Of a stretch of 64,000 bases of DNA, positions 1 to 64,000 are shown piece after piece. Position numbers and translations under genes: made by a program. Within the stretch, counting starts at the first letter, position 1. The number at the start of each line of letters is the position of its first letter. Source of the DNA: Desulfomicrobium orale DSM 12838 (GTDB lineage Bacteria; Desulfobacterota; Desulfovibrionia; Desulfovibrionales; Desulfomicrobiaceae); the NCBI RefSeq assembly GCF_001553625.1, contig NZ_CP014230.1, forward strand, positions 124,001 through 188,000, written 5' to 3'. The notes beneath the pieces were generated by a model, which worked only from the letters and a program-made list of their open reading frames with translations, searched no databases and was not told where the DNA came from.

Positions 1-1
1 T

Positions 2-85
2 CTGACCCTGCACACCGGCCCGGGTGCTCCGTCCCCGGAATCGCTGGCCCGGCATATTCTGGAACAGGCAGGAGCGCTGCCGTGA
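2..85 (+). CDS. C-terminal end of a truncated gene (possibly adenylylsulfate-kinase-like)
   Basis: Only the last 27 codons are present, in the frame that starts at base 2 and stops at TGA 83-85. The tail has a short beta-strand-like stretch, then a proline-serine segment and a helix (SPESLARHILEQ). That pattern resembles the C-terminus of adenylylsulfate kinases and related P-loop kinases, but 27 residues are too few for a firm call. The stop overlaps the GTG start of the next gene (GTGA), so the two are probably co-translated in a surface-polysaccharide operon. Confidence 0.4.
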   Translation: MTLHTGPGAPSPESLARHILEQAGALP

Positions 86-1437
86 ATCAGACTGTCTATC
101 CCTACACTCAGGGCGATCTGCTGGCCCACCCGCAGACCTATCAGTACAGCGATTACCTGGGCGCATCTTTTCTGGAAGCCTGGAAGAAGAACCGAAACAC
201 GGCCAGAGCCGCTCTCGGAGGGCCGGTTCCCCCTCCGCCCCCAAAGACGGAATCCCTGTCCGCCGGAACGCTGGAGTGGCATCTGGAAACGCTGCTGTCC
301 GGTATCGTCACCGGCAACATGAACCAACAGGAGTTCCAAAGGCTGGTCCACGACTGGATCAAAAAATTCGAAGTCCGCAAACAATTCTTCGCCGCCTACG
401 GTCCAGGTTTAAAACCCACCAGCCAGAGACCTGCGCCGACACGTCTTTATCTGCGGTACGCGGAGGTCATGGCCGCCGCCTACGAGGCCGGTTCCGGGCT
501 GCCCGGCCTGAATGTGCTCCTCAAAGTTCTGGATACGCTGATTTCCTGTGGACATACGCTTTCTGCGGATGAATCCGGCCGCCTGACCAGCCTGATCCTG
601 AGGGAACGCGCTTTCGTCGAGGCACTGGCCGCACGGCCCGGTGCTTCGCTTCCTCCCGAAGCGACAAACATCCGGGAAGAAGACTCCATTTCTTTGAACA
701 TGCCTGCCCCAAAAAAACTGCGGCTTGATGATGTCGTTTTTCTGGCAGCGGACACACCACGCTCCAAAGCTTATGCTCAGGCGATGGCCCGCCGGAATAT
801 TATCGTGAAGGCAGGGGTACTTTTCAGCTCGTCAGGAGGCGGACAAGCGGGACAAAAGGCTGCCCCCCCGGCGGGACACTGGTCCGGTGCGCCGTTTCCG
901 CTGCCCGACTTCAGCCTGCCCCTGAAGGAGAGCCTTGCGCGCGTCTGCAGGCAGGTGTGCAATGTCTCCGCCAGCCACGTCAACGACCCGGCCATACTCC
1001 AGACGCTTCTGGACTATTCGCCACACATGGTCATCTATTCCGGTTACGGGAGCCAGATCGTGGGGGAAACCCTGCTTTCGAGCGGGATGGAATTTCTGCA
1101 TGTGCACGCCGGGTGGCTGCCGAAATTTCGCGGTTCCACCACCACCTACTACCACCTGTTGAGCACGGGCGCCTGTGGGGCTTCGGCCATCTTACTGCGC
1201 AATCAGCTAGATGGCGGACCGATACTTGCGAAGAAATGGTTTCCACGCCCCCCGGCGAATCTGGATATCGACTACATCTACGACAGCGCCATCAGGGCGG
1301 ACCTGCTCGTGGATGTATTGTGTAAGCGTGCGGAAAACAAAACCCCACCTATTCCGGAGGTGCAACCCGAACAGGGAGTAATGTACTATATCATCCATCC
1401 GGTACTTAAACATCTGGCCAGGCTATCATGCCAGTAA
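82..1437 (+). CDS. Formyltransferase-like protein (methionyl-tRNA formyltransferase fold)
   Basis: This is a 451-residue protein. The GTG start is preceded by GGAG at 71-74 and overlaps the previous stop. The N-terminal 250 residues are not recognised. The C-terminal part carries the formyltransferase signature: HVHAGWLPKFRGS near residues 340-352, then QLDGGPIL near 375-382. In the Fmt family the first motif normally reads N-x-H, and the Asn, His and a later Asp form the active site. Here His342 and Asp377 align with the conserved His and Asp, but the Asn position is His340. Glycan-modifying relatives formylate amino sugars with formyl-tetrahydrofolate. The neighbouring TylF-type methyltransferase and glycosyltransferase suggest a role in O-antigen, capsule or flagellin glycan decoration. 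The substrate is unknown. Confidence 0.75.
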   Translation: MNQTVYPYTQGDLLAHPQTYQYSDYLGASFLEAWKKNRNTARAALGGPVPPPPPKTESLSAGTLEWHLETLLSGIVTGNMNQQEFQRLVHDWIKKFEVRKQFFAAYGPGLKPTSQRPAPTRLYLRYAEVMAAAYEAGSGLPGLNVLLKVLDTLISCGHTLSADESGRLTSLILRERAFVEALAARPGASLPPEATNIREEDSISLNMPAPKKLRLDDVVFLAADTPRSKAYAQAMARRNIIVKAGVLFSSSGGGQAGQKAAPPAGHWSGAPFPLPDFSLPLKESLARVCRQVCNVSASHVNDPAILQTLLDYSPHMVIYSGYGSQIVGETLLSSGMEFLHVHAGWLPKFRGSTTTYYHLLSTGACGASAILLRNQLDGGPILAKKWFPRPPANLDIDYIYDSAIRADLLVDVLCKRAENKTPPIPEVQPEQGVMYYIIHPVLKHLARLSCQ

Positions 1438-1799
1438 ATCTGAATGTGTATTACATATGCGCTCAAAGATATTGAAATTTGTATTAGAAAATACAAAAAA
1501 ATATGCATAACATAGAATAATTTAAAATTATTTTAGATCACAATTATAAAATAAATTTATAATATGAAAAATACACCATTATTATATAAATTTAAGATAG
1601 TTTATTATATAAATAAAAACACTTCTGTAAAATAACCGTATCATGATGAAATACACCATTTAGCGCCCTTTTTCTGTATGCTATAAAAATTTCTCATTCA
1701 TTTCTTCACATCAATTCTGCAACCCGTAGCACTGGTGGCGCAGGAAAATGCCCATCAACATTGTTCTGCATCCAAATTTACAGCACAGGAACCATTATT
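1438..1799. other. AT-rich intergenic region
   Basis: About 360 bases with very high A+T, especially 1440-1640, and many TATAAA/TTTATA-like hexamers. I see no convincing hairpin terminator and no ORF. The AT-richness suggests promoter or silencer (MucR/H-NS-like) sequence ahead of the TylF-type gene, or an old insertion scar. No specific site can be assigned by eye. Confidence 0.4.
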
Positions 1800-3716
1800 A
1801 TGCCCTATAGTCCTCTGCCACAGGCCACGCTTCTGCCGCAACTACGAAAAACGATTCTGCCCGTCCTGAAACGACTTCCTCAAATCAAGGAACAACAGCT
1901 GGATGGAGAGCCCTCCTACTATGGCGCGAGCTGGCAGATCGCCCGTCAACTCGGCATGTCCGCGCCTTTGCCCTCGGGAGCCAGCTGGGTGCACGGCTGG
2001 GTACATAATCCTCTGGTCAACCTCTTGCTCGTCAGTGCCCGACTCACCCGTCAGTCGGCCAATCTGACAGGTACGGAGGAACAGGCCGTGTACCTTCGCG
2101 AGCGTGGCTACGCGGCCCATGCCGTGGGCGTACCCATTCTGTACGCGCCGCCCAGCGGGGTCACTCGCATGCCCGGCAGCATGCTTGTCATGCCCATGCA
2201 TTCCACCTCCCATGTCGCGCATGGGCACGACCACCCCGATTTTCTGCCCGCTCTGGCTGAACTGCATAAAGAATTCGATATTACCGCCGCGTGCGTCAGC
2301 GGCATGTGCGTGCAACAGGGGCTCTGGACCGGACTTTTCGAAAGTCTGGATATTCCCTGGGTTACAGGAGCCTGGATTTTCGACCGGAACGCTCTGGCCA
2401 GAATGCGGGTCATTTTTGAATCTTTCGAGTACATCGCCACAAATTTCTTCGGCTCGCATATCGCCTATGCCGCTTGGTGCGGATGCAAAATCCGCTTTTT
2501 CGGCGACATGTACGTAGCGGAAAAACAGACACTGCTCAAAGAGCCCTTTTACGCGGAGCATCCGGAACTCATCGACATTGTTCTTGAACACAACCAGCTG
2601 GAGGTTCTGCGAAAAAGATTTCCATTTCTTTTCAATAATCAGGATGCCACACACAAAGAATGGGGTGCGCAGGTTCTCGGGCTCGAACACAAGAAAAATC
2701 CGGAGGAAATGGCCCGGCTGCTCGGATGGATCAATAGTAAAGCAGATATGCCACAGGAAACGAAGCGGCGTCATGTCCTCGACCCGGAGCGCGTCCTGAT
2801 CATGGCCCGGCGCGCTCTGGAACAGCGAGACTTCGCCGATGCCCTGCGTCTGGCCAGTTCCGTCAAAGGATCGGGGGCAGTTCTGGAAAATGCGGACTCC
2901 ATCCGCGCCCAGGCTTTTCTGGGACAACAAAATCCTCACGCGGCTTACGAAGCGCTGAAGGAGGAATTGCGCCTTTTCCCTCATAACCGCGACGCGCAAG
3001 ATGCTCTGGATAAGCTTCAGGCGGCCCTGTTTCCCGAAGTCCGTCCCCACGACGAATTCTCCGAGATTCTCGCACGAATCCGTCCATACACGATGGTAGG
3101 CACGGAACGTCTGGCCAGCCTGTACCGTCTGGCGAAAATCGTCTGTCTGGAAGATGTTCCGGGAAATTTTGTGGAATGCGGCGTCGCGGCCGGCGGTTCT
3201 TCCGCTCTGCTGGCCTGGGTCATACGGAAATATTCCCGGCGTGAGCGCCTGCTGTACGCCTTCGACTCCTTTGCCGGAATGCCCGAGCCCACGGCGCACG
3301 ACACCCACCAGTCCATCCCCGCCGATGCCACAGGCTGGGGCACCGGTACCTGCGCCGCTCCGGAAAGCTCTCTGCTTGAAATCTGCGCCAAACTGGAAGT
3401 GCAGGACATGGTCCGCCCGGTCAAAGGGCTCTTCTGTGACACCCTTCCGGAGAGACGGGCGGAAATTGGCACGATCGCACTACTGCATATGGATGGAGAC
3501 TGGTATGAATCCACACGCGACATCCTGGAAAATCTTTATACCAGCCTCCCGGCCAAGGCCCCCATCCAAGTCGACGATTACGGATACTGGCAGGGCTGCC
3601 GACAGGCGGTACACGAATTCGAAGGCCGCCAAGGACTGCGTTTCGATCTCCAGCCCATCGACGGCATCGGAGTATGGTTCAGAAAACCGTCCCTTGGGCC
3701 CGAAACCGGCGAATAG
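1800..3716 (+). CDS. TylF/MycF-type O-methyltransferase fused to an N-terminal glycan-locus domain
   Basis: This is a 638-residue protein. ATG 1800 is preferred over the upstream TTG at 1761 because AGGA (1787-1790) lies 9 bases before it. The C-terminal third, from about residue 425, matches macrocin O-methyltransferases. It has the SAM-binding stretch FVECGVAAGGSSALL, then FDSFAGMPEP, and the metal-binding acidic motifs HMDGDW (Asp565, Asp567) and VDDYGYW (Asp592, Asp593). TylF enzymes methylate sugar hydroxyls in a Mg-dependent reaction. The middle (about 325-410) looks like TPR-type helices. The N-terminal 300 residues are unassigned but contain His- and Cys-rich stretches such as AHGHDHPDF. 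The gene lies between a formyltransferase-like gene and a glycosyltransferase, so a function in surface-glycan modification is likely. Confidence 0.75.
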   Translation: MPYSPLPQATLLPQLRKTILPVLKRLPQIKEQQLDGEPSYYGASWQIARQLGMSAPLPSGASWVHGWVHNPLVNLLLVSARLTRQSANLTGTEEQAVYLRERGYAAHAVGVPILYAPPSGVTRMPGSMLVMPMHSTSHVAHGHDHPDFLPALAELHKEFDITAACVSGMCVQQGLWTGLFESLDIPWVTGAWIFDRNALARMRVIFESFEYIATNFFGSHIAYAAWCGCKIRFFGDMYVAEKQTLLKEPFYAEHPELIDIVLEHNQLEVLRKRFPFLFNNQDATHKEWGAQVLGLEHKKNPEEMARLLGWINSKADMPQETKRRHVLDPERVLIMARRALEQRDFADALRLASSVKGSGAVLENADSIRAQAFLGQQNPHAAYEALKEELRLFPHNRDAQDALDKLQAALFPEVRPHDEFSEILARIRPYTMVGTERLASLYRLAKIVCLEDVPGNFVECGVAAGGSSALLAWVIRKYSRRERLLYAFDSFAGMPEPTAHDTHQSIPADATGWGTGTCAAPESSLLEICAKLEVQDMVRPVKGLFCDTLPERRAEIGTIALLHMDGDWYESTRDILENLYTSLPAKAPIQVDDYGYWQGCRQAVHEFEGRQGLRFDLQPIDGIGVWFRKPSLGPETGE

Positions 3717-3788
3717 TTCACAAAACAAAGCCAACAGAGCGGGCGGCCTACAGCAATCCGTTGCTCGGAAGCATAACCCGGCACAAAT

Positions 3789-5000
3789 ATGACTCCAACC
3801 GTATCCATCATCATTCCGGTCCGAAACCAGTGGAAACTGACTGAAGCCTGCCTGCGCAGTCTGGCTGAACACACGCCGCAGGACGATATACAGGTACTGG
3901 TCATGGACAACGGCTCCACGGATGACACCTCCACCCAATGCGCGCCCCTGGGCACGGCTCTGTTTGGTTCACGGTTCAGGCATATCCCTCTGGGTCACAA
4001 CAGAAACTTCGGTCCGGCCTGCAACGAAGGAGCCCGTGCAGCCAATGCCGATTATCTTTTCTTTTTGAACAATGATACTCTGCTCACCGCCGGATGGCTG
4101 CCGCCGCTGCTCGACGCCTTTGCGCGACAGCCGGACCTGGGCGCCACGGGTCCCCTTCTCCTCTACCCCGACGACCGGGTCCAGCATGCAGGAGTAACCT
4201 TTACACCTACCTGGCAGGTCACGCACCTTTACCAGTTTTTTCCCCGGAATCATCCCGTTCTGTTCAAAAAACGGACTGTGCAGGCCCTGACCGGGGCGGC
4301 CCTCATGATACCCGCCGGACTCTTCACGTCCTGCGGCGGATTCTTTGAGGAGTACCGTAACGGCTACGAAGACCTGGATCTGTGCGCCCAGATCAGAGGC
4401 AAAAAATTAGTCCTGCGCTGCACCCCTCAGAGCGTGGTCTATCATCTCACCAGCCAGACACCGGGACGTTTTGATTCAGACAACCATAACGCCCTGCTCC
4501 TCAGCAGACGCTGTGACGGCGTATTCCAACCGGATCAGCATCGCTTCGGCACGGAAGACGGATACATGTTCCATCTGAGCCCGACTTTGCATGCCATCCT
4601 GACCGCAAAGAGTCCGTCTGAAACAGTAGATATGAATAGCCCACACGCGCTATGGAGTGCAGTGAACGCCGAGCCTCTCTGGGCAGAGGGATATATCGCC
4701 CTGTTCAACATCCTGGCTGAACAGAAAAAATGGGCAACTGCTTTTGATCTGCTTCAAATGGAAATGCGATTTTTCCCTCAAGAAATACTCTTGAAGCGCA
4801 TGGCAAAGACAGCAACATTCCTAAAAAATAAAGATCTCATATCATCTGTACAAAAATTCATGCAAAATATGCGCGAAGAAATGCAATCAATTTCATTGCG
4901 AAAAAAATTTATGATGCTGCATGACTGGGCAAAAGAACATGAGGATAAATATATGCTGGGCGCATGTGTACGGTGGATGAAGGAGTGTCCAGGATCCTGA
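3789..5000 (+). CDS. Family 2 glycosyltransferase
   Basis: This is a 403-residue protein. It opens with the GT-A signature VSIIIPVRNQ, followed by VLVMDNGSTDDT and LGHNRNFGPACNEG. The metal/nucleotide-sugar motif is NNDT at residues 94-97, which replaces the classical DxD. A GYEDLDLCAQIRGKK segment follows in the catalytic-base region, as in rhamnosyl- and related GT2 enzymes. The last 110 residues are a helical extension. The cytoplasmic enzyme would transfer a sugar from a nucleotide donor to a growing glycan. It follows the TylF-type gene by 72 bases and probably shares its transcript. The 3' end becomes AT-rich, matching the change of base composition downstream. Confidence 0.9.
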   Translation: MTPTVSIIIPVRNQWKLTEACLRSLAEHTPQDDIQVLVMDNGSTDDTSTQCAPLGTALFGSRFRHIPLGHNRNFGPACNEGARAANADYLFFLNNDTLLTAGWLPPLLDAFARQPDLGATGPLLLYPDDRVQHAGVTFTPTWQVTHLYQFFPRNHPVLFKKRTVQALTGAALMIPAGLFTSCGGFFEEYRNGYEDLDLCAQIRGKKLVLRCTPQSVVYHLTSQTPGRFDSDNHNALLLSRRCDGVFQPDQHRFGTEDGYMFHLSPTLHAILTAKSPSETVDMNSPHALWSAVNAEPLWAEGYIALFNILAEQKKWATAFDLLQMEMRFFPQEILLKRMAKTATFLKNKDLISSVQKFMQNMREEMQSISLRKKFMMLHDWAKEHEDKYMLGACVRWMKECPGS

Positions 5001-5136
5001 AAATTTTCAGAAACTCCCATACTGCGCCGGCTGTACCCATCCTTTATACTAAAACAGATGACAGTGTTTCCAGCCAAAACCCAGAAATGGAGCCTCTGTA
5101 AGCACTTTGACAGGATATTTTTATGGGATTGGACAC

Positions 5137-5165
5137 TTGACAAAAATGTTTGGCAACCATACATA
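5137..5165 (+). promoter_or_regulatory. marR promoter with overlapping 19-bp palindromic operator
   Basis: TTGACA (5137-5142) is followed after 17 bases by TACATA (5160-5165). The spacer and -10 are covered by the interrupted palindrome ATGTTTGGCAACCATACAT (5146-5164), in which seven of nine pairs match. Transcription would begin at about 5172, the start codon itself. The same 22-bp core, with two mismatches, recurs at 5917-5938 before the TonB receptor gene. This is a likely binding site of the MarR-family product, acting as an autorepressor. Confidence 0.6.
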
Positions 5166-5171
5166 TTTTCC

Positions 5172-5711
5172 ATGAGTGATCAGGAATTTCAGCAGACGAA
5201 GCTAGGGCATAGTATCCAGGAGTCATTGCACAACAAGAATAGTGATTCCGATGCGGCACGGCTGCGGCGCGGGCATACAAGCTACTCATTGTTCTCTCTT
5301 GTGGCAAAATTTACCGAAATTGAACAACAATCCCGATTTTTTGGCACAGATGTGGAAATCCATAATGCTGAAATTCATATGATTATGGCGATCCATGATG
5401 TTGAAGGAATTCACGTTACTGGGCTAGCCGACAGGTTGCATATCACTAAAGGGAGCGTTTCCGAACTTTTGCGTAAGCTGGAACAGAAAAAACTTATCCA
5501 CAAAGACACCGATCCGTTGAAGCTTTCTCGGATCAATGTATACCTGACAGAAAAAGGTAGAATCGCTCACGAGCATCATCTTTTATACCATGAACGGATT
5601 AATGGGATGATTGACCAGGTGATGAGTCATTATTCCTCTGAGCAGATCGAATTTCTGAATCATTTTCTTAACAATGTGCGTTCTGGATTGGATTCTATGG
5701 GCTGGAGTTGA
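5172..5711 (+). CDS. MarR-family transcriptional regulator
   Basis: This is a 179-residue protein. The open frame extends upstream to an ATG at 5058, but that segment crosses the predicted promoter and reads unlike the family, so ATG 5172 is chosen. The winged helix-turn-helix is seen in IHVTGLADRLHITKGSVSELLRKLEQKKLI (helices around residues 70-100), followed by a wing with DPLKLSRINVYLTEKG. Flanking helices would form the dimer interface. No Shine-Dalgarno sequence precedes the start. Together with the promoter geometry, this suggests a leaderless mRNA. The gene stands 255 bases upstream of a TonB receptor gene whose promoter carries the same palindrome. It therefore probably represses both itself and the receptor-methyltransferase pair. 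The ligand is unknown; a metal complex or a small aromatic compound is possible. Confidence 0.85.
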   Translation: MSDQEFQQTKLGHSIQESLHNKNSDSDAARLRRGHTSYSLFSLVAKFTEIEQQSRFFGTDVEIHNAEIHMIMAIHDVEGIHVTGLADRLHITKGSVSELLRKLEQKKLIHKDTDPLKLSRINVYLTEKGRIAHEHHLLYHERINGMIDQVMSHYSSEQIEFLNHFLNNVRSGLDSMGWS

Positions 5712-5889
5712 GAGATTTTTTACAAAATTAGTATAATTAGCATACAGATATAAATCGGAATTATACCAAGTTATAAGGCTTCACCTACATATGTTTCAAT
5801 TTCAATGAAATGACTCTGCAAGAATTTCTATATGGAGACACTCTTTTTATTCCCCAAATTGAAACTGCTTATTCCGTAAAGATATATTT

Positions 5890-5938
5890 AGTATGGCCAT
5901 GTATGTTTTTATTTGGCAAAAATGTATGGCGACCATAC
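5890..5938 (+). promoter_or_regulatory. TonB receptor promoter with MarR-type operators
   Basis: A perfect inverted repeat, GTATGG-CGA-CCATAC, lies at 5924-5938. Bases 5917-5938 match 20 of 22 bases at 5141-5162 in the marR promoter. TTGGCA (5913-5918) occupies the -35 position that TTGACA holds there. A second, compressed copy (GTATGGCCATGTATG, 5891-5905) lies just upstream. The rest of the 5712-5966 gap is AT-rich with no ORF. This is probably repressor-controlled by the neighbouring MarR protein. Confidence 0.6.
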
Positions 5939-5966
5939 GAAATATAACCCTCCAAGGAGATTGTCT

Positions 5967-8075
5967 GTGGCGAAAAAAATGTATGTTTCCAATTTGAGAA
6001 AGAAAATTATCCTCGCGGCGGTCATAGTTTTCTCTGTTTTATGCTTGTCAGAATATGTCCTAGCGCAGCCGCCCGACACAACCGAAAAAATCACTCCCAC
6101 TACAAAAAAGCAGTACACGTTACCGACGATAACCGTCACCGCCGATAAACGCGAAATTGATGTGCAAAAACTTCCTATGTCGGTGCAGGTGATCACAGAT
6201 CAACAGTTGGAGGATTCCAGCATGAAAACGATCGGTGACGTGCTGCAGCATATCCCAAACCTCATGGTGAATTCATCCTTTGTCGGTCTTAGCTACATGT
6301 CGTTTCGTGGCTCCGGAACATCCGAAGCCAGTGAAACAGCCCCCCTTGCCATTTATCTGGATGGTGTTCCCATTGACCCGTCCACCGCTCTGGACTTGAA
6401 CCTGCTGGACATAGAACGTGTTGAGATTTTGCGTGGTGTTCAGAGTGTCCTTTACGGAAAGAATGTCTTGGGCGGCATCGTGAATGTCATCTCCAAGAAG
6501 CCGGGAAACACAAACCAGGGAAAATTTTCTCTCAGAGGGGAGAGCTACGGAACGGCCGCCGCATCTGGAATTTTTAGAGGTTCGATTGTGGAGGACAAGC
6601 TTTTCTTCTCCTTGGCCGGAGAACTGTATAAAACAGACGGATTTATGAAGAGCGAGGTTTCAGCGGGCAGAAATAAACGTGACAGCGGACGTTTTAAGGG
6701 ACAGATATACACTACTCCTACCGATGATTCGGAATTCTCCGTTTATCTCAATTACTCCAAGGTCAATTCCGGCTTCCCTCCGTATAAATGGGGCGAGCAC
6801 CCCGGCACGGCATCAAATGCCGCGATGAGCAGCGATGACCAGAATCTGGAACAAATGAGCGCTGCGCTGCACGGTAAGATCGATTTCAGCTCTCTGGCAG
6901 TCGAATCTGTTTCCACGTTCAGGCACATGACACAGGATGCTCTGCATGACTATTCCCATGTTCCCGCTTTTCAGGGCTTTGCATGGCTTAATGCCGGTCG
7001 CAAACAGAACGAAGCGACGCAGGAAATTCGCCTGAAAAGCCCAGATTCCTCGGAAAATAACCCGTTCAAATGGCTCACCGGTGCGTATGTCGGCTATCTG
7101 AATAGAGATCAGGATCTGACCTATGGAGGCGGTATACTTGATCAGTCGCAGACACACCGGGAGTACTCCACCGATTTTGCCTTGTTTGGACAGATTGATA
7201 TCCCCCTCACGGAATCACTCACACTTACGCCGGGTGTTCGTTGGCACTATACCAACAAGTCCGCCGCTATTAGAAACTCAATGGCCTCAATGTTTATGAA
7301 CACCTCGCTGAATAAGCATGAACGCGGGAATTGGCATGAATTACTGCCCAAGCTGACGTTGAGCTATGCGATTACGGATAATCATACGGTGTATGCAGGC
7401 GTAAGCAGAAGCTTCCTGCCTGGAGGGTTCAATTATCTCGCTTCCGGAGTTGCCACATCCGATTTGAAATACGACTCGCAAAAGGCCTGGAACTATGAAG
7501 CAGGAGCGAAAACATCCTGGCTCGATAAACGGATCACGGCAAGTGTGACCTTTTTTTATATAGATACTGAAAAGATGCAGGTGTCTATCCTTGATCCGCT
7601 CACCTACGACTTCACCGTAAAAAATGCCGGGGCCACGACCAGTTACGGCATGGAACTGGATTTGGCCGCACGTATCGCTGAAGGCCTTAGCACTGATGCC
7701 AGTCTTGGCTGCACTCACGCCACATTCGACAGCTATAATGACGGAAGGGCCGATTATTCCGGGAATGACGTGCCAATCAGCCCACGTTTCACGGCTCAAG
7801 TCGGATTGACCTACCGGCATGAAGACGGCTTCTTCGCACGGGCGGAGATGCAGCATTTCGGGAAAAGTTACTGGGATGCCAGCAATGAAGGGTCTCGCTC
7901 AGCGTTTCAGTTGGTCAATGCCAGACTCGGCTATGAAGCGGAGAATTTTGAGGCATATATCTACGGAAAAAATATCTTTGGCGAGCGATATTACAGCCAC
8001 TACCTTCCCTCTTCCAATACCGGCATAATGGGCGACCCGCAGCGTTTCGGCATCGAATTCGTCTACAAATTCTGA
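5967..8075 (+). CDS. TonB-dependent outer-membrane receptor
   Basis: This is a 702-residue protein from GTG 5967, chosen because AAGGAGA (5954-5960) lies 6 bases upstream. The frame extends further but runs through the operator. A signal peptide with a hydrophobic core (IILAAVIVFSVLCLSEYVLA) is followed by a TonB-box-like TITVTA. The plug domain contains SVQVITDQQLEDSSMKTIGD, the conserved VEILRGVQSVLYGKN and GGIVNVISKKP. The remainder is a 22-strand barrel type ending in the aromatic signature RFGIEFVYKF. Receptors of this kind import siderophores, cobalamin or other metal complexes using TonB-ExbBD energy. The plug recalls siderophore receptors of the FyuA type, but the ligand cannot be read from sequence. 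A methyltransferase gene follows in the same transcript. Confidence 0.9.
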   Translation: MAKKMYVSNLRKKIILAAVIVFSVLCLSEYVLAQPPDTTEKITPTTKKQYTLPTITVTADKREIDVQKLPMSVQVITDQQLEDSSMKTIGDVLQHIPNLMVNSSFVGLSYMSFRGSGTSEASETAPLAIYLDGVPIDPSTALDLNLLDIERVEILRGVQSVLYGKNVLGGIVNVISKKPGNTNQGKFSLRGESYGTAAASGIFRGSIVEDKLFFSLAGELYKTDGFMKSEVSAGRNKRDSGRFKGQIYTTPTDDSEFSVYLNYSKVNSGFPPYKWGEHPGTASNAAMSSDDQNLEQMSAALHGKIDFSSLAVESVSTFRHMTQDALHDYSHVPAFQGFAWLNAGRKQNEATQEIRLKSPDSSENNPFKWLTGAYVGYLNRDQDLTYGGGILDQSQTHREYSTDFALFGQIDIPLTESLTLTPGVRWHYTNKSAAIRNSMASMFMNTSLNKHERGNWHELLPKLTLSYAITDNHTVYAGVSRSFLPGGFNYLASGVATSDLKYDSQKAWNYEAGAKTSWLDKRITASVTFFYIDTEKMQVSILDPLTYDFTVKNAGATTSYGMELDLAARIAEGLSTDASLGCTHATFDSYNDGRADYSGNDVPISPRFTAQVGLTYRHEDGFFARAEMQHFGKSYWDASNEGSRSAFQLVNARLGYEAENFEAYIYGKNIFGERYYSHYLPSSNTGIMGDPQRFGIEFVYKF

Positions 8076-8084
8076 CCCGAATAC

Positions 8085-8122
8085 ATCCCGTTGCCTCGCT
8101 CTGGATGCGGAGGCAACGGGAT
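8085..8122 (+). other. Intercistronic 13-bp stem-loop
   Basis: A perfect inverted repeat has arms at 8085-8097 and 8110-8122 (ATCCCGTTGCCTC and its complement) around a 12-base loop. It lies directly after the receptor stop. No T-run follows, so it is more likely an mRNA-stabilising or partial-attenuation hairpin between receptor and methyltransferase genes than a full terminator. Confidence 0.55.
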
Positions 8123-8140
8123 AAACTTCAGGGAGCTTCA

Positions 8141-8824
8141 ATGGACAGAACCAAAGGCAGTGCTTTCAATGGATTCTTCTCCGGAAAAAGATACGAGGTC
8201 ATCGTTTCCTTGTTTGGCATGGGCGGGATGTTCTACAAAAACTCTGTAACCGGTCTAGGGCTTGCTCCCGGTATGAAGGCTCTGGATCTGGGGTGCGGGA
8301 CGGGACAACTGAGCTTTGCCCTGGCTGCGATCTCGTCCGCCGATTGTGAAATCTTTGGCGTCGATCTGGCCACGGATCAAGTGGGCTATGCAAAGGAACG
8401 TCAGAAGGCATATTCTGGAAGTTTTCATTTCAGCGTGACCTCAATGGATGAAATCGACTTCCCGAATGAAACCTTTGACCTGGTGATGACTTCCATGGCC
8501 TTGCATGAGGCGAAACCGGAAGTACGTCGTATCGCCATCAGAAAGGCCTGCTGCATGCTGAAAACCGGAGGTAAATTTCTGCTCGTGGATTGGGGAAAAC
8601 CCAGATTCGGCGGATGGGGGGCTCTTTTCTACCCCTTCTGTCGCTGGGGGCAGAAAGACAGGGACAACTGGAATAATACGTACAGAGAGTTGTGCGAGTC
8701 TCACGGATTATCATGCAAGGAAGACAAGTACATGAATTCGGTAATCCGCAAGCAAATTTTTATGAAAGAACCTCGCCAAGATACTTCAGAGGAAGTAATG
8801 AATTCTGCCTGCCTGACATTCTGA
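8141..8824 (+). CDS. Class I SAM-dependent methyltransferase
   Basis: This is a 227-residue protein from ATG 8141, with AGGGAG at 8130-8135 as ribosome binding site. An in-frame ATG at 8105 would start inside the hairpin stem and is rejected. Motif I is MKALDLGCGTGQLSFALA (about residues 45-62). Motif II ends in FGVDLA. The motif IV region is FDLVMTSMALHEAKPEVR, and the post-motif is LLVDWGKPRFGGWG. This is a UbiE/MenG-like Rossmann methyltransferase. The substrate is unknown. Its place behind a TonB receptor under MarR control suggests it modifies the imported compound or detoxifies a metalloid, but nothing in the sequence proves this. Confidence 0.85.
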   Translation: MDRTKGSAFNGFFSGKRYEVIVSLFGMGGMFYKNSVTGLGLAPGMKALDLGCGTGQLSFALAAISSADCEIFGVDLATDQVGYAKERQKAYSGSFHFSVTSMDEIDFPNETFDLVMTSMALHEAKPEVRRIAIRKACCMLKTGGKFLLVDWGKPRFGGWGALFYPFCRWGQKDRDNWNNTYRELCESHGLSCKEDKYMNSVIRKQIFMKEPRQDTSEEVMNSACLTF

Positions 8825-8959
8825 ATATTAAATTTTCATTCCATTTCACAGTTACTGAATTTTATTCACGGGCTCAAATCAACAATAGGAGTATGTCAAT
8901 ATATAGTTATTCCTTACTGCTGAATACGCTCCACAAATAATTCCTTTCATCCACTCTGA

Positions 8960-9442
8960 TCAATTCACACTGCTGTGCTCATCTTGCATATGCAATCTCA
9001 GGGCCTGAGCCATCTGTTTTGTCTTGTCCGTATCTTTCCATTCCCCATATATATGCATCCAGGTATCGAATCCGTATATTTTTTGCATCAGTTGTTCTTC
9101 ATGCAAATTGATCCATGTGTCAAAAAGTTGCATCTCCACGGAAAATTCCTTGCTGTCGAGAACATCATTGATTGCGGCAGGCGGATATTTCACTCCGTCC
9201 ATATGGAGCTGTAAAAACTCCACAACAACCCGTTGAGACAGTTCAGGAGAAAGGGGCACTCCCTCCACTCTTTCAGCCAGCTCCCAATATTCAGAGAACT
9301 GGTCATGAACCTGCTTTCTCTGCTCTTCATTCAACGCAATGAAAAGTCTTCCATCCTTTTCTTCCACAAAATAGTATCTCAACCAGAATTCAAAATGAAA
9401 GACGTGGGATACATCTACCAACGCTCGATGATTCACAGACAT
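8960..9442 (-). CDS. Conserved-looking hypothetical protein, helical
   Basis: This is a 160-residue protein with GAGGAG as a strong ribosome binding site before the start at 9442. It has no signal peptide or membrane segment. It is acidic, rich in Trp, His and Phe (VFHFEFWLRYYF near the start; FDTWINLHEEQ and FDTWMHIYGEW near the end), and appears mostly helical. The near-repeat FDTWI/FDTWM separated by about 20 residues hints at a duplicated helix. I do not recognise the family. The gene is convergent with the methyltransferase and divergent from the MucR gene. Confidence 0.65.
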   Translation of the reverse strand: MSVNHRALVDVSHVFHFEFWLRYYFVEEKDGRLFIALNEEQRKQVHDQFSEYWELAERVEGVPLSPELSQRVVVEFLQLHMDGVKYPPAAINDVLDSKEFSVEMQLFDTWINLHEEQLMQKIYGFDTWMHIYGEWKDTDKTKQMAQALRLHMQDEHSSVN

Positions 9443-9531
9443 TTCAACTCCTCAAAAGTTATAGTAAAAATTATTAAAGCACACCTTCGTATGTATTTTT
9501 TACTCTAAATGCCATAAGCACTGTTCCACTG

Positions 9532-9560
9532 TTGACAGCTTGCCTAAACACATTTATTTA
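9532..9560 (+). promoter_or_regulatory. Sigma-70-type promoter of the MucR gene
   Basis: TTGACA (9532-9537) and TATTTA (9555-9560) are separated by exactly 17 bases. They lie 33 bases before a GGAGG ribosome binding site (9582-9586) and ATG 9594. This is among the best consensus promoters in the window. Confidence 0.65.
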
Positions 9561-9593
9561 TGGAAAAGACACTATGAAAACGGAGGATAAGCC

Positions 9594-9983
9594 ATGGAAG
9601 AGTATGTAACAAAAGCTCTTGAAATCGTTAAAGCTCAAGCCAGTGTACGCATCATGAGCGAAGAGGAACTGACTTCAATGGTACGCGCTCTGGCCCGTGA
9701 AATCCAGAATATTGCGGAAGGCGGTGAGCCCGAGGCCGCCAAACCTCTGGATCAGGGAGACGCCAAAAAAGCCATCCGGGAAAAAAGCGTGACGTGTATG
9801 GAATGCGGCAAATCTTTCCGCGTTCTGACCAAGCGTCACCTTGCCACTCACGACCTGACGCCCGAAGCCTACCGGGAAAAATGGGGCTACAAGAAGGGTA
9901 CGTCTCTGGTCGCCAAATCCCTGGCTCGCGAACGCCGCAAAAAAATGCAGGATATGCAGCTCTGGGAGAAACGGAAAAAGTAA
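9594..9983 (+). CDS. Ros/MucR-family zinc-finger transcriptional regulator
   Basis: This is a 129-residue protein. The C-terminal half has the prokaryotic zinc-finger pattern of Ros/MucR: VTCMECGKSF...KRHLATH, with Cys68, Cys71, His82 and His86 as zinc ligands. It is followed by the family signature HDLTPEAYREKWGYK and a basic tail (RERRKKMQDMQLWEKRKK). MucR proteins bind AT-rich minor-groove DNA and often silence surface-polysaccharide and horizontally acquired genes. That is relevant to the AT-rich islands in this window, but no direct link can be shown. The gene is monocistronic, with its own promoter and a terminator 6 bases after the stop. Confidence 0.92.
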   Translation: MEEYVTKALEIVKAQASVRIMSEEELTSMVRALAREIQNIAEGGEPEAAKPLDQGDAKKAIREKSVTCMECGKSFRVLTKRHLATHDLTPEAYREKWGYKKGTSLVAKSLARERRKKMQDMQLWEKRKK

Positions 9984-9988
9984 TAATG

Positions 9989-10015
9989 GGCGAAGCCTCC
10001 CGGCTTCGCCTTTCT
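9989..10015. terminator. Bidirectional intrinsic terminator
   Basis: The perfect 9-bp stem GGCGAAGCC/GGCTTCGCC (9989-9997 and 10002-10010) with a TCCC loop is followed by TTTCT. On the other strand it is followed by a T-rich stretch. It separates the convergent MucR and radical-SAM genes and can serve both. Confidence 0.85.
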
Positions 10016-10031
10016 CTCGCATCTTCCCCTG

Positions 10032-12584
10032 CTATCTGCCCTCCCCGCTTCCAAAGAACTGTTCCGCCTTGGTCAGGCTGGCTGACAGCAGGGAGAATTC
10101 CGAATCCACACTTTGCAGCACGAAAACGGGACTGACGTAAAGCCCGGTCCAGTCAAAATCAATGTTCCGGCCTTCCGCCGCAGGAGAAACACCAAGCACC
10201 AGAGGACGCACATCGATTTCCCCAGGCTCCCCTTTTTTGGTCCGCTTGGCCGCCATCCACACGGACGAATTCAGAAAAACGGATGCCCTTTCCAGGAACC
10301 GGTGTTCATCCGCTTCCTGCTCGAAACGCAGACAGTATCTTTCCCGCACGGCGATGGGTGCACGGCGCTGACAGGGCAGTTCCTCCACGCGCACGGCCCG
10401 CATGCCCGGCGGCAGCTCGGCGTTCAGCCGCTCCGGCAGCGGCGATGCATCCAGCCGGGAACGCACGAAAAAATCCATCCACTCGCAAATACTGCCCACG
10501 CCCACAGGCAGAGCGCGGGCAAATGACAGCATGGGGGCGGGATGAAAGCCCCCGGAAAAAGCCAAGGGTAGCCCCGCCCGGCGAAAGGCCCGTTCAAAAA
10601 TGCGCTGCAACTCCAGTTGGCTCAGATATGCGGCCTGGCCGGTCTTGGAGTACCAGAGCCGAAAACGCTGCTCCCGATGCTGCAGGTCCTCTCTGACGCC
10701 AGAATCCGGCACTGTTTGGGCTGGTTCTTCCTGATCCCGGGAAGCCCGGTTCAGCACCGGCCGAATGGAACTTGCGGCCCCCTGGCGGGACAGCTGCGAC
10801 TGCCGCCCGTCCATATTGCAGACCCCGCATGTCCGGCAGGCAGAATAGCGGCAATCCGGCGTAATGCGGCCGTCCATGGCGCGGCGCAGCTCCATACGTA
10901 AAAAACCGGCGCTGACTCCGGAATCGAGATGATCCCAAGGCAACGGGCTATCAAGATCCCGCGCTTGGAGATACCCGGCCGGATCGATGCCCGCCTCGGT
11001 GAAAGCTTCCTGCCACACATCGAAGCGCAGCTGGTCCGACCAGCTGGTGAAGGTCGCTCCTCTGGAGTAGGCCGCTTCCACGGCGGCGGACAGCCTCCGG
11101 TCCCCCCGGGAGAAAACACCCTCCAGAAAGGTCATGTGGGAGTGATGCCACTTCAGCTTGAGCTTGCGGTAAGGTTTGAAGATGGAGCGCAGATACGCAA
11201 TGCGTTCCTCCACTTCGGCCATGGAAAGCTGCTGCTCCCACTGAAAGGGCGTATGCGGCTTGGGCACGAAGGGCGATACCGCCGCCGTGACCTGCAATCT
11301 TTTGGCCTTGGGGCCGGCGCAACCAGCCACTTTCAGACAGAGATCGAGAATACCGTCCAGATCAGCCGTCTCTTCCGTGGGCAGACCGATCATGAAGTAC
11401 AGTTTGACCTGTTGCCATCCCAGGGAAAAAGCCCGGCTTACGTGGTCGAGAAGCGCCTCCTCGGTCACGCCCTTGTTGATGACGTCACGCAGACGCTGGG
11501 TGCCCGCCTCCGGGGCCAGGGTCAGACCCGTATGCCTGATGCGGCTCATGAGGCGCATCAGGTCTTCCGAAACCGAGCCCACCCGCAGGGACGGCAGGGA
11601 AATGGACACCTGTTCCTGACGGCAACGCGCGTAGGAGGACGCGAAAAGAGCCTCCAGGGTGCTGAAATCGCCCGTGCTGAGAGACAGAAAGGACAGTTCC
11701 TCGCTGCCCGTCCCGGCCAGACCCTGAGCAATGATCTCGCCCAGCACATCCACCCGCCTCTCACGCACCGGCCGGTAGATCATGCCTGCCTGACAGAACC
11801 GGCATCCTCTGGTGCATCCTCTGGCGATCTCCACGGAAAAACGGTCATGTACGGGTTTTCCGAACGGCACCACCTGCCTGACAGGAAAGGCAACACCATT
11901 CATGTCCGGCACGATACGTTTTTCCGGCCGATCCTTCCACCCGTCCAAAGGGCGCAGGCCGCCCGCGCCGTCTTCCTCGAAAAAAGCGGGGACATACACT
12001 CCGGGCAGTGCTTCCAGACGGCGCAAAGTCTCTTCCCGCTCCCAGCCCCCTTCTTTGGCCAGGGCCAGAAGCTCCAGTATCTCGGGCACGATCTCCTCGC
12101 CGTCCCCAAGAACCATCGCATCCAGAAAAGGCGCCAGAGGCTCGGCGTTGAAGGTACAGCCTCCCCCCGCAATGACGAAAGGATCGCCCGTGCCGCGCCG
12201 CGCCGCATGCAGGGGGATGCCGCCCAGATCGAGCATGTACAGCACGTTGGTGTAGCACAGTTCGTGGGTGAGGCTGAACAGTACCGCATCCGTGGCGGAC
12301 AGGGGCGTATCGCTCTCCAGAGTGGCCAGCGGCTCGCCATGGGCGCGCAGCACGGCCGCCACGTCCTCGGTGGGCGCGAAGGTCCGCTCAGCGTAAAAGT
12401 TCTCGCGGGCATTGACGATGTCGTAGAGGATCTTCTGCCCCAGATACGACATGCCCACCTCGTACAGGTCGGGAAAAGCCAGGGCCACATGAGCGCGCAT
12501 AACGGACGGGTCCTTGTGCACGCTGTTGATTTCCGTGCCCAGATAGTGACTGGGCCGGGAAAATAGGGGGAGAAGTCTTTTCAT
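10032..12584 (-). CDS. Radical SAM protein fused to DUF2344 domain (TIGR03960/TIGR03936 type)
   Basis: This is an 850-residue protein. The N-terminal 200 residues resemble a cobalamin-binding-like domain (VALAFPDLYEVGMSYLGQKIL). The radical SAM core follows, with the cluster motif GCTRGCRFC (Cys257, Cys261, Cys264). The C-terminal 230 residues form the DUF2344 module (FRLWYSKTGQAAYLSQLELQ). The same two-part fusion is widespread in Desulfovibrionales and clostridia, often near rne/rplU-type genes, and its reaction is unknown. A role in tRNA or ribosome-related modification has been suggested only by association. A small Lsm-like ORF lies upstream on the same strand. Confidence 0.88.
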   Translation of the reverse strand: MKRLLPLFSRPSHYLGTEINSVHKDPSVMRAHVALAFPDLYEVGMSYLGQKILYDIVNARENFYAERTFAPTEDVAAVLRAHGEPLATLESDTPLSATDAVLFSLTHELCYTNVLYMLDLGGIPLHAARRGTGDPFVIAGGGCTFNAEPLAPFLDAMVLGDGEEIVPEILELLALAKEGGWEREETLRRLEALPGVYVPAFFEEDGAGGLRPLDGWKDRPEKRIVPDMNGVAFPVRQVVPFGKPVHDRFSVEIARGCTRGCRFCQAGMIYRPVRERRVDVLGEIIAQGLAGTGSEELSFLSLSTGDFSTLEALFASSYARCRQEQVSISLPSLRVGSVSEDLMRLMSRIRHTGLTLAPEAGTQRLRDVINKGVTEEALLDHVSRAFSLGWQQVKLYFMIGLPTEETADLDGILDLCLKVAGCAGPKAKRLQVTAAVSPFVPKPHTPFQWEQQLSMAEVEERIAYLRSIFKPYRKLKLKWHHSHMTFLEGVFSRGDRRLSAAVEAAYSRGATFTSWSDQLRFDVWQEAFTEAGIDPAGYLQARDLDSPLPWDHLDSGVSAGFLRMELRRAMDGRITPDCRYSACRTCGVCNMDGRQSQLSRQGAASSIRPVLNRASRDQEEPAQTVPDSGVREDLQHREQRFRLWYSKTGQAAYLSQLELQRIFERAFRRAGLPLAFSGGFHPAPMLSFARALPVGVGSICEWMDFFVRSRLDASPLPERLNAELPPGMRAVRVEELPCQRRAPIAVRERYCLRFEQEADEHRFLERASVFLNSSVWMAAKRTKKGEPGEIDVRPLVLGVSPAAEGRNIDFDWTGLYVSPVFVLQSVDSEFSLLSASLTKAEQFFGSGEGR

Positions 12585-12620
12585 GCGGTCCGAAATGGCC
12601 GAATGGATGGTGGCAATACG

Positions 12621-12660
12621 CTCCGGCGGAGCCTCTGATCTGCGAGACTTCCCGCCGGAG
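12621..12660. other. Long-loop inverted repeat upstream of the radical SAM gene
   Basis: The arms CTCCGGCGG (12621-12629) and CCGCCGGAG (12652-12660) flank a 22-base loop in the gap between the small Lsm-like gene and the radical SAM gene. There is no T-run on either side, so it is not a clear terminator. It could weakly separate the two transcripts. Confidence 0.35.
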
Positions 12661-12726
12661 CTTCCTTCGATGCTGGAAATCGGCCGCGGCCAGGCATCAG
12701 GGAGGCAAATGACGGCCGTGCGTCCG

Positions 12727-13077
12727 CTATTTTTTCAGAAACTTGCTGAAATCTGCGATATTGCCGCCGCCAGGACCACCCAGATTGTGCAGCCCGCCGG
12801 GAGCGGACAAAGTCAGATTGGTGCTGGCCTCGAGGTATTTGGTCTTCAGTTCCTCGGGTGTGGATTTGTACTGGAAAAGAACGTGCTTCACCTCTATTTC
12901 CCCGGCCATTTCCTGATCGAAAGGATAGCCGAAGGGCAACAGAAGCATCTGCACGCCGCCCTGAGCCGTGGGAATCGTCTGCAGGACGGCCGGATCGCGG
13001 ATCACCCCGGCTTCCTGATCCCATTTGCCCAGCACCATCTCGCCGTTCACCAGTTTTACCAGTCTGATATCGTACAT
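12727..13077 (-). CDS. Small Lsm/Sm-like hypothetical protein
   Basis: This is a 116-residue protein with GAGGTGA as an excellent ribosome binding site. The N-terminal 60 residues (MYDIRLVKLVNGEMVLGKWDQEAG and VQMLLLPFGYPF) look like a small five-stranded beta barrel of the Sm-like type. The tail is glycine-rich (GGLHNLGGPGGGNIADFSKFLKK). Families with this appearance are annotated only as hypothetical in Desulfovibrio-type genomes. A nucleic-acid-binding role is a guess from fold impression. It lies 142 bases upstream of the radical SAM gene on the same strand. Confidence 0.65.
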   Translation of the reverse strand: MYDIRLVKLVNGEMVLGKWDQEAGVIRDPAVLQTIPTAQGGVQMLLLPFGYPFDQEMAGEIEVKHVLFQYKSTPEELKTKYLEASTNLTLSAPGGLHNLGGPGGGNIADFSKFLKK

Positions 13078-13493
13078 AGGTCACCTCGTCTTGCTCTCGC
13101 GCCGCATTGGGACGCGAAAATCGTGAATCGTCACGTCTATGGAGCCCACCTCACCCTGTCAAGGACACTTCCCAACCATGCCGGACAAGCGTCCCACGGC
13201 GTCGGAAACTCCGGATGACTGACCCGCCCGGCAGATTCAAGATGGAAGGCGACATGCATGGATTTCCGGCGGACCGCCGGACGCATCTTTCCGGTCTTGA
13301 AGACGCCCCATTCTTGACGAACGCGGCCACTCCGGGCATGAGGCGTCCATGCACGAAACTTCAGGCACCATGGTATCTTTCATATTTACCGCCCCCTGAC
13401 GCGGGGCCACGGTGCGACGCGCAGCGCGCGAATTTTCCGATGCCGTGAACAGCCCCATGTTCACGGCATTTTTGTTTTCAAACGGAGGTCCTC
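13078..13493. other. Leader/intergenic region upstream of the phenylacetate-CoA ligase gene
   Basis: This gap between divergent genes holds no long ORF. A 16-codon ATG ORF with three aromatic codons (13349-13399) is followed by a GC-rich segment and then a strong terminator hairpin (13440-13478), immediately before the paaK ribosome binding site. No convincing promoter hexamers were seen. TTGACG at 13314-13319 is a possible -35 without a good -10. Confidence 0.4.
13440..13478 (+). terminator. Strong intrinsic terminator just ahead of paaK (possible attenuator)
   Basis: An 11-bp perfect stem (ATGCCGTGAAC at 13440-13450, complement at 13459-13469) with an 8-base loop is followed by TTTTGTTTT. 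It ends only about 6 bases before GGAGG (13485-13489) of the ligase gene. Either it ends an upstream transcript or it acts as a conditional terminator in the leader. Confidence 0.8.
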
Positions 13494-14795
13494 ATGCTCT
13501 ACGACATACCCAGCGAAACCATGCCCAGGGAAGAGCTGGAAGCGCTGCAACTGCGCCGCCTCAAATCCATGCTGGAGAAAGTCTATTACAACGTGCCGTT
13601 CTATCAGAACAAATTCAACGGCGCGGGCGTCCGGCCAGAAAACATCCGCTCCCTGGACGACATCAGGCGGCTGCCCTTTACCGAGAAGCAGGACCTGCGC
13701 GACAACTATCCTTACGGTCTGTTCGCCGTGCCCAGAGACAACGTGGTCCGGGTGCACGCCTCCTCCGGCACCACCGGCAAGGCCACGGTGGTAGGCTACA
13801 CCCAGCGCGACGTGAACAACTGGGCCGAACTCATGGCCCGGTCCCTCATGTGCGCCGGCTGCCGGCGCAGTGACATCGTGCACAACGCCTACGGATACGG
13901 TCTCTTCACCGGGGGCCTCGGCATGCATTACGGCGTGGAGCGGCTGGGGGCGACCATCCTGCCCGTTTCCGGCGGCGGCACCAGACGTCAGGTCATGCTC
14001 ATGAACGATTTCGGCTCCACGGTGCTGTGCAGCACGCCATCCTACGCCCTGTTTCTGAGCGAATCCATCCGCGAGGCGGGCCTCGACATCGCCGATCTCA
14101 AGCTGCACACGGGCATTTTCGGCGCGGAACCCTGGAGCGAGAACATGCGCGCCGAAATCGAGTCCAAGCTTCAGATCAAGGCTCTGGACATCTACGGGCT
14201 GTCCGAAATCATGGGGCCCGGCGTGGGCATCGAATGCAGCGACGCTCAGGACGGCCTGCATGTCTGGGAAGACCATTTTCTGGTGGAGATCATCGATCCG
14301 GAGACGGGCGAGCCGCTGCCTCCGGGCGAACCAGGAGAGCTGGTCGTCACCACCCTCGCCAAGGAGGCCCAGCCTCTGGTCCGCTACCGCACCCGCGACA
14401 TGACCCGCATCAACGAAATACCCTGTAAATGCGGCCGCACCCACCGCCGCATAGAGCGCATCCGGGGCCGCAGCGACGACATGCTGATCATCCGGGGCGT
14501 CAATGTCTTCCCGCAGCAGATCGAGGCCATCCTGCTGGAAACCCAGGGCATCACCCCGCACTACCAGCTCATTCTGAGCCGGGAGGGCAGCCTCGACATT
14601 CTGGAAGTCAAGGTCGAAGTGGATGAAAAGCTCTTCTCCGACGAGATCAAATATTTACAGCGCATTGAAGGCAAGATACGAAAAAATATAAAGGAATTTC
14701 TGGGCGTCACCGCCAAGGTGACCCTGTCCGAACCCCGGAGCATCGAGCGCTCCGAAGGCAAAGCCAGGCGGATTGTCGATCTGCGCAATGTATAA
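13494..14795 (+). CDS. paaK: Phenylacetate-CoA ligase
   Basis: This is a 433-residue protein of normal length for the family. The AMP-binding motif is [16 protein letters not shown] (about residues 85-100). [17 protein letters not shown] carries the adenylate-binding core, and RYRTRDMT and [21 protein letters not shown] mark the hinge and C-terminal domain. The enzyme activates phenylacetate or other aryl acids to the CoA thioester, using ATP. In sulfate reducers the gene usually sits with an ACT-domain gene and indolepyruvate ferredoxin oxidoreductase, and serves aromatic amino-acid conversion in either direction. The ACT gene follows 33 bases downstream. A terminator-like hairpin sits right before its GGAGG. 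Confidence 0.93.
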
Positions 14796-14828
14796 CCGGG
14801 TGGGACTTCCTGCCCCGGACCGGGAGGC

Positions 14829-15263
14829 ATGATGAAAGTGGAACAGATTTCGGTCTTTCTGGAAAACCGGGCCGGCCGCCTGGCCGAAGTGACCAGGACT
14901 CTGGCTGAGAACAACGTGAATATCCGGGCTCTTTCCCTGGCCGACACTTCGGATTTCGGCATCCTGCGCCTCATCGTCACGGATAACGAAAAAGCCAAGG
15001 AGGCGCTGAAAGCCAAGGGATTCACTGTCGGCCGGACCAACGTGGTGGCCGCCGAAGTGGGCGACAATCCCGGCGGCCTGCACAACATTCTGGAGATGCT
15101 GGCCGTCGGCAACGTCAACGTGGAATACATGTACGCCTTTGTGACCCAGAGCGGGCACAACGCCGTGCTGGTCTTCCGCTTCGACCAGACGGACAAGGCC
15201 ATCGAAGTGCTGCGCTCCAACGGCGTCCGCATTCTGTCCGGCGAAGAACTCTACGCCCTCTGA
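14829..15263 (+). CDS. Tandem ACT-domain protein
   Basis: This is a 144-residue protein made almost wholly of two ACT domains. The first (about 1-70) begins [33 protein letters not shown]. The second (about 70-140) contains [30 protein letters not shown] pairs bind amino acids and act as sensors. Its consistent partnership with phenylacetate-CoA ligase suggests it senses an aromatic or branched amino acid to control this branch. No catalytic domain is attached. It is followed after 20 bases by a hairpin terminator. Confidence 0.9.
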
Positions 15264-15283
15264 GCCGCAGCCTCCAGATGAAA

Positions 15284-15307
15284 GAGGCCGGGACAAACCC
15301 CGGCCTC
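15284..15307. terminator. Hairpin terminator between ACT gene and selB
   Basis: The 9-bp stem GAGGCCGGG/CCCGGCCTC (15284-15292, 15299-15307) with a 6-base loop lies between the convergent genes. The minus-strand side is followed by TTTC and the plus side has no T-run. It probably serves mainly selB. Confidence 0.6.
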
Positions 15308-15348
15308 CTGTGAAAGTTCCGAAAAAATCCACTCTCTCGGAGCCGCTG

Positions 15349-17253
<1,905 letters not shown>

Positions 17254-17264
17254 GAGCGTCTCCT

Positions 17265-18614
17265 TCAGCTTCGGTAGAACGCGCCGTAGGCAAGAACCGC
17301 GGCGTACAGGTCGGCCTTGGAGCTGACCTCGAAAGGACTGTGCATGGACAGGACGCCGGGCCCGAAATCGATGACGTCCATGCCGTACACCGCCAGCTCC
17401 CTGGCCACGGTTCCTCCGCCGCCCTCGTCCACCTTGCCTATCTCGGCCATCTGCCAGGGAATATCCTCCCGCGACAGAAGAGCGCGGAACCAGGCCACAT
17501 ATTCGGCGTCGGCCTCGCTGGCACCGTACTTGCCGCCATGTCCCGTGAATTTGGAGAACACCGGCCCGAAGCCCAGCAGCGAGGCATTGTATTTGTCGTG
17601 CACGTCCTGATAATCCGGGTCCAGGGGCGCGTGCACGTCGGCGGATACGGCCTTGGTCCGGCTCAGGACGTGACGTGGCCGGGTTGCGGGCTCGCCCGCC
17701 TCCAGAATATCGGCCAGAGCGTACTCCAGAAATCTGGACCGGGCACCGGCCGCTCCGTCGGAGCCGATTTCTTCCTTGTCCCACAGCACCAGAGCCTGAG
17801 TGTATTCCGAAGCCGGAGCCTCCCAGAAGGCCCGGCAGGCTGCGAAAACGCACAGACGGTCATCCTGACCGTATCCGCCGAGCAGGGCACGGTCCAGTCC
17901 CACGAACCGGGCCCGGCCAGCGGGAACAATCTGGAGTTCGGCGCTGAACAGGTCTTCCTCCTGGAAGCCGTACGCCGCATGCAGAACCTCCAGCACATGG
18001 CGGCGGACCTTCCCGTCTTCTTCCGTTTCCGCCGGGGCGTGCCCCACGGCCACGTTCAGCTTTTCGCCCGGAAACGCCTTGTCCACGGTTTCCTCACGCT
18101 GCCTGCGGGACAGATGAGGCAGCAGATCGAGCACCGTCAGCACCGGATCGTTTTCGTCTTCTCCCACGCAAACCGGGACGGTCCGGCCGTTCTTCAGGAT
18201 GACCACGCCATGCAGGGCCAGCGGCCGGGCCAGCCACTGGTATTTCTTGATGCCGCCGTAGTAATGGGTTTTCATCAGGCCCACTTCGCAGGCCTCGTGC
18301 AGCGGATGCTGTTTCAGATCCAGGTGCGGGGTATCCACATGGGCAGCGATGAGCCGCAGTCCGTCGCCCAGAGGCCGGGCTCCCTTTCTGACCAGCAGGG
18401 CGGCCTTGGAGCGAAACGGCATGATGATCCGCGAGGCGCCCGGGTCTTCGGAAAAGCCATGTTCCTCCGCTCGCTCCCGGACCCAGGCGATGGTTTCGCG
18501 CTCGGTTTTGCAGACGCTCAGAAAGTCAAGATAGTCCCCGGCCAGCCGGCCCATGGCCGCCCTGTCCTCGCCGGAAGCATAGCGCTCCCAGCAGTTCACC
18601 GCCTTGTATTCCAT
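17265..18614 (-). CDS. M18-family aspartyl aminopeptidase
   Basis: This is a 449-residue protein from ATG 18614, with GGAGG upstream. The frame is open further upstream but lacks a better site. M18 metal-binding and catalytic motifs are visible: IAAHVDTPHLDLK, LWDKEEIGSDGAAG, and the C-terminal segment GPVFSKFTGHGGKYG plus IGKVDEGGGGTVA and GPGVLSMHSPFEVSSKADLY. The dodecameric cytosolic enzymes of this family remove N-terminal acidic or other residues from peptides using two zinc ions. It is followed by selB after 11 bases, so co-transcription is likely though no functional link is known. Confidence 0.92.
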   Translation of the reverse strand: MEYKAVNCWERYASGEDRAAMGRLAGDYLDFLSVCKTERETIAWVRERAEEHGFSEDPGASRIIMPFRSKAALLVRKGARPLGDGLRLIAAHVDTPHLDLKQHPLHEACEVGLMKTHYYGGIKKYQWLARPLALHGVVILKNGRTVPVCVGEDENDPVLTVLDLLPHLSRRQREETVDKAFPGEKLNVAVGHAPAETEEDGKVRRHVLEVLHAAYGFQEEDLFSAELQIVPAGRARFVGLDRALLGGYGQDDRLCVFAACRAFWEAPASEYTQALVLWDKEEIGSDGAAGARSRFLEYALADILEAGEPATRPRHVLSRTKAVSADVHAPLDPDYQDVHDKYNASLLGFGPVFSKFTGHGGKYGASEADAEYVAWFRALLSREDIPWQMAEIGKVDEGGGGTVARELAVYGMDVIDFGPGVLSMHSPFEVSSKADLYAAVLAYGAFYRS

Positions 18615-18778
18615 AACTTGGCCTCCTCGAAAACCACACCCCGAAAAACACTGCGCCGTCGCGGCGGAGCAGGGTCTATGAAAAAGGGGAGCGGAATTTC
18701 TCCTGCTCCCCCAAGCATCCATGATCTTCCGGGCGGCAGTCAGCGCGCCGGAAAGACAATATCGTTCTCCGATCTTTT

Positions 18779-19084
18779 TCAGCCGTCGCGGTCCGGACCG
18801 CTCCCGAGGCATTTCTTCCGCTCATCCGTGTAATGCCACCAGGGCCTCGGCTCCCCGCCATCCATGAAACGCGTAATGGAGATGAAAACATCCAGCACGC
18901 ACGGGTCGTGTCTCACCCCGGTCTTCCCGCAGAGCTCCTCGTACAGATCGTACGGAGACCGGCCTTTGAGCTGGCCCGGTTCGGTGATGCCCAGCATACG
19001 CAGATCCGCCGCCGTCGCCGGGCCGACGTTGGGCAGATCGGTGAGCTTTTCGAGCCTGCTTCTGGTCACTTTTTCAGGATTCAT
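18779..19084 (-). CDS. Helix-hairpin-helix protein (Cdd1/pathogenicity-locus type)
   Basis: This is a 101-residue protein. It contains a helix-hairpin-helix, TDLPNVGPATAADLRMLGITEPGQLKGRSPYDLYEELC, followed by a tail with CVLDVFISITRFM and EPRPWWHYTDERK. This matches the small Cdd1/PF11731-type family of unknown function. ATG 19084 begins the family-like N-terminus. An upstream GTG at 19132 overlaps the S1 gene stop (GTGA) and would add 16 residues, and it remains possible. The gene directly follows the S1 gene on the same strand. Confidence 0.75.
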   Translation of the reverse strand: MNPEKVTRSRLEKLTDLPNVGPATAADLRMLGITEPGQLKGRSPYDLYEELCGKTGVRHDPCVLDVFISITRFMDGGEPRPWWHYTDERKKCLGSGPDRDG

Positions 19085-19128
19085 TGCACAGATCGGAAGT
19101 TCATCAGGCCGCGACCGGTAAAATACAG

Positions 19129-20547
19129 TCACTTCTTTTTCATGGCCCGGGCCAGAGCCTCGCCCAGGGAGCCGAATCCATCGCCGCTTCCGGGCTTGTA
19201 TTCCTTCCAGTCGGCGACATCCTCTTTCTTGCCCGTGCCCAGACTGATTTTGCGTTCGCGCGCGTTCACGCTCTCGATGCTGACCACCACGGTGTCGCCC
19301 GGCCCGAGCTTGTCGTACTTCACGTCGTTCTCGGCCCTGGCCATGACGGACTGGGGCAGAAGGCCGGTCACGCCCGGCTCCAGATTGATGAAAAGCCCGA
19401 ACTGCTGCCGCTTCTCCACCGTACCCTGCACCGTCTGCCCGACCCGGTATTTCTCGGGCACGGCCAGCCACGGATCGCCCTCGGCGTCGCGCATGCTAAG
19501 TGAAATACGCTGCTTGTCCGCGTCCACCTGCTTGATCACGGCCGCCACCATGTCCCCGGCCTGCACCATGTCGCCGGGCTTGTGCACGCGTCTGGCGTAG
19601 CTCATCTCGCTGACGTGGACCAGTCCCTCGATGCCCGGCGCGATTTCCACGAACGCGCCGAAATCCATGAGTTTAACTACCTTGCCCGTGACCTTGTCAC
19701 CTTCCTTGAAACGGTCGGCGGCGGTTTTCCAGGGATCGTCCTGAGCCTGCCGGATGGACAGGGAGATGCGGGTTTCGCCGGGCTTCTTGCCTTCCGCCGC
19801 GCCCAGATACTTTACCCGCACCCGGTCGCCGACGCTCAGGACCTCGTCGGGGCTCTGGATTCTGCTCCAGGAAATCTCGGAAACATGCACCAGACCGTCC
19901 AGGCCGGGCGCCAGTTCCACGAATGCGCCGAAAGCGGCCAGACGGGTGACTTCGCCTTCGACGATGTCGCCGTCCTTGATTCCCTCGAAAAATCTGGCCC
20001 GGGCCTGAAGCTGTTCCTCTTCCAGAAGAACGCGGCGGGAAACCACGATATTGCGCCCGCCCTCGGTCAGTTTGGTGATGCGGAACTGCAGGGTCTGCCC
20101 CACGTAGTCCTCAGGATTCTCCACATAGCGGGCGTCGATCTGGGACACGGGACAGAAGGCGCGGTGCTTCAGGATTTCCACGTGGAACCCGCCCTTTATC
20201 TGCTCCCGGACCTTGCCTTCCACGGGCACGCCGTTGGCATGGGCTTCTTCCAGCATGGACAGGCCGCCGATGCCGGCCAGCGCTCTGGACAGACGGATGC
20301 TGTCGTCGGCCAGGCCCACCACATAGAGCTCCAGGCGGTCGCCCTCGGTCACGGTCAGCCCGCCGGATTCGTCCTGCAGTTCTTCCCGATCCACAATGCC
20401 GTCCACGGAGGCTCCGCAATCGACGAACACGGATTTCTGTCCGATGGAAATGACCGTCCCCGACACCTTGTCTCCGGCCTGAAGAGCAGTTTTACGTTGG
20501 GAGTCGGATTCGTAGGACGCGAACAGCTCGGCAAAATCTTCACTCAT
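19129..20547 (-). CDS. rpsA: Ribosomal protein S1-like RNA-binding protein
   Basis: This is a 472-residue protein with five recognisable S1 (OB-fold) repeats. The clearest are IVEGEVTRLAAFGAFVELAP and VTGKVVKLMDFGAFVEIAP, each followed by G(L/I)(D/E)GLVHVSE(I/M)S. The first repeats are more diverged, and the fifth starts VGQTVQGTVEKRQQFGLFINLEPG. It is shorter than the six-repeat enterobacterial S1, as is usual in this group. It binds mRNA at the 30S subunit and promotes initiation. A cyclophilin gene lies 14 bases upstream on the same strand. Confidence 0.9.
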   Translation of the reverse strand: MSEDFAELFASYESDSQRKTALQAGDKVSGTVISIGQKSVFVDCGASVDGIVDREELQDESGGLTVTEGDRLELYVVGLADDSIRLSRALAGIGGLSMLEEAHANGVPVEGKVREQIKGGFHVEILKHRAFCPVSQIDARYVENPEDYVGQTLQFRITKLTEGGRNIVVSRRVLLEEEQLQARARFFEGIKDGDIVEGEVTRLAAFGAFVELAPGLDGLVHVSEISWSRIQSPDEVLSVGDRVRVKYLGAAEGKKPGETRISLSIRQAQDDPWKTAADRFKEGDKVTGKVVKLMDFGAFVEIAPGIEGLVHVSEMSYARRVHKPGDMVQAGDMVAAVIKQVDADKQRISLSMRDAEGDPWLAVPEKYRVGQTVQGTVEKRQQFGLFINLEPGVTGLLPQSVMARAENDVKYDKLGPGDTVVVSIESVNARERKISLGTGKKEDVADWKEYKPGSGDGFGSLGEALARAMKKK

Positions 20548-20561
20548 GCTACAACCTTGCG

Positions 20562-21062
20562 TTATTCAAAGCGGGTAATGGAGTTGATGGAAATCTGGTC
20601 GACGGGAGCGTGTTCGTGGTCGCCCTGGGGTCTCACCCGGGCCTTTTCTATTTTCTTGACCACGTCCAGCCCGTCGATGACCTGACCGAAAACACAGTAG
20701 CCGAATTCTTCCTCGCTCTGGTAATCCAGATCGGGATTGTCCACGGTATTGATGAAAAACTGGGCCGAGGCGCTGTGCGGGTCGGCCGTGCGGGCCATGG
20801 CCACTGTGCCTTCCAGGTTTTTCAGGCCGTTGGCCGCCTCATTCATGATGGGCGCCTTGACCGGCTTTTCGCGCATCATGTTGTCCAGCCCGCCGCCCTG
20901 AATCATGAAATCCCTGATGACCCGGTGAAACAGCGTGCCCACATAAAAGTCCTCGTCCACATAGCCCAGAAAGTTGGCCACGGTCTGCGGCGCCTTGTCG
21001 GCGAACAGTTCCACCAGGAATTCTCCTTTGGTCGTGTCCACCAGGACAACCGGATTGCTCAT
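20562..21062 (-). CDS. Cyclophilin-type peptidyl-prolyl cis-trans isomerase
   Basis: This is a 166-residue protein without a signal peptide, so it is cytoplasmic. Cyclophilin signatures are LFHRVIRDFMIQGGG (catalytic Arg and Phe), GTVAMARTADPHSASAQFFINT and FGQVIDGLDVVKKIE. It catalyses proline isomerisation during protein folding. It precedes the S1 gene on the same strand with a 14-base gap, so the two are probably co-transcribed. Confidence 0.93.
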   Translation of the reverse strand: MSNPVVLVDTTKGEFLVELFADKAPQTVANFLGYVDEDFYVGTLFHRVIRDFMIQGGGLDNMMREKPVKAPIMNEAANGLKNLEGTVAMARTADPHSASAQFFINTVDNPDLDYQSEEEFGYCVFGQVIDGLDVVKKIEKARVRPQGDHEHAPVDQISINSITRFE

Positions 21063-21153
21063 GTCTGCCTCCGTCGGAAAGATTCAAAGCGGACGAAAAG
21101 TATACGCCTCGCCGCCATTTGGCAATTTTTTTGCCGTATGGCCTCCCGGCCCG

Positions 21154-22119
21154 TCACATGTTCCGCGGCCCGGAAACGGGCTCGTCATCTCCGCCGCAGG
21201 CCCATCCGCCGTCACACAGGCCACCCGTCTCGCCACCGTCAAAGGAAGCGCCGTCTTCCCTCGGTTCCACGTGAATGGTGATCTGCAGCCCCGGCCAGGC
21301 CTTACGCAACTCCTCCTCGATCTCGCAGCACAGATCGTGGGACCGGCGCACCGTCATGTTTCCGGGCACGAGCAGATGAAAATCCACGAACCGCACCGAC
21401 CCGGCCATGCGCGTGCGCAGGGCGTGAAAGCCGCTTTCCCCGCCCCCCACCCGGCGGATGACGGCGGCCATGCGTTCGATGTCTTCGGCGGGCAGGCCAG
21501 CGTCCATGAGCCCGGACGCCGAGCGCCAGACCAGAGCCGCTCCGGTGCGGATGATGAGCATGGCCATGAGGCAGCCGATGACAGGATCAAGAATCTGCCA
21601 GGACGGCGGCGCGAAAAGCATGACGAACAGCGCCCCGACCAGGCCGGCAGAAGTCCAGACATCCGTCAGCAGATGCCGGGCGTCGGCCTCCAGTGCGATG
21701 CTCCCGCACGCCCTGGCCGCACCGAGCATGATCCGGGCCGTGATCAGATTGACCAGAGCGGCCGCCACGGCCACCGCAATGCCCGCACCCAGAGACTCGA
21801 GGGGCTGCGGATCGAAAAACCGCTGTACGGAAGCGTAGGCGATGCCCAGCGCGGCAAGACAGATCAGGACGCCTTCGACTCCGCTGGAAAAATACTCGAC
21901 CTTTCCGTGACCGTAGGCATGCCCTCTGTCGGCCGGACGCCGGGCCTGGATGATGGCCAGCAGAGCGATGAACCCCGCCGCCAGATTGACCACGGACTCC
22001 ACGGCGTCGGAAAAAAGGCTGACGGAATCCGTCAGAAGGAAGGCTCCGAACTTGAGAGCCATGGTCAGAATCGAAGCCCCGATGGACAGCCAGGCGTATC
22101 TGCGGATACCGGCGGACAT
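21154..22119 (-). CDS. Cation diffusion facilitator (CDF) transporter
   Basis: This is a 321-residue protein from ATG 22119, which starts one base after the stop of the upstream gene. There are six transmembrane segments in the first 200 residues. The metal-site motif in helix 2 is LFSDAVESVVN, and the histidine-rich RGHAYGHGKVEYFSSGVEG follows, as in CDF exporters. The C-terminal cytoplasmic domain carries FHALRTRMAGSVRFVDFHLLVPG. Such proteins export Zn, Fe, Mn, Co or related divalent ions in exchange for protons. Metal specificity cannot be read safely. The extreme C-terminus is rich in Gly and acidic residues. Confidence 0.92.
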   Translation of the reverse strand: MSAGIRRYAWLSIGASILTMALKFGAFLLTDSVSLFSDAVESVVNLAAGFIALLAIIQARRPADRGHAYGHGKVEYFSSGVEGVLICLAALGIAYASVQRFFDPQPLESLGAGIAVAVAAALVNLITARIMLGAARACGSIALEADARHLLTDVWTSAGLVGALFVMLFAPPSWQILDPVIGCLMAMLIIRTGAALVWRSASGLMDAGLPAEDIERMAAVIRRVGGGESGFHALRTRMAGSVRFVDFHLLVPGNMTVRRSHDLCCEIEEELRKAWPGLQITIHVEPREDGASFDGGETGGLCDGGWACGGDDEPVSGPRNM

Positions 22120-22120
22120 T

Positions 22121-22699
22121 TCAGTAGTTCCAGACATCGAAGAAATTGAACCCCAGAAGCACGCGCACGTCGCGGCGGGCGCGGAAAAAGGCCGTACCGC
22201 GCACGGGACAGAAAAAGAACATGCCGTTGTCGAGAATCCAGAAATCGTCCTCCCGGTCGTGGACAATGGCGAAAGAATGCCTGCGCCCGGAGAATTCCAC
22301 GGAAACGACACCCAGGGCGCTGTCGGGAAACCCCGCGTCGCGCAGCCGATGCATGATGGCGATGGCCTGATCGAGGCTGATGCCCCGGCCCCGGTCCAGA
22401 GTCACGGAGGAAGGCCGCCACAGGTCGCCCAGTTCGTGCCGGATCTCCAGCAGCGTGCGCCGGTGGATGCGGCGCATCAGGGCCGGATTGATCTTGCCGG
22501 CGGCGCTTCTAGACGGCTGGTCGCCCTCGAAGGTCATGGACTCCATCTGCGTCTTCTGCCAGGTGCGGACATCGTCATAAAGCGGGCTGTCTTTCACCCG
22601 GTCATTTTTCGGCAGCGGCAGCTTTCCGGGCAGAAGGGCATACCCCGCCCGGCGCAGGACGGACAAGGTGCAGCCCAGCCAATAGGTCCAGACATTCAT
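22121..22699 (-). CDS. Hypothetical protein with degenerate transglutaminase-like appearance
   Basis: This is a 192-residue protein; GGAG lies 7 bases before the start at 22699. The C-terminal half resembles bacterial transglutaminase-like cysteine proteinases (BTLCP). ISLDQAIAIMHRLRDAGFP is followed by VEFSGRRHSFAIVHDREDDFWILDN, with His and Asp where the catalytic pair would be. The cysteine expected in the preceding helix (usually GDCEDYA-like) is absent, so the protein may be non-enzymatic, or the resemblance may be coincidental. No signal peptide is clear. It is translationally linked to the CDF transporter. Confidence 0.6.
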   Translation of the reverse strand: MNVWTYWLGCTLSVLRRAGYALLPGKLPLPKNDRVKDSPLYDDVRTWQKTQMESMTFEGDQPSRSAAGKINPALMRRIHRRTLLEIRHELGDLWRPSSVTLDRGRGISLDQAIAIMHRLRDAGFPDSALGVVSVEFSGRRHSFAIVHDREDDFWILDNGMFFFCPVRGTAFFRARRDVRVLLGFNFFDVWNY

Positions 22700-22896
22700 G
22701 CGCGAACTCCTTCGTGATCATAAAATCCGCTTTATTCAGGATCGCTTTCCCGTTTGTCAATTTCGCCTGGCCACCGCGCGTTGACTTCCGGTTTCGCCTC
22801 AAATAGGGGCTACGCATCCAGTCTCAGGCCCCGCGTACCGCCCCCATCAGGCATCGCCAGCTCGTTTCTCAACTTCGCATTTCTAAGGAAAGCAGT

Positions 22897-23481
22897 ATGG
22901 CCCCAGGCCCGACCAAGAAGGATCTCCTGCTCAAATCCGCCAAGGTGCTTTTCAGCGAGCACGGCTACTCCGAAACCACCTTCAAGAAAATATCCGAGCG
23001 GGCCGGTGTGGCCCTGGGACTGCTCACTCATCACTTCGGGAGCAAGGAAAAATTGTTTCTGGCCGCGGGGCTGGACGTGGTGCGCGAACTCGTCGACTGC
23101 CTCCGGGACAATCTGCGTGATGACCACAGCGGACTCGAAGGTGTGCGTATTTTCGCGTCCACCTACTTTGACTTCGCAAGAGATCCCGACCGGGCTTTCA
23201 TGGTTCTGGTGCGCTGCTCGCCCTTCAGCGATCTGAAAACCACGGAAGACAAGGAAGTCATGTTCCGGAATTTCTCCGAGCTGTATGACATCCTTACGGG
23301 CAGCATCCGGCGGGGCGTGGCGGATGGCAGCATCCGGCCCTGCGATCCGCAGAAGATGTCCGTGGTCGTGTTCTGCAATCTGGTCGGAGCCATCAGGCAC
23401 GGTCTGCTCACCCCCTACGGAGATGAAACCCTGTTCGGTGATGTCGTCGATTTCATCGTGGCAGGTCTGCGGAACGATTGA
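22897..23481 (+). CDS. TetR-family transcriptional regulator
   Basis: This is a 194-residue protein with AAGGAAA before ATG 22897. The N-terminal helix-turn-helix is typical: KDLLLKSAKVLFSEHGYSETTFKKISERAGVALGLLTHHFGSKEKLF (residues about 7-53). The C-terminal ligand domain is helical. No obvious target operon follows, and the next gene, an M23 peptidase, is 311 bases away. It may control a distant efflux or lipid gene. The 22700-22896 gap between it and the divergent gene probably contains both promoters. Confidence 0.9.
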   Translation: MAPGPTKKDLLLKSAKVLFSEHGYSETTFKKISERAGVALGLLTHHFGSKEKLFLAAGLDVVRELVDCLRDNLRDDHSGLEGVRIFASTYFDFARDPDRAFMVLVRCSPFSDLKTTEDKEVMFRNFSELYDILTGSIRRGVADGSIRPCDPQKMSVVVFCNLVGAIRHGLLTPYGDETLFGDVVDFIVAGLRND

Positions 23482-23792
23482 GCATTTTCGCGGCGGCTCG
23501 ACGGTTCGGCAATACGGCCCGCCGCCCGGATATCACAGGAATTTTCTCAGGGAACATTGTTTTGAATGCGCCAGAAAATGCTTGTGAAATGCTTCCTGGG
23601 CGGTTATCCGAAGTCATACAGTTTTTTGGGACTTGAAATGCCGATATCCGGTTTCGCCGTACTGGACGTCGAAAAGCATTGATGCTCACAAACCGGCCCC
23701 GCTTTGAAATACGGTTACAGGCTACGCACAGAGCGCCCGGAGTCCATACCCGGAAATCCGACGCGCCAACCTTCAACGCAGCTCAAGGACCC
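23482..23792. other. Intergenic region upstream of M23 peptidase gene
   Basis: About 310 bases. The frame of the peptidase is open from 23679, but the residues before Met at 23793 do not look like a signal peptide or family sequence. A long-loop GC-rich inverted repeat (GCGGCGG near 23492, CCGCCGC near 23520) could weakly terminate the TetR transcript. No clear promoter was picked out. Confidence 0.35.
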
Positions 23793-25184
23793 ATGTCAAA
23801 AAACAAGTACACCATCTGCCGGGACTCGTTTCAGGTCTATTACAAAAGAAAATCCACGACTCCGCGTTTTTTCCTCTCCCTTCTCGCCTGCCTCGGCATC
23901 GCAGCGGGGATTGCGGTCTGCTTCCATCTCATTCCCCCCGAAGACGCCCAGCCCAGCGTGGACAAAAATTTCCGGGAGATCTCCCATTCTCCAGAGACGT
24001 CCGACTCAAAAGAGATTCCGTGTGCGGAGCATGAGGAAGAGTTACCCTTGGCCGAGGCGCCGCGCGAGCCCGGGCTCATCCGGATGACCAACACCATCCA
24101 GCAGGGCGACACGCCGTCCTCCCTGCTGGCAGGCCATCTTGGTCTCGCGGAAATCTACTCGCTGTGCGACGCGAGCAAAAAAGTCTATTCTCTTGGGAAG
24201 CTGAAAGCCGGACAGCCCTGGACCATGATTTATTCCAACGACGCCTTGGTGGGCCTGGAATATGAAATCGATGCCGACGAGCGTCTGGTGGTTTCCATGA
24301 CCGAGGAGGGATACGAGTTCCGGCGGGAACCCATTCCCTATGACACGGAAACCGTCACCGTAACAGGCACCATCACCAGCAGCCTGTTCGGGGCCGTGGC
24401 CGAAGCAGGTGAATCGGACGATCTGGCCATCCGCTTGGCCAATGTATTCGCTTATGACGTGGATTTTGTGCGCGCCCTGCGCACGGGCGACAGCTTTCGG
24501 GTGGTCGTGGAGAAAAAATTCCGCGAGGGCAAATTCTCCGGCTACAGCAACCTGCTTGCAGCCAGCTTCACCAACCAGGGCCAGACCTACTACGCGTACC
24601 GCTACACGAAAAAAAACGGCGATTCCGCATACTATGACCAGACGGGGCGGCCGCTGCGCAAGGCTTTTCTCAAATCTCCCCTGCCCTTCACCCGGATTTC
24701 CTCCGGTTACTCCATGAGCCGCATGCATCCCATTCTGGGCTACAGACGCCCGCATCAGGGCATTGATTACGCTGCGCCCACGGGCACGCCCATCAGTACC
24801 GTGGCCGACGGCACCATTTCCGATGTCGGCTCCAACAAGTCTCAGGGCAAATATGTCAAGGTCAAGCACAGCAACGGCTACGAGACCATCTACAACCACA
24901 TGAGCAAATACGCCAAGGCGAGCAGGAAGGGCTCCAAGGTCAAACAGGGCCAAGTCATCGGATATGTAGGCAGCACCGGATACGCCACAGGGCCTCATCT
25001 GGACTTCCGGATGAAACAAAACGGCCAGTTCATCAATCCACTGAAGCTCAAAATGCTGCCGGCGGATCCTATCGCGGCCAAGGAAATGCCCGCTTTCAAA
25101 GCCGTCATTGCCGCTTACAAATCCCAACTGGAAGAACCCATCCGTTCCGCCTCTCTGGATAAAGAACTTCTCCCCTCCCGTTGA
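23793..25184 (+). CDS. Membrane-anchored M23 metallopeptidase (peptidoglycan endopeptidase)
   Basis: This is a 463-residue protein. ATG 23793 follows AAGGA. One N-terminal transmembrane segment (FFLSLLACLGIAAGIAVCFHL) anchors it. A LysM/OapA-like region follows (IQQGDTPSSLLAGHLGLAEIYSL), then a beta-rich domain, then the LytM/M23 domain. Metal and catalytic residues are His321 and Asp325 (HQGID), His369 (YNHMSKY) and His402 in GPHLDF. The usual HxH is HxD here, with Asp404 replacing the third zinc ligand. This variant is seen in some deltaproteobacterial M23 proteins. Likely role: cutting cross-links during cell growth or separation. A hairpin follows the stop. Confidence 0.88.
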   Translation: MSKNKYTICRDSFQVYYKRKSTTPRFFLSLLACLGIAAGIAVCFHLIPPEDAQPSVDKNFREISHSPETSDSKEIPCAEHEEELPLAEAPREPGLIRMTNTIQQGDTPSSLLAGHLGLAEIYSLCDASKKVYSLGKLKAGQPWTMIYSNDALVGLEYEIDADERLVVSMTEEGYEFRREPIPYDTETVTVTGTITSSLFGAVAEAGESDDLAIRLANVFAYDVDFVRALRTGDSFRVVVEKKFREGKFSGYSNLLAASFTNQGQTYYAYRYTKKNGDSAYYDQTGRPLRKAFLKSPLPFTRISSGYSMSRMHPILGYRRPHQGIDYAAPTGTPISTVADGTISDVGSNKSQGKYVKVKHSNGYETIYNHMSKYAKASRKGSKVKQGQVIGYVGSTGYATGPHLDFRMKQNGQFINPLKLKMLPADPIAAKEMPAFKAVIAAYKSQLEEPIRSASLDKELLPSR

Positions 25185-25192
25185 TTCAAAAA

Positions 25193-25223
25193 GGCTGTGC
25201 TCCCCTTATTGGGGAGAACAGCC
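25193..25223. terminator. Hairpin after the M23 peptidase gene
   Basis: The stem GGCTGT-g-CTCCCC / GGGGAG-a-ACAGCC (25193-25205, 25211-25223) has a TTATT loop, 9 bases after the stop. Downstream there is only a weak T content, while the opposite strand has a run of T. It is probably a transcript end. Confidence 0.6.
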
Positions 25224-25367
25224 CGTTCTCCGCCCGGATCAATCCTACCGCATTTCAGCCTGACGCAGTGCCGCTCAAATACCCCGCACGAGCTCTAACC
25301 TGTTGCCTTTACTTGCTAATCGACATACTGGTTGCCGAACTTTCTTGCCAAACGCCGGACAATCTCC

Positions 25368-28300
25368 ATGAACTCAGCCCCGCTCCCGACAGATTCACAG
25401 CAGCCTATGGATATTCAGCAGCTTCGCCAGAAGTTGGAAGAACAGGAGCATATCCACCATGCCACACTGGCGGTTCTTGACGCCATCCACACCGCTGACA
25501 GTGTGTCCGGGCTGTGTCAGGCTATCCGCACCGTTCTTGGCCGGTTCATGACCATTTCCAGCTTTGTCATCGCACTCCGCAACAAGGACTCCGATAAAAT
25601 AAACATTATCTACCGGGCAGAAGAGACACCAGACTCCTCACCGGACTATGAGGCGCTGGCAGTGGAGGTCATGCGGAAGAAACAGGCTCTGCATCTCCCT
25701 GACGGCAAAGAAGCAGATGGCGCAGACGGCCATGACATCCATTCCCAAAGCTGGTTCGGAGTTCCGCTTATACTTGACGAAGAAGCCGTCGGAGTCCTGA
25801 CCGTACAGTTCTCAGGCCATCCCTCGGGTCTCCCGCCACAGAGCCGGAGTCTGCTGGAAGCCCTCGCGCCACGAATAGCTTCGGCCATCACCCGGAAAGC
25901 CGCACTGGAAACCCTTCGTCACACGGAGGAGCAGTTCCATAGTCTGGTAGCCAATATTCCAAGCATTGTTTTCAGCACTTCGACCTCGGGCCTGATTGAA
26001 TTCATAAGTCCCGCTCTGGAACGCCTCACCGGCCACAAGGCGGACCGCTTCCGGGGACGGCCCTGGCATTGCGATGTGGACGCCGGGGCATACCCGCACC
26101 TGGCCGCATGGCTTCCGCCCGCAACCGGCAATGCCGAGAGGGAAAAAACTCTGGGCGGACTGATCCACCCCGAAGACCGGGCGCGGGTACTCGGCACTCT
26201 GGACGCGGCTCTGGCCGGCACGGGCACATATGCAGTGGACTACAGAATTCTTCCGCCCGGCGGCCGCACACACTTCGTTCAGGAAACAGGCCGTGTGGTC
26301 GGCCAGCCCGGCCGCGTACGAGTCGAAGGCCTGATTCACGACACGCACGCGCAGCGTTCCGCCCAGGAAATCAATCAGGTTCTTTTTGAAATATCGAGCG
26401 CCGTCAACACCACATCGAGTCTGGAAAAACTGTATGAGGAAATTCATAAATCCCTGCACCGTGTGATCGACGCCACCAATTTCTATATCGCTCTCCATGA
26501 CAGACAGCGAGATCTCATCAAATTCCCCTACAGATGCGATGTAGACGCCATAGACTTCGTTCCCCAGGCCTCCACATCCAAAGGCTATACAGCCCAGGTC
26601 ATTTTCAGCGGAAAGCCCGTACTGGTGGATCAGGAACAGATCGAGGAACTGCACCGCCGTTTCAATGCCGACAAGCGCCTGGGCACACCATCCAAGTCCT
26701 GGGTCGGCGTTCCACTGAAGAGCAACAATCAAGTCATCGGGGCCATGGTCTGCCAGAGCTACACAGACCCCAAACGATACACCACCCAGGACATTCTCGT
26801 CCTGACAAGCATTTCCGACCAGGTGGCCATCGCCATAGAGCGGGGCAGATCCTACGAGGCGCTGCGGCAAAGCGAGGAGCAACTCCGGGCCCTGTCCCTG
26901 CAGACACAGCAGTTCGGCCTGGCCGCGGCGGCGCTGCTGGATAAAAACGACCTCCAGGATATTCTGCACAGCTTCTGCACGGCCATCGTGGAACATTCCG
27001 GCTACACCCGCAGCAATATCACCCTGCTGAGAAAAGAGCCGCCTTACTGTGAATCCGTGAATGTCGGAGGGCTGGATCCTGCCGCAGAGCTGGACATGAT
27101 GACACCGGAATCCGCCATGTCCGGCTTTCTGAAACTGTTCGCGTCGGGTATCAAGCTGGGCCGTTCATCCTATTATATCCCCTGCCCCAAACATGGACAT
27201 TCCGATTGCCGTGCCTGGCCGGGCGAAGGCCAGGCCGGAGACCAGATGTGGTGCACGGGGGACAATATCTATGTGCGTATGAACGATTCCCTCGGCAATC
27301 TGCTGGGTGTGATCTGTGTCGACTCCGCCAAGTCCGGGATCCAGCCCTGCCCGGAGACCATCCGGCCGCTGGAGGTTTTCTCCGCCCTCATTTCCCAGAT
27401 CATCATCCATAAGCGCCTTCTGGACGACCTGGAAACAGCCCGGACGGAAGCGGAGAAGGCGACCAGGGCAAAAAGCCAGTTTCTGGCCAACATGAGCCAC
27501 GAAATCCGCACTCCGCTGAATGCCATACTGGGTCTGACCGACCTGGTACTGGATTCAAGACTGTCTCGCTCCCAGGCCTCTTCGCTGCTCAAAATCCAGA
27601 ATGCGGGCAAATCTCTTCTGGGCATTCTGAACAACGTGCTCGATTTTTCCAAAATAGAAGCCGGAATGCTGCATCTGGAGCATGCGACCGTTTCCCTGCC
27701 GGAGGTCATGCGGGAACTGTTCGAGCTGCTCATGCCCCAGGCCGAAGCCAAACAGATCGAAATCATTTTCCATCCGGACCCATCCGTTCCCCACGATCTG
27801 CACACAGATCCTCTCCGGCTGCGCCAGATCCTGATGAATCTTCTGAATAACGCCATCAAATTCACGGAAAAAGGACACATCGTCGTATTTCTGGATACTC
27901 AGGAAGAACAAGACGGCTCCATCAGCGTCCGCTTCCAGATCGAAGACACCGGCATCGGCGTGCCCGAGGCAGCCATGGCCGACCTTTTCGAATCCTTTGC
28001 CCAGGCCGACGGCTCCACTACCCGCCGCTATGGGGGGACAGGTCTGGGGCTTGCCATCACCAGACAGCTCGTTCAGCTGATGGGCGGGAATATCTGGGTG
28101 CGCAGCAGGCCCGGTCAGGGCAGTACCTTCGGCTTTTCTCTCCCGGGACAGCTAAAGGGGCGACTTGAGTCCCCCGAAGAGATACAGTGCATTCTGGTCG
28201 TGGACGACAACAAGGCGACCCTCAGAGCCCTGGAATCCATGCTTGCCGACCACGAAGTGGATACAGCCTTTTCAGAGAAAACGGCCCTGCGCCTGATCCG

Positions 28301-29606
28301 TAAACAGAACCATGATTTCCTGCTGATCAAAGACACTTTGTACTCTTCCTGCGGAGAGCGGCTTCTGGACGCATATGCTTCCCGGTATGAAGCGGCTCCC
28401 GAAACAGTCCTCATGTGCAGCCGCACCGCTACCGGCCTCCAGGCGGAGGAGTCATCGCCGAAGCGGCTGTATAAACCAATTCGTCCCGAACAGCTCCGAA
28501 GCCTGATGAACAGAGCAGGCACAAAGCATGAGCTTTCACAGCGGCCGGTCAGAGAAACCATTTCCCTGACCGGAAAATCCCTGCTGGTGGTCGAGGACAA
28601 CCCCGTGAATCAGGAAGTGGCCAGACGCATCCTGCTCAGAGCCGGAGCGGACGTCGCAGTGGCCGCCGACGGAATGGAGGCCCTGAACATGATGCAGAGC
28701 CGCCGTTTCGATCTGGTACTCATGGATATCCAGATGCCCCGCATGGATGGTTACACGGCCACGCGGAAAATCCGGGAGCATTTCGGGCCGGATACGCCCA
28801 TCGTGGCCATGACAGCTCATGCCATGGAAAACAATCAGGAAGAAAGTCTGGCCTGCGGCATGAACGACTTCATCGCCAAACCCGTAGATTCCGTGATTCT
28901 CCTGAAAAAAATCAAGGCATTGCTGGATGGCTCGCAGATCGAACCGGACACACCGGCGGCCGCTCTGCCGGCTTCTCAGGCCATTCTGAACACGGACGAA
29001 GCGGTGGAGCGGCTGAACAATGACCGGCAGCTGTATTCCTCTCTGCTTCAGCTTTTCGTCCAGCGTCATGCAAACATTCAGGGACTCTGCCAGGCCGTCC
29101 GCAAGGGAGATTTCGACCTCGCGGCCAAAACGCTGCACACCATGCGCGGCGCGGCCGCAACTATCGGCGGCGGCATGCTGGTCAAAGCCATCGCCGATCT
29201 GGAACAGGCCCTGGCCAGGGCATCCACTCCGGCCATCGAAGCCAGCCTGGAAGAATTCATCCGGGCCCACACCGATCTGCTGGAGACTATCAGCGAGCCC
29301 GCTCCCAGCACAGACTCTCCGGTCGAGGCTCCGCCGGACGCGGCGTATCTCCGCCCCATTCTGGAAGAGCTGCTCGAACTGCTCTGGCAAAACAATCTCA
29401 AGGCAGATGCGGTCGTGCTTAATCTGGGCAGGATGCTGCGCGGCACACAGTTGCAGAAGTGGCTGGACATGCTTAAGGAACAGGTCAACAACCTGCGCTA
29501 CCAAGCCGCCGCAGACATGACGCAGCATCTTCTGGATACCGTATTTTCGCCTGGGAGCGATGATTTTGCCTTACCCCGACACGAAGCAGACCATCCTCAT
29601 CGTTGA
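25368..29606 (+). CDS. Hybrid sensor histidine kinase (GAF-PAS-GAF-GAF-HisKA-HATPase-REC-REC-Hpt)
   Basis: This is about 1412 residues from ATG 25368. The start is uncertain, with an in-frame TTG at 25332 and an ATG at 25407. There is no membrane segment, so it is a cytosolic sensor. In order it has a GAF-like domain (about 20-180), a PAS domain (about 190-320), a GAF domain (about 330-490), a third GAF-like domain with several Cys (about 510-680), HisKA with FLANMSHEIRTPLNAILG (His711), and HATPase with the GTGLGLAI motif. A first receiver begins ILVVDDNKATLRALES but lacks a normal phosphoacceptor context (FLLIKDTLY). A second receiver is intact (LVLMDIQMPRMDG, Asp1120), and an Hpt domain carries LHTMRGAAATIGG (His1257). 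The next gene, a diguanylate cyclase response regulator, overlaps its 3' end by 47 bases and is the probable output. Confidence 0.9.
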   Translation: MNSAPLPTDSQQPMDIQQLRQKLEEQEHIHHATLAVLDAIHTADSVSGLCQAIRTVLGRFMTISSFVIALRNKDSDKINIIYRAEETPDSSPDYEALAVEVMRKKQALHLPDGKEADGADGHDIHSQSWFGVPLILDEEAVGVLTVQFSGHPSGLPPQSRSLLEALAPRIASAITRKAALETLRHTEEQFHSLVANIPSIVFSTSTSGLIEFISPALERLTGHKADRFRGRPWHCDVDAGAYPHLAAWLPPATGNAEREKTLGGLIHPEDRARVLGTLDAALAGTGTYAVDYRILPPGGRTHFVQETGRVVGQPGRVRVEGLIHDTHAQRSAQEINQVLFEISSAVNTTSSLEKLYEEIHKSLHRVIDATNFYIALHDRQRDLIKFPYRCDVDAIDFVPQASTSKGYTAQVIFSGKPVLVDQEQIEELHRRFNADKRLGTPSKSWVGVPLKSNNQVIGAMVCQSYTDPKRYTTQDILVLTSISDQVAIAIERGRSYEALRQSEEQLRALSLQTQQFGLAAAALLDKNDLQDILHSFCTAIVEHSGYTRSNITLLRKEPPYCESVNVGGLDPAAELDMMTPESAMSGFLKLFASGIKLGRSSYYIPCPKHGHSDCRAWPGEGQAGDQMWCTGDNIYVRMNDSLGNLLGVICVDSAKSGIQPCPETIRPLEVFSALISQIIIHKRLLDDLETARTEAEKATRAKSQFLANMSHEIRTPLNAILGLTDLVLDSRLSRSQASSLLKIQNAGKSLLGILNNVLDFSKIEAGMLHLEHATVSLPEVMRELFELLMPQAEAKQIEIIFHPDPSVPHDLHTDPLRLRQILMNLLNNAIKFTEKGHIVVFLDTQEEQDGSISVRFQIEDTGIGVPEAAMADLFESFAQADGSTTRRYGGTGLGLAITRQLVQLMGGNIWVRSRPGQGSTFGFSLPGQLKGRLESPEEIQCILVVDDNKATLRALESMLADHEVDTAFSEKTALRLIRKQNHDFLLIKDTLYSSCGERLLDAYASRYEAAPETVLMCSRTATGLQAEESSPKRLYKPIRPEQLRSLMNRAGTKHELSQRPVRETISLTGKSLLVVEDNPVNQEVARRILLRAGADVAVAADGMEALNMMQSRRFDLVLMDIQMPRMDGYTATRKIREHFGPDTPIVAMTAHAMENNQEESLACGMNDFIAKPVDSVILLKKIKALLDGSQIEPDTPAAALPASQAILNTDEAVERLNNDRQLYSSLLQLFVQRHANIQGLCQAVRKGDFDLAAKTLHTMRGAAATIGGGMLVKAIADLEQALARASTPAIEASLEEFIRAHTDLLETISEPAPSTDSPVEAPPDAAYLRPILEELLELLWQNNLKADAVVLNLGRMLRGTQLQKWLDMLKEQVNNLRYQAAADMTQHLLDTVFSPGSDDFALPRHEADHPHR

Positions 29607-30534
29607 TGACGAACCCATCAATATCAGAGCATTGCAATCCACTCTCGGGGGGGAGTACAATCTCCTTTTCGCCACAAGCGGGGAAATGGTTCTGGATATG
29701 GTCAAAAGCGGCGTGCAGCCGGATTTGATTCTTCTGGACATCATCATGCCGGGCATGGATGGTTTCGAAGTCTGCCGCCGGCTCAAAAACGATCCCAAGA
29801 CACAGCACATCCCCCTGGTTTTTCTCACGGCCAAATGGGAGACCAGCGAAGAAGCCAGAGGGCTGGAAATGGGCGCGGTGGACTACATCCGCAAACCCTT
29901 CAGCCCCCCCATTATCCGGGCCAGAATACGCAACCACCTGGAGCTCAAAAGAAACAGGGATCTACTGGAGAATCTGTCCGCTCTGGACGGGCTGACGAAC
30001 ATCCCCAACCGCCGCCGCTTCGACGAAGTCTACGAGTACGAATGGAGCCGGGCCATCCGGACGCAGGCCCCCCTGTCCCTGCTGTTCATCGACATCGACC
30101 ATTTCAAAAACTACAACGATCTGTACGGCCACCTGGCAGGAGATGAATGCCTGCGCAGCGTGGCCAGGGCACTCCAGTCCTCCCTGGGACGCACGGCGGA
30201 CTTTCTGGCCCGGTTCGGCGGAGAGGAATTCATCATCCTGTTGCCCGATACCAACGAACGGGGCTGCCTGCACCTGGCCCGGAACATTCTCGACGCGGTC
30301 AACTCACTGAAGCTGGAGCACAAGGCCTCGCCCGTGGCCGAACATGTCACGGTATCCATCGGTGGTGTCTGCTGCGCCGACCTCGACTCCTGCCAGCGTC
30401 TGCAACTTCTGGAAAAAGCGGACAGGCTGCTCTACAAGGCCAAGGAAGGCGGCAGAAACCGTGCCTGCATCCAGCTCGTCCCGGATACGGGAACCGAGGG
30501 CCCCATCCACATGATTTCAAACGACGGAGATTGA
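29560..30534 (+). CDS. Response regulator with GGDEF diguanylate cyclase domain
   Basis: This is a 324-residue PleD/WspR-like protein. The receiver (about 10-130) has ILIVDDEP, phosphoacceptor Asp60 in LILLDIIMPGMDG, and Lys in YIRKPFSPP. The GGDEF domain has the active-site motif GGEEF (220-224) and the inhibitory I-site RTAD (211-214) five residues before it. It should therefore make cyclic di-GMP when phosphorylated, with product inhibition. The start lies inside the 3' end of the hybrid kinase gene (47-base overlap), which argues for translational coupling and a common pathway. A PfpI-like gene begins two bases after its stop. Confidence 0.95.
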   Translation: MILPYPDTKQTILIVDDEPINIRALQSTLGGEYNLLFATSGEMVLDMVKSGVQPDLILLDIIMPGMDGFEVCRRLKNDPKTQHIPLVFLTAKWETSEEARGLEMGAVDYIRKPFSPPIIRARIRNHLELKRNRDLLENLSALDGLTNIPNRRRFDEVYEYEWSRAIRTQAPLSLLFIDIDHFKNYNDLYGHLAGDECLRSVARALQSSLGRTADFLARFGGEEFIILLPDTNERGCLHLARNILDAVNSLKLEHKASPVAEHVTVSIGGVCCADLDSCQRLQLLEKADRLLYKAKEGGRNRACIQLVPDTGTEGPIHMISNDGD

Positions 30535-30535
30535 C

Positions 30536-31054
30536 ATGGAACTCAAAGGAAAACGCTTTGTGATTTTGGTGGATACGCAGTTCAACGACCATGAATACTG
30601 GTATCCCTATTTCCGGCTGCGTGAGGCCGGGGCGGAGATTACCGCAGTCGCCGCCAAAGCCGGCCAGACCTATTCGGGCAAGTACGGTACGCCGGTCAAA
30701 TCCGACAAAACCCCGGTGGACATCAATGTGAAGGACTTCGCCGGCATCGTCATTCCCGGCGGATACGCCCCCGACCATATGCGCCGGGACCAGGGCATGG
30801 TGGAGCTGGTCCGTGCTTTCGACCAGCAGGGCAAAATCATCGCTGCTATCTGCCACGCCGGATGGATGCTGGTTTCCGCCGGGGTGCTGAAAGGCAGGAA
30901 AGTCACTTCGTTTTTCGCCATCAAGGATGATCTGGTCAACGCGGGAGCTCTCTGGGAAGACGGAGAGGTGGTTGTAGACGGCAACATGGTTACCAGCCGC
31001 ACTCCGGACGATCTGCCCGCCTTCATGCGCGCCATCATCGCCGCGGCCAGATAA
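30536..31054 (+). CDS. DJ-1/PfpI-family protein (deglycase/protease-like)
   Basis: This is a 172-residue protein. It has the PfpI signature IVIPGGYAPDHMRRDQGMVELV and the nucleophile elbow AAICHAGWMLVSAG with Cys106, followed by DDLVNAGALWEDGEVVVDGNMVTSRTPDDLPAF. Family members are described as cysteine proteases, chaperones or glyoxalase/deglycases protecting against electrophiles. The exact activity is unsettled. The ATG lies one base after the TGA of the diguanylate cyclase gene, so it is co-transcribed, perhaps as a stress-protection partner or merely by position. Confidence 0.92.
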   Translation: MELKGKRFVILVDTQFNDHEYWYPYFRLREAGAEITAVAAKAGQTYSGKYGTPVKSDKTPVDINVKDFAGIVIPGGYAPDHMRRDQGMVELVRAFDQQGKIIAAICHAGWMLVSAGVLKGRKVTSFFAIKDDLVNAGALWEDGEVVVDGNMVTSRTPDDLPAFMRAIIAAAR

Positions 31055-31499
31055 AAATGCCTGGATAGCCAATGCTTGGCTATGAATCCAGAAAGAAAGG
31101 ATTGCCCGTGTCTGCGAGGGGAATCTCCCGTAAAGAGTGAAGCCGAGTCTTCCGTGCTCCCATCGATCATCGAGATCAGTTTGGATTCGACATGTTCCGG
31201 CATCGCACTACACATACCGCCGGAAAAAAGATGCCCCAATGCACAAACTACAGCTGCTAGAACTGCGGAAGCAGAATGGACAATGGATAGAAGCGACAGC
31301 AAAAGCCAGTCGGCAAATTCTTCAGGGCAAGAAAAACCAGTAAATGAATAATGGATTTTGAAAAATCCGGATCGTCAATCATAAGAACGGCCCCTTATCA
31401 CTTTCCGTCAGAACCGTAACTTTAGCCAGCCCCCAGGGTCCGACAGGCAGGAAGGCTCCCGGAGATCAAACATCCGCCGGGAGCTTCCCGCATGATCTC
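31055..31499. other. Intergenic region with small hairpins, no confident gene
   Basis: About 445 bases between convergent genes. It contains a short stem ATAGCCAA/TTGGCTAT (31065-31083), a palindrome GGATTTTGAAAAATCC (31353-31368), and a longer GC stem (31451-31462 with 31477-31488). The last probably ends transcription of the converging operon on the minus strand, though without a strong T-run. A 34-codon ORF at 31239-31343 encodes a basic helical peptide but has no ribosome binding site. Confidence 0.45.
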
Positions 31500-32942
31500 C
31501 TACTTCGCCAGCTTGGCTTTCTGTTCTTTATAGAGGTCCTTGTAGACACGATTGAAAAAGTGCGCCGTAGAACGGCAGGCCTCGCCGACAACCACGTCTA
31601 TATGCCTGCCTTGGGCGCGTTCGGCCAAGTTGTCGGTCTTGGCGCGTGGAGTCTCGATGTGCCAGGCCTGAACGGCCTTCCCGTCAAAATCGTCGATTAC
31701 AATGGTGAACTGCCCTTCCGGTCCCGTATACTTGTTGTTCTTGGCATCCAGAACGATCTTCTCGGCATTTTCCAGCACGACCTCGTGCGGATAGGTGCAC
31801 GTCGCTCAGGTCTCCGGAATAGAGAGAAATCTGGGGTCTGCCGCCCAAGCCGCAGAATTGCGAAGTCCCATGACGCCGGAATATGCTACAAGGCTGGCCT
31901 TTCCCGCCCTTATGGGGCCGCCGTCCTTGAACACGTTCATATGCACGGCCACATCCTGGCCCTTGGACAGCGCCCAGAAAGGAGCGCAGGCCGGAGTGGA
32001 AAGCGGAACCCACTTCATGCGTTCCCTGTTGTAGGGGCCAAGCACCTTTTCAACACTGCCCCGTGCGTCCTTCAGGCGGATTTTCACACTGTCCGCGGTC
32101 ACGTCCAGAACATCCACCACGCCCCCCGCAATGGTGAAACTGTCACCTTTGACAACATCCTTGACCTGCGGCCTGTCCGGACTGACATACAGGCAGACGC
32201 TGTTGTCAGTGGCCAGTTCCAGAACCTTCACTTCATCAGCGGTGATCGATTCAACGACTACATAGCTGCGCCCCACCCCGCTGAAACTGGAGGCATACAG
32301 GGCCTCGCCAATCCCGTTCTCGGCTGTGGGCGCGGTAATGCCTTCTTTTTCCTTTGTGCCTTTCGACCAGTTGCTGTCCGCCACATTGGTGATCAGATCA
32401 CCGGCGTAGGCGGGAAACTCGACGCCGTAATAGTTGCCCGTGGCCTTGAGCAGTTTGAAGGTGGCGGTGCCCTGACCGGGCAGATAGTACGGCAGGGGAT
32501 CGATGCTGGTGAGCTCAAAACCTCGCGTCCTGTTTTTGTCCACGGGTATGACCTGGTTCTTCTTGAAGGTTACGTTCCTGATCACCGTACGCTCGGAAAT
32601 GTTGTTGATGGCCACGTATTCCTTGCCGGCAATGGTCAGGGGCTTGCCCGCGAACGGCTCCCAGTTTCCCGAACGGCTCGTCACATAAAGGCCTCCCGGG
32701 GGAATGACGATTTTGCCGTCTTTAATGTAGCTCTGACGGATGACAATGCCGTCATTTGCGGTGTGTGCCGTGCCCAGATAGCTCTTGAGCTTGTGGTTGT
32801 TGACCATTCCGGGCAGCAGCGAGACATAGGCCGCGTCTTTGGCGGGCGACTGCATGGTCACGCGCTCGGAGCCGAAAACGACGCACGGCAGCGCGACAGC
32901 CAGGGTAAGTGCGCCCAGCAGAAATCCGGATGTGCGTTTCAT
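31500..32942 (-). CDS. Putative periplasmic selenoprotein with Sec-x-x-Cys motif, read through UGA at 31806-31808
   Basis: Conventional calling gives a 378-residue protein stopping at UGA (31808-31806), and a separate 92-residue GTG ORF in the same frame. Read as one frame the product is 480 residues. GGAGGAAG precedes ATG 32942, and a signal peptide follows (MKRTSGFLLGALTLAVALPC). A long beta-rich region then leads to the UGA, residue 379, in the context IPET-Sec-ATCTYPHEVV. After the UGA, 101 codons stay open with protein-like composition (FTIVIDDFDGKAVQAWHIET, VVVGEACRS) to TAG 31500-31502. The Sec-Ala-Thr-Cys spacing is a classic redox UxxC. A SECIS-like hairpin follows the UGA, and selB is in the window. 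It is the last gene of a PhsABC-like operon. I do not recognise the family. The alternative is a true stop or a nonsense mutation. Confidence 0.72.
31772..31790 (-). promoter_or_regulatory. SECIS-like hairpin
   Basis: On the mRNA, CCGCACG-AGGU-CGUGC-u-GG forms a 5-bp GC-rich stem. It extends to 7 bp if one U is bulged. The loop AGGU begins after 22 nucleotides counted from the UGA. Bacterial SECIS elements are short hairpins starting just after the UGA, with a G-containing small apical loop; the E. coli fdhF loop contains AGGUCU. The resemblance is seen by eye and was not folded computationally. Confidence 0.6.
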
Positions 32943-33024
32943 ACTTCCTCCAGGTTAAAATGGGGGCCGGAATCCGGTCCTGAACCGCAGACACCGTCCC
33001 GGCGGCATTCCGGCCGACGACCCG

Positions 33025-33327
33025 TCAGCACGAGCATTCCGTTCCATCTATTCCGTAAATGCCGATCACCTTCAGAAGTTCCTCCTTTTTGGCTTCATCA
33101 ATACCTTCGATCTCCAGCAGCTGGCTGGTCGCGGTGAAGTCCCCATTGAGTTCACGGTACTCCACGATGGCCGCAGCCAGATCCGGTCCTATCTCGGGCA
33201 GGGCGGCCAGCTCCGCCTCGGTGGCGGTATTGATGTTCAGCTTCTCGGTCTCGGCGGAGAGAACCGCCGCTCCAAAAAAGAGAATCACCAGCGTTGCAAT
33301 GTAAGCCAACACATTTTTCAAACTCAT
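33025..33327 (-). CDS. Secreted ComEA-like helix-hairpin-helix protein
   Basis: This is a 100-residue protein with GGAGG before the start. A hydrophobic signal peptide or anchor (VLAYIATLVILFFGAAVLSA) is followed by a ComEA-type double helix-hairpin-helix: LNINTATEAELAALPEIGPDLAAAIVEYRELNGDFTATSQLLEIEGIDEAKKEELLKVIG. It ends in Cys-Ser-Cys, an unusual two-cysteine tail. ComEA proteins bind DNA in competence, but exported single-copy relatives inside respiratory operons are common in deltaproteobacteria and their role is unclear. The cysteine tail could be a redox or metal site working with the downstream Sec-x-x-Cys protein. It lies between the cytochrome b and selenoprotein genes. Confidence 0.85.
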   Translation of the reverse strand: MSLKNVLAYIATLVILFFGAAVLSAETEKLNINTATEAELAALPEIGPDLAAAIVEYRELNGDFTATSQLLEIEGIDEAKKEELLKVIGIYGIDGTECSC

Positions 33328-33338
33328 ACGCCCCTCCT

Positions 33339-34076
33339 TCAGGTTTCATTGTCCACAGCCGCTTCTTTGCCAAAAAGTTCCGCATGCCAGAGCGGATTAT
33401 GATGCCGGATGAAATCTTCCGGGACCGTGCCGGTGAACATGGAACGCAGGGCCGGAGCTTCTCCCGGGGCCAATGCGGCCATGTAAATGTGTATGGGCAG
33501 AACCATCCCCATGATCCCGGCGCAGAGCAGATGAAAAAACATGCACCACTGCGTAAGCTGCGTCCCCATGTCCATGACGGTGTTAAGACAAAGTATGGTT
33601 CCACTCCCGGACAGGCCCATGCCGCATACAAGAACAGCCATGGCCGCGAACTTCTGGCCTGCGTTGTAGAAACCCTGTGGCGGCAGAGCCGGATCCAGTC
33701 CGAGCTTTTTCATCCCCCTGACGCCGATGGTGAGCCGCAAAGTCTTGCGCAGGCACCATGTCAGGTCGCTTCCCGGTTTGAGACGGAAGATTTCACGCAA
33801 AAAGGGAATGACGTCGGGTCTGACATAGAAGACGGCATACAGCAGCACGCCCGCCATCCAGAGGACACCCAGCGCAATATGCCCGCGCAGCAGAGCGTCC
33901 GCACCGAAGATTCCATCCAGCAGGCGGGACCACCACAGCCCGACGATCACGACATCCGGATTGCGCAGCATCCCCAAACCGCCAAGCAGCAACAGGATAA
34001 ACATGACGGCGTTGAACCAGTGCATGATCATGGCACCGCGGCTGTGGCGCCGGACAAATCGTGTTTCGCTAGCCAT
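33339..34076 (-). CDS. Cytochrome b membrane subunit (FdnI/PhsC-like)
   Basis: This is a 245-residue protein with four to five transmembrane segments. Probable haem-ligating histidines lie in AMIMHWFNAVMFILLLLGG, LLRGHIALGVLWMAGVLLY and WCMFFHLLCAGIMGMVLPIHIYM. The layout matches the di-haem cytochrome b subunits of formate dehydrogenase-N (FdnI) and thiosulfate reductase (PhsC). It would link the menaquinone pool to the periplasmic catalytic subunits. The start overlaps the stop of the iron-sulfur subunit by 8 bases, so the two are translationally coupled. Confidence 0.88.
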   Translation of the reverse strand: MASETRFVRRHSRGAMIMHWFNAVMFILLLLGGLGMLRNPDVVIVGLWWSRLLDGIFGADALLRGHIALGVLWMAGVLLYAVFYVRPDVIPFLREIFRLKPGSDLTWCLRKTLRLTIGVRGMKKLGLDPALPPQGFYNAGQKFAAMAVLVCGMGLSGSGTILCLNTVMDMGTQLTQWCMFFHLLCAGIMGMVLPIHIYMAALAPGEAPALRSMFTGTVPEDFIRHHNPLWHAELFGKEAAVDNET

Positions 34077-34785
34077 TACCCTCTCCTTCCTTTCCGGACG
34101 GATTGAAGAGCTGGCGCAGGCCCACCGCAGCCAGGCCCAGAAGAGTCAGGCCGCCGAGCCAGCGCGAAGCTGCGGCCACCGGGGCCATCAGACCGATGGC
34201 AAGGGGTATTCCAGCCGCTTTGGGCCAGTATTTGTCCCGGACCTCGGAGAGATAGGCCAGCCTCGGACTGGTCGGCGTTTCCCTCGACTCCACGAATTCA
34301 GGCCGACGGCTTCCAAGGATGGCGGCCACTTCGGAATCCGGGTCATCGGCGTCTCCGAAAATGCGTGCTCTGGTCGGGCATACACCGACGCAGGCCGGTT
34401 CAAGGCCAAGGGGCACAAGGCTGTCGCCGCAATAATCGCATTTATCTATGCGCCGGGTTCCGGCATTGATGTGCCGCGCCCCGTAAGGGCAGGCTTCGGC
34501 ACAGCTGCCACAGGCAATGCACAGGTTGTTGTGCACCTGCACGGCGCAGTTTTCGTCCACGAATGTCGCCCCTGTGGGGCAGGCTTCAACGCAAAGCGGC
34601 TCGGAGCAGTGCATGCAGGCTCCGGGCTGGAAGGCCATTCCCGTTGGCAGATCACCTGCCGGAGTGACGCGTACCCAGTTGCGGCTCTGATCCGGCTCCA
34701 CGGCATTGTTCACTTTACAGGCCATCACGCAGGCCATGCAGCCGGTACAGCGTGCGGGGTCAACGGTCATGATGAATCTCGCCAT
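34069..34785 (-). CDS. Four-cluster ferredoxin subunit with C-terminal membrane anchor (PhsB/FdnH-like)
   Basis: This is a 238-residue protein. ATG 34785 is chosen because GGGAGG lies upstream and the sequence begins MARFIMTVDPARCTGC. Cysteine groups CTGCMACVMAC, CMHCSEPLCVEACP, CIACGSCAEACP, and CDYC...CVGVCP give the sixteen cysteines for four 4Fe-4S clusters. A hydrophobic segment near the C-terminus (GIPLAIGLMAPVAAASRW, then LTLLGLAAVGL) anchors it in the membrane. It passes electrons between the molybdenum subunit and cytochrome b. Its start follows the stop of the molybdenum subunit gene by two bases. Confidence 0.93.
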   Translation of the reverse strand: MARFIMTVDPARCTGCMACVMACKVNNAVEPDQSRNWVRVTPAGDLPTGMAFQPGACMHCSEPLCVEACPTGATFVDENCAVQVHNNLCIACGSCAEACPYGARHINAGTRRIDKCDYCGDSLVPLGLEPACVGVCPTRARIFGDADDPDSEVAAILGSRRPEFVESRETPTSPRLAYLSEVRDKYWPKAAGIPLAIGLMAPVAAASRWLGGLTLLGLAAVGLRQLFNPSGKEGEGNG

Positions 34786-34787
34786 GT

Positions 34788-37010
34788 TCAGCCCTCCCGC
34801 TCCACACGGATGTTTGCAGAATCTGCCACCTTGACCAGCCTGCACCCGGTTCCGTTGAATTGTGCGGAAACCCTGTCCCAGTTGTTGGGCAAAATGGAGT
34901 TCAGCGCCCTGCTCCTGGTTCCGGCGTACGGGCTGCCCTCCACAAAATGCGAGGCAGTGAAGACCACACCCGGCCGGATGTTGCCGGTCACATCCACACG
35001 GGCCTCCAGACCACCCACGACAGTTTCGAGCCTGACCGGATCGCCGTGAACGAGATTAAATGCGGCGGCCGTATCCGGATGCACCTGCACAAGGCGCCCC
35101 CGGGCCATCCTCGACAGCGACGGCGAAAAATTGGTCATGGTCTGCTGCCACTGAGTGACGACCTTGCCCTGAATGAGCACAAGGGGAAAATCCTTCTCCG
35201 CCTTGGGCCGGTGCGGACTGCTACGCGGATATTCCCACGAAAAGCCACCCAGCGTCGGCAGGACGAAATTGAGTTTACCGTCTTCCGTTTCCAGTACACC
35301 GCGGGAGAAAATGCTGCCGGTGAGAATGGGCGAGTCAGTCCGGGGCCGGGGCCAGACAAGACCATCCGGCGACTTGCGCATGGCTTCCACGCTGAATCCG
35401 TTCCAGGAGTCTACGGTACGGTTGAAAAGCTCGGAAAGCTCCGCCGGATCGCGAAAGTCCGGGTAGACTTCCGGAGCGACCAGCCGCCCTATGTCACGGT
35501 AGAAACGCCAGTCCGGCACGCAGGAGCCGGGGGCCTCCACAGCCTGATCGCGCCAGACAACCTGTTTTTCCGCGCCATAATGGGAACCGGAACTCTCCGG
35601 TGAATATGTAGCCGGAACGAAGAGATCGGCCACCTCAAGTTCGTCGGTCCGGTAGAAGCCCCGGTACACCACGAAGCCGCACTGCTTCATGGCTTCGCGT
35701 ACGGCATCACAGTCCGGATAACGGCGGTAGCTGGAATTGAGGAACAAAAGATCAATGGCGCCTTTCTTCATGGCGGCCAGAAGGCGGCGGAAGTTCACTC
35801 CCGGCATGCTGGCCGGACCGCAGACTGCGTCTATGAATTCCTTTTCACCCTCGGGTTTGCCGCCTTCCATGGTCAGAAGGCCCCTGCCGGAGCCGATGAT
35901 GTTGCCCGTGAGCCCCTGAAGACTGATGATGAAGCGGATTGTCTGCACACCGTTGGTGAAGCGGCAAAGGCTCCCGCCCATCCAGATGACGGTGCGTTCG
36001 CTGGCGGCCACATCGGCATAGAAAGCGCCGAGTTCTTCCGCACCCAATCGAGTGATCTCCATCACCCTTTCTGCCGTCCACGGGCTTGCGCCTTTCCGCA
36101 ACGCCTCGAGCCCTGTCGTCGTGCGTCCGACCATCCCGGCATCGTACAAACCATTCTCCAGAATGTGCCGTATGGTGCCCAGAGCCAGAACCCCGTCCGT
36201 CCCCGGCTCCGGTTGAAGCTGGACATCCGCGAACAGGCTGGTCGGAGTTCTGCGCGGGTCAATATAGATGATCTTCGTGCCGCCCGCCTTTGCCTTGTCC
36301 AGCCAGCGCGAATAAACCGGATAAGTCTCGGCCAGATTGGCGCCCCAGAGGACCAAAAGCCTGGCGTTGGTGATTTCATCCACAGTAGTAGTGGACGTGT
36401 TGGCTCCCAGCAGCATGCTCAACACGTTGGCGGTGGTGCTGATGCAGACCTCTCCAGCGGGCATGATGTTAACACCGCCGGACACGCGCATGGTCATGAG
36501 AGCGGCCAGCTCGCTTTCGCGGCAGTCCCACAGAGGGGACGTGAGGGCCAGACGCTCGCCCGCTTTCGGGCCGTGCTCCTTTTTCAAAGTGATGAGCTTC
36601 TCCGCCACCAGAGCCACGGCTTCGGCATAGGTGACGGTTTTCCAGCCCCGCTCCGTCCTGAGCATCGGTTCGGTAAGCCGTTCCTTACTGTTCATGAGTT
36701 CGAGTATGGACAGCCCCTTGGGGCACATGGCTCCGCCGGTCCAACGGTTGCGGGGATTGCCGGTGATGGACACGATCCGGCCGCTGCTCACCCGGGCGTG
36801 ATAGGTGCAGCGGACCTGACAGAACGGGCAGTAGCCGTTCACAACCGTCGCATCCGGCGGGATGAGCGGTGGATTCTTTAAAGCAGATGCTCCAGAGAAA
36901 GCGCTGGCTCTGCTGAAAGGCCTGATGGCCGCCAGCGACGCACCGGCAAGGCAGGATTTGAGCAACGAGCGGCGGCTGATTTTGAGACCGGTGTTATTAT
37001 CTTTCCGCAT
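34788..37010 (-). CDS. Tat-exported molybdopterin oxidoreductase (PhsA/PsrA-like)
   Basis: This is a 740-residue protein. A twin-arginine signal (SRRSLLKSCLAGASLAA) sends it to the periplasm. The 4Fe-4S site has Cys61, Cys64, Cys68 and Cys96 (CPFCQVRC ... MCPKG). The molybdenum ligand position is Cys189 in GEVCISTT, so this enzyme is of the cysteine and not selenocysteine type. WGANLAETYPV, IIYIDPRRTPTS and VWMGG-like segments bind the two pterin cofactors. The closest families by length and motifs are thiosulfate and polysulfide reductases (PhsA 758 residues, PsrA). With the ferredoxin and FdnI-type subunits the operon has the PhsABC composition. The exact electron acceptor (thiosulfate, polysulfide, tetrathionate, arsenate or selenium oxyanion) cannot be decided. 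Confidence 0.9.
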   Translation of the reverse strand: MRKDNNTGLKISRRSLLKSCLAGASLAAIRPFSRASAFSGASALKNPPLIPPDATVVNGYCPFCQVRCTYHARVSSGRIVSITGNPRNRWTGGAMCPKGLSILELMNSKERLTEPMLRTERGWKTVTYAEAVALVAEKLITLKKEHGPKAGERLALTSPLWDCRESELAALMTMRVSGGVNIMPAGEVCISTTANVLSMLLGANTSTTTVDEITNARLLVLWGANLAETYPVYSRWLDKAKAGGTKIIYIDPRRTPTSLFADVQLQPEPGTDGVLALGTIRHILENGLYDAGMVGRTTTGLEALRKGASPWTAERVMEITRLGAEELGAFYADVAASERTVIWMGGSLCRFTNGVQTIRFIISLQGLTGNIIGSGRGLLTMEGGKPEGEKEFIDAVCGPASMPGVNFRRLLAAMKKGAIDLLFLNSSYRRYPDCDAVREAMKQCGFVVYRGFYRTDELEVADLFVPATYSPESSGSHYGAEKQVVWRDQAVEAPGSCVPDWRFYRDIGRLVAPEVYPDFRDPAELSELFNRTVDSWNGFSVEAMRKSPDGLVWPRPRTDSPILTGSIFSRGVLETEDGKLNFVLPTLGGFSWEYPRSSPHRPKAEKDFPLVLIQGKVVTQWQQTMTNFSPSLSRMARGRLVQVHPDTAAAFNLVHGDPVRLETVVGGLEARVDVTGNIRPGVVFTASHFVEGSPYAGTRSRALNSILPNNWDRVSAQFNGTGCRLVKVADSANIRVEREG

Positions 37011-37274
37011 ATATCACCCTGTTCCCGTAATTTCCCGATCCGCTATTTGTATTCCAAATACCAAGCGAAAAACGGCTTATCAACAAATTAAAAGCCATTT
37101 TTGTGGTCAATCTGAGACGAATGATGACGCATCCGTGGCGCCATGCCCCAAAAATAATACTCCAAAAAATTTCCCAACACCTCTCGACAAATTTTTGCAC
37201 ATTTTGTACTTCGAACTAAAATTTTGATGGCATAAATTTTTTATTTTCCGATTCTCCTTGGAGGCATCCTCGTC
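37011..37274. other. Divergent AT-rich promoter region
   Basis: 264 bases between the minus-strand molybdoenzyme operon and the plus-strand surface-protein operon. It is AT-rich from 37040 to 37260, with several possible -10 hexamers. No clear FNR/CRP-type dyad or terminator was found. GGAGG at 37259-37263 is the ribosome binding site of the plus-strand operon. Confidence 0.45.
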
Positions 37275-40200
37275 ATGCCACGTGTTTCCCCGCGGAATGT
37301 GCATATCTGTGCTGTTTTCTTTTGCCTTGTATTCTTCTTTTGCTCTCCCTCGCTTTATGCCGCACAGCCCATCTGTGCATCCGTAAAAATAGAAATCCGT
37401 CAGGAAGTGACTCTGGAACGCCAGGCATTTGAGGCGCACATGCGTATCAACAATGGTGTGGCCGGAGTCGATCTGCAAAACGTCAAGGTGCAACTGCTGT
37501 TTTTTGACGAGGACGGTAAAGAAGTAGCCTTCACCACAGCTCCGCACTCACACAACAATACGGCCTACAAATTTTTTGCCCGCTATGCGGCGGAGGATGC
37601 TCTCGGCTTCGCAGGCAATCCTGCTCAAGGCGGGTTGGTGAAAGGAGCCAGTTCGGCGGATTTGTACTGGTTGATCATCCCCATTCCCGGAGCAGGCAGT
37701 CCAGGAGGCACCCTGTATAAGGTCGGAGCACGACTGACCTATTCCACAGGTGGCAGTGGAGACGTTCAGGAAGTTATGGTTACGCCGGACATTATCCGGG
37801 TCAAGCCCATGCCGGAACTCTTCCTCGAATATTTTCTGCATCGTGACGTATGGGCGGGCGAACCCTTCGAACTCGGTCTGCGAGTGCGTAATACCGGCCA
37901 GGGCATTGCCCGCAGACTGACAGTGGAATCGTCCCAGCCATCCATTGTGGACAACAAACAACATCTGCTCATCAATTTTTCCATGACCGGCAGCAGCGTG
38001 AACGGCGCTCCCGTACAGCCAGGCCTCAAAGTCTCCATGGGCGACGTCCCGGCCGGTGGAGCGGCTGTGGCTGCATGGACCATGTTGTGCTCCCGTAACG
38101 GCACATTTGAAGAAAACATGGCCGCAGACATCTCTCATGCCGACGAACTGGGCGGCAGCGTGACCTCGCTCATCCGGGATGTGACCACTCATTTGCTCTT
38201 CCGGCAGGTACAAATTGACAGCCCGGGCCGAGACCGAATCCCTGATTTTCTGTCGGAAGAAAACCATTCGTGGACCGTGTACGGTTCGGACGGGCAAGAC
38301 GAACCCGTCACCCTGCTCTCCGGAGCCACATCTTCGCCGCTGCCCGGCCACGAAGGAACCGTCCATGCCGTATCCGTAGCCGCACAAAGCAACGGGCATG
38401 GCCTGATCCGCTTAAGGGATCCGCTGGGTGGACATCTGCATCTGGTGCAAGTGGTACGAGCCGATGGCCGGGTGCTGCCCGAACGTAATGCCTGGATAGG
38501 CCGCACAAGCGCGGGGCAGCCGGAATTATGCATTTTCGATACTGATACCGTCCAGTCCTATACGGCCATCTATGACGGAAATTCAGCCAATGCCCATGCT
38601 CCGGAGCTGAGCCTGAATGGCACGACTGTCAGTGCGGCGGGCAAACAACTATCCATCACGGTCATCGCCGCAGATGCCGACGGCGATACGTTGCGTTGCT
38701 CCATTACATCCGTACCTGCAGGCGCGACGGCGAACATTCAGCATCAAAACGGCACCATGACCCTGAGCTGGACCCCAGGACTGCATCAGACCGGCAACCA
38801 TACGGTAGTATTCAGCGCCACGGACGGCATGCACACCACCGCTCTGCCCGTGACCCTGACTGTCGACGAGGCCGAGGATCGGGATGGTGACGGCCTGCCG
38901 GACCTGTGGGAACTGTCCACCTTCGGTGCTCTGGACCGCGATGGCGGCGGAGATTTCGATCACGACGGCATAAGCGACGCCGAAGAGTACGCTTTGGGGA
39001 CTGACCCTCGCGTTTTTGATCCGGGTCCTCATGCCCCGGACATAACCTTCCCGCCGGATGGCGCCAGACTGGGCACTCTGACTCCGGAATTCAGGCTGCA
39101 GCTGATCCGCGCCGAGGGACCATGTATGGTGGACGCACAGATTCTCACAGCAGACTCTCTGGAATCCGTGGCTTTCGCCACCCTCACCCCAAAGGACGGC
39201 GCTGTTTCCTGGACCGCACCTGCACCGCTGGAAGAAGACCGGCGTTATGTTTTCCGCGCCCGCCTGCGACGGGCCGGAACAGGCAGTGGCTGGAGCATGG
39301 TCCGCTTCAGGACCAGTTCCGTGAACGCGCCGCCTATCGTGCCCCTGTTGGAAAGCCCTCTGGAAGGAGAACTGGTTCCTCTCCGACCTTGGCTGCGCCT
39401 GGGACCGGTCCGAGATCCTGAAGGCGATCCGGTTCTGGCACGCTTTGTCATCAGCGCCGATCAGACGCGCATCCTGGCCTCCTCAGGCAATATGACGGCG
39501 GAACAAGGTGCAGCCTGGCAGAGTCCGGTTCCGCTGGAAGACAACGGGACATACTGGTGGCGGGCGGAGATATGCGACATCCACGGGCTGGAACAGACTA
39601 CAGCCTGGACTGCTTTCACGGTCCGAACAGGCGCCCGGCAGCCTGCCGAACCAAAGGTTTCCGCTCCGGAAACAGTGAATGCCGCGAATGCCAGCCTTGA
39701 AGTCAGAAGCCTTCCCGGCCTGACCCTGCGTGCCCAGGCCCTGCTGATGGATTCCGGCCGCCTCATACTGGATGCGTCCATCCCGGCGGACATCCAGGGG
39801 CGAGGCAGATTCATACTCTCCGGCCTTCCGGAGCGCGGTCTGCTGGGTTGGAGGGTGCGGGCGGAAAACGGCACAGCCAGTTCCTGGACTTCCGGGGTAA
39901 TGGATGTACGGCAAAAACCACCCGTCGCGCCGCTGCCCCATGATCCCCAACTCGGGGCCACGACAGGGCTCTTCCGCCCCTGGCTGTCGATACTGGCTCC
40001 CGAAGGCGAGATTCTGCACTACGAATTTGAAGTATATGCCAATTCCACATTGATCGCCTCAGGCAATTCGACATCCCCCCGGTGGCTGACGACAACGGAT
40101 CTGCCCCATCGAGTCCCCCTGGCATGGCGGGCTCGCGCGGCAGACTCCATGGGCCCCGGTCCTTTCTGCAACCATCAGGATTTTCTGGTAAACGCTCCTG

Positions 40201-41423
40201 GAGTGGATGCTCCTCCCACATTCCAGTGGGAAGACGACTCCACCCTGCCCGGAGCGGGTCCCTTTACTCTGGCCTGGGACAATCTGGACGCGGACTCCAA
40301 TATCACCATCTCCCTGTTCTCCTGCCCGAAACCGGATGGGGAAAATGCTACTGAGATACTGGCCGCGACGAGTTTTCCCGACGGCAGAAACAAGTGGATC
40401 TGGACCGGGGCGAATCCGGGACTTCATTATATCGGAGCACATATGACCGACGGCATCAGCACCGTACGAAGCATCCGCCCGGTTCCGGTTCTGGCAGGCG
40501 AAGAAAAACCCGGCCCCGGACGGCCCCATGCTCTGGATGACAACCGTATCTGGCGGGCTTCCGAAACAGTGGTCACGGGTAATGTCATTCAGGGCAAACC
40601 CGATGGCGGACAAGCGGATACGGCCGGAACCGGTACCATCCGGGTCAGCGGTCTATTCTATCGGGGCAAGAAGTACGCTGCCGGAGAAACAGTCCGGCTG
40701 GAATCCGGCTCCTTCGTACTCGCCGTCGACGGTTCGTACACCTACACCCCGCAACCTGGAGAATCGGTGCTCTATGATGCCGATACCACCGTGTCTCAGA
40801 GCGGAGTCAATGTGCAGGCCAAAAGCTTTACCCGACCATTTGCGGACCGAATGCCCTTCGCGGTTCAGAGTGTCAGCAACTCCTCTCAGGGGCTGGGCGT
40901 GAAGGAATCCTTCACAGACAGCCGGGCTATCGACCACAAATTTGTACCACGCATTAAGAACTGGAAACCATTCATGGAGCCGCACGGACAGGGGCTGGTT
41001 TTCGACCTGGAACGCCCCGGCAGACGCCTGCAACTATATACAGCCTCAGCCTCGGGACTTCTCAGGACACAAACGGATCAGTTTGTCCTCGACTTCTACG
41101 ATGAACAAGGCTCCTATCTGCATACCGAGGACAATGCCGGGGCCTTCCACCATGTGCCGGATCACAAAACCCGGGGGCTTGCCATCTCCATGCCTGAACG
41201 TGCCCGTTACCTGGGCGTGCGGGCGGTACCCACGGACGAGGAGCAGGCCACAACCGCCTCTCCCGTCAATTTCTGGAAGATCGGTCTCCATTCCAGTTCT
41301 TTCTATGTAACCAGACTGGCTGTGCGAAGAAATGCAGTCAGAGAAGAAATCGTCTATACCATCGCCGACGAGGCCGAAAATACGGATAACGCCACGCTGC
41401 GGCTGATTCCGGCTGAACCGTAG
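37275..41423 (+). CDS. Large secreted multidomain surface protein with Fn3-like modules and a calcium-type repeat
   Basis: This is a 1382-residue protein. A signal peptide (VFFCLVFFFCSPSLYAA) is followed by a beta-sandwich region. A cadherin-like/Ig domain follows around residues 440-530 (LSNTVSA-like start LSLNGTTVSAAGKQLSITVIAADADGD). A short Asp-rich calcium motif begins near residue 535 (DRDGDGLPDLWE, then FDHDGISDAEEYALGTDP), as in thrombospondin type-3 repeats. After it come several Fn3-like modules with repeated YWWRAEICD and LGWRVRAENGT-type segments. The C-terminal region is a discoidin-like or jelly-roll type sequence. N-x-S/T tripeptides are frequent. It is followed by a rhodanese-like gene (16 bases) and the giant Rhs gene, so the three likely form one operon. 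Its function may be presentation or secretion of the Rhs product, by position only. Confidence 0.8.
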   Translation: MPRVSPRNVHICAVFFCLVFFFCSPSLYAAQPICASVKIEIRQEVTLERQAFEAHMRINNGVAGVDLQNVKVQLLFFDEDGKEVAFTTAPHSHNNTAYKFFARYAAEDALGFAGNPAQGGLVKGASSADLYWLIIPIPGAGSPGGTLYKVGARLTYSTGGSGDVQEVMVTPDIIRVKPMPELFLEYFLHRDVWAGEPFELGLRVRNTGQGIARRLTVESSQPSIVDNKQHLLINFSMTGSSVNGAPVQPGLKVSMGDVPAGGAAVAAWTMLCSRNGTFEENMAADISHADELGGSVTSLIRDVTTHLLFRQVQIDSPGRDRIPDFLSEENHSWTVYGSDGQDEPVTLLSGATSSPLPGHEGTVHAVSVAAQSNGHGLIRLRDPLGGHLHLVQVVRADGRVLPERNAWIGRTSAGQPELCIFDTDTVQSYTAIYDGNSANAHAPELSLNGTTVSAAGKQLSITVIAADADGDTLRCSITSVPAGATANIQHQNGTMTLSWTPGLHQTGNHTVVFSATDGMHTTALPVTLTVDEAEDRDGDGLPDLWELSTFGALDRDGGGDFDHDGISDAEEYALGTDPRVFDPGPHAPDITFPPDGARLGTLTPEFRLQLIRAEGPCMVDAQILTADSLESVAFATLTPKDGAVSWTAPAPLEEDRRYVFRARLRRAGTGSGWSMVRFRTSSVNAPPIVPLLESPLEGELVPLRPWLRLGPVRDPEGDPVLARFVISADQTRILASSGNMTAEQGAAWQSPVPLEDNGTYWWRAEICDIHGLEQTTAWTAFTVRTGARQPAEPKVSAPETVNAANASLEVRSLPGLTLRAQALLMDSGRLILDASIPADIQGRGRFILSGLPERGLLGWRVRAENGTASSWTSGVMDVRQKPPVAPLPHDPQLGATTGLFRPWLSILAPEGEILHYEFEVYANSTLIASGNSTSPRWLTTTDLPHRVPLAWRARAADSMGPGPFCNHQDFLVNAPGVDAPPTFQWEDDSTLPGAGPFTLAWDNLDADSNITISLFSCPKPDGENATEILAATSFPDGRNKWIWTGANPGLHYIGAHMTDGISTVRSIRPVPVLAGEEKPGPGRPHALDDNRIWRASETVVTGNVIQGKPDGGQADTAGTGTIRVSGLFYRGKKYAAGETVRLESGSFVLAVDGSYTYTPQPGESVLYDADTTVSQSGVNVQAKSFTRPFADRMPFAVQSVSNSSQGLGVKESFTDSRAIDHKFVPRIKNWKPFMEPHGQGLVFDLERPGRRLQLYTASASGLLRTQTDQFVLDFYDEQGSYLHTEDNAGAFHHVPDHKTRGLAISMPERARYLGVRAVPTDEEQATTASPVNFWKIGLHSSSFYVTRLAVRRNAVREEIVYTIADEAENTDNATLRLIPAEP

Positions 41424-41439
41424 GAGCCGGTGATAAAAA

Positions 41440-42174
41440 ATGAGGCATCTCGCTCCGGTATTCTTCCTGATGCTGACGGCTCTGCCCGTTTGGGCAGAGG
41501 ATATGTTTCTGACAGCAGAACATGCTGTGGCCGAGCATGGGCCGCGCTCCGTGTATACACTGGTGGATTTTCGGCCCTCAAAAGATTTCACGCGGCTCAG
41601 CATACCCCACTCCCTGAATGTTCCCCTGGCGGCGTTGGAGGGTATGCCGCACCTCAAAAACAGGCGGCTGATTCTGGTAGGCACGGGACACAGTCTGGCC
41701 GAACCCTGCGAAACGGCCCGGAACCTACGCGGACAGGGCTGGCGGATTCATATCCTGCTGGGCGGTCTGCCCGCCTGGCAAGACGCGGGCGGCTCTTTGA
41801 CGGGTGATCCCTTTGTCTTGGATGAATACCGGGAAGTCTCCTTGAATACGCTCAAAGCTGATGCCCTGCAGATCCCTTTGGCGCTGGCCGTCGTGGACGG
41901 GCTGTCACACAAGGCAAGTGCAGTCCTGAACACCACTGCGGTTCACGTGTTTGAGCCAAGACACGGGGAATCCCGGCAGGAATTTCTGCACCGCATGGAC
42001 AATGCCTCCATGCCCGTATGCCTGGCCGATGCCAACGGCCGTTTTCCGCATCGCCTGATTCGCGATGCCCGCCAGGCCGGGCTGAAAAACTTCCTCATCC
42101 TGCGCGGTGGTATGGCCGCGCTCAGCCCCATATTTCCCGAACCCTGTTCTCCCTGTGACGAAAGGAATGATTGA
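41440..42174 (+). CDS. Exported double rhodanese-like protein lacking an active-site cysteine
   Basis: This is a 244-residue protein with signal peptide MRHLAPVFFLMLTALPVWA. The first rhodanese-like domain is clear: VYTLVDFRPSKDFTRLSIPHSLNVPL, then LILVGTGHSL in the active-site loop position and GWRIHILLGGLPAWQ. The loop should carry Cys (CRxGxR) but has none. A second, weaker domain ends NFLILRGGMAALSPIFP. The mature protein ends PCSPCDERND. It cannot be an ordinary thiosulfate sulfurtransferase; it may be a binding or scaffold protein. It is embedded between two giant surface-protein genes. Its TGA stop lies two bases before the ATG of the giant Rhs gene. Confidence 0.82.
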   Translation: MRHLAPVFFLMLTALPVWAEDMFLTAEHAVAEHGPRSVYTLVDFRPSKDFTRLSIPHSLNVPLAALEGMPHLKNRRLILVGTGHSLAEPCETARNLRGQGWRIHILLGGLPAWQDAGGSLTGDPFVLDEYREVSLNTLKADALQIPLALAVVDGLSHKASAVLNTTAVHVFEPRHGESRQEFLHRMDNASMPVCLADANGRFPHRLIRDARQAGLKNFLILRGGMAALSPIFPEPCSPCDERND

Positions 42175-42176
42175 CC

Positions 42177-45100
42177 ATGCGCCAGAAAGCACTGCCACGT
42201 CTCTTCCTCATCGTTTCTCTCCTGCTGGCGCACGCCTTCGCCCAAGCCCAGACACTGCCCAACCCGATCGTGCTGGAAAAAAATATCTCCGTACACTCCA
42301 GGGCGCTTGAGATTTTCTGGACACCCGCTCCTTCCGAAGAACTGGACCATTACGCGGTGTACGTGTCCAATGCGTCCATTACCGACGTGTCCCGGATGAC
42401 TCCAGCCGTCAATACCACCACGCCCTGTGCTCTGGTTGCCGGCCTTGAAGAGAACGCCACCTGTCATGTGGCGGTAGTAGCTGTAAACAAGAACGGACAG
42501 TTCGATCCGAAGGTGACCTCGGTCAGGACAACTCTGGCTCCGAATTATCTGTTCCGGGACGAATTCGACGCCACCGGGACATCCGCCGCATACTGGAACC
42601 ACTCCTATGACAATGCCAGATGGGTTGAGGCGGACTTTGAAAACTCCGCCCTCAATGTGCGCAGAATCGCCCCGGCAGGAGGAGGATGGAACAAAAGCAT
42701 CTATGAAAAGGAACTGCCGGATGCTCACATCGTCAATGTGGAAGGGAAGATCTACTGGAAGGATGAGACGGAAAAACGCAATGTCTCAAGCATCTGCCTG
42801 ATATTTCTCGATCAGGACAGAAAGGAAATCAACAGAATCGGGTACTATGACACCTGGGATTCGCACTCCGGCAGCAAGTGGTACACGGGTGCAGGAGTAC
42901 AGCATGACTCGCTTCCTCTTTCCGGGGAGGCACATATCCGCGTCTCAAGACTGGGTGACCGGCTGCAGACTTACTGGAATGGCGAGCAGATCTTTGAATG
43001 GGCCGAAACCAGACAGCCCAGATATATCCGCATCGAAACAGCGGCATACAATGGCCATGTCTTCGGAGGCGTGGGCATCGACTATATCCGCGTCGAAGGG
43101 GTGCCGCAGGCCACTCTCCGGGTGGAATCAAGGGAAAACGCGGCCAGAATCTCCTGGCCCGGTCTGTTCACCTCGGAAGCCAGAGGCTACCATCTGTACC
43201 TCGGCAACAGCACTAAACCCATCTTCCTGGCCCCGGAAACCCTGAGCTACGACTGCGATCTGAAAAACCAGCCGTCAACCCAGGTGACCATCGCCGTGCT
43301 CAGCCAGAACGGCACAGAGGGCGAACGCCATACCACAAACGTGGCCCGGCTGCTTCCCAATCCCGTTCCGGGCACAGAGGAAGTAACCGCGTTTTCCCGC
43401 GCCCTGTCTCTGGTCTGGCAACCCAGCCAGCCCGCGCATCTGGTGAGCCGCTACAATGTCTATATTTCAGGCGACCCCATCACCGATGTGACCAACCTCA
43501 CTCCCGCCGGTTCCACCAGGGAGGCCCGCTTCACGCGCTACGATCTGGAGCCGGGAAGGACCTGGCATGTGGCTGTGGCGGCCGTGAATATAAACGGCCA
43601 CCTGAATCCGAAAGTGACCTCGGTCAGGACAACTCTGGCTCCGAACTATCTGTTCCGGGACGAATTCGACGCCACCGGGACATCCGCCGCATACTGGAAC
43701 CACTCCTACGACAATGCCAGATGGGTCGAGGCGGACTTTGAAAACTCCACCCTCAATGTGCGCAGAATCGCCCCGGCAGGAGGAGGATGGAACAAAAGCA
43801 TCTATGAAAGGGAACTGCCGGACGCCCACATCGTCAATGTGGAAGGGAAGATCTACTGGAAGGATGAGACGGAAAAACGCAGTGTCTCAAGCATCTGCCT
43901 GATATTTCTCGATCAAGACAGAAAGGAAATCAACAGGATCGGATACTATGACACCTGGGATTCCCACTCCGGCAGCAAGTGGTACACGGGCGCAGGAGTA
44001 CAGCATGACTCGCTTCCTCTTTCCGGGGAGGCCCATATCCGTGTCTCCAGACTGGGTGGCCGGCTGCAGACCTACTGGAATGGCGAGCAGATCTTTGAAT
44101 GGGCCGAAACCAGACAGCCCAGGTACATCCGCATCGAAGCAGCGGCACACAGTCACCATGTCTTCGGAGGCGTGGGCGTCGACTATATCCGTGTCGAAGG
44201 GGTGCCGCGGTTTATGGGCCTTGAACGCCCCGCAGTGACCGGTACCCGGCTCATGGGCAAGCCTGTTGCAGTCCGTCCCGGCAGCAACCTGTCCGACGTT
44301 CCCTTCGTGACCCTCACCGGCGCCTGCCTGCCCGGTGCACAGGTCTGGGCTGGAGGTCAGCTCATGGGCAAAACCAGTGAAACCACCTGGGCCGGGAATG
44401 CCACTCTGGACAGTGGACAGAACCAGCTGGGGATCTGGCAGATTCGCAATTTCGACATGAGTCCTATGCTGTACGTGGATGTCTTTGCGGATTTCACCGC
44501 TCCGGGCGTGTCGTCGTTTTCTCCGGAAAATGCGGCGCGTATCAACGTCAGACCAGAGCATATCCAGGCCCTTGTACGGGATATCAGCGAACTTGACCTG
44601 CGGGCGTCCTCTCTTGCCTTATCCCTGGATGGAACATCCATACCGGGCCGCACAGGCTGGAACGCCACCACATCCGTCCTGTCTTTCACTCCTCAGGCAC
44701 CTCTTAAAGACGGCCGCTATCAGGTCAATGCCACAGTACAGGATTCTCTGGGGCACAAGGCCCAATACTCTTCCGTCTTCAGTCTGGACACGGAACCGCC
44801 TGCCGCACCAAAGGCCGAGGCCTATCCAAAGGTAGTCCATCATCCGCAGTTTACCTTCCGGGGGACGAAAAACGCCGGAGACCTGCTCTTTTTCGAGAAC
44901 ATGCCTTCAGGCGACAGCTCCGGCGGCAACATGACTCTGGACGACCAGATTGCTGACACCACCTGGGAGCATACGGTACGCCTTGCGCCCGGCAACAATA
45001 CCTTCTCCGTCCGGCAACAGGACGATCACGAGAATGTCTCCGAAGCGCTGATTCTTGATATCCGCTACGAGGACGGCCCGCCCGTACCTCTGACCAATGC

Positions 45101-48100
45101 CACAGCAGAGTCTCTGGCTTCAGGAACAAGCCTTTTGTTTTCCTGGAACTACGATGAATCGGCTTCCGGAGATATCAAGGGCTATCATGTATATCTGGAG
45201 CTCACGCCCATTTCCGCCCTGCGCGGTCTCACGCCCAGAAAAACTGTTCCGGCGGGAGTCTTCAACGCCACCATCGACGGACTGAAACGCGGTGTAACCT
45301 ACCACTGGGCTGTTTCGCCCGTGGATACCGCCGGTCAGACCGCCGCACGATTCGCCTCCGGTGCGGTAAAAACCCTGGATTCAGAGCCTCCGGCGGATAT
45401 CACCGGACTGAACGTGGAACATATCCCGGGCGGATTTATTCTGACCTGGCCGAAGCTTGAGGCGGACGACCTGTACCGGATCCATGTGCATATGAATGGC
45501 CGCGAAATCGCCGTGCTGCCGGGCAATGCCACCAGATACGAGGTCAAGGGCCTTGACCCGGACACGAACGTCCAGTTTTCCCTGCGGCTGGAAGATATTT
45601 CCGGCAACATGAGCCCCGGTCTTGTCCACAACGCCACAACCATGCTGGCCCGGCCAACAGTGCTGGGTGGCGAGGTCTTCAGCGGACTGGTCCGCGAGGG
45701 AGTCCTGAACGCCGCCAGCAGCACTACAGTCAACCTGAACGGCACCGCTCCCGGAGAACGCGTGATAATTTCCGGTGCAGCCCTGACCCTGAACGCCAAT
45801 GCCACTATCCGGAGGGTAGGACCAGCCAGACAATATACCTCCATACAGGCGGCAGTGGATGCGGCAAAAGACGGAGACGTCATTTACATTGATAAAGGAG
45901 ACTATCCTGGAGCTTTGAATATCCATAAATGGGTCAGTATTATCGGACTCGGAGAGTATCCAGAGGATGTTACTATCAGAGACAACCCTGGAAATGTATA
46001 TGCAATTGATTTTAGAACATCAACTTTATTCAATAATCAAATTTATATAGAAAATATTGAAATCAGAAAGGATCATAACACAAATCATGGCTCTGGAATT
46101 ATATCTTTTGTTGGGTCTTCTGGAAACGGATCAATATGTTTCAATAAATGCAAATTAATAGGAAACAACATAACTGTTATCCTTGGACATATGCTTAATG
46201 GATACACTACAAAAGCCATATTCAAAAACAGCTTATTCTACGGAAATTCTAATTTCTATTATAACTGCGTCACAGAAAATTTTTCATACTCAAAAATATT
46301 CAGCGAGACAACAGACACCCCCTTCAGTGACTACGTAACCCAGCCCACTCCGGGCTATGGCCCGGAGTACGGCCAACGCGTGGGTTTCAGTGCTGAAGGC
46401 CCTGTGGTGAATGGCAGGTGGGCGCTGCCCGTGACCCTGCCCCAGGGCAACTCCACGTTGGAAGTACATGCCGTAAACGGTGCGGGTAACCGCAGCCCGT
46501 CTGTGCCCCTGTCCTTTTACGTGGACTCTCTGGCTCCGGAAATCGTTGCCTCCACCCCGGCCAATGGTACGGCCGTATCCGCCGCATCGAGCATAGTGCT
46601 GACTCTTGATGAGGCCACCGCGCTGGATACAAACGCCAGCAGCATTGTTCTGGAAAGCGGCAACTGGACCATTCCCTGCTCCTGGAGCGTCAATGCGAGT
46701 GAGCTGACCATCCGTCCGTCCTTTGCCCTGACTGACGGCTCCTACCGGTTGAAAGCCACTTTGGCCGACACCTTCGAGAATCTTGCCAGCAACACGCTGG
46801 AGTTCTCCATTGATTCCACCCACCCGTCGCCACCAGTGGTCGTGCCGCTGCCATCGCCCGTGACGCAGCAACGGGTGACGGTGACGGGCACCAAAGGGCC
46901 GGGCGAAGCCATTCTGCTGAACGGCCGCGAAGCTGTCCCGCACACCCCCTCCACGGAATGGAGCGTGGAAGTGGAACTGGCCGAAGGACTGAACACTCTG
47001 TCTTTCACAGCCAGGAACAGGGCCGGCAACATCAGCGAACCAACCCGCCTTGATCTGGTTTACGACAATGTCGCGCCCGCCCCCATAACCACGCTGCGCG
47101 CCGTCCCTCAAGCCAGCGGTACGGATATCATCATTTCCTGGACCTATCCCGAACCTCTGGATTTCAAGGAATACCGGATATTCGTATCCACGAAAGCCTT
47201 TGAAGATATCGCAGGCCTGACTCCACGGGAAATTCTCGGGCCGGGTTCGGAAAGTTTCAAGATTTCCGGCCTGGAACGGAATATAACCTATTATCTGGCC
47301 GTGGTGCCTGTGGACACGAGCGGCCATTTCATCTCCCGGGTCACACCTGTGACGGCCCGGACCAAAGACACCCTTTCTCCCGGTCCCATCCGGCCGGGGC
47401 AGGTACAGTCCCGTGCCGACAGCCTGACATTTACCTGGCTGCCACCGGAAAATGATTCTCCTGGCCGCTATCAGATCACAGCCGCCGGGAAAAAGCCGGT
47501 CTGGATCACTGAACCGTCCTTCACCCTGACGGGCCTGAGCCGGGAGGATGTGGGTAAAATCACGGTTCTTCCCGAAGATGCCGATGGCAATGTGGGCGCT
47601 CAGCCCGTAACCCTGACCGGACATACCTGGTTGCGCAATCCGGGCAATCCGGCCATCGCGGCCCAGGGTGACGGCTGGGTGCAGCTGGCCTGGAAGCCGG
47701 TGTATAAGCCCTATCTCAGCCACTACAATGTTTATACCACCACCAACGCCTCCATAGCCGGAGTTCCCGGCGGAGCGGACACCCGTCTCATGACCCTCGC
47801 CGGACGGGCATCTTCCGAGTCGCTCAAGGTGGCAGTGGAAAACGGCCGGGATACATATCTGGCCGTAACCGCCGTGAATAAAAGCGGCGGCGAGGACCCC
47901 GTAAGCCGGACCGTCTCCGCGCGGACCGCCGCAGATACAACAGGGCCGGAAATAGCCGTTACAGCGGCCTCGGGAGGAACAGCCACAGAGCTCGATGCGG
48001 TTCCTCTGACCGTAAGCCGACCCGTGACATTCACCGTGCGCGCCACGGATCCGTCCGGAGTGAAGCTGGTGGAATTCATGGTGAATGGTCTGGTCCGCGC

Positions 48101-51100
48101 CCGGCAGACATCTTCCTTTTCCTGGACTCTGTATCCGGCGGAACTGACCGACGGCAACCATACCCTGACCATCCGCGCCCACGATCTGAAGGACAACACG
48201 GCCAGCCGGGGCTTTACCCTGACTGTGGGCCTGACCGCTCCGGGGCGTCCGGTCATCACTCTGCCCGCACCGGGCACGGTCACCAATAATCCGCGGGTAG
48301 TGGTGACGGGCCGGGCCGGGCCGCTGGAAATGGTGCATCTGGCCGTGGACGGCACGCGGCAGACCTCTGTTTCCGCAAACGTGAACGGACTTTTCTCCGG
48401 CACCGTGACCCTGACAAACATCAATTCCACGGGCGTCCATCATATCACGGCCAAGGCTGAAAACCGCGCAGGCCAGAGTCAGGACAGCCTGCCCGTTTCC
48501 GTGATTCTGGATGAGTCCGCTCCGGCGCCGCCGGTGGGTCTCAGCGCCCTGCCCCGGCCGGAAGGGCGGATTTTCGTATCCTGGAACCAGGCTCAGGGCG
48601 CTCGCTACGAACTTTACCGGGCCGCCAGTTCCTTTGAGTCCCCGGCCGGAGCTACCCGCATCCACATGGGGACAGGCACATCCTTCACGGATATGCCGCC
48701 CGTGGACGGCACATATTTCTACCGGATCCGGCTCATGAACTCCTCGGGCAACTGGAGCCCCCTCTCGGAGCCGGTCCGGGCATTGTCGGACCGGGTGCCG
48801 CCCAGGGCCCTCCAGATCCGCTACAGCGCCGAGAAGGCAGAAGGCGGCCGTGTCGGACAGGGCGTTCTGTCCGTGGAAGTCGATGTGGACGAAACGCTCT
48901 CCGCACCGCCTTTCCTGAGCCTGACCGTATCCGGCGAAGCACCCATGCTCTTCGCTCTGGAACCTCTCAACGCCACCCGCTGGACGGGCCGCATCACTCT
49001 GCCCGCCGGACTGACCGGTATGGCCCAGCCCGTATTTGCGGCCTATGACGGTGCGGGCAATGTGGGCGCAGACATCGTGGACCATGCGCCCTGCTTCATC
49101 GACACAGCCGGACCGGCCCTGACGGACATTCTGACCAGCCCGGCCGCGCCCATCCACAATCCGGGACACGCCCAGATCCGGGTGACTTTCGTGCTGGACG
49201 AAGCCCCGGCCGCCACGCCCCGTTTCCGCTACCGCCTGAACCAGGCTTCCGGCCCGGTGGAGAACCTTGTTTCCGACACCGGACGCACCACCTGGCACGG
49301 CTGGCTGCGCCTGCCACCCGCCGGTCCTGCCGGAGCCTTATCCTTCGAGTTCGAGGCTGAGGACAATCTGGGCAACAACGCCACGCGCATCACAGCCGCC
49401 AACGCCTTCGAGATATACAGCGGAAATCTGCCGCCTTTGCCTGCACCGGGAAATCTGCGCGCCACGCCCGGACCGGGCGGTCTGGTCCGGCTGGAATGGG
49501 CGCCCGTGCCCGGAGCCTGCGGCTACCGCATCGCCCGCCGCTCGGCCGGAACGGATTTCGTGGAAATAAACGCCACGACAGACACCAACACCACAGATAT
49601 CCCGCCTCTGGACGTGCCATACATCTATGGCGTCTCCTCGGTGCGCTGCGTGAACGGCGAAGAAGCCGTCAGTTCCCGAAACACGGTACAGATTCTTCCG
49701 GACCGGGTGGCTCCTCCCGCGCCCTCGGAGCTTGTGGGGCAGGTTGCGGCCAACGGCATTTATCTGCGCTGGACCGCCCCGGCCAATGCCACCGATGTGG
49801 CCATGTACCGCATATACCGGGGTCTGGAGGCCGACCCGGCAAAGGCACGGGACATCCTGTCGCGCATTCCCGTGACCCACACCGTGGACACCACGCCGTC
49901 CCTGACGGAACATTATTACTGGGTGGTCAGCGTGGATGCCGCGGGCAATGAATCGCCCGTGTCCAACGAGGTCTATGTCTCGCCCAGGCTGCTTCCTGTG
50001 CAGAACCTCGCCGTGAGCCGGCTGGACGATGCGCCGCCGGTGCTGACCTGGACCCATCCGGCCCCGGATCTGGAAGGTTTCAACTGCACCCTGTCCACCT
50101 TCGGCGTGGAGACGAACCTGCATGACGGGCTGCTGGCCGAAAGCAATTTCACTGACTCCCGCGCCGGACGCGGCGAGCGCCGCTATCTGCTCCGGGCCGT
50201 GGACCGCCAGGGTGCGGCCAGTCTGGGCCGTGAAGTCGTCCTGCCCGATGTGGAGCTGGCTTTCCCCGAAAACCAGCTGCTGCGGCGCGGAGTCATGAAC
50301 GAGCTGACCTTTGTGGTTGCCAACCGGGGAAACAATGAAACCATGCCCGGCGCACGGCTCATTCTGGATATGGCCGGGGGCCGGCTCATGTCCGGAGTCT
50401 TCAGTCTGGACGCCGGTGCACAGCGGGCCGTGGGCGTCATTGTTCCCGGTCTGGAAACCCTGAATGCCACCCAGCCTTTTACCCTGACTCTGGAGTACCC
50501 CCGCGTCTCCAGAGAAACAGTGCGCGTGTCGCGCTCCCTGTCTGTTCCCGTGGAAGACGGCAGCCTCGGGCTGCGTCTCACACCGGAAAGCTTCACCCGC
50601 GGCGGCTTCGGTACGGCCCGCTTCGAGCTGACCAACGGGGGCAAGGCCGCCATGGACCTGATCACGGCCGGACCGGGCGGCTCTCCCAGCCCCGAAATCA
50701 GCCTTATTCTGGAGGACAAGCTGGGCAACGTGCTGGCCAGAACGCCTCTGACCCAGACCAGCGGCGACATGATCCAGGTCGCGGCGGACGGCCGGTTCAT
50801 TGCCCGCATCCCGGCAGGCCGGACCTTTGTCTCGGCCCCCATGACCCTGTCCGTGCCCGTTCTGGTGCCCGACAATCTGGTGGCGCGGCTTGTGATTTCA
50901 CGCCTGCACGCCCGTCTGGGTCTGCCTGAGGCCGTATCGCTGAAGGGCATGCAGGGCGAGGTGCCGGTACGGCTGGTGGAAACGCCTTATGCGGGCGAAC
51001 TGACATCCATTTCTCCCGAACGCGTGGTTCCGGGCAAAGCGGTGCTCATCACCGGCCGGGCCGTGGACCGGTCCGGCCAGCCTCTCGCCGGCGCACGCCT

Positions 51101-54100
51101 GAATCTGATCGTGGAAAGCCGTGGCGTGGAACGCCTGCTGCCTGTGGTTACGGGCACAGACGGCGTTTTCACCCAGGCCGTGACTACCCGTGAAAACGAT
51201 GCCGGAGAATATGCCGTGCGGGTCATGCATCCGGACCAGTCCGTCAAACCTGTGCACGGTCGTTTCTGGGTGGAAAGGCTGTCCGTTGACTACAACCGCT
51301 TCCGTCTTCAGATACTGCACGGCCAGGAGCGAAACATTACCATCCGGGCCACGGCGGCGCCGGGCACCGTGCTTTCGGATCTGCGCCTGGAGCGCGCCCC
51401 CGAGGATCCCCTGCCTCAGGGCCTGACCATCACCCCCGCCCCGCCCGTGGCCGTTCCCTCCGGAGGGCAGGCCGCCGTGAGCATGACCATCGCCGCGGAC
51501 AGGACCGCTCCCGAAACCGTCACCCTGCTCTATCATCTGGTCAGCGGTCAGGGAGCTTCCCGCCGGGTCTGGCACGACATCCGGCTGGACATCCAGTGCG
51601 CCGAGGGCAGGCCGGCGCTCTTCTATGCGCCGACACACGTGGCCACGGCCATGAACCCCGGCGGCGAGGCGGGAGAGCGTCTGGTCATCACCAACAGGGG
51701 GTTCGCCCCGGTGGAACTGACCATCCGCAAGGTTTCCGGCCCGGAATGGGTCCGCCTGCGCTCATCCGAAGATCTGGGGTTTATCGAACCCGGACAGTCC
51801 AGGGATGTGCTTTTTGCCCTGAATCCGCCCGCCGCCACGCCCACAGGCCAGTACGACACCCGCTTCGAGGTCCGCGGCGGCGGTCTCACGGCGCAGTATC
51901 AGGTATTCGTGACGCTTTCGGCTTCCGGCCGGGGCGACGCGAGCTTCAAGATCATCGACGTGCTGACGGGCACGGCCGACGAACAGGGCCGGATCAGGCC
52001 CGGCGTGCCCGGGGCCTCCATCACCCTGACGCACGAGGAAAGCGCGGCCAAGGTGAACGCCGTGACCGACGCCGGGGGTAACGCCCGTCTGGAAAACCTG
52101 CCCGTGGGGCCGTACCAGTACCGGGTCCGCAAGGCCGGGCACAAGGAAGGCACAGGCCGCATCTGGATTCGTCCCGGCAGTCTGGCCTACACCGACGTGT
52201 TTCTGGATTCCAGTCTGGTCACGGTGGAATGGGAAGTGCGCGAAATCACCATCGAGGACCGCTACGAAATCATCCTGAACCCCATCTTCAACACATCCGT
52301 GACCGAAGTGGCGCGGATCGTGGTTTCGCCCATGTCCCTGACCCTTCCGCCCATGCGGGCCGGACAGGAGATGAACGGCGAAGTGACCCTGACCAACCAG
52401 GGCGATCTGGGCGCCCAGAAGCTTGCCCTGAGCATGCCCGGCGAGAACAGGTATTTCCGCTATGAACTTCTGGGAGAAGTCCCGGAGAATCTCGGGCCGC
52501 GGCAGACAGTCACCCTGCCCTACCGCGTGACCTGCCTGAAGGATTTCGCTCCGGACGACTGCGTGCGCCTTCAGGCCCAGGCCGGGGTAAGGTACATGTT
52601 CCTGTGCGTGAACGGGCATGAAAGCTGGCAGGCCACGGGCTGGGTATGGTACGCCAACCATGGTCTCTGCCAGGCTCCTCCGTCCGGCCCCGGAGAGTAT
52701 TCCGGCGGCGGAGGCGGAGGCTATGGCGGAGGCGGACCAGGCGGCGGCCCGGCTATTGTTGCTCCGGCACCGGCGCCCCAGCCCATGGGCGGCAAATGCC
52801 TGCCCGAGCCCCCGGCCTGCGAGCACGGAAACTGCCCGCGGCCGGACACGGAAGACGGTCCCGGACCACAGCGCGCCCCGCGGCCGGAATTCGATCTGGG
52901 CGAAGTGCGCCTTGGCCCGAACCTCTCGGCCGCCCCCGCCCCGTGGCCCCGGACAGAGCCCCCCGCTCTGGCGCCGGCCCACGACAGCGACCGCCTGGTG
53001 CCGGAACCCGGAGCCCTGCGCCGGGACGGCGTGGAATACCGCAAGACTTCAGTGAACGCCGATACATGGGTGAACGGGCCCTATGTCATCAAAAAGACGG
53101 ACCAGGGATATCTCTGGACCGGCCTGCGCGGCCGCTTCAGACACTACGACGCGGACGGCCGCCTGACGGCGGAAGGCGGAAGACTCGGCGTGAACAGAAG
53201 CTGGAAGCGCGACGCAGACGGCCGTGTGACCCAGGTGCTGGACTCCGCAAACCGTACCCTGGCCGAGCTGAAATATGCGGGCGAAAGCGTAAGCATCACG
53301 GACCGGGCCGGAAACGTATCGAAGATCGTCTACAAATCCGGCCAGGTGGAACGCATTGTCACGCCCCAGGGCGAGACGGGATTCGCTTACGTCCGGGGCA
53401 GACTGGCCTCTGTTGCATATCCGTCCGGCCTTGCCGTCAGCTATGCCTGCGACGACTACGGCTATCTGCGTCTGGAAAAGGATAATGCCGGTCTGCACCG
53501 TGTCTTTGACTACAACTACGACTTCACCAGAAAGCTCTTCTACACCTCCATCCGCGAGGGCAGCCGCACGGATGAATACTGGTACAACAGCCAGGGTGAA
53601 ATGGTGCGGCACAATGTCAACGGCAAGACGGAAAAGGCAGTTCATATCGAAGGCATGGTTCACACCGTGACCGGTGCCGCCGGAGAAAAGACCGTCAAGG
53701 AATATGACAATGCGTGGAATCTGCTGCGCGTCATCCATCCCGACAACTCCGAAGAAAAGAGCGAATACAACGCCTTTGGCCAGCCTGTGCGCCGCGTGGA
53801 CCCCGCCGGAACGGTCACCGCGTACGCCTATGACGCTTCCGGAAATCTGCTGAAGATGACCGAGGCCCAGGGCACGAACCTGGAACGCAACAGCACCTTC
53901 ACCTACGACGCCCGGGGCAACCAGCTCACGGCCACACGCGGCAGGGCCGTGACGCGCATGGAATACGACGAGTGGGACAATCCGGTCCGCCAGGTGGACG
54001 CCGCAGGCGTGGAGACCCGCTTCACCTACGACGCCCTGGGCCGGGAACTGACCCGCACGCGCGCCGGAGCCGTGTGGAAGCGCGAGTACGGCACGGACGG

Positions 54101-56723
54101 ACGTGTGGCCAACTCAACGGACCCGCTGGGCGCGGTGACCCGCTTTTTCTACGACGCGGGCGGGAATCCGGTGAAGACCGTTGACCCCACGGGCAATGCC
54201 ACGGAAGCGGGCTACGACCCGGCCGGCCGCATGATGAACGCCACCGATGCTCTGGGCGAAGTGACCCGCTTCACCTACGACAGTCAGGGACGCCCGGCCT
54301 CCCGCACGGACGCCGCCGGTCAGCGGATGGAATATGCCTACACCCCGCGCGGGGACCTGGCCCGGACACAGGATCCCGCCGGGGTCGTGAGCATGACCTA
54401 CGACGCCCCGGGCAAAGGGTGCTCCAGTTGCGGCGGCAGTGCCGCGGGCAGACCCGTGCGCGTGAACTACCCCACCTTCTCGCGGCTCTTCGCCTATGAC
54501 GGACTGGGCCGCACGGTCCGCGAAACCGATGTCTTCGGCCCCAAAAACGAGACCCGCGGCGCAAGCTATGTCTACGACAGGGCCGGGCGGCTGGCTGAGA
54601 AACGCAAATGGGCGCACGATCCGGACCTGACGCACCGCGTCACGAAATACGCCTACGACAGGCTGGGACGGCTGGTGCGGGAAACCGACAATCTGGGCCA
54701 GGCCACGAACTATGGCTACGACACCTGGGACAACCTGCTGGCCCTGACCGACGCCAAGGGGCAGGTCACGCGCTTTGCCCACGACGCCGCCGGACGCACC
54801 GTGTCCGAGACCCGGCCTCTGGGCGGAACCACGCGCTATACCTACAACGCCACCACCGGGCTGCTGGCCGAAAAGCTGGACGCCCGGGGCGTGAAGACGG
54901 CCTACGCCTACGACCAGATGGGCCGCGTGGTGGGCGTGGACGCTTATGCCGGCGGGCGGACAGAGCCCGGCCGCAGGGTGCGCCTTGCCTACGACCAGAT
55001 GGGACGGCTGGTGTTCCATACCGATGGTCAAACCGCCGGAGCCTTCACTTATGACGCCCTGGGCCGCAAGCTCACGGAAACCGTGGACTACGGCTCCTTC
55101 AACAAGACGAATACCTATGCCTGGCAGGCCAACGGGCAGCCCGCCGCATTCACCGGCCCCGACGGTCTGGCCCGGACCTATGCCTACGACACGGCCGGGC
55201 GGCTCACGGCCATGAGCGTGGGTACGGGCATGGTCACTCTGGACGACTTCACCTGGACCGCGCCGGGCACCATGACCCTGCCCGGCGGAACCAGACGCTG
55301 CTTCGGATATGACGGGCTCCTGCGCGTGACCAGTATCAACGCCACCAGCCCGGCCGATGCCCTGATCCAGAACTACAGCTATACATACGATGACGCGGGA
55401 AATATCCGGAAAAAGGATACCGAGCACGGGGCCTACGCCTACAGCTATGACAAGCTGGACCGGCTTACAGGCTCTGATAATCCGCACTTGAGCGATGAAA
55501 GCTTTACTTACGACGCGGTAGGTAACCGCTTGTCTTCTGCGGCAGTGAACGGAAGCTGGCTGTACAATGAGAACAATGAACTGCTCCAGGCCGGGAACAG
55601 GGCGGAATACAAGTATGACGCCGCCGGGAATCTGGTGGAAAAGAAAACGCCGGAAAGAACACTGCTCTTTGAATACGATCTGGATAACCATCTCTCACGT
55701 GTTGCGGACGGCAACAACGCCACAGTTGCGTCCTATGGATACGACTTCCTGCGCCGCAGAATCTGGAAAGATGTGCGCGGAGTGAAAACCTTCTATCACT
55801 ATTCCGACAGCGGCCTTGTGGCCGAGATGGACTCCAATGGAAATACATTAAAGAGTTACGGATACAGGCCCGGCTCACCATGGGGAACAGACCCGCTATT
55901 CATGCGGGAGAATGGGAAAAACTATTGGTATTTGAATGATCATCTGGGAACACCGCAGATAGTTGTAGCCGAAAACGGCGGAGTTGTCTGGAAGGCGCAG
56001 TACCAGGTGTTTGGCAAGGCGGAAGTGTCTTCAGATGCTATTGTTACTAACAACTTACGCTTTCCGGGACAGTATTATGATGAAGAAACAGGATTACACT
56101 ATAACTGGAACAGATATTATGATCCGGAGAGTGGCAGGTATAGCCAGACTGATCCGATTGGATTGCTTGGTGGATTGCATCTATACACTTACGTTACAAA
56201 TAAACCCAGTTCTCGCATTGATCCACAAGGATTAGAATTCGGTGATTTTCATTACTATAGAAACTGGGGTGGCCCAGGATGGACTGGTGGGAGATGGACT
56301 TCTTGGGATAAAATGACTGAAGAAGAGCGGAAATTCTGGAAAACTGTGTATGATAAAGGATTTCGTGAGCCTATAGATGATCAAATAACAAGAGGATATC
56401 CTGTTGATCTTCAGGATTATGCGTATATGCGGCATGATATATGTTATGGAGAAGCTCGAATGAGGCATACAGATTGCCCGCCAGAGGTTCTCAGAAACGC
56501 GCTGAATCAATGTGACACAGATTTGATAAATGATCTTCTGAAGCTTGGTTTTTCGGGTCACGATATCTCATTTAAATTACATAAAGTTGGCTCGCTTGTC
56601 GCTTTTCCTGCCCAGAAAGCCTGGAGAAACAATCAAGATGAATGGGAATATTATTACGAATATGGGGAACGGATTCCAGGTCACGAGGGGCCAAGAGGGG
56701 TTGGACTCACATTTAGGTTTTGA
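42177..56723 (+). CDS. Giant secreted Rhs/YD-repeat polymorphic toxin with phospholipase-A2-like tip
   Basis: This is about 4848 residues from ATG 42177; AAAGGA lies upstream, and the in-frame TTG at 42171 is rejected. A signal peptide (LFLIVSLLLAHAFAQA) is followed by two Fn3 plus laminin-G-like units (about 20-310 and 400-677). A long series of Fn3/Ig-like modules comes next, interrupted near 1215-1380 by an AT-rich beta-helix segment (YTSIQAAVDAAKDGDVIYI). CARDB-like and carboxypeptidase-regulatory-like domains follow to about 3500, then a Gly/Pro-rich linker. The Rhs core (about 3620-4690) has many YD repeats and ends RYYDPESGRYSQTDPIG ... RIDPQGL. The tip has WGGPGWTGG (calcium loop-like) and YMRHDICYGEARMR, with His4753 and Asp4754 as in phospholipase A2, plus a later CDTDLINDLL. 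It is a contact-dependent or secreted toxin, probably membrane-lytic. The immunity gene follows after 67 bases. Confidence 0.88.
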   Translation: MRQKALPRLFLIVSLLLAHAFAQAQTLPNPIVLEKNISVHSRALEIFWTPAPSEELDHYAVYVSNASITDVSRMTPAVNTTTPCALVAGLEENATCHVAVVAVNKNGQFDPKVTSVRTTLAPNYLFRDEFDATGTSAAYWNHSYDNARWVEADFENSALNVRRIAPAGGGWNKSIYEKELPDAHIVNVEGKIYWKDETEKRNVSSICLIFLDQDRKEINRIGYYDTWDSHSGSKWYTGAGVQHDSLPLSGEAHIRVSRLGDRLQTYWNGEQIFEWAETRQPRYIRIETAAYNGHVFGGVGIDYIRVEGVPQATLRVESRENAARISWPGLFTSEARGYHLYLGNSTKPIFLAPETLSYDCDLKNQPSTQVTIAVLSQNGTEGERHTTNVARLLPNPVPGTEEVTAFSRALSLVWQPSQPAHLVSRYNVYISGDPITDVTNLTPAGSTREARFTRYDLEPGRTWHVAVAAVNINGHLNPKVTSVRTTLAPNYLFRDEFDATGTSAAYWNHSYDNARWVEADFENSTLNVRRIAPAGGGWNKSIYERELPDAHIVNVEGKIYWKDETEKRSVSSICLIFLDQDRKEINRIGYYDTWDSHSGSKWYTGAGVQHDSLPLSGEAHIRVSRLGGRLQTYWNGEQIFEWAETRQPRYIRIEAAAHSHHVFGGVGVDYIRVEGVPRFMGLERPAVTGTRLMGKPVAVRPGSNLSDVPFVTLTGACLPGAQVWAGGQLMGKTSETTWAGNATLDSGQNQLGIWQIRNFDMSPMLYVDVFADFTAPGVSSFSPENAARINVRPEHIQALVRDISELDLRASSLALSLDGTSIPGRTGWNATTSVLSFTPQAPLKDGRYQVNATVQDSLGHKAQYSSVFSLDTEPPAAPKAEAYPKVVHHPQFTFRGTKNAGDLLFFENMPSGDSSGGNMTLDDQIADTTWEHTVRLAPGNNTFSVRQQDDHENVSEALILDIRYEDGPPVPLTNATAESLASGTSLLFSWNYDESASGDIKGYHVYLELTPISALRGLTPRKTVPAGVFNATIDGLKRGVTYHWAVSPVDTAGQTAARFASGAVKTLDSEPPADITGLNVEHIPGGFILTWPKLEADDLYRIHVHMNGREIAVLPGNATRYEVKGLDPDTNVQFSLRLEDISGNMSPGLVHNATTMLARPTVLGGEVFSGLVREGVLNAASSTTVNLNGTAPGERVIISGAALTLNANATIRRVGPARQYTSIQAAVDAAKDGDVIYIDKGDYPGALNIHKWVSIIGLGEYPEDVTIRDNPGNVYAIDFRTSTLFNNQIYIENIEIRKDHNTNHGSGIISFVGSSGNGSICFNKCKLIGNNITVILGHMLNGYTTKAIFKNSLFYGNSNFYYNCVTENFSYSKIFSETTDTPFSDYVTQPTPGYGPEYGQRVGFSAEGPVVNGRWALPVTLPQGNSTLEVHAVNGAGNRSPSVPLSFYVDSLAPEIVASTPANGTAVSAASSIVLTLDEATALDTNASSIVLESGNWTIPCSWSVNASELTIRPSFALTDGSYRLKATLADTFENLASNTLEFSIDSTHPSPPVVVPLPSPVTQQRVTVTGTKGPGEAILLNGREAVPHTPSTEWSVEVELAEGLNTLSFTARNRAGNISEPTRLDLVYDNVAPAPITTLRAVPQASGTDIIISWTYPEPLDFKEYRIFVSTKAFEDIAGLTPREILGPGSESFKISGLERNITYYLAVVPVDTSGHFISRVTPVTARTKDTLSPGPIRPGQVQSRADSLTFTWLPPENDSPGRYQITAAGKKPVWITEPSFTLTGLSREDVGKITVLPEDADGNVGAQPVTLTGHTWLRNPGNPAIAAQGDGWVQLAWKPVYKPYLSHYNVYTTTNASIAGVPGGADTRLMTLAGRASSESLKVAVENGRDTYLAVTAVNKSGGEDPVSRTVSARTAADTTGPEIAVTAASGGTATELDAVPLTVSRPVTFTVRATDPSGVKLVEFMVNGLVRARQTSSFSWTLYPAELTDGNHTLTIRAHDLKDNTASRGFTLTVGLTAPGRPVITLPAPGTVTNNPRVVVTGRAGPLEMVHLAVDGTRQTSVSANVNGLFSGTVTLTNINSTGVHHITAKAENRAGQSQDSLPVSVILDESAPAPPVGLSALPRPEGRIFVSWNQAQGARYELYRAASSFESPAGATRIHMGTGTSFTDMPPVDGTYFYRIRLMNSSGNWSPLSEPVRALSDRVPPRALQIRYSAEKAEGGRVGQGVLSVEVDVDETLSAPPFLSLTVSGEAPMLFALEPLNATRWTGRITLPAGLTGMAQPVFAAYDGAGNVGADIVDHAPCFIDTAGPALTDILTSPAAPIHNPGHAQIRVTFVLDEAPAATPRFRYRLNQASGPVENLVSDTGRTTWHGWLRLPPAGPAGALSFEFEAEDNLGNNATRITAANAFEIYSGNLPPLPAPGNLRATPGPGGLVRLEWAPVPGACGYRIARRSAGTDFVEINATTDTNTTDIPPLDVPYIYGVSSVRCVNGEEAVSSRNTVQILPDRVAPPAPSELVGQVAANGIYLRWTAPANATDVAMYRIYRGLEADPAKARDILSRIPVTHTVDTTPSLTEHYYWVVSVDAAGNESPVSNEVYVSPRLLPVQNLAVSRLDDAPPVLTWTHPAPDLEGFNCTLSTFGVETNLHDGLLAESNFTDSRAGRGERRYLLRAVDRQGAASLGREVVLPDVELAFPENQLLRRGVMNELTFVVANRGNNETMPGARLILDMAGGRLMSGVFSLDAGAQRAVGVIVPGLETLNATQPFTLTLEYPRVSRETVRVSRSLSVPVEDGSLGLRLTPESFTRGGFGTARFELTNGGKAAMDLITAGPGGSPSPEISLILEDKLGNVLARTPLTQTSGDMIQVAADGRFIARIPAGRTFVSAPMTLSVPVLVPDNLVARLVISRLHARLGLPEAVSLKGMQGEVPVRLVETPYAGELTSISPERVVPGKAVLITGRAVDRSGQPLAGARLNLIVESRGVERLLPVVTGTDGVFTQAVTTRENDAGEYAVRVMHPDQSVKPVHGRFWVERLSVDYNRFRLQILHGQERNITIRATAAPGTVLSDLRLERAPEDPLPQGLTITPAPPVAVPSGGQAAVSMTIAADRTAPETVTLLYHLVSGQGASRRVWHDIRLDIQCAEGRPALFYAPTHVATAMNPGGEAGERLVITNRGFAPVELTIRKVSGPEWVRLRSSEDLGFIEPGQSRDVLFALNPPAATPTGQYDTRFEVRGGGLTAQYQVFVTLSASGRGDASFKIIDVLTGTADEQGRIRPGVPGASITLTHEESAAKVNAVTDAGGNARLENLPVGPYQYRVRKAGHKEGTGRIWIRPGSLAYTDVFLDSSLVTVEWEVREITIEDRYEIILNPIFNTSVTEVARIVVSPMSLTLPPMRAGQEMNGEVTLTNQGDLGAQKLALSMPGENRYFRYELLGEVPENLGPRQTVTLPYRVTCLKDFAPDDCVRLQAQAGVRYMFLCVNGHESWQATGWVWYANHGLCQAPPSGPGEYSGGGGGGYGGGGPGGGPAIVAPAPAPQPMGGKCLPEPPACEHGNCPRPDTEDGPGPQRAPRPEFDLGEVRLGPNLSAAPAPWPRTEPPALAPAHDSDRLVPEPGALRRDGVEYRKTSVNADTWVNGPYVIKKTDQGYLWTGLRGRFRHYDADGRLTAEGGRLGVNRSWKRDADGRVTQVLDSANRTLAELKYAGESVSITDRAGNVSKIVYKSGQVERIVTPQGETGFAYVRGRLASVAYPSGLAVSYACDDYGYLRLEKDNAGLHRVFDYNYDFTRKLFYTSIREGSRTDEYWYNSQGEMVRHNVNGKTEKAVHIEGMVHTVTGAAGEKTVKEYDNAWNLLRVIHPDNSEEKSEYNAFGQPVRRVDPAGTVTAYAYDASGNLLKMTEAQGTNLERNSTFTYDARGNQLTATRGRAVTRMEYDEWDNPVRQVDAAGVETRFTYDALGRELTRTRAGAVWKREYGTDGRVANSTDPLGAVTRFFYDAGGNPVKTVDPTGNATEAGYDPAGRMMNATDALGEVTRFTYDSQGRPASRTDAAGQRMEYAYTPRGDLARTQDPAGVVSMTYDAPGKGCSSCGGSAAGRPVRVNYPTFSRLFAYDGLGRTVRETDVFGPKNETRGASYVYDRAGRLAEKRKWAHDPDLTHRVTKYAYDRLGRLVRETDNLGQATNYGYDTWDNLLALTDAKGQVTRFAHDAAGRTVSETRPLGGTTRYTYNATTGLLAEKLDARGVKTAYAYDQMGRVVGVDAYAGGRTEPGRRVRLAYDQMGRLVFHTDGQTAGAFTYDALGRKLTETVDYGSFNKTNTYAWQANGQPAAFTGPDGLARTYAYDTAGRLTAMSVGTGMVTLDDFTWTAPGTMTLPGGTRRCFGYDGLLRVTSINATSPADALIQNYSYTYDDAGNIRKKDTEHGAYAYSYDKLDRLTGSDNPHLSDESFTYDAVGNRLSSAAVNGSWLYNENNELLQAGNRAEYKYDAAGNLVEKKTPERTLLFEYDLDNHLSRVADGNNATVASYGYDFLRRRIWKDVRGVKTFYHYSDSGLVAEMDSNGNTLKSYGYRPGSPWGTDPLFMRENGKNYWYLNDHLGTPQIVVAENGGVVWKAQYQVFGKAEVSSDAIVTNNLRFPGQYYDEETGLHYNWNRYYDPESGRYSQTDPIGLLGGLHLYTYVTNKPSSRIDPQGLEFGDFHYYRNWGGPGWTGGRWTSWDKMTEEERKFWKTVYDKGFREPIDDQITRGYPVDLQDYAYMRHDICYGEARMRHTDCPPEVLRNALNQCDTDLINDLLKLGFSGHDISFKLHKVGSLVAFPAQKAWRNNQDEWEYYYEYGERIPGHEGPRGVGLTFRF
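42507..43107 (+). repeat. Direct repeat copy 1 (laminin-G-like unit)
   Basis: A 601-bp segment recurs at 43608-44208 at a constant distance of 1101 bp, with few substitutions and no indels. It encodes the laminin-G-like domain with LFRDEFDATGTSAAYWNHSY and the end of the preceding Fn3. The flanking Fn3 parts are much more diverged. Confidence 0.9.
43608..44208 (+). repeat. Direct repeat copy 2 (laminin-G-like unit)
   Basis: Second copy of the 601-bp unit starting at 42507. Differences are scattered single bases, such as Lys/Arg in SIYEKE versus SIYERE and Asn/Ser in EKRNVSS versus EKRSVSS. This suggests a recent tandem duplication or ongoing gene conversion inside the giant gene. Confidence 0.9.
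45830..46310 (+). other. AT-rich beta-helix domain insertion inside the giant gene
   Basis: Within the GC-rich Fn3/Ig region, about 480 bases are strongly AT-rich with different codon choice (AAT, ATA, TTA, AAA). They encode a right-handed beta-helix type sequence that starts QYTSIQAAVDAAKDGDVIYI and continues with WVSIIGLGEYPEDVTI. The frame is kept. It looks like a horizontally acquired in-frame domain. Confidence 0.7.
53728..55912 (+). repeat. Rhs core direct repeat, copy A (in the giant gene)
   Basis: This segment matches 61816-64000 at a constant offset of 8088 bp with no indel, and almost base for base from 53728 to about 55455. Then comes a divergent stretch, followed by renewed near-identity. 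A third version, lacking 126 bp, lies at about 57436-59500. Confidence 0.92.
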
Positions 56724-56790
56724 TGTGGGGATTTACCCCGGTACAAAGGAAAGATTTCAATCTGTTAATTATTTTAATACTGAGGGAATA

Positions 56791-57354
56791 ATGAGAAATA
56801 TTTTGTACTTCATGGCATTTTTGGGATTATTTTCCTGCTCTCAAAATAGATTTGCCATGCAAAAAGTTCATCTTGAGGAAAACTCTGTACTCCGACCCGG
56901 GATGAAAATAGATGCTGATTTACCTTTTGGAAAGATATCTATAAAATATGCTGGGGAGAATAAAAGAAGGGTAACATCAGAACTTTTCGATAAAATAGTT
57001 CCACTCGATTTTCCTGGAGATGAAAACTGGAAAATTAATGGAAATATAGTTAGCATGCAATACTATGAAAGAATTGTTTCTTATAATAATGAAGATATGC
57101 TCTATATATATAATCATGGAACATCAAAAGAAATGTATTTTTTGATGAAAGATATATTTCCTATGTCAAAAGCATATTATACAAGCAATGGGATAAGAAT
57201 ACAATATAAATATGAGCAGAATCCATCAAAAAAAATGATATTTAGAGCTACAATTGTAGTTTCGCAGTTTTTAGTCGATGGTAAATTACCATCAAATCTT
57301 CCAGGTCATAGTGATGATTTGATTAAAGTTACATACGACAATCCATATCCATAG
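56791..57354 (+). CDS. Probable immunity lipoprotein for the phospholipase-like Rhs tip
   Basis: This is a 187-residue protein from ATG 56791 with GAGGGA just upstream. The frame is open from 56545, but that part overlaps the toxin tip out of frame. The N-terminus MRNILYFMAFLGLFSC looks like a lipoprotein signal with Cys at position 16, although Phe before Ser-Cys is unusual. The rest is beta-rich and Lys-rich, without a recognised domain. Strong AT-richness matches the toxin tip. Position directly after a toxin domain and export to the periplasm fit an immunity protein that blocks a membrane-attacking phospholipase arriving from outside. Function is inferred only from context. Confidence 0.7.
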   Translation: MRNILYFMAFLGLFSCSQNRFAMQKVHLEENSVLRPGMKIDADLPFGKISIKYAGENKRRVTSELFDKIVPLDFPGDENWKINGNIVSMQYYERIVSYNNEDMLYIYNHGTSKEMYFLMKDIFPMSKAYYTSNGIRIQYKYEQNPSKKMIFRATIVVSQFLVDGKLPSNLPGHSDDLIKVTYDNPYP

Positions 57355-57460
57355 AATAATTGAGATTACAGGCCATTCATATTTCTTCTTTCGTCGATTG
57401 TGTCTTCTCTGAAGATGAGATATCCATCCCGACGGAGCAGAAGAGCAGAGCAGTTACAAT

Positions 57461-60001
57461 GTGTTCGGCCAGTTGGTCCGCCAGGTGGACGCCGCGGGCG
57501 TGGAAACCCGCTTCACCTACGACGCCCTGGGCCGGGAACTGACCCGCACGCGCGCCGGAGCCGTGTGGAAGCGCGAGTACGGCACGGCCGGACGTGTGGC
57601 CAATTCAACGGACCCGCTGGGCGGGGTGACCCGCTTCACCTACGACAGTCAGGGACGCCTGGCCTCCCGCACGGACGCCGCCGGTCAGCGGATGGAATAT
57701 GCCTACACCCCGCGCGGCGACCTGGCCCGGACACAGGACCCCGCCGGGACCGTGAGCATGACCTACGACGCCCCGGGCAAAGGGTGCTCCAGTTGCGGCG
57801 GCAGTGCCGCGGGCAGACCCGTGCGCGTGGACTACCCCACCTTCTCGCGGCTCTTCGCCTATGACGGGCTGGGACGCACGGTCCGCGAAACCGATGTCTT
57901 CGGCCCCAAAAACGAGACCCGCGGCGTAAACTATGTCTACGACAGGGCCGGGCGGCTGGCTGAGAAACGCGAATGGGCGCACGATCCGGACCTGACGCAC
58001 CGCGTCACGAAATACGCCTACGACCAGCTGGGACGGCTGGTGCGGGAAACCGACAATCTGGGCCAGGCCACGAACTATGGCTACGACGCCTGGGACAACC
58101 TGCTGGCCCTGACCGACGCCAAAGGGCAGGTCACCCGCTTCACCCACGACGACGCCGGACGCACCGTGTCCGAGACCCGGCCTCTGGGCGGAACCACGCG
58201 CTATACCTACAACGCCACCACCGGGCTGCTGGCCGAGAAGCTGGACGCCCGGGGCGTGAAGACGGCCTACGCCTACGACCTGCTGGGCCGCGTGGTGGGC
58301 GTGGACGCTTATGCCGGCGGGCGGACAGAGCCCGGCCGCAGGGTGCGCCTTGCCTACGACCAGATGGGACGGCTGGTGTTCCATACCGATGGTCAAACCG
58401 CCGGAGCCTTCACTTACGACGCTCTGGGCCGCAAGCTCACGGAAACCGTGGACTACGGCTCCTTCAACAGGACGAATACCTACGCCTGGCAGGCCAACGG
58501 GCAGCCCGCCGCATTCACCGGTCCCGACGGTCTGGCCCGGACCTATGCTTACGACACGGCCGGACGGCTCACGGCCATGAGCGTGGGTACGGGCATGGTC
58601 ACTCTGGACGACTTCACCTGGACCGCGCCGGGCACCATGACCCTGCCCGGCGGAACCAGACGCCGCTTCGGGTATGACGGGCTCCTGCGCGTGACCAATA
58701 TCAATGCCACCAGCCCGGCCGATGCCCTGATTCAGAGTTACAATTACACTTATGATGACGCGGGAAATATCCGGAAAAAGGACACCGAGCACGGGGCCTA
58801 CGCCTACAGCTATGACAAGCTGGACCGGCTCATCCGCTCCGACAACCCCGTCCTGACGGATGAAGCCTTCACCTATGATCAGGTGGGGAACAGGTTATCC
58901 TCGGCGGATGTGTCCGGCGGCTGGCTGTATAACGGGAACAACGAACTGCTCCAGGCCGGGAACAGGGCGGAATATAAATACGACGCCGCCGGGAATCTGG
59001 TGGAAAAGAAAACGCCAGAAAGAACACTGCTCTTTGAATACGATCTGGATAATCATCTCTCACGTGTTGCGGACGGCAACAACGCCACAGTTGCGTCCTA
59101 TGGATACGACTTCCTGCGCCGCAGAATCTGGAAAGATGTGCGCGGAGTGAAAACCTTCTATCACTATTCCGACAGCGGCCTTGTGGCCGAGATGGATGCA
59201 TCAGGAAATGTGCGGAAGAGCTATGGCTATAGGCCGGACTCGCCTTGGGGAACTGACCCGCTCTTTGTCAGAGAAAATGGCAAAAACTACTGGTTCTTAA
59301 ATGACCATCTGGGAACGCCTCAGCAAATTGTGGCTGAAAACGGCGGCGTGGTTTGGAAGGCGCAGTACCAAGTGTTTGGAAAGGCGGAAATAGATGGCAG
59401 CTCCACACTCACCAATAATTTACGCTTCCCTGGACAGTATTATGATGAAGAAACCTGCCTGCACTATAACTGGAACAGGTATTATGATCCGGAAAGCGGG
59501 AGATATAGCCAGACTGATCCGATTGGGTTTGAGGGTGGGGATATAAATTTATATGGATATTGCTTGCAAAATAGTAATATATTTATGGACCCAGAAGGAA
59601 ATTACATAGTTGCTATTCCCATAGCTGTCCCAATCGCTATAAAAGTTTTAACAAAAGCTGCTATATTTACAGTCAAAGTTATTGGAACCATTATTGTAGC
59701 AAAGACAATATCTGATTCTCTGGATAAAGAATGTGATGATGATCTATGTGAAGAACTAAATAGAATAGTACAACTTGCTAAAAAAGATTTGCATAGATTT
59801 GGAAAAGGAAATGCTGCATGTAAGATAGGAATGTCTCTAGAAGAGTTACGTTCTAGGAGAGATGCCTGGCTAAACCTTGCAATTGCAAGAGCGCAAAGAG
59901 ATGCTCGTTGTTGGGAAGGAGGAGACTATGGACACCAACAAGCTCAAGCAGATGCATGGAATCATGTTGGAAAATGCCAAGCATTAATGGAAGGGAGATA
60001 A
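57461..60001 (+). CDS. Orphan (headless) Rhs module with a cysteine-rich helical toxin tip
   Basis: This is an 846-residue open frame whose first possible start is GTG 57461, without a ribosome binding site. Homology to the main Rhs gene begins about 25 bases further upstream. There is no signal peptide or secretion domain, so it is probably a silent donor of a new tip. The Rhs core (to about residue 690) is nearly identical to the giant gene but lacks 126 bp (two YD repeats). After SRYSQTDPIG-type and DPEG motifs comes a new tip: a hydrophobic segment (YIVAIPIAVPIAIKVLTKAAIF), then a helical domain with Cys-rich motifs DDLCEELNRI, NAACKIGMSLEEL, RDARCWEGGDYGHQQ and WNHVGKCQALM. This resembles a family of uncharacterised polymorphic-toxin domains (possibly Novel toxin 16). 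An immunity gene follows after one base. Confidence 0.82.
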   Translation: MFGQLVRQVDAAGVETRFTYDALGRELTRTRAGAVWKREYGTAGRVANSTDPLGGVTRFTYDSQGRLASRTDAAGQRMEYAYTPRGDLARTQDPAGTVSMTYDAPGKGCSSCGGSAAGRPVRVDYPTFSRLFAYDGLGRTVRETDVFGPKNETRGVNYVYDRAGRLAEKREWAHDPDLTHRVTKYAYDQLGRLVRETDNLGQATNYGYDAWDNLLALTDAKGQVTRFTHDDAGRTVSETRPLGGTTRYTYNATTGLLAEKLDARGVKTAYAYDLLGRVVGVDAYAGGRTEPGRRVRLAYDQMGRLVFHTDGQTAGAFTYDALGRKLTETVDYGSFNRTNTYAWQANGQPAAFTGPDGLARTYAYDTAGRLTAMSVGTGMVTLDDFTWTAPGTMTLPGGTRRRFGYDGLLRVTNINATSPADALIQSYNYTYDDAGNIRKKDTEHGAYAYSYDKLDRLIRSDNPVLTDEAFTYDQVGNRLSSADVSGGWLYNGNNELLQAGNRAEYKYDAAGNLVEKKTPERTLLFEYDLDNHLSRVADGNNATVASYGYDFLRRRIWKDVRGVKTFYHYSDSGLVAEMDASGNVRKSYGYRPDSPWGTDPLFVRENGKNYWFLNDHLGTPQQIVAENGGVVWKAQYQVFGKAEIDGSSTLTNNLRFPGQYYDEETCLHYNWNRYYDPESGRYSQTDPIGFEGGDINLYGYCLQNSNIFMDPEGNYIVAIPIAVPIAIKVLTKAAIFTVKVIGTIIVAKTISDSLDKECDDDLCEELNRIVQLAKKDLHRFGKGNAACKIGMSLEELRSRRDAWLNLAIARAQRDARCWEGGDYGHQQAQADAWNHVGKCQALMEGR

Positions 60002-60002
60002 A

Positions 60003-60470
60003 ATGTTATTGCATAAATTAAAAAATGCATTTCGCGAACGTAAAAAGTCAAAAAAATATATCTATGATAACTTTATATGCGATGAAAGAGAAGAAATTGA
60101 GTCTATTATTAATAAAAATTGGGACGAATTAACATCCGATATACTTGAAAAAAATTTCGAAGTACTCAATTGGCTTTCTCCTGAAGACTTTTGCTATTAT
60201 ATAGCTGGAGTTATCTATGTATCAATAAATGAAAACAATCCAGAATTATTAGTTATAAATTCTATAATCAATATGTTAGACAGGAGTTGCAATTTATCTT
60301 ATTGGGATGAAAATTTTTCAAAAAGATGGACATTATTTAATAATTCTGAGCTTGATGTAATATATGAATGGATAATATGGTTATCATCGCATAAAATATA
60401 CGATGAAATATCTTTACTAAGATCTTTATATTGCATTGAATATATAAAAAATATAATTAATAACTATTAA
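60003..60470 (+). CDS. Probable immunity protein for the orphan Rhs tip
   Basis: This is a 155-residue, AT-rich gene. ATG 60003 lies one base after the toxin stop, with GGGAG upstream, so it is translationally coupled. The cytoplasmic, helical protein starts with a basic segment (LKNAFRERKKSKKYIYDNFICDEREEIESI) and continues with NWLSPEDFCYYIAGVIYVSI and CIEYIKNIINNY. This is similar in style to the DUF6714-like immunity proteins that contain a LSPEDF-type motif, but I am not certain of the family. No signal peptide is seen, which suggests that the partner toxin acts in the cytoplasm, unlike the phospholipase-like tip. Confidence 0.7.
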   Translation: MLLHKLKNAFRERKKSKKYIYDNFICDEREEIESIINKNWDELTSDILEKNFEVLNWLSPEDFCYYIAGVIYVSINENNPELLVINSIINMLDRSCNLSYWDENFSKRWTLFNNSELDVIYEWIIWLSSHKIYDEISLLRSLYCIEYIKNIINNY

Positions 60471-60515
60471 ATAATAAATATGAGTCATACCTAGTTGAGT
60501 AGATTTTATCTGAGC

Positions 60516-60524
60516 ATTTTGAGC
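60516..60524 (+). repeat. Target-site duplication, left copy
   Basis: ATTTTGAGC directly abuts the left inverted repeat of the insertion sequence, and the same nine bases follow the right inverted repeat at 61785-61793. This is the expected footprint of an IS4-type insertion and marks an unrearranged single insertion event. Confidence 0.88.
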
Positions 60525-61784
60525 CATTGCTGTCCGGCTAAGCGATGTAATCTAACAGTTTGAAGTTATATGAATTATCGAATTTTCGTCGTCTGGGATT
60601 CAGGAGTTCATCCAAGGAGGCCTCGCCGAGCAGGTTGAGTTGAATGAGCTGGAAGAGTTGCTGTACGGAGAGTCCGAGACGGCTGAGGAATTTCTGGTAC
60701 GCGAGGAGCAGGTAAACCGTCAGGGCCGTGTAAATCTGGATCAGAACCGCATTTTCCGAGTTGCCGACGAAGGTCTTTATGCGCAAATTTTGTTTGATTT
60801 CCTTGAAGAAGAGCTCGATTTGCCAGCGGTCTTTATAGATGTCGGCGATGGTTTTCGCCGAAAGCCGGAAATGGTTGGTCAAAAATTCGTAGTGTTTCCC
60901 GGTTTCCTGGTCACGATAGCCGATACGGCGCAAGCGTAAGGATTTTCCCCGGCTGGAGACTTCAATGATGTGATCGGAAGTAACGCCGGTCTTGCGATTC
61001 ACGAGGCGGCGCTCCAGGAGTTTGAAAACGGCGTTGCGCTTGAGCCGGGTCACAAAAAAGACACCCTTTGCCCCGAGGATCCGAAACCAGGGATAGCTGA
61101 TGAAGCCCTTGTCAAAGACCACGATGGAGCCCCTGGGCAACTCCATAGCCTGAGCTATGCGGCTTTCATGGGTTTTGGCGTCGGTGACGGTTGCGAAAGC
61201 CGGGATATGGCCATCGTGATCCAGCAAGGTATGTACTTTGACGCCGCCCTTGGCCTGCCGAAACGAGGCCCAGGGAAAAAGCGACAGGCAAAGCTTTATG
61301 GTGGTGGCGTCCAGACTGAACAATTTGGATTTGAAACGGAATTTGTGCTTCGGGGCTTTTGCGGCGCACAGGCCGTACATCTCGGCGAACAGATCCTTGA
61401 AAAAGCCTACGGGGCGAGAATTGTTCGCGTCAGCAAAGGTCGAGCGGGCCACGTTTTTCAGTCCCCAGTGATACAGGCGGTTTCCCGCAGCCTCAAGGCA
61501 GCGCAGGCCATCGCGCATGGAACGTCTTGCGGCAAGCTGGATGAAGGCCATGACCGTGAACTGCTCCTTGAAACCGAATTGACGCGACGAGCGCCCGGTT
61601 TTGTGCCGTCTTTCGAGTTTCTGAAAAACATGTCTGGGAATCAGAGATAGCGTCTGGGAGAATAGTGTATTATGGTGACTCAAGTCCAGAATCTCCTTGT
61701 GTGGCAAGATGTTGTGGTGATTTCTTTTACCACACATCGCTGAGATTTTGGACTCTTTTCTTATCCCTTAGCCGGACAGCAATG
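60525..61784 (-). mobile_element. Complete IS4-family insertion sequence (DUF4372-type)
   Basis: This 1260-bp element is bounded by 22-bp terminal inverted repeats (60525-60546 and 61763-61784, one mismatch; outer end CATTGCTGTCCGGCTAAG). It is flanked by 9-bp direct repeats ATTTTGAGC. It contains one transposase gene on the minus strand. It sits between the second immunity gene and the third Rhs module. Without it the two would be only about 90 bases apart. Confidence 0.92.
60538..61737 (-). CDS. IS4-family transposase (DUF4372 N-terminus)
   Basis: This is a 399-residue, apparently intact protein. The N-terminal DUF4372-type region reads LFSQTLSLIPRHVFQKLERRH. The RNase-H-fold catalytic triad is visible as Asp143 (FSLDATTIKL), Asp209 (VVFDKGFISYPWF) and Glu308 in YKDRWQIELFFKEIKQ, the Y-(2)-R-(3)-E-(6)-K signature of IS4 elements. 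It catalyses cut-and-paste transposition of the surrounding element. The stop lies inside the left inverted repeat. Intact motifs and perfect target repeats suggest a recent insertion. Confidence 0.94.
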   Translation of the reverse strand: MCGKRNHHNILPHKEILDLSHHNTLFSQTLSLIPRHVFQKLERRHKTGRSSRQFGFKEQFTVMAFIQLAARRSMRDGLRCLEAAGNRLYHWGLKNVARSTFADANNSRPVGFFKDLFAEMYGLCAAKAPKHKFRFKSKLFSLDATTIKLCLSLFPWASFRQAKGGVKVHTLLDHDGHIPAFATVTDAKTHESRIAQAMELPRGSIVVFDKGFISYPWFRILGAKGVFFVTRLKRNAVFKLLERRLVNRKTGVTSDHIIEVSSRGKSLRLRRIGYRDQETGKHYEFLTNHFRLSAKTIADIYKDRWQIELFFKEIKQNLRIKTFVGNSENAVLIQIYTALTVYLLLAYQKFLSRLGLSVQQLFQLIQLNLLGEASLDELLNPRRRKFDNSYNFKLLDYIA

Positions 61785-61793
61785 ATTTTGAGC
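61785..61793 (+). repeat. Target-site duplication, right copy
   Basis: ATTTTGAGC repeats the nine bases at 60516-60524, immediately outside the right terminal inverted repeat. Confidence 0.88.
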
Positions 61794-61811
61794 AGAAGTT
61801 TATAATTTTGA

Positions 61812-64000
61812 AGATGCGTCATCCATCCTGACAACTCCGAAGAAAAGAGCGAATACAACGCCTTTGGCCAGCCTGTGCGCCGCGTGGACCCCGCCGGAAC
61901 GGTCACCGCGTACGCCTATGACGCTTCCGGAAATCTGCTGAAGATGACCGAGGCCCAGGGCACGAACCTGGAACGCAACAGCACCTTCACCTACGACGCC
62001 CGGGGCAACCAGCTCACGGCCACACGCGGCAGGGCCGTGACGCGCATGGAATACGACGAGTGGGACAATCCGGTCCGCCAGGTGGACGCCGCAGGCGTGG
62101 AGACCCGCTTCACCTACGACGCCCTGGGCCGGGAACTGACCCGCACGCGCGCCGGAGCCGTGTGGAAGCGCGAGTACGGCACGGACGGACGTGTGGCCAA
62201 CTCAACGGACCCGCTGGGCGCGGTGACCCGCTTTTTCTACGACGCGGGCGGGAATCCGGTGAAGACCGTTGACCCCACGGGCAATGCCACGGAAGCGGGC
62301 TACGACCCGGCCGGCCGCATGATGAACGCCACCGATGCTCTGGGCGAAGTGACCCGCTTCACCTACGACAGTCAGGGACGCCCGGCCTCCCGCACGGACG
62401 CCGCCGGTCAGCGGATGGAATATGCCTACACCCCGCGCGGGGACCTGGCCCGGACACAGGATCCCGCCGGGGTCGTGAGCATGACCTACGACGCCCCGGG
62501 CAAAGGGTGCTCCAGTTGCGGCGGCAGTGCCGCGGGCAGACCCGTGCGCGTGAACTACCCCACCTTCTCGCGGCTCTTCGCCTATGACGGACTGGGCCGC
62601 ACGGTCCGCGAAACCGATGTCTTCGGCCCCAAAAACGAGACCCGCGGCGCAAGCTATGTCTACGACAGGGCCGGGCGGCTGGCTGAGAAACGCAAATGGG
62701 CGCACGATCCGGACCTGACGCACCGCGTCACGAAATACGCCTACGACAGGCTGGGACGGCTGGTGCGGGAAACCGACAATCTGGGCCAGGCCACGAACTA
62801 TGGCTACGACACCTGGGACAACCTGCTGGCCCTGACCGACGCCAAGGGGCAGGTCACGCGCTTTGCCCACGACGCCGCCGGACGCACCGTGTCCGAGACC
62901 CGGCCTCTGGGCGGAACCACGCGCTATACCTACAACGCCACCACCGGGCTGCTGGCCGAAAAGCTGGACGCCCGGGGCGTGAAGACGGCCTACGCCTACG
63001 ACCAGATGGGCCGCGTGGTGGGCGTGGACGCTTATGCCGGCGGGCGGACAGAGCCCGGCCGCAGGGTGCGCCTTGCCTACGACCAGATGGGACGGCTGGT
63101 GTTCCATACCGATGGTCAAACCGCCGGAGCCTTCACTTATGACGCCCTGGGCCGCAAGCTCACGGAAACCGTGGACTACGGCTCCTTCAACAAGACGAAT
63201 ACCTATGCCTGGCAGGCCAACGGGCAGCCCGCCGCATTCACCGGCCCCGACGGTCTGGCCCGGACCTATGCCTACGACACGGCCGGGCGGCTCACGGCCA
63301 TGAGCGTGGGTACGGGCATGGTCACTCTGGACGACTTCACCTGGACCGCGCCGGGCACCATGACCCTGCCCGGCGGAACCAGACGCTGCTTCGGATATGA
63401 CGGGCTCCTGCGCGTGACCAGTATCAACGCCACCAGCCCGGCCGATGCCCTGATCCAGAACTACAGCTATACATACGATGACGCGGGAAATATCCGGAAA
63501 AAGGATACCGAGCACGGGGCCTACGCCTACAGCTATGACAAGCTGGACCGGCTCATCCGCTCCGACAACCCCGTCCTGACAGATGAAGCCTTCACCTATG
63601 ACCAGGTGGGGAACCGCCTGTCTTCGGCGGATGTGTCCGGCGGCTGGCTGTATAACGAGAACAACGAACTGCTCCAGGCCGGGAACAGGGCGGAATATAA
63701 ATACGACGCCGCCGGGAATCTGGTGGAAAAGAAAACACCAGAAAGAACACTGCTCTTTGAATACGATCTGGATAACCATCTCTCACGTGTTGCGGACGGC
63801 AACAACGCCACAGTTGCGTCCTATGGATACGACTTCCTGCGCCGCAGAATCTGGAAAGATGTGCGTGGAGTGAAAACCTTCTATCACTATTCCGACAGCG
63901 GCCTTGTGGCCGAGATGGACTCCAATGGAAATACATTAAAGAGTTATGGATACAGACCCGGCTCTCCCTGGGGAACAGACCTGCTGTTCATGCGGGAGAA
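61812..64000 (+). pseudogene. Third Rhs module, headless at the 5' end and cut by the window end
   Basis: The Rhs frame is open from just after TGA 61809-61811 to the window end, with no start codon or ribosome binding site at the homology junction. From 61816 it equals the giant gene at 53728 onward (offset 8088). Between about 63548 and 63660 it instead matches the second module (LIRSDNPVLTDEAFTYDQVGN and DVSGGW). It then returns to the sequence of the giant gene, including DSNGNTLKSYGYRPGSPWG. It lacks a signal peptide and the whole 3500-residue front. The tip and immunity gene lie beyond the window. It is either a silent cassette or a remnant, and is described here as a displaced module, not as proven non-functional. 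Confidence 0.82.
61816..64000 (+). repeat. Rhs core direct repeat, copy B
   Basis: Copy of 53728-55912 at 8088 bp distance without indels, in direct orientation. Recombination between the two would delete the phospholipase-like tip, both immunity genes, the second module and the IS, and would place the third tip on the giant gene. Confidence 0.92.

Follow-up and report, generated by a model that had tools for sequence, protein, structure and literature searches.

A predicted exported selenoprotein family with a Sec-x-x-Cys motif in Desulfomicrobium orale and related bacteria

Comparison with homologous sequences indicates that a gene of Desulfomicrobium orale DSM 12838 almost certainly encodes one exported protein of 480 residues, in which the UGA codon at position 379 is translated as selenocysteine (Sec) within a Sec-Ala-Thr-Cys motif. 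The gene lies in a 64-kb stretch of DNA that was analyzed as a whole and is referred to here as the window. Standard gene calling would split each such gene and lose its most conserved part, and the family occurs in organisms whose genomes were already screened for selenoproteins, an oral sulfate reducer among them. The gene and its defining features are as follows:

31500..32942, minus strand: selenoprotein gene coding for 480 residues, with Sec at UGA379 and a TAG stop (from the ORF reading and the homologs)
31806..31808, minus strand: in-frame UGA, the predicted Sec379, at a position shared with the homologs
31797..31799, minus strand: codon of Cys382, the second residue of the U-x-x-C (from the sequence and the alignment)
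32947..32951, minus strand: Shine-Dalgarno sequence GGAGG, which precedes the ATG of the selenoprotein gene by 4 nt

Re-reading of the sequence agreed with the initial annotation on the frame itself. A 378-codon ORF runs from the ATG at 32942 on the minus strand to the TGA at 31806-31808, its N-terminal residues resemble a signal peptide (predicted), the same frame then stays open for 101 codons to the TAG at 31500-31502, and the motif at the UGA reads U379-A-T-C382. The open frame by itself is weak support for recoding, because 4 of the 22 TGA-ending genes in the window are likewise followed by at least 101 open codons. It is the comparative evidence, not the open frame, that lifts the selenoprotein reading above chance. 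The other long post-TGA frames in the window (3789-5000, 21154-22311, and 62202-63779) were read through, and none was selenoprotein-like. A misleading open frame of this kind is found at 3789-5711 on the plus strand, where a glycosyltransferase-like gene ends in TGA and an unrelated MarR-like regulator continues in the same frame.

To find relatives, a profile was run against 348 genomes from the order, 395 from across the phylum, and one further class. The search recovered one-domain proteins of about 480 residues, mostly with one in-frame TGA, and two-domain proteins of about 980 residues with no TGA. All 26 loci checked, from 23 genomes in four families of the phylum, contain one in-frame TGA at the same site, always as U-x-x-C; the count refers to distinct loci read, G006 and L002 being apparently one record. 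The Sec-site motifs of these loci are PETUATCTYPHE, PETUASCTY, PETUATC[ST]FIHE, PDTUSTCSMFIE, and PDTUASC[SG]ELNE, with HYLUPQC in one distant TGA member. The latter (L083 6579-7985, minus strand, of genome G428) sits on a long branch and has its own neighborhood without a molybdoenzyme.

At the Sec column, Cys is present in 17 other aligned rows, 16 of which have CxxC, and the codon in these Cys homologs is TGC or TGT. The site reads R[PS]DVCGHC in the two-domain homologs and RPEICAEC, nearly the Sec sequence, in two one-domain Cys homologs; the one-domain Cys homolog RPEICAECSFIHEI closely resembles the Sec form RPETUATCSFIHEI in the alignment. The initial annotation had proposed the alignment of UGA with Cys of a CxxC as the decisive check, and this alignment was found in both one-domain and two-domain proteins. 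Among the homologs examined, none terminated at the UGA position and none had TAA or TAG there. In distant members (locus L095 of genome G399; Paracoccus plasmids) Gly replaces the second Cys while Cys stays at the Sec position, so that the Sec position is more constant than its partner Cys. The Sec and Cys forms require three changes on the tree, the deep branches of which are poorly resolved.

The invariant positions of the 31-row alignment are G169, F372, C379, C382, N392, L398, G407, V415, D417, W427, H428, E430, N438, L439, D449, and F462. Nearly all of these columns are at or beyond the UGA, and conservation is highest downstream of it. The dN/dS ratio past the UGA is about 0.05-0.3, similar in magnitude to the upstream ratio or below it (closest pair, 0.013/0.185). 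Judged from these sequence comparisons, the region beyond the UGA is under purifying selection. Synonymous-site constraint after the UGA is only slightly raised; it was set aside as support for Sec, a similar level being seen in Cys genes.

If the UGA were a normal stop, then the 101 codons would be a separate downstream gene or a chance open frame. Frames of this length after a TGA are not rare in the window (see above), and GTG or ATG codons preceded by GAGG or GAAG occur about nine codons past the TGA. The statement of the initial annotation that a downstream gene would have no Shine-Dalgarno sequence was slightly overstated, as a GAGG (4 nt) sits 2 nt before the GTG at 31778-31776; its spacing is poor. 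However, the nine codons that follow the UGA before a restart first becomes possible (A-T-C-T-Y-P-H-E-V, including the invariant Cys382) are conserved at the protein level, which strongly disfavors a separate gene. The Cys homologs, moreover, carry both halves as one uninterrupted protein. Two observations had been named in advance as refuting the selenoprotein reading, namely homologs ending at the same position with any stop codon and a downstream part always encoded as a separate gene, and the homologs show neither. Termination at this UGA is thus considered very improbable. The probability of a pseudogene or a sequencing error, with a Cys codon TGC or TGT changed to TGA, is close to nil. 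Only one base separates TGA from the codons used by the Cys homologs, but the same single TGA recurs in 26 loci from independent assemblies, the frames are intact, and dN/dS is low on either side of the TGA. Conservation of the TGA over such a breadth contradicts this explanation.

The D. orale genome carries selA, selB, selC, and selD, and the tRNA-Sec (selC) with anticodon UCA was found in it. Both selD and an fdh gene contain an in-frame TGA of their own. The initial annotation had placed selB within the window, and the corresponding protein matches TIGR00475 with 357 bits against a cut-off of 242. Across the family, selA is present in 35 of the 35 high-quality genomes that bear a member. 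We also compared the region after the UGA with a published bSECIS model (PMC13188914). The two features concerned are:

15349..17253, minus strand: selB, Sec-specific elongation factor (TIGR00475 match)
31763..31801, minus strand: hairpin consistent with that bSECIS model (AGGU loop, spacing of 22 nt from the UGA, -13.6 kcal/mol), not discriminating

The model fitted 7 of the 24 Sec genes, D. orale included, none of the 11 Cys genes, and 99 of 252 random in-frame positions (39%). The bSECIS result neither supports nor refutes the selenoprotein reading, because random positions also fit the model at this rate. SECIS evidence was accordingly dropped, as the hairpin fold shows no conservation and the model fits random positions just as often. 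An Rfam search of the 64-kb window returned nothing.

The selenoprotein family appears to be undescribed. The initial annotation did not recognize it and had allowed that it might be new; this stands, with no significant match to Pfam or NCBIfam release 20 for the D. orale protein or for 31 family members, and with nothing meaningful in a PDB sequence search. None of the 119 prokaryotic selenoprotein families catalogued in 2026 (PMC13188914) fits, although candidates in a groundwater screen (Deng et al., 2026) may overlap, as may those of Haft and Tolstoy (2025), whose families were covered only through the PMC13188914 review and NCBIfam. For D. orale DSM 12838, the deep-learning screen deep-Sep reported six known selenoproteins and none that was new (PMC12013277). 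Members are spread over sulfate-reducing and related bacteria.

Among redox motifs, UxxC is a common one (PMC13188914). Bacterial UxxC selenoproteins (thioredoxin, DsbA/DsbG-like, DsrE-like, GrdB/PrdB, and others; Table 1 of PMC13188914) share with the D. orale protein the alignment of UGA with Cys of CxxC, the Sec machinery, and a presumed redox or sulfur role. In contrast to these, the D. orale protein has no sequence match to any of them and is predicted to be exported, all-beta, and not thioredoxin-like. Its predicted model (pLDDT 88.7, pTM 0.87) is nearly all-beta with a C-terminal helix at 457-479, and the UxxC falls at the turn of the beta-hairpin that strands 369-378 and 385-392 form, within the C-terminal part where conservation peaks. 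A thioredoxin fold, alpha/beta with the UxxC at a helix N-terminus, was not observed in this model, nor was there a Pfam thioredoxin match, and the predicted fold thus departs from the usual type. The best structural match of the whole model, a loose one, was the Methanosarcina S-layer domain DUF1608 (3u2h; Z 8.9, rmsd 6.5, 208 residues, 12% identity); the remaining whole-model matches were beta domains at ordinary Z, and a search with the C-terminal 138 residues alone gave nothing above Z 3.4. Unlike DUF1608, the D. orale protein has no Pfam match, and to our knowledge no redox motif is known in DUF1608. The match is too loose for a claim of kinship. Most one-domain forms have a Cys456 ahead of the C-terminal helix; the two-domain proteins and some of the Sec forms lack it.

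The selenoprotein gene is the last of five same-strand genes, of which the other four are:

34788..37010, minus strand: molybdopterin oxidoreductase with a TAT-type leader, divergent, below every NCBIfam cut-off
34069..34845, minus strand: 4Fe-4S ferredoxin-type subunit (NrfC/TtrB-like), with its true start probably at 34785
33339..34076, minus strand: cytochrome b561 (PF01292), membrane subunit
33025..33327, minus strand: exported HhH_3 (ComEA-like) protein of 100 aa ending in ECSC, with a conserved C-terminal Cys

Several lineages have kept this operon, with its genes for the molybdoenzyme, the Fe-S protein, cytochrome b, and the HhH protein. Like PhsABC and FdnGHI, it has a Mo catalytic subunit, a 4Fe-4S subunit, and a cytochrome b of PF01292, but it differs from them in that these three subunits fall below NCBIfam cut-offs and the selenoprotein and HhH genes are extra. 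Molybdoenzyme genes are found beside Sec members in several genera and also beside some Cys members (L084, L087, L088, and L091); Sec lineages without the molybdoenzyme operon are L067, L072-L075, and L079-L083. The HhH protein is again encoded close to Sec members as well as Cys members. Its C-terminal Cys tail is near-universal (ECSC, DCNC, DCTC, CNC, or PSKC, with the one exception of L093), and the protein is possibly a partner with a swinging Cys tail. SaoC is a Cys-Cys-COOH selenoprotein, and DsrC and TusE are C-terminal-Cys carriers. As an analogy only, these are small proteins that work with a thiol/selenol system through a C-terminal Cys tail, as the HhH neighbor may do; the neighbor differs in having an HhH fold, being exported, and lacking Sec. 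A TGA after the HhH CxC tail was considered as a second Sec codon and rejected, as the stop is TGA, TAA, or TAG depending on the genome and the following sequence is not conserved. A phage search gave no match.

Judged from its neighbors only, the most likely function of the D. orale protein, which we put forward tentatively, is to take part, once exported, in sulfur or redox chemistry as a selenol/thiol partner. Outside the cytoplasm, the selenol/thiol pair would serve in sulfur handling or thiol redox. Through an exchange of sulfane sulfur or disulfide electrons it would interact with the operon's Cys-tailed HhH protein, and it would be coupled to the molybdoenzyme complex, which is of the Phs/Fdn type. 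An alternative role, as an exported thiol-disulfide reductase or a repair factor that helps to assemble or protect the molybdoenzyme or the cytochromes, would fit the operon shared with the molybdoenzyme subunits and the common redox use of UxxC (PMC13188914), but no molybdoenzyme is nearby in several Sec lineages and the predicted structure has no thioredoxin-like fold; we consider this role unlikely. Quite unlikely, in our estimate, is a selenoprotein whose UxxC binds metal, in a treble-clef or NosL-like manner, in place of redox or sulfur transfer. The beta-hairpin turn bearing the UxxC and the Cys456 of most one-domain forms would suit such a site, and 3 of 31 members gave weak matches to NosL (PF05573), which in the two that could be placed span the motif (E 0.026-0.03). 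However, the best member scored 15.3 bits against a gathering threshold of 24, the two-domain forms and some Sec forms have no Cys456, and distant members have Gly for the second Cys of the motif.

A broader form of the selenol/thiol partner proposal, that exported all-beta non-thioredoxin selenoproteins, a Cys-tailed HhH partner, and a membrane-linked molybdoenzyme form an unrecognized extracytoplasmic relay for sulfur (or selenium) in sulfate reducers and their relatives, is speculative and somewhat doubtful. The molybdoenzyme, the Cys-tailed HhH protein, and the Paracoccus sulfur-carrier genes as neighbors point to a specific and testable link between selenium and extracytoplasmic sulfur chemistry. 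In Paracoccus ferrooxidans pFER4 (L119 6160-14374), the homolog is surrounded by genes for a cysteine desulfurase, TusA, DsrE, a membrane protein, a TusA/MetE-like fusion, selA, and trxB.

Other neighborhoods of the family vary. At four loci (L079 6482-6787, L080 6452-6763, L081 8668-9033, and L082 6271-6627) the place of the HhH protein is taken by a small exported protein that is unrelated to it and ends in IAPDEGC; the one of the four tested had no Pfam match. Two-domain Cys members adjoin a YeiH-type transporter and often arylsulfotransferases; at L085 5525-14002 and similar loci, a YeiH-type transporter is accompanied by a pair of arylsulfotransferase-like proteins and by an exported protein without a name (cluster c23).
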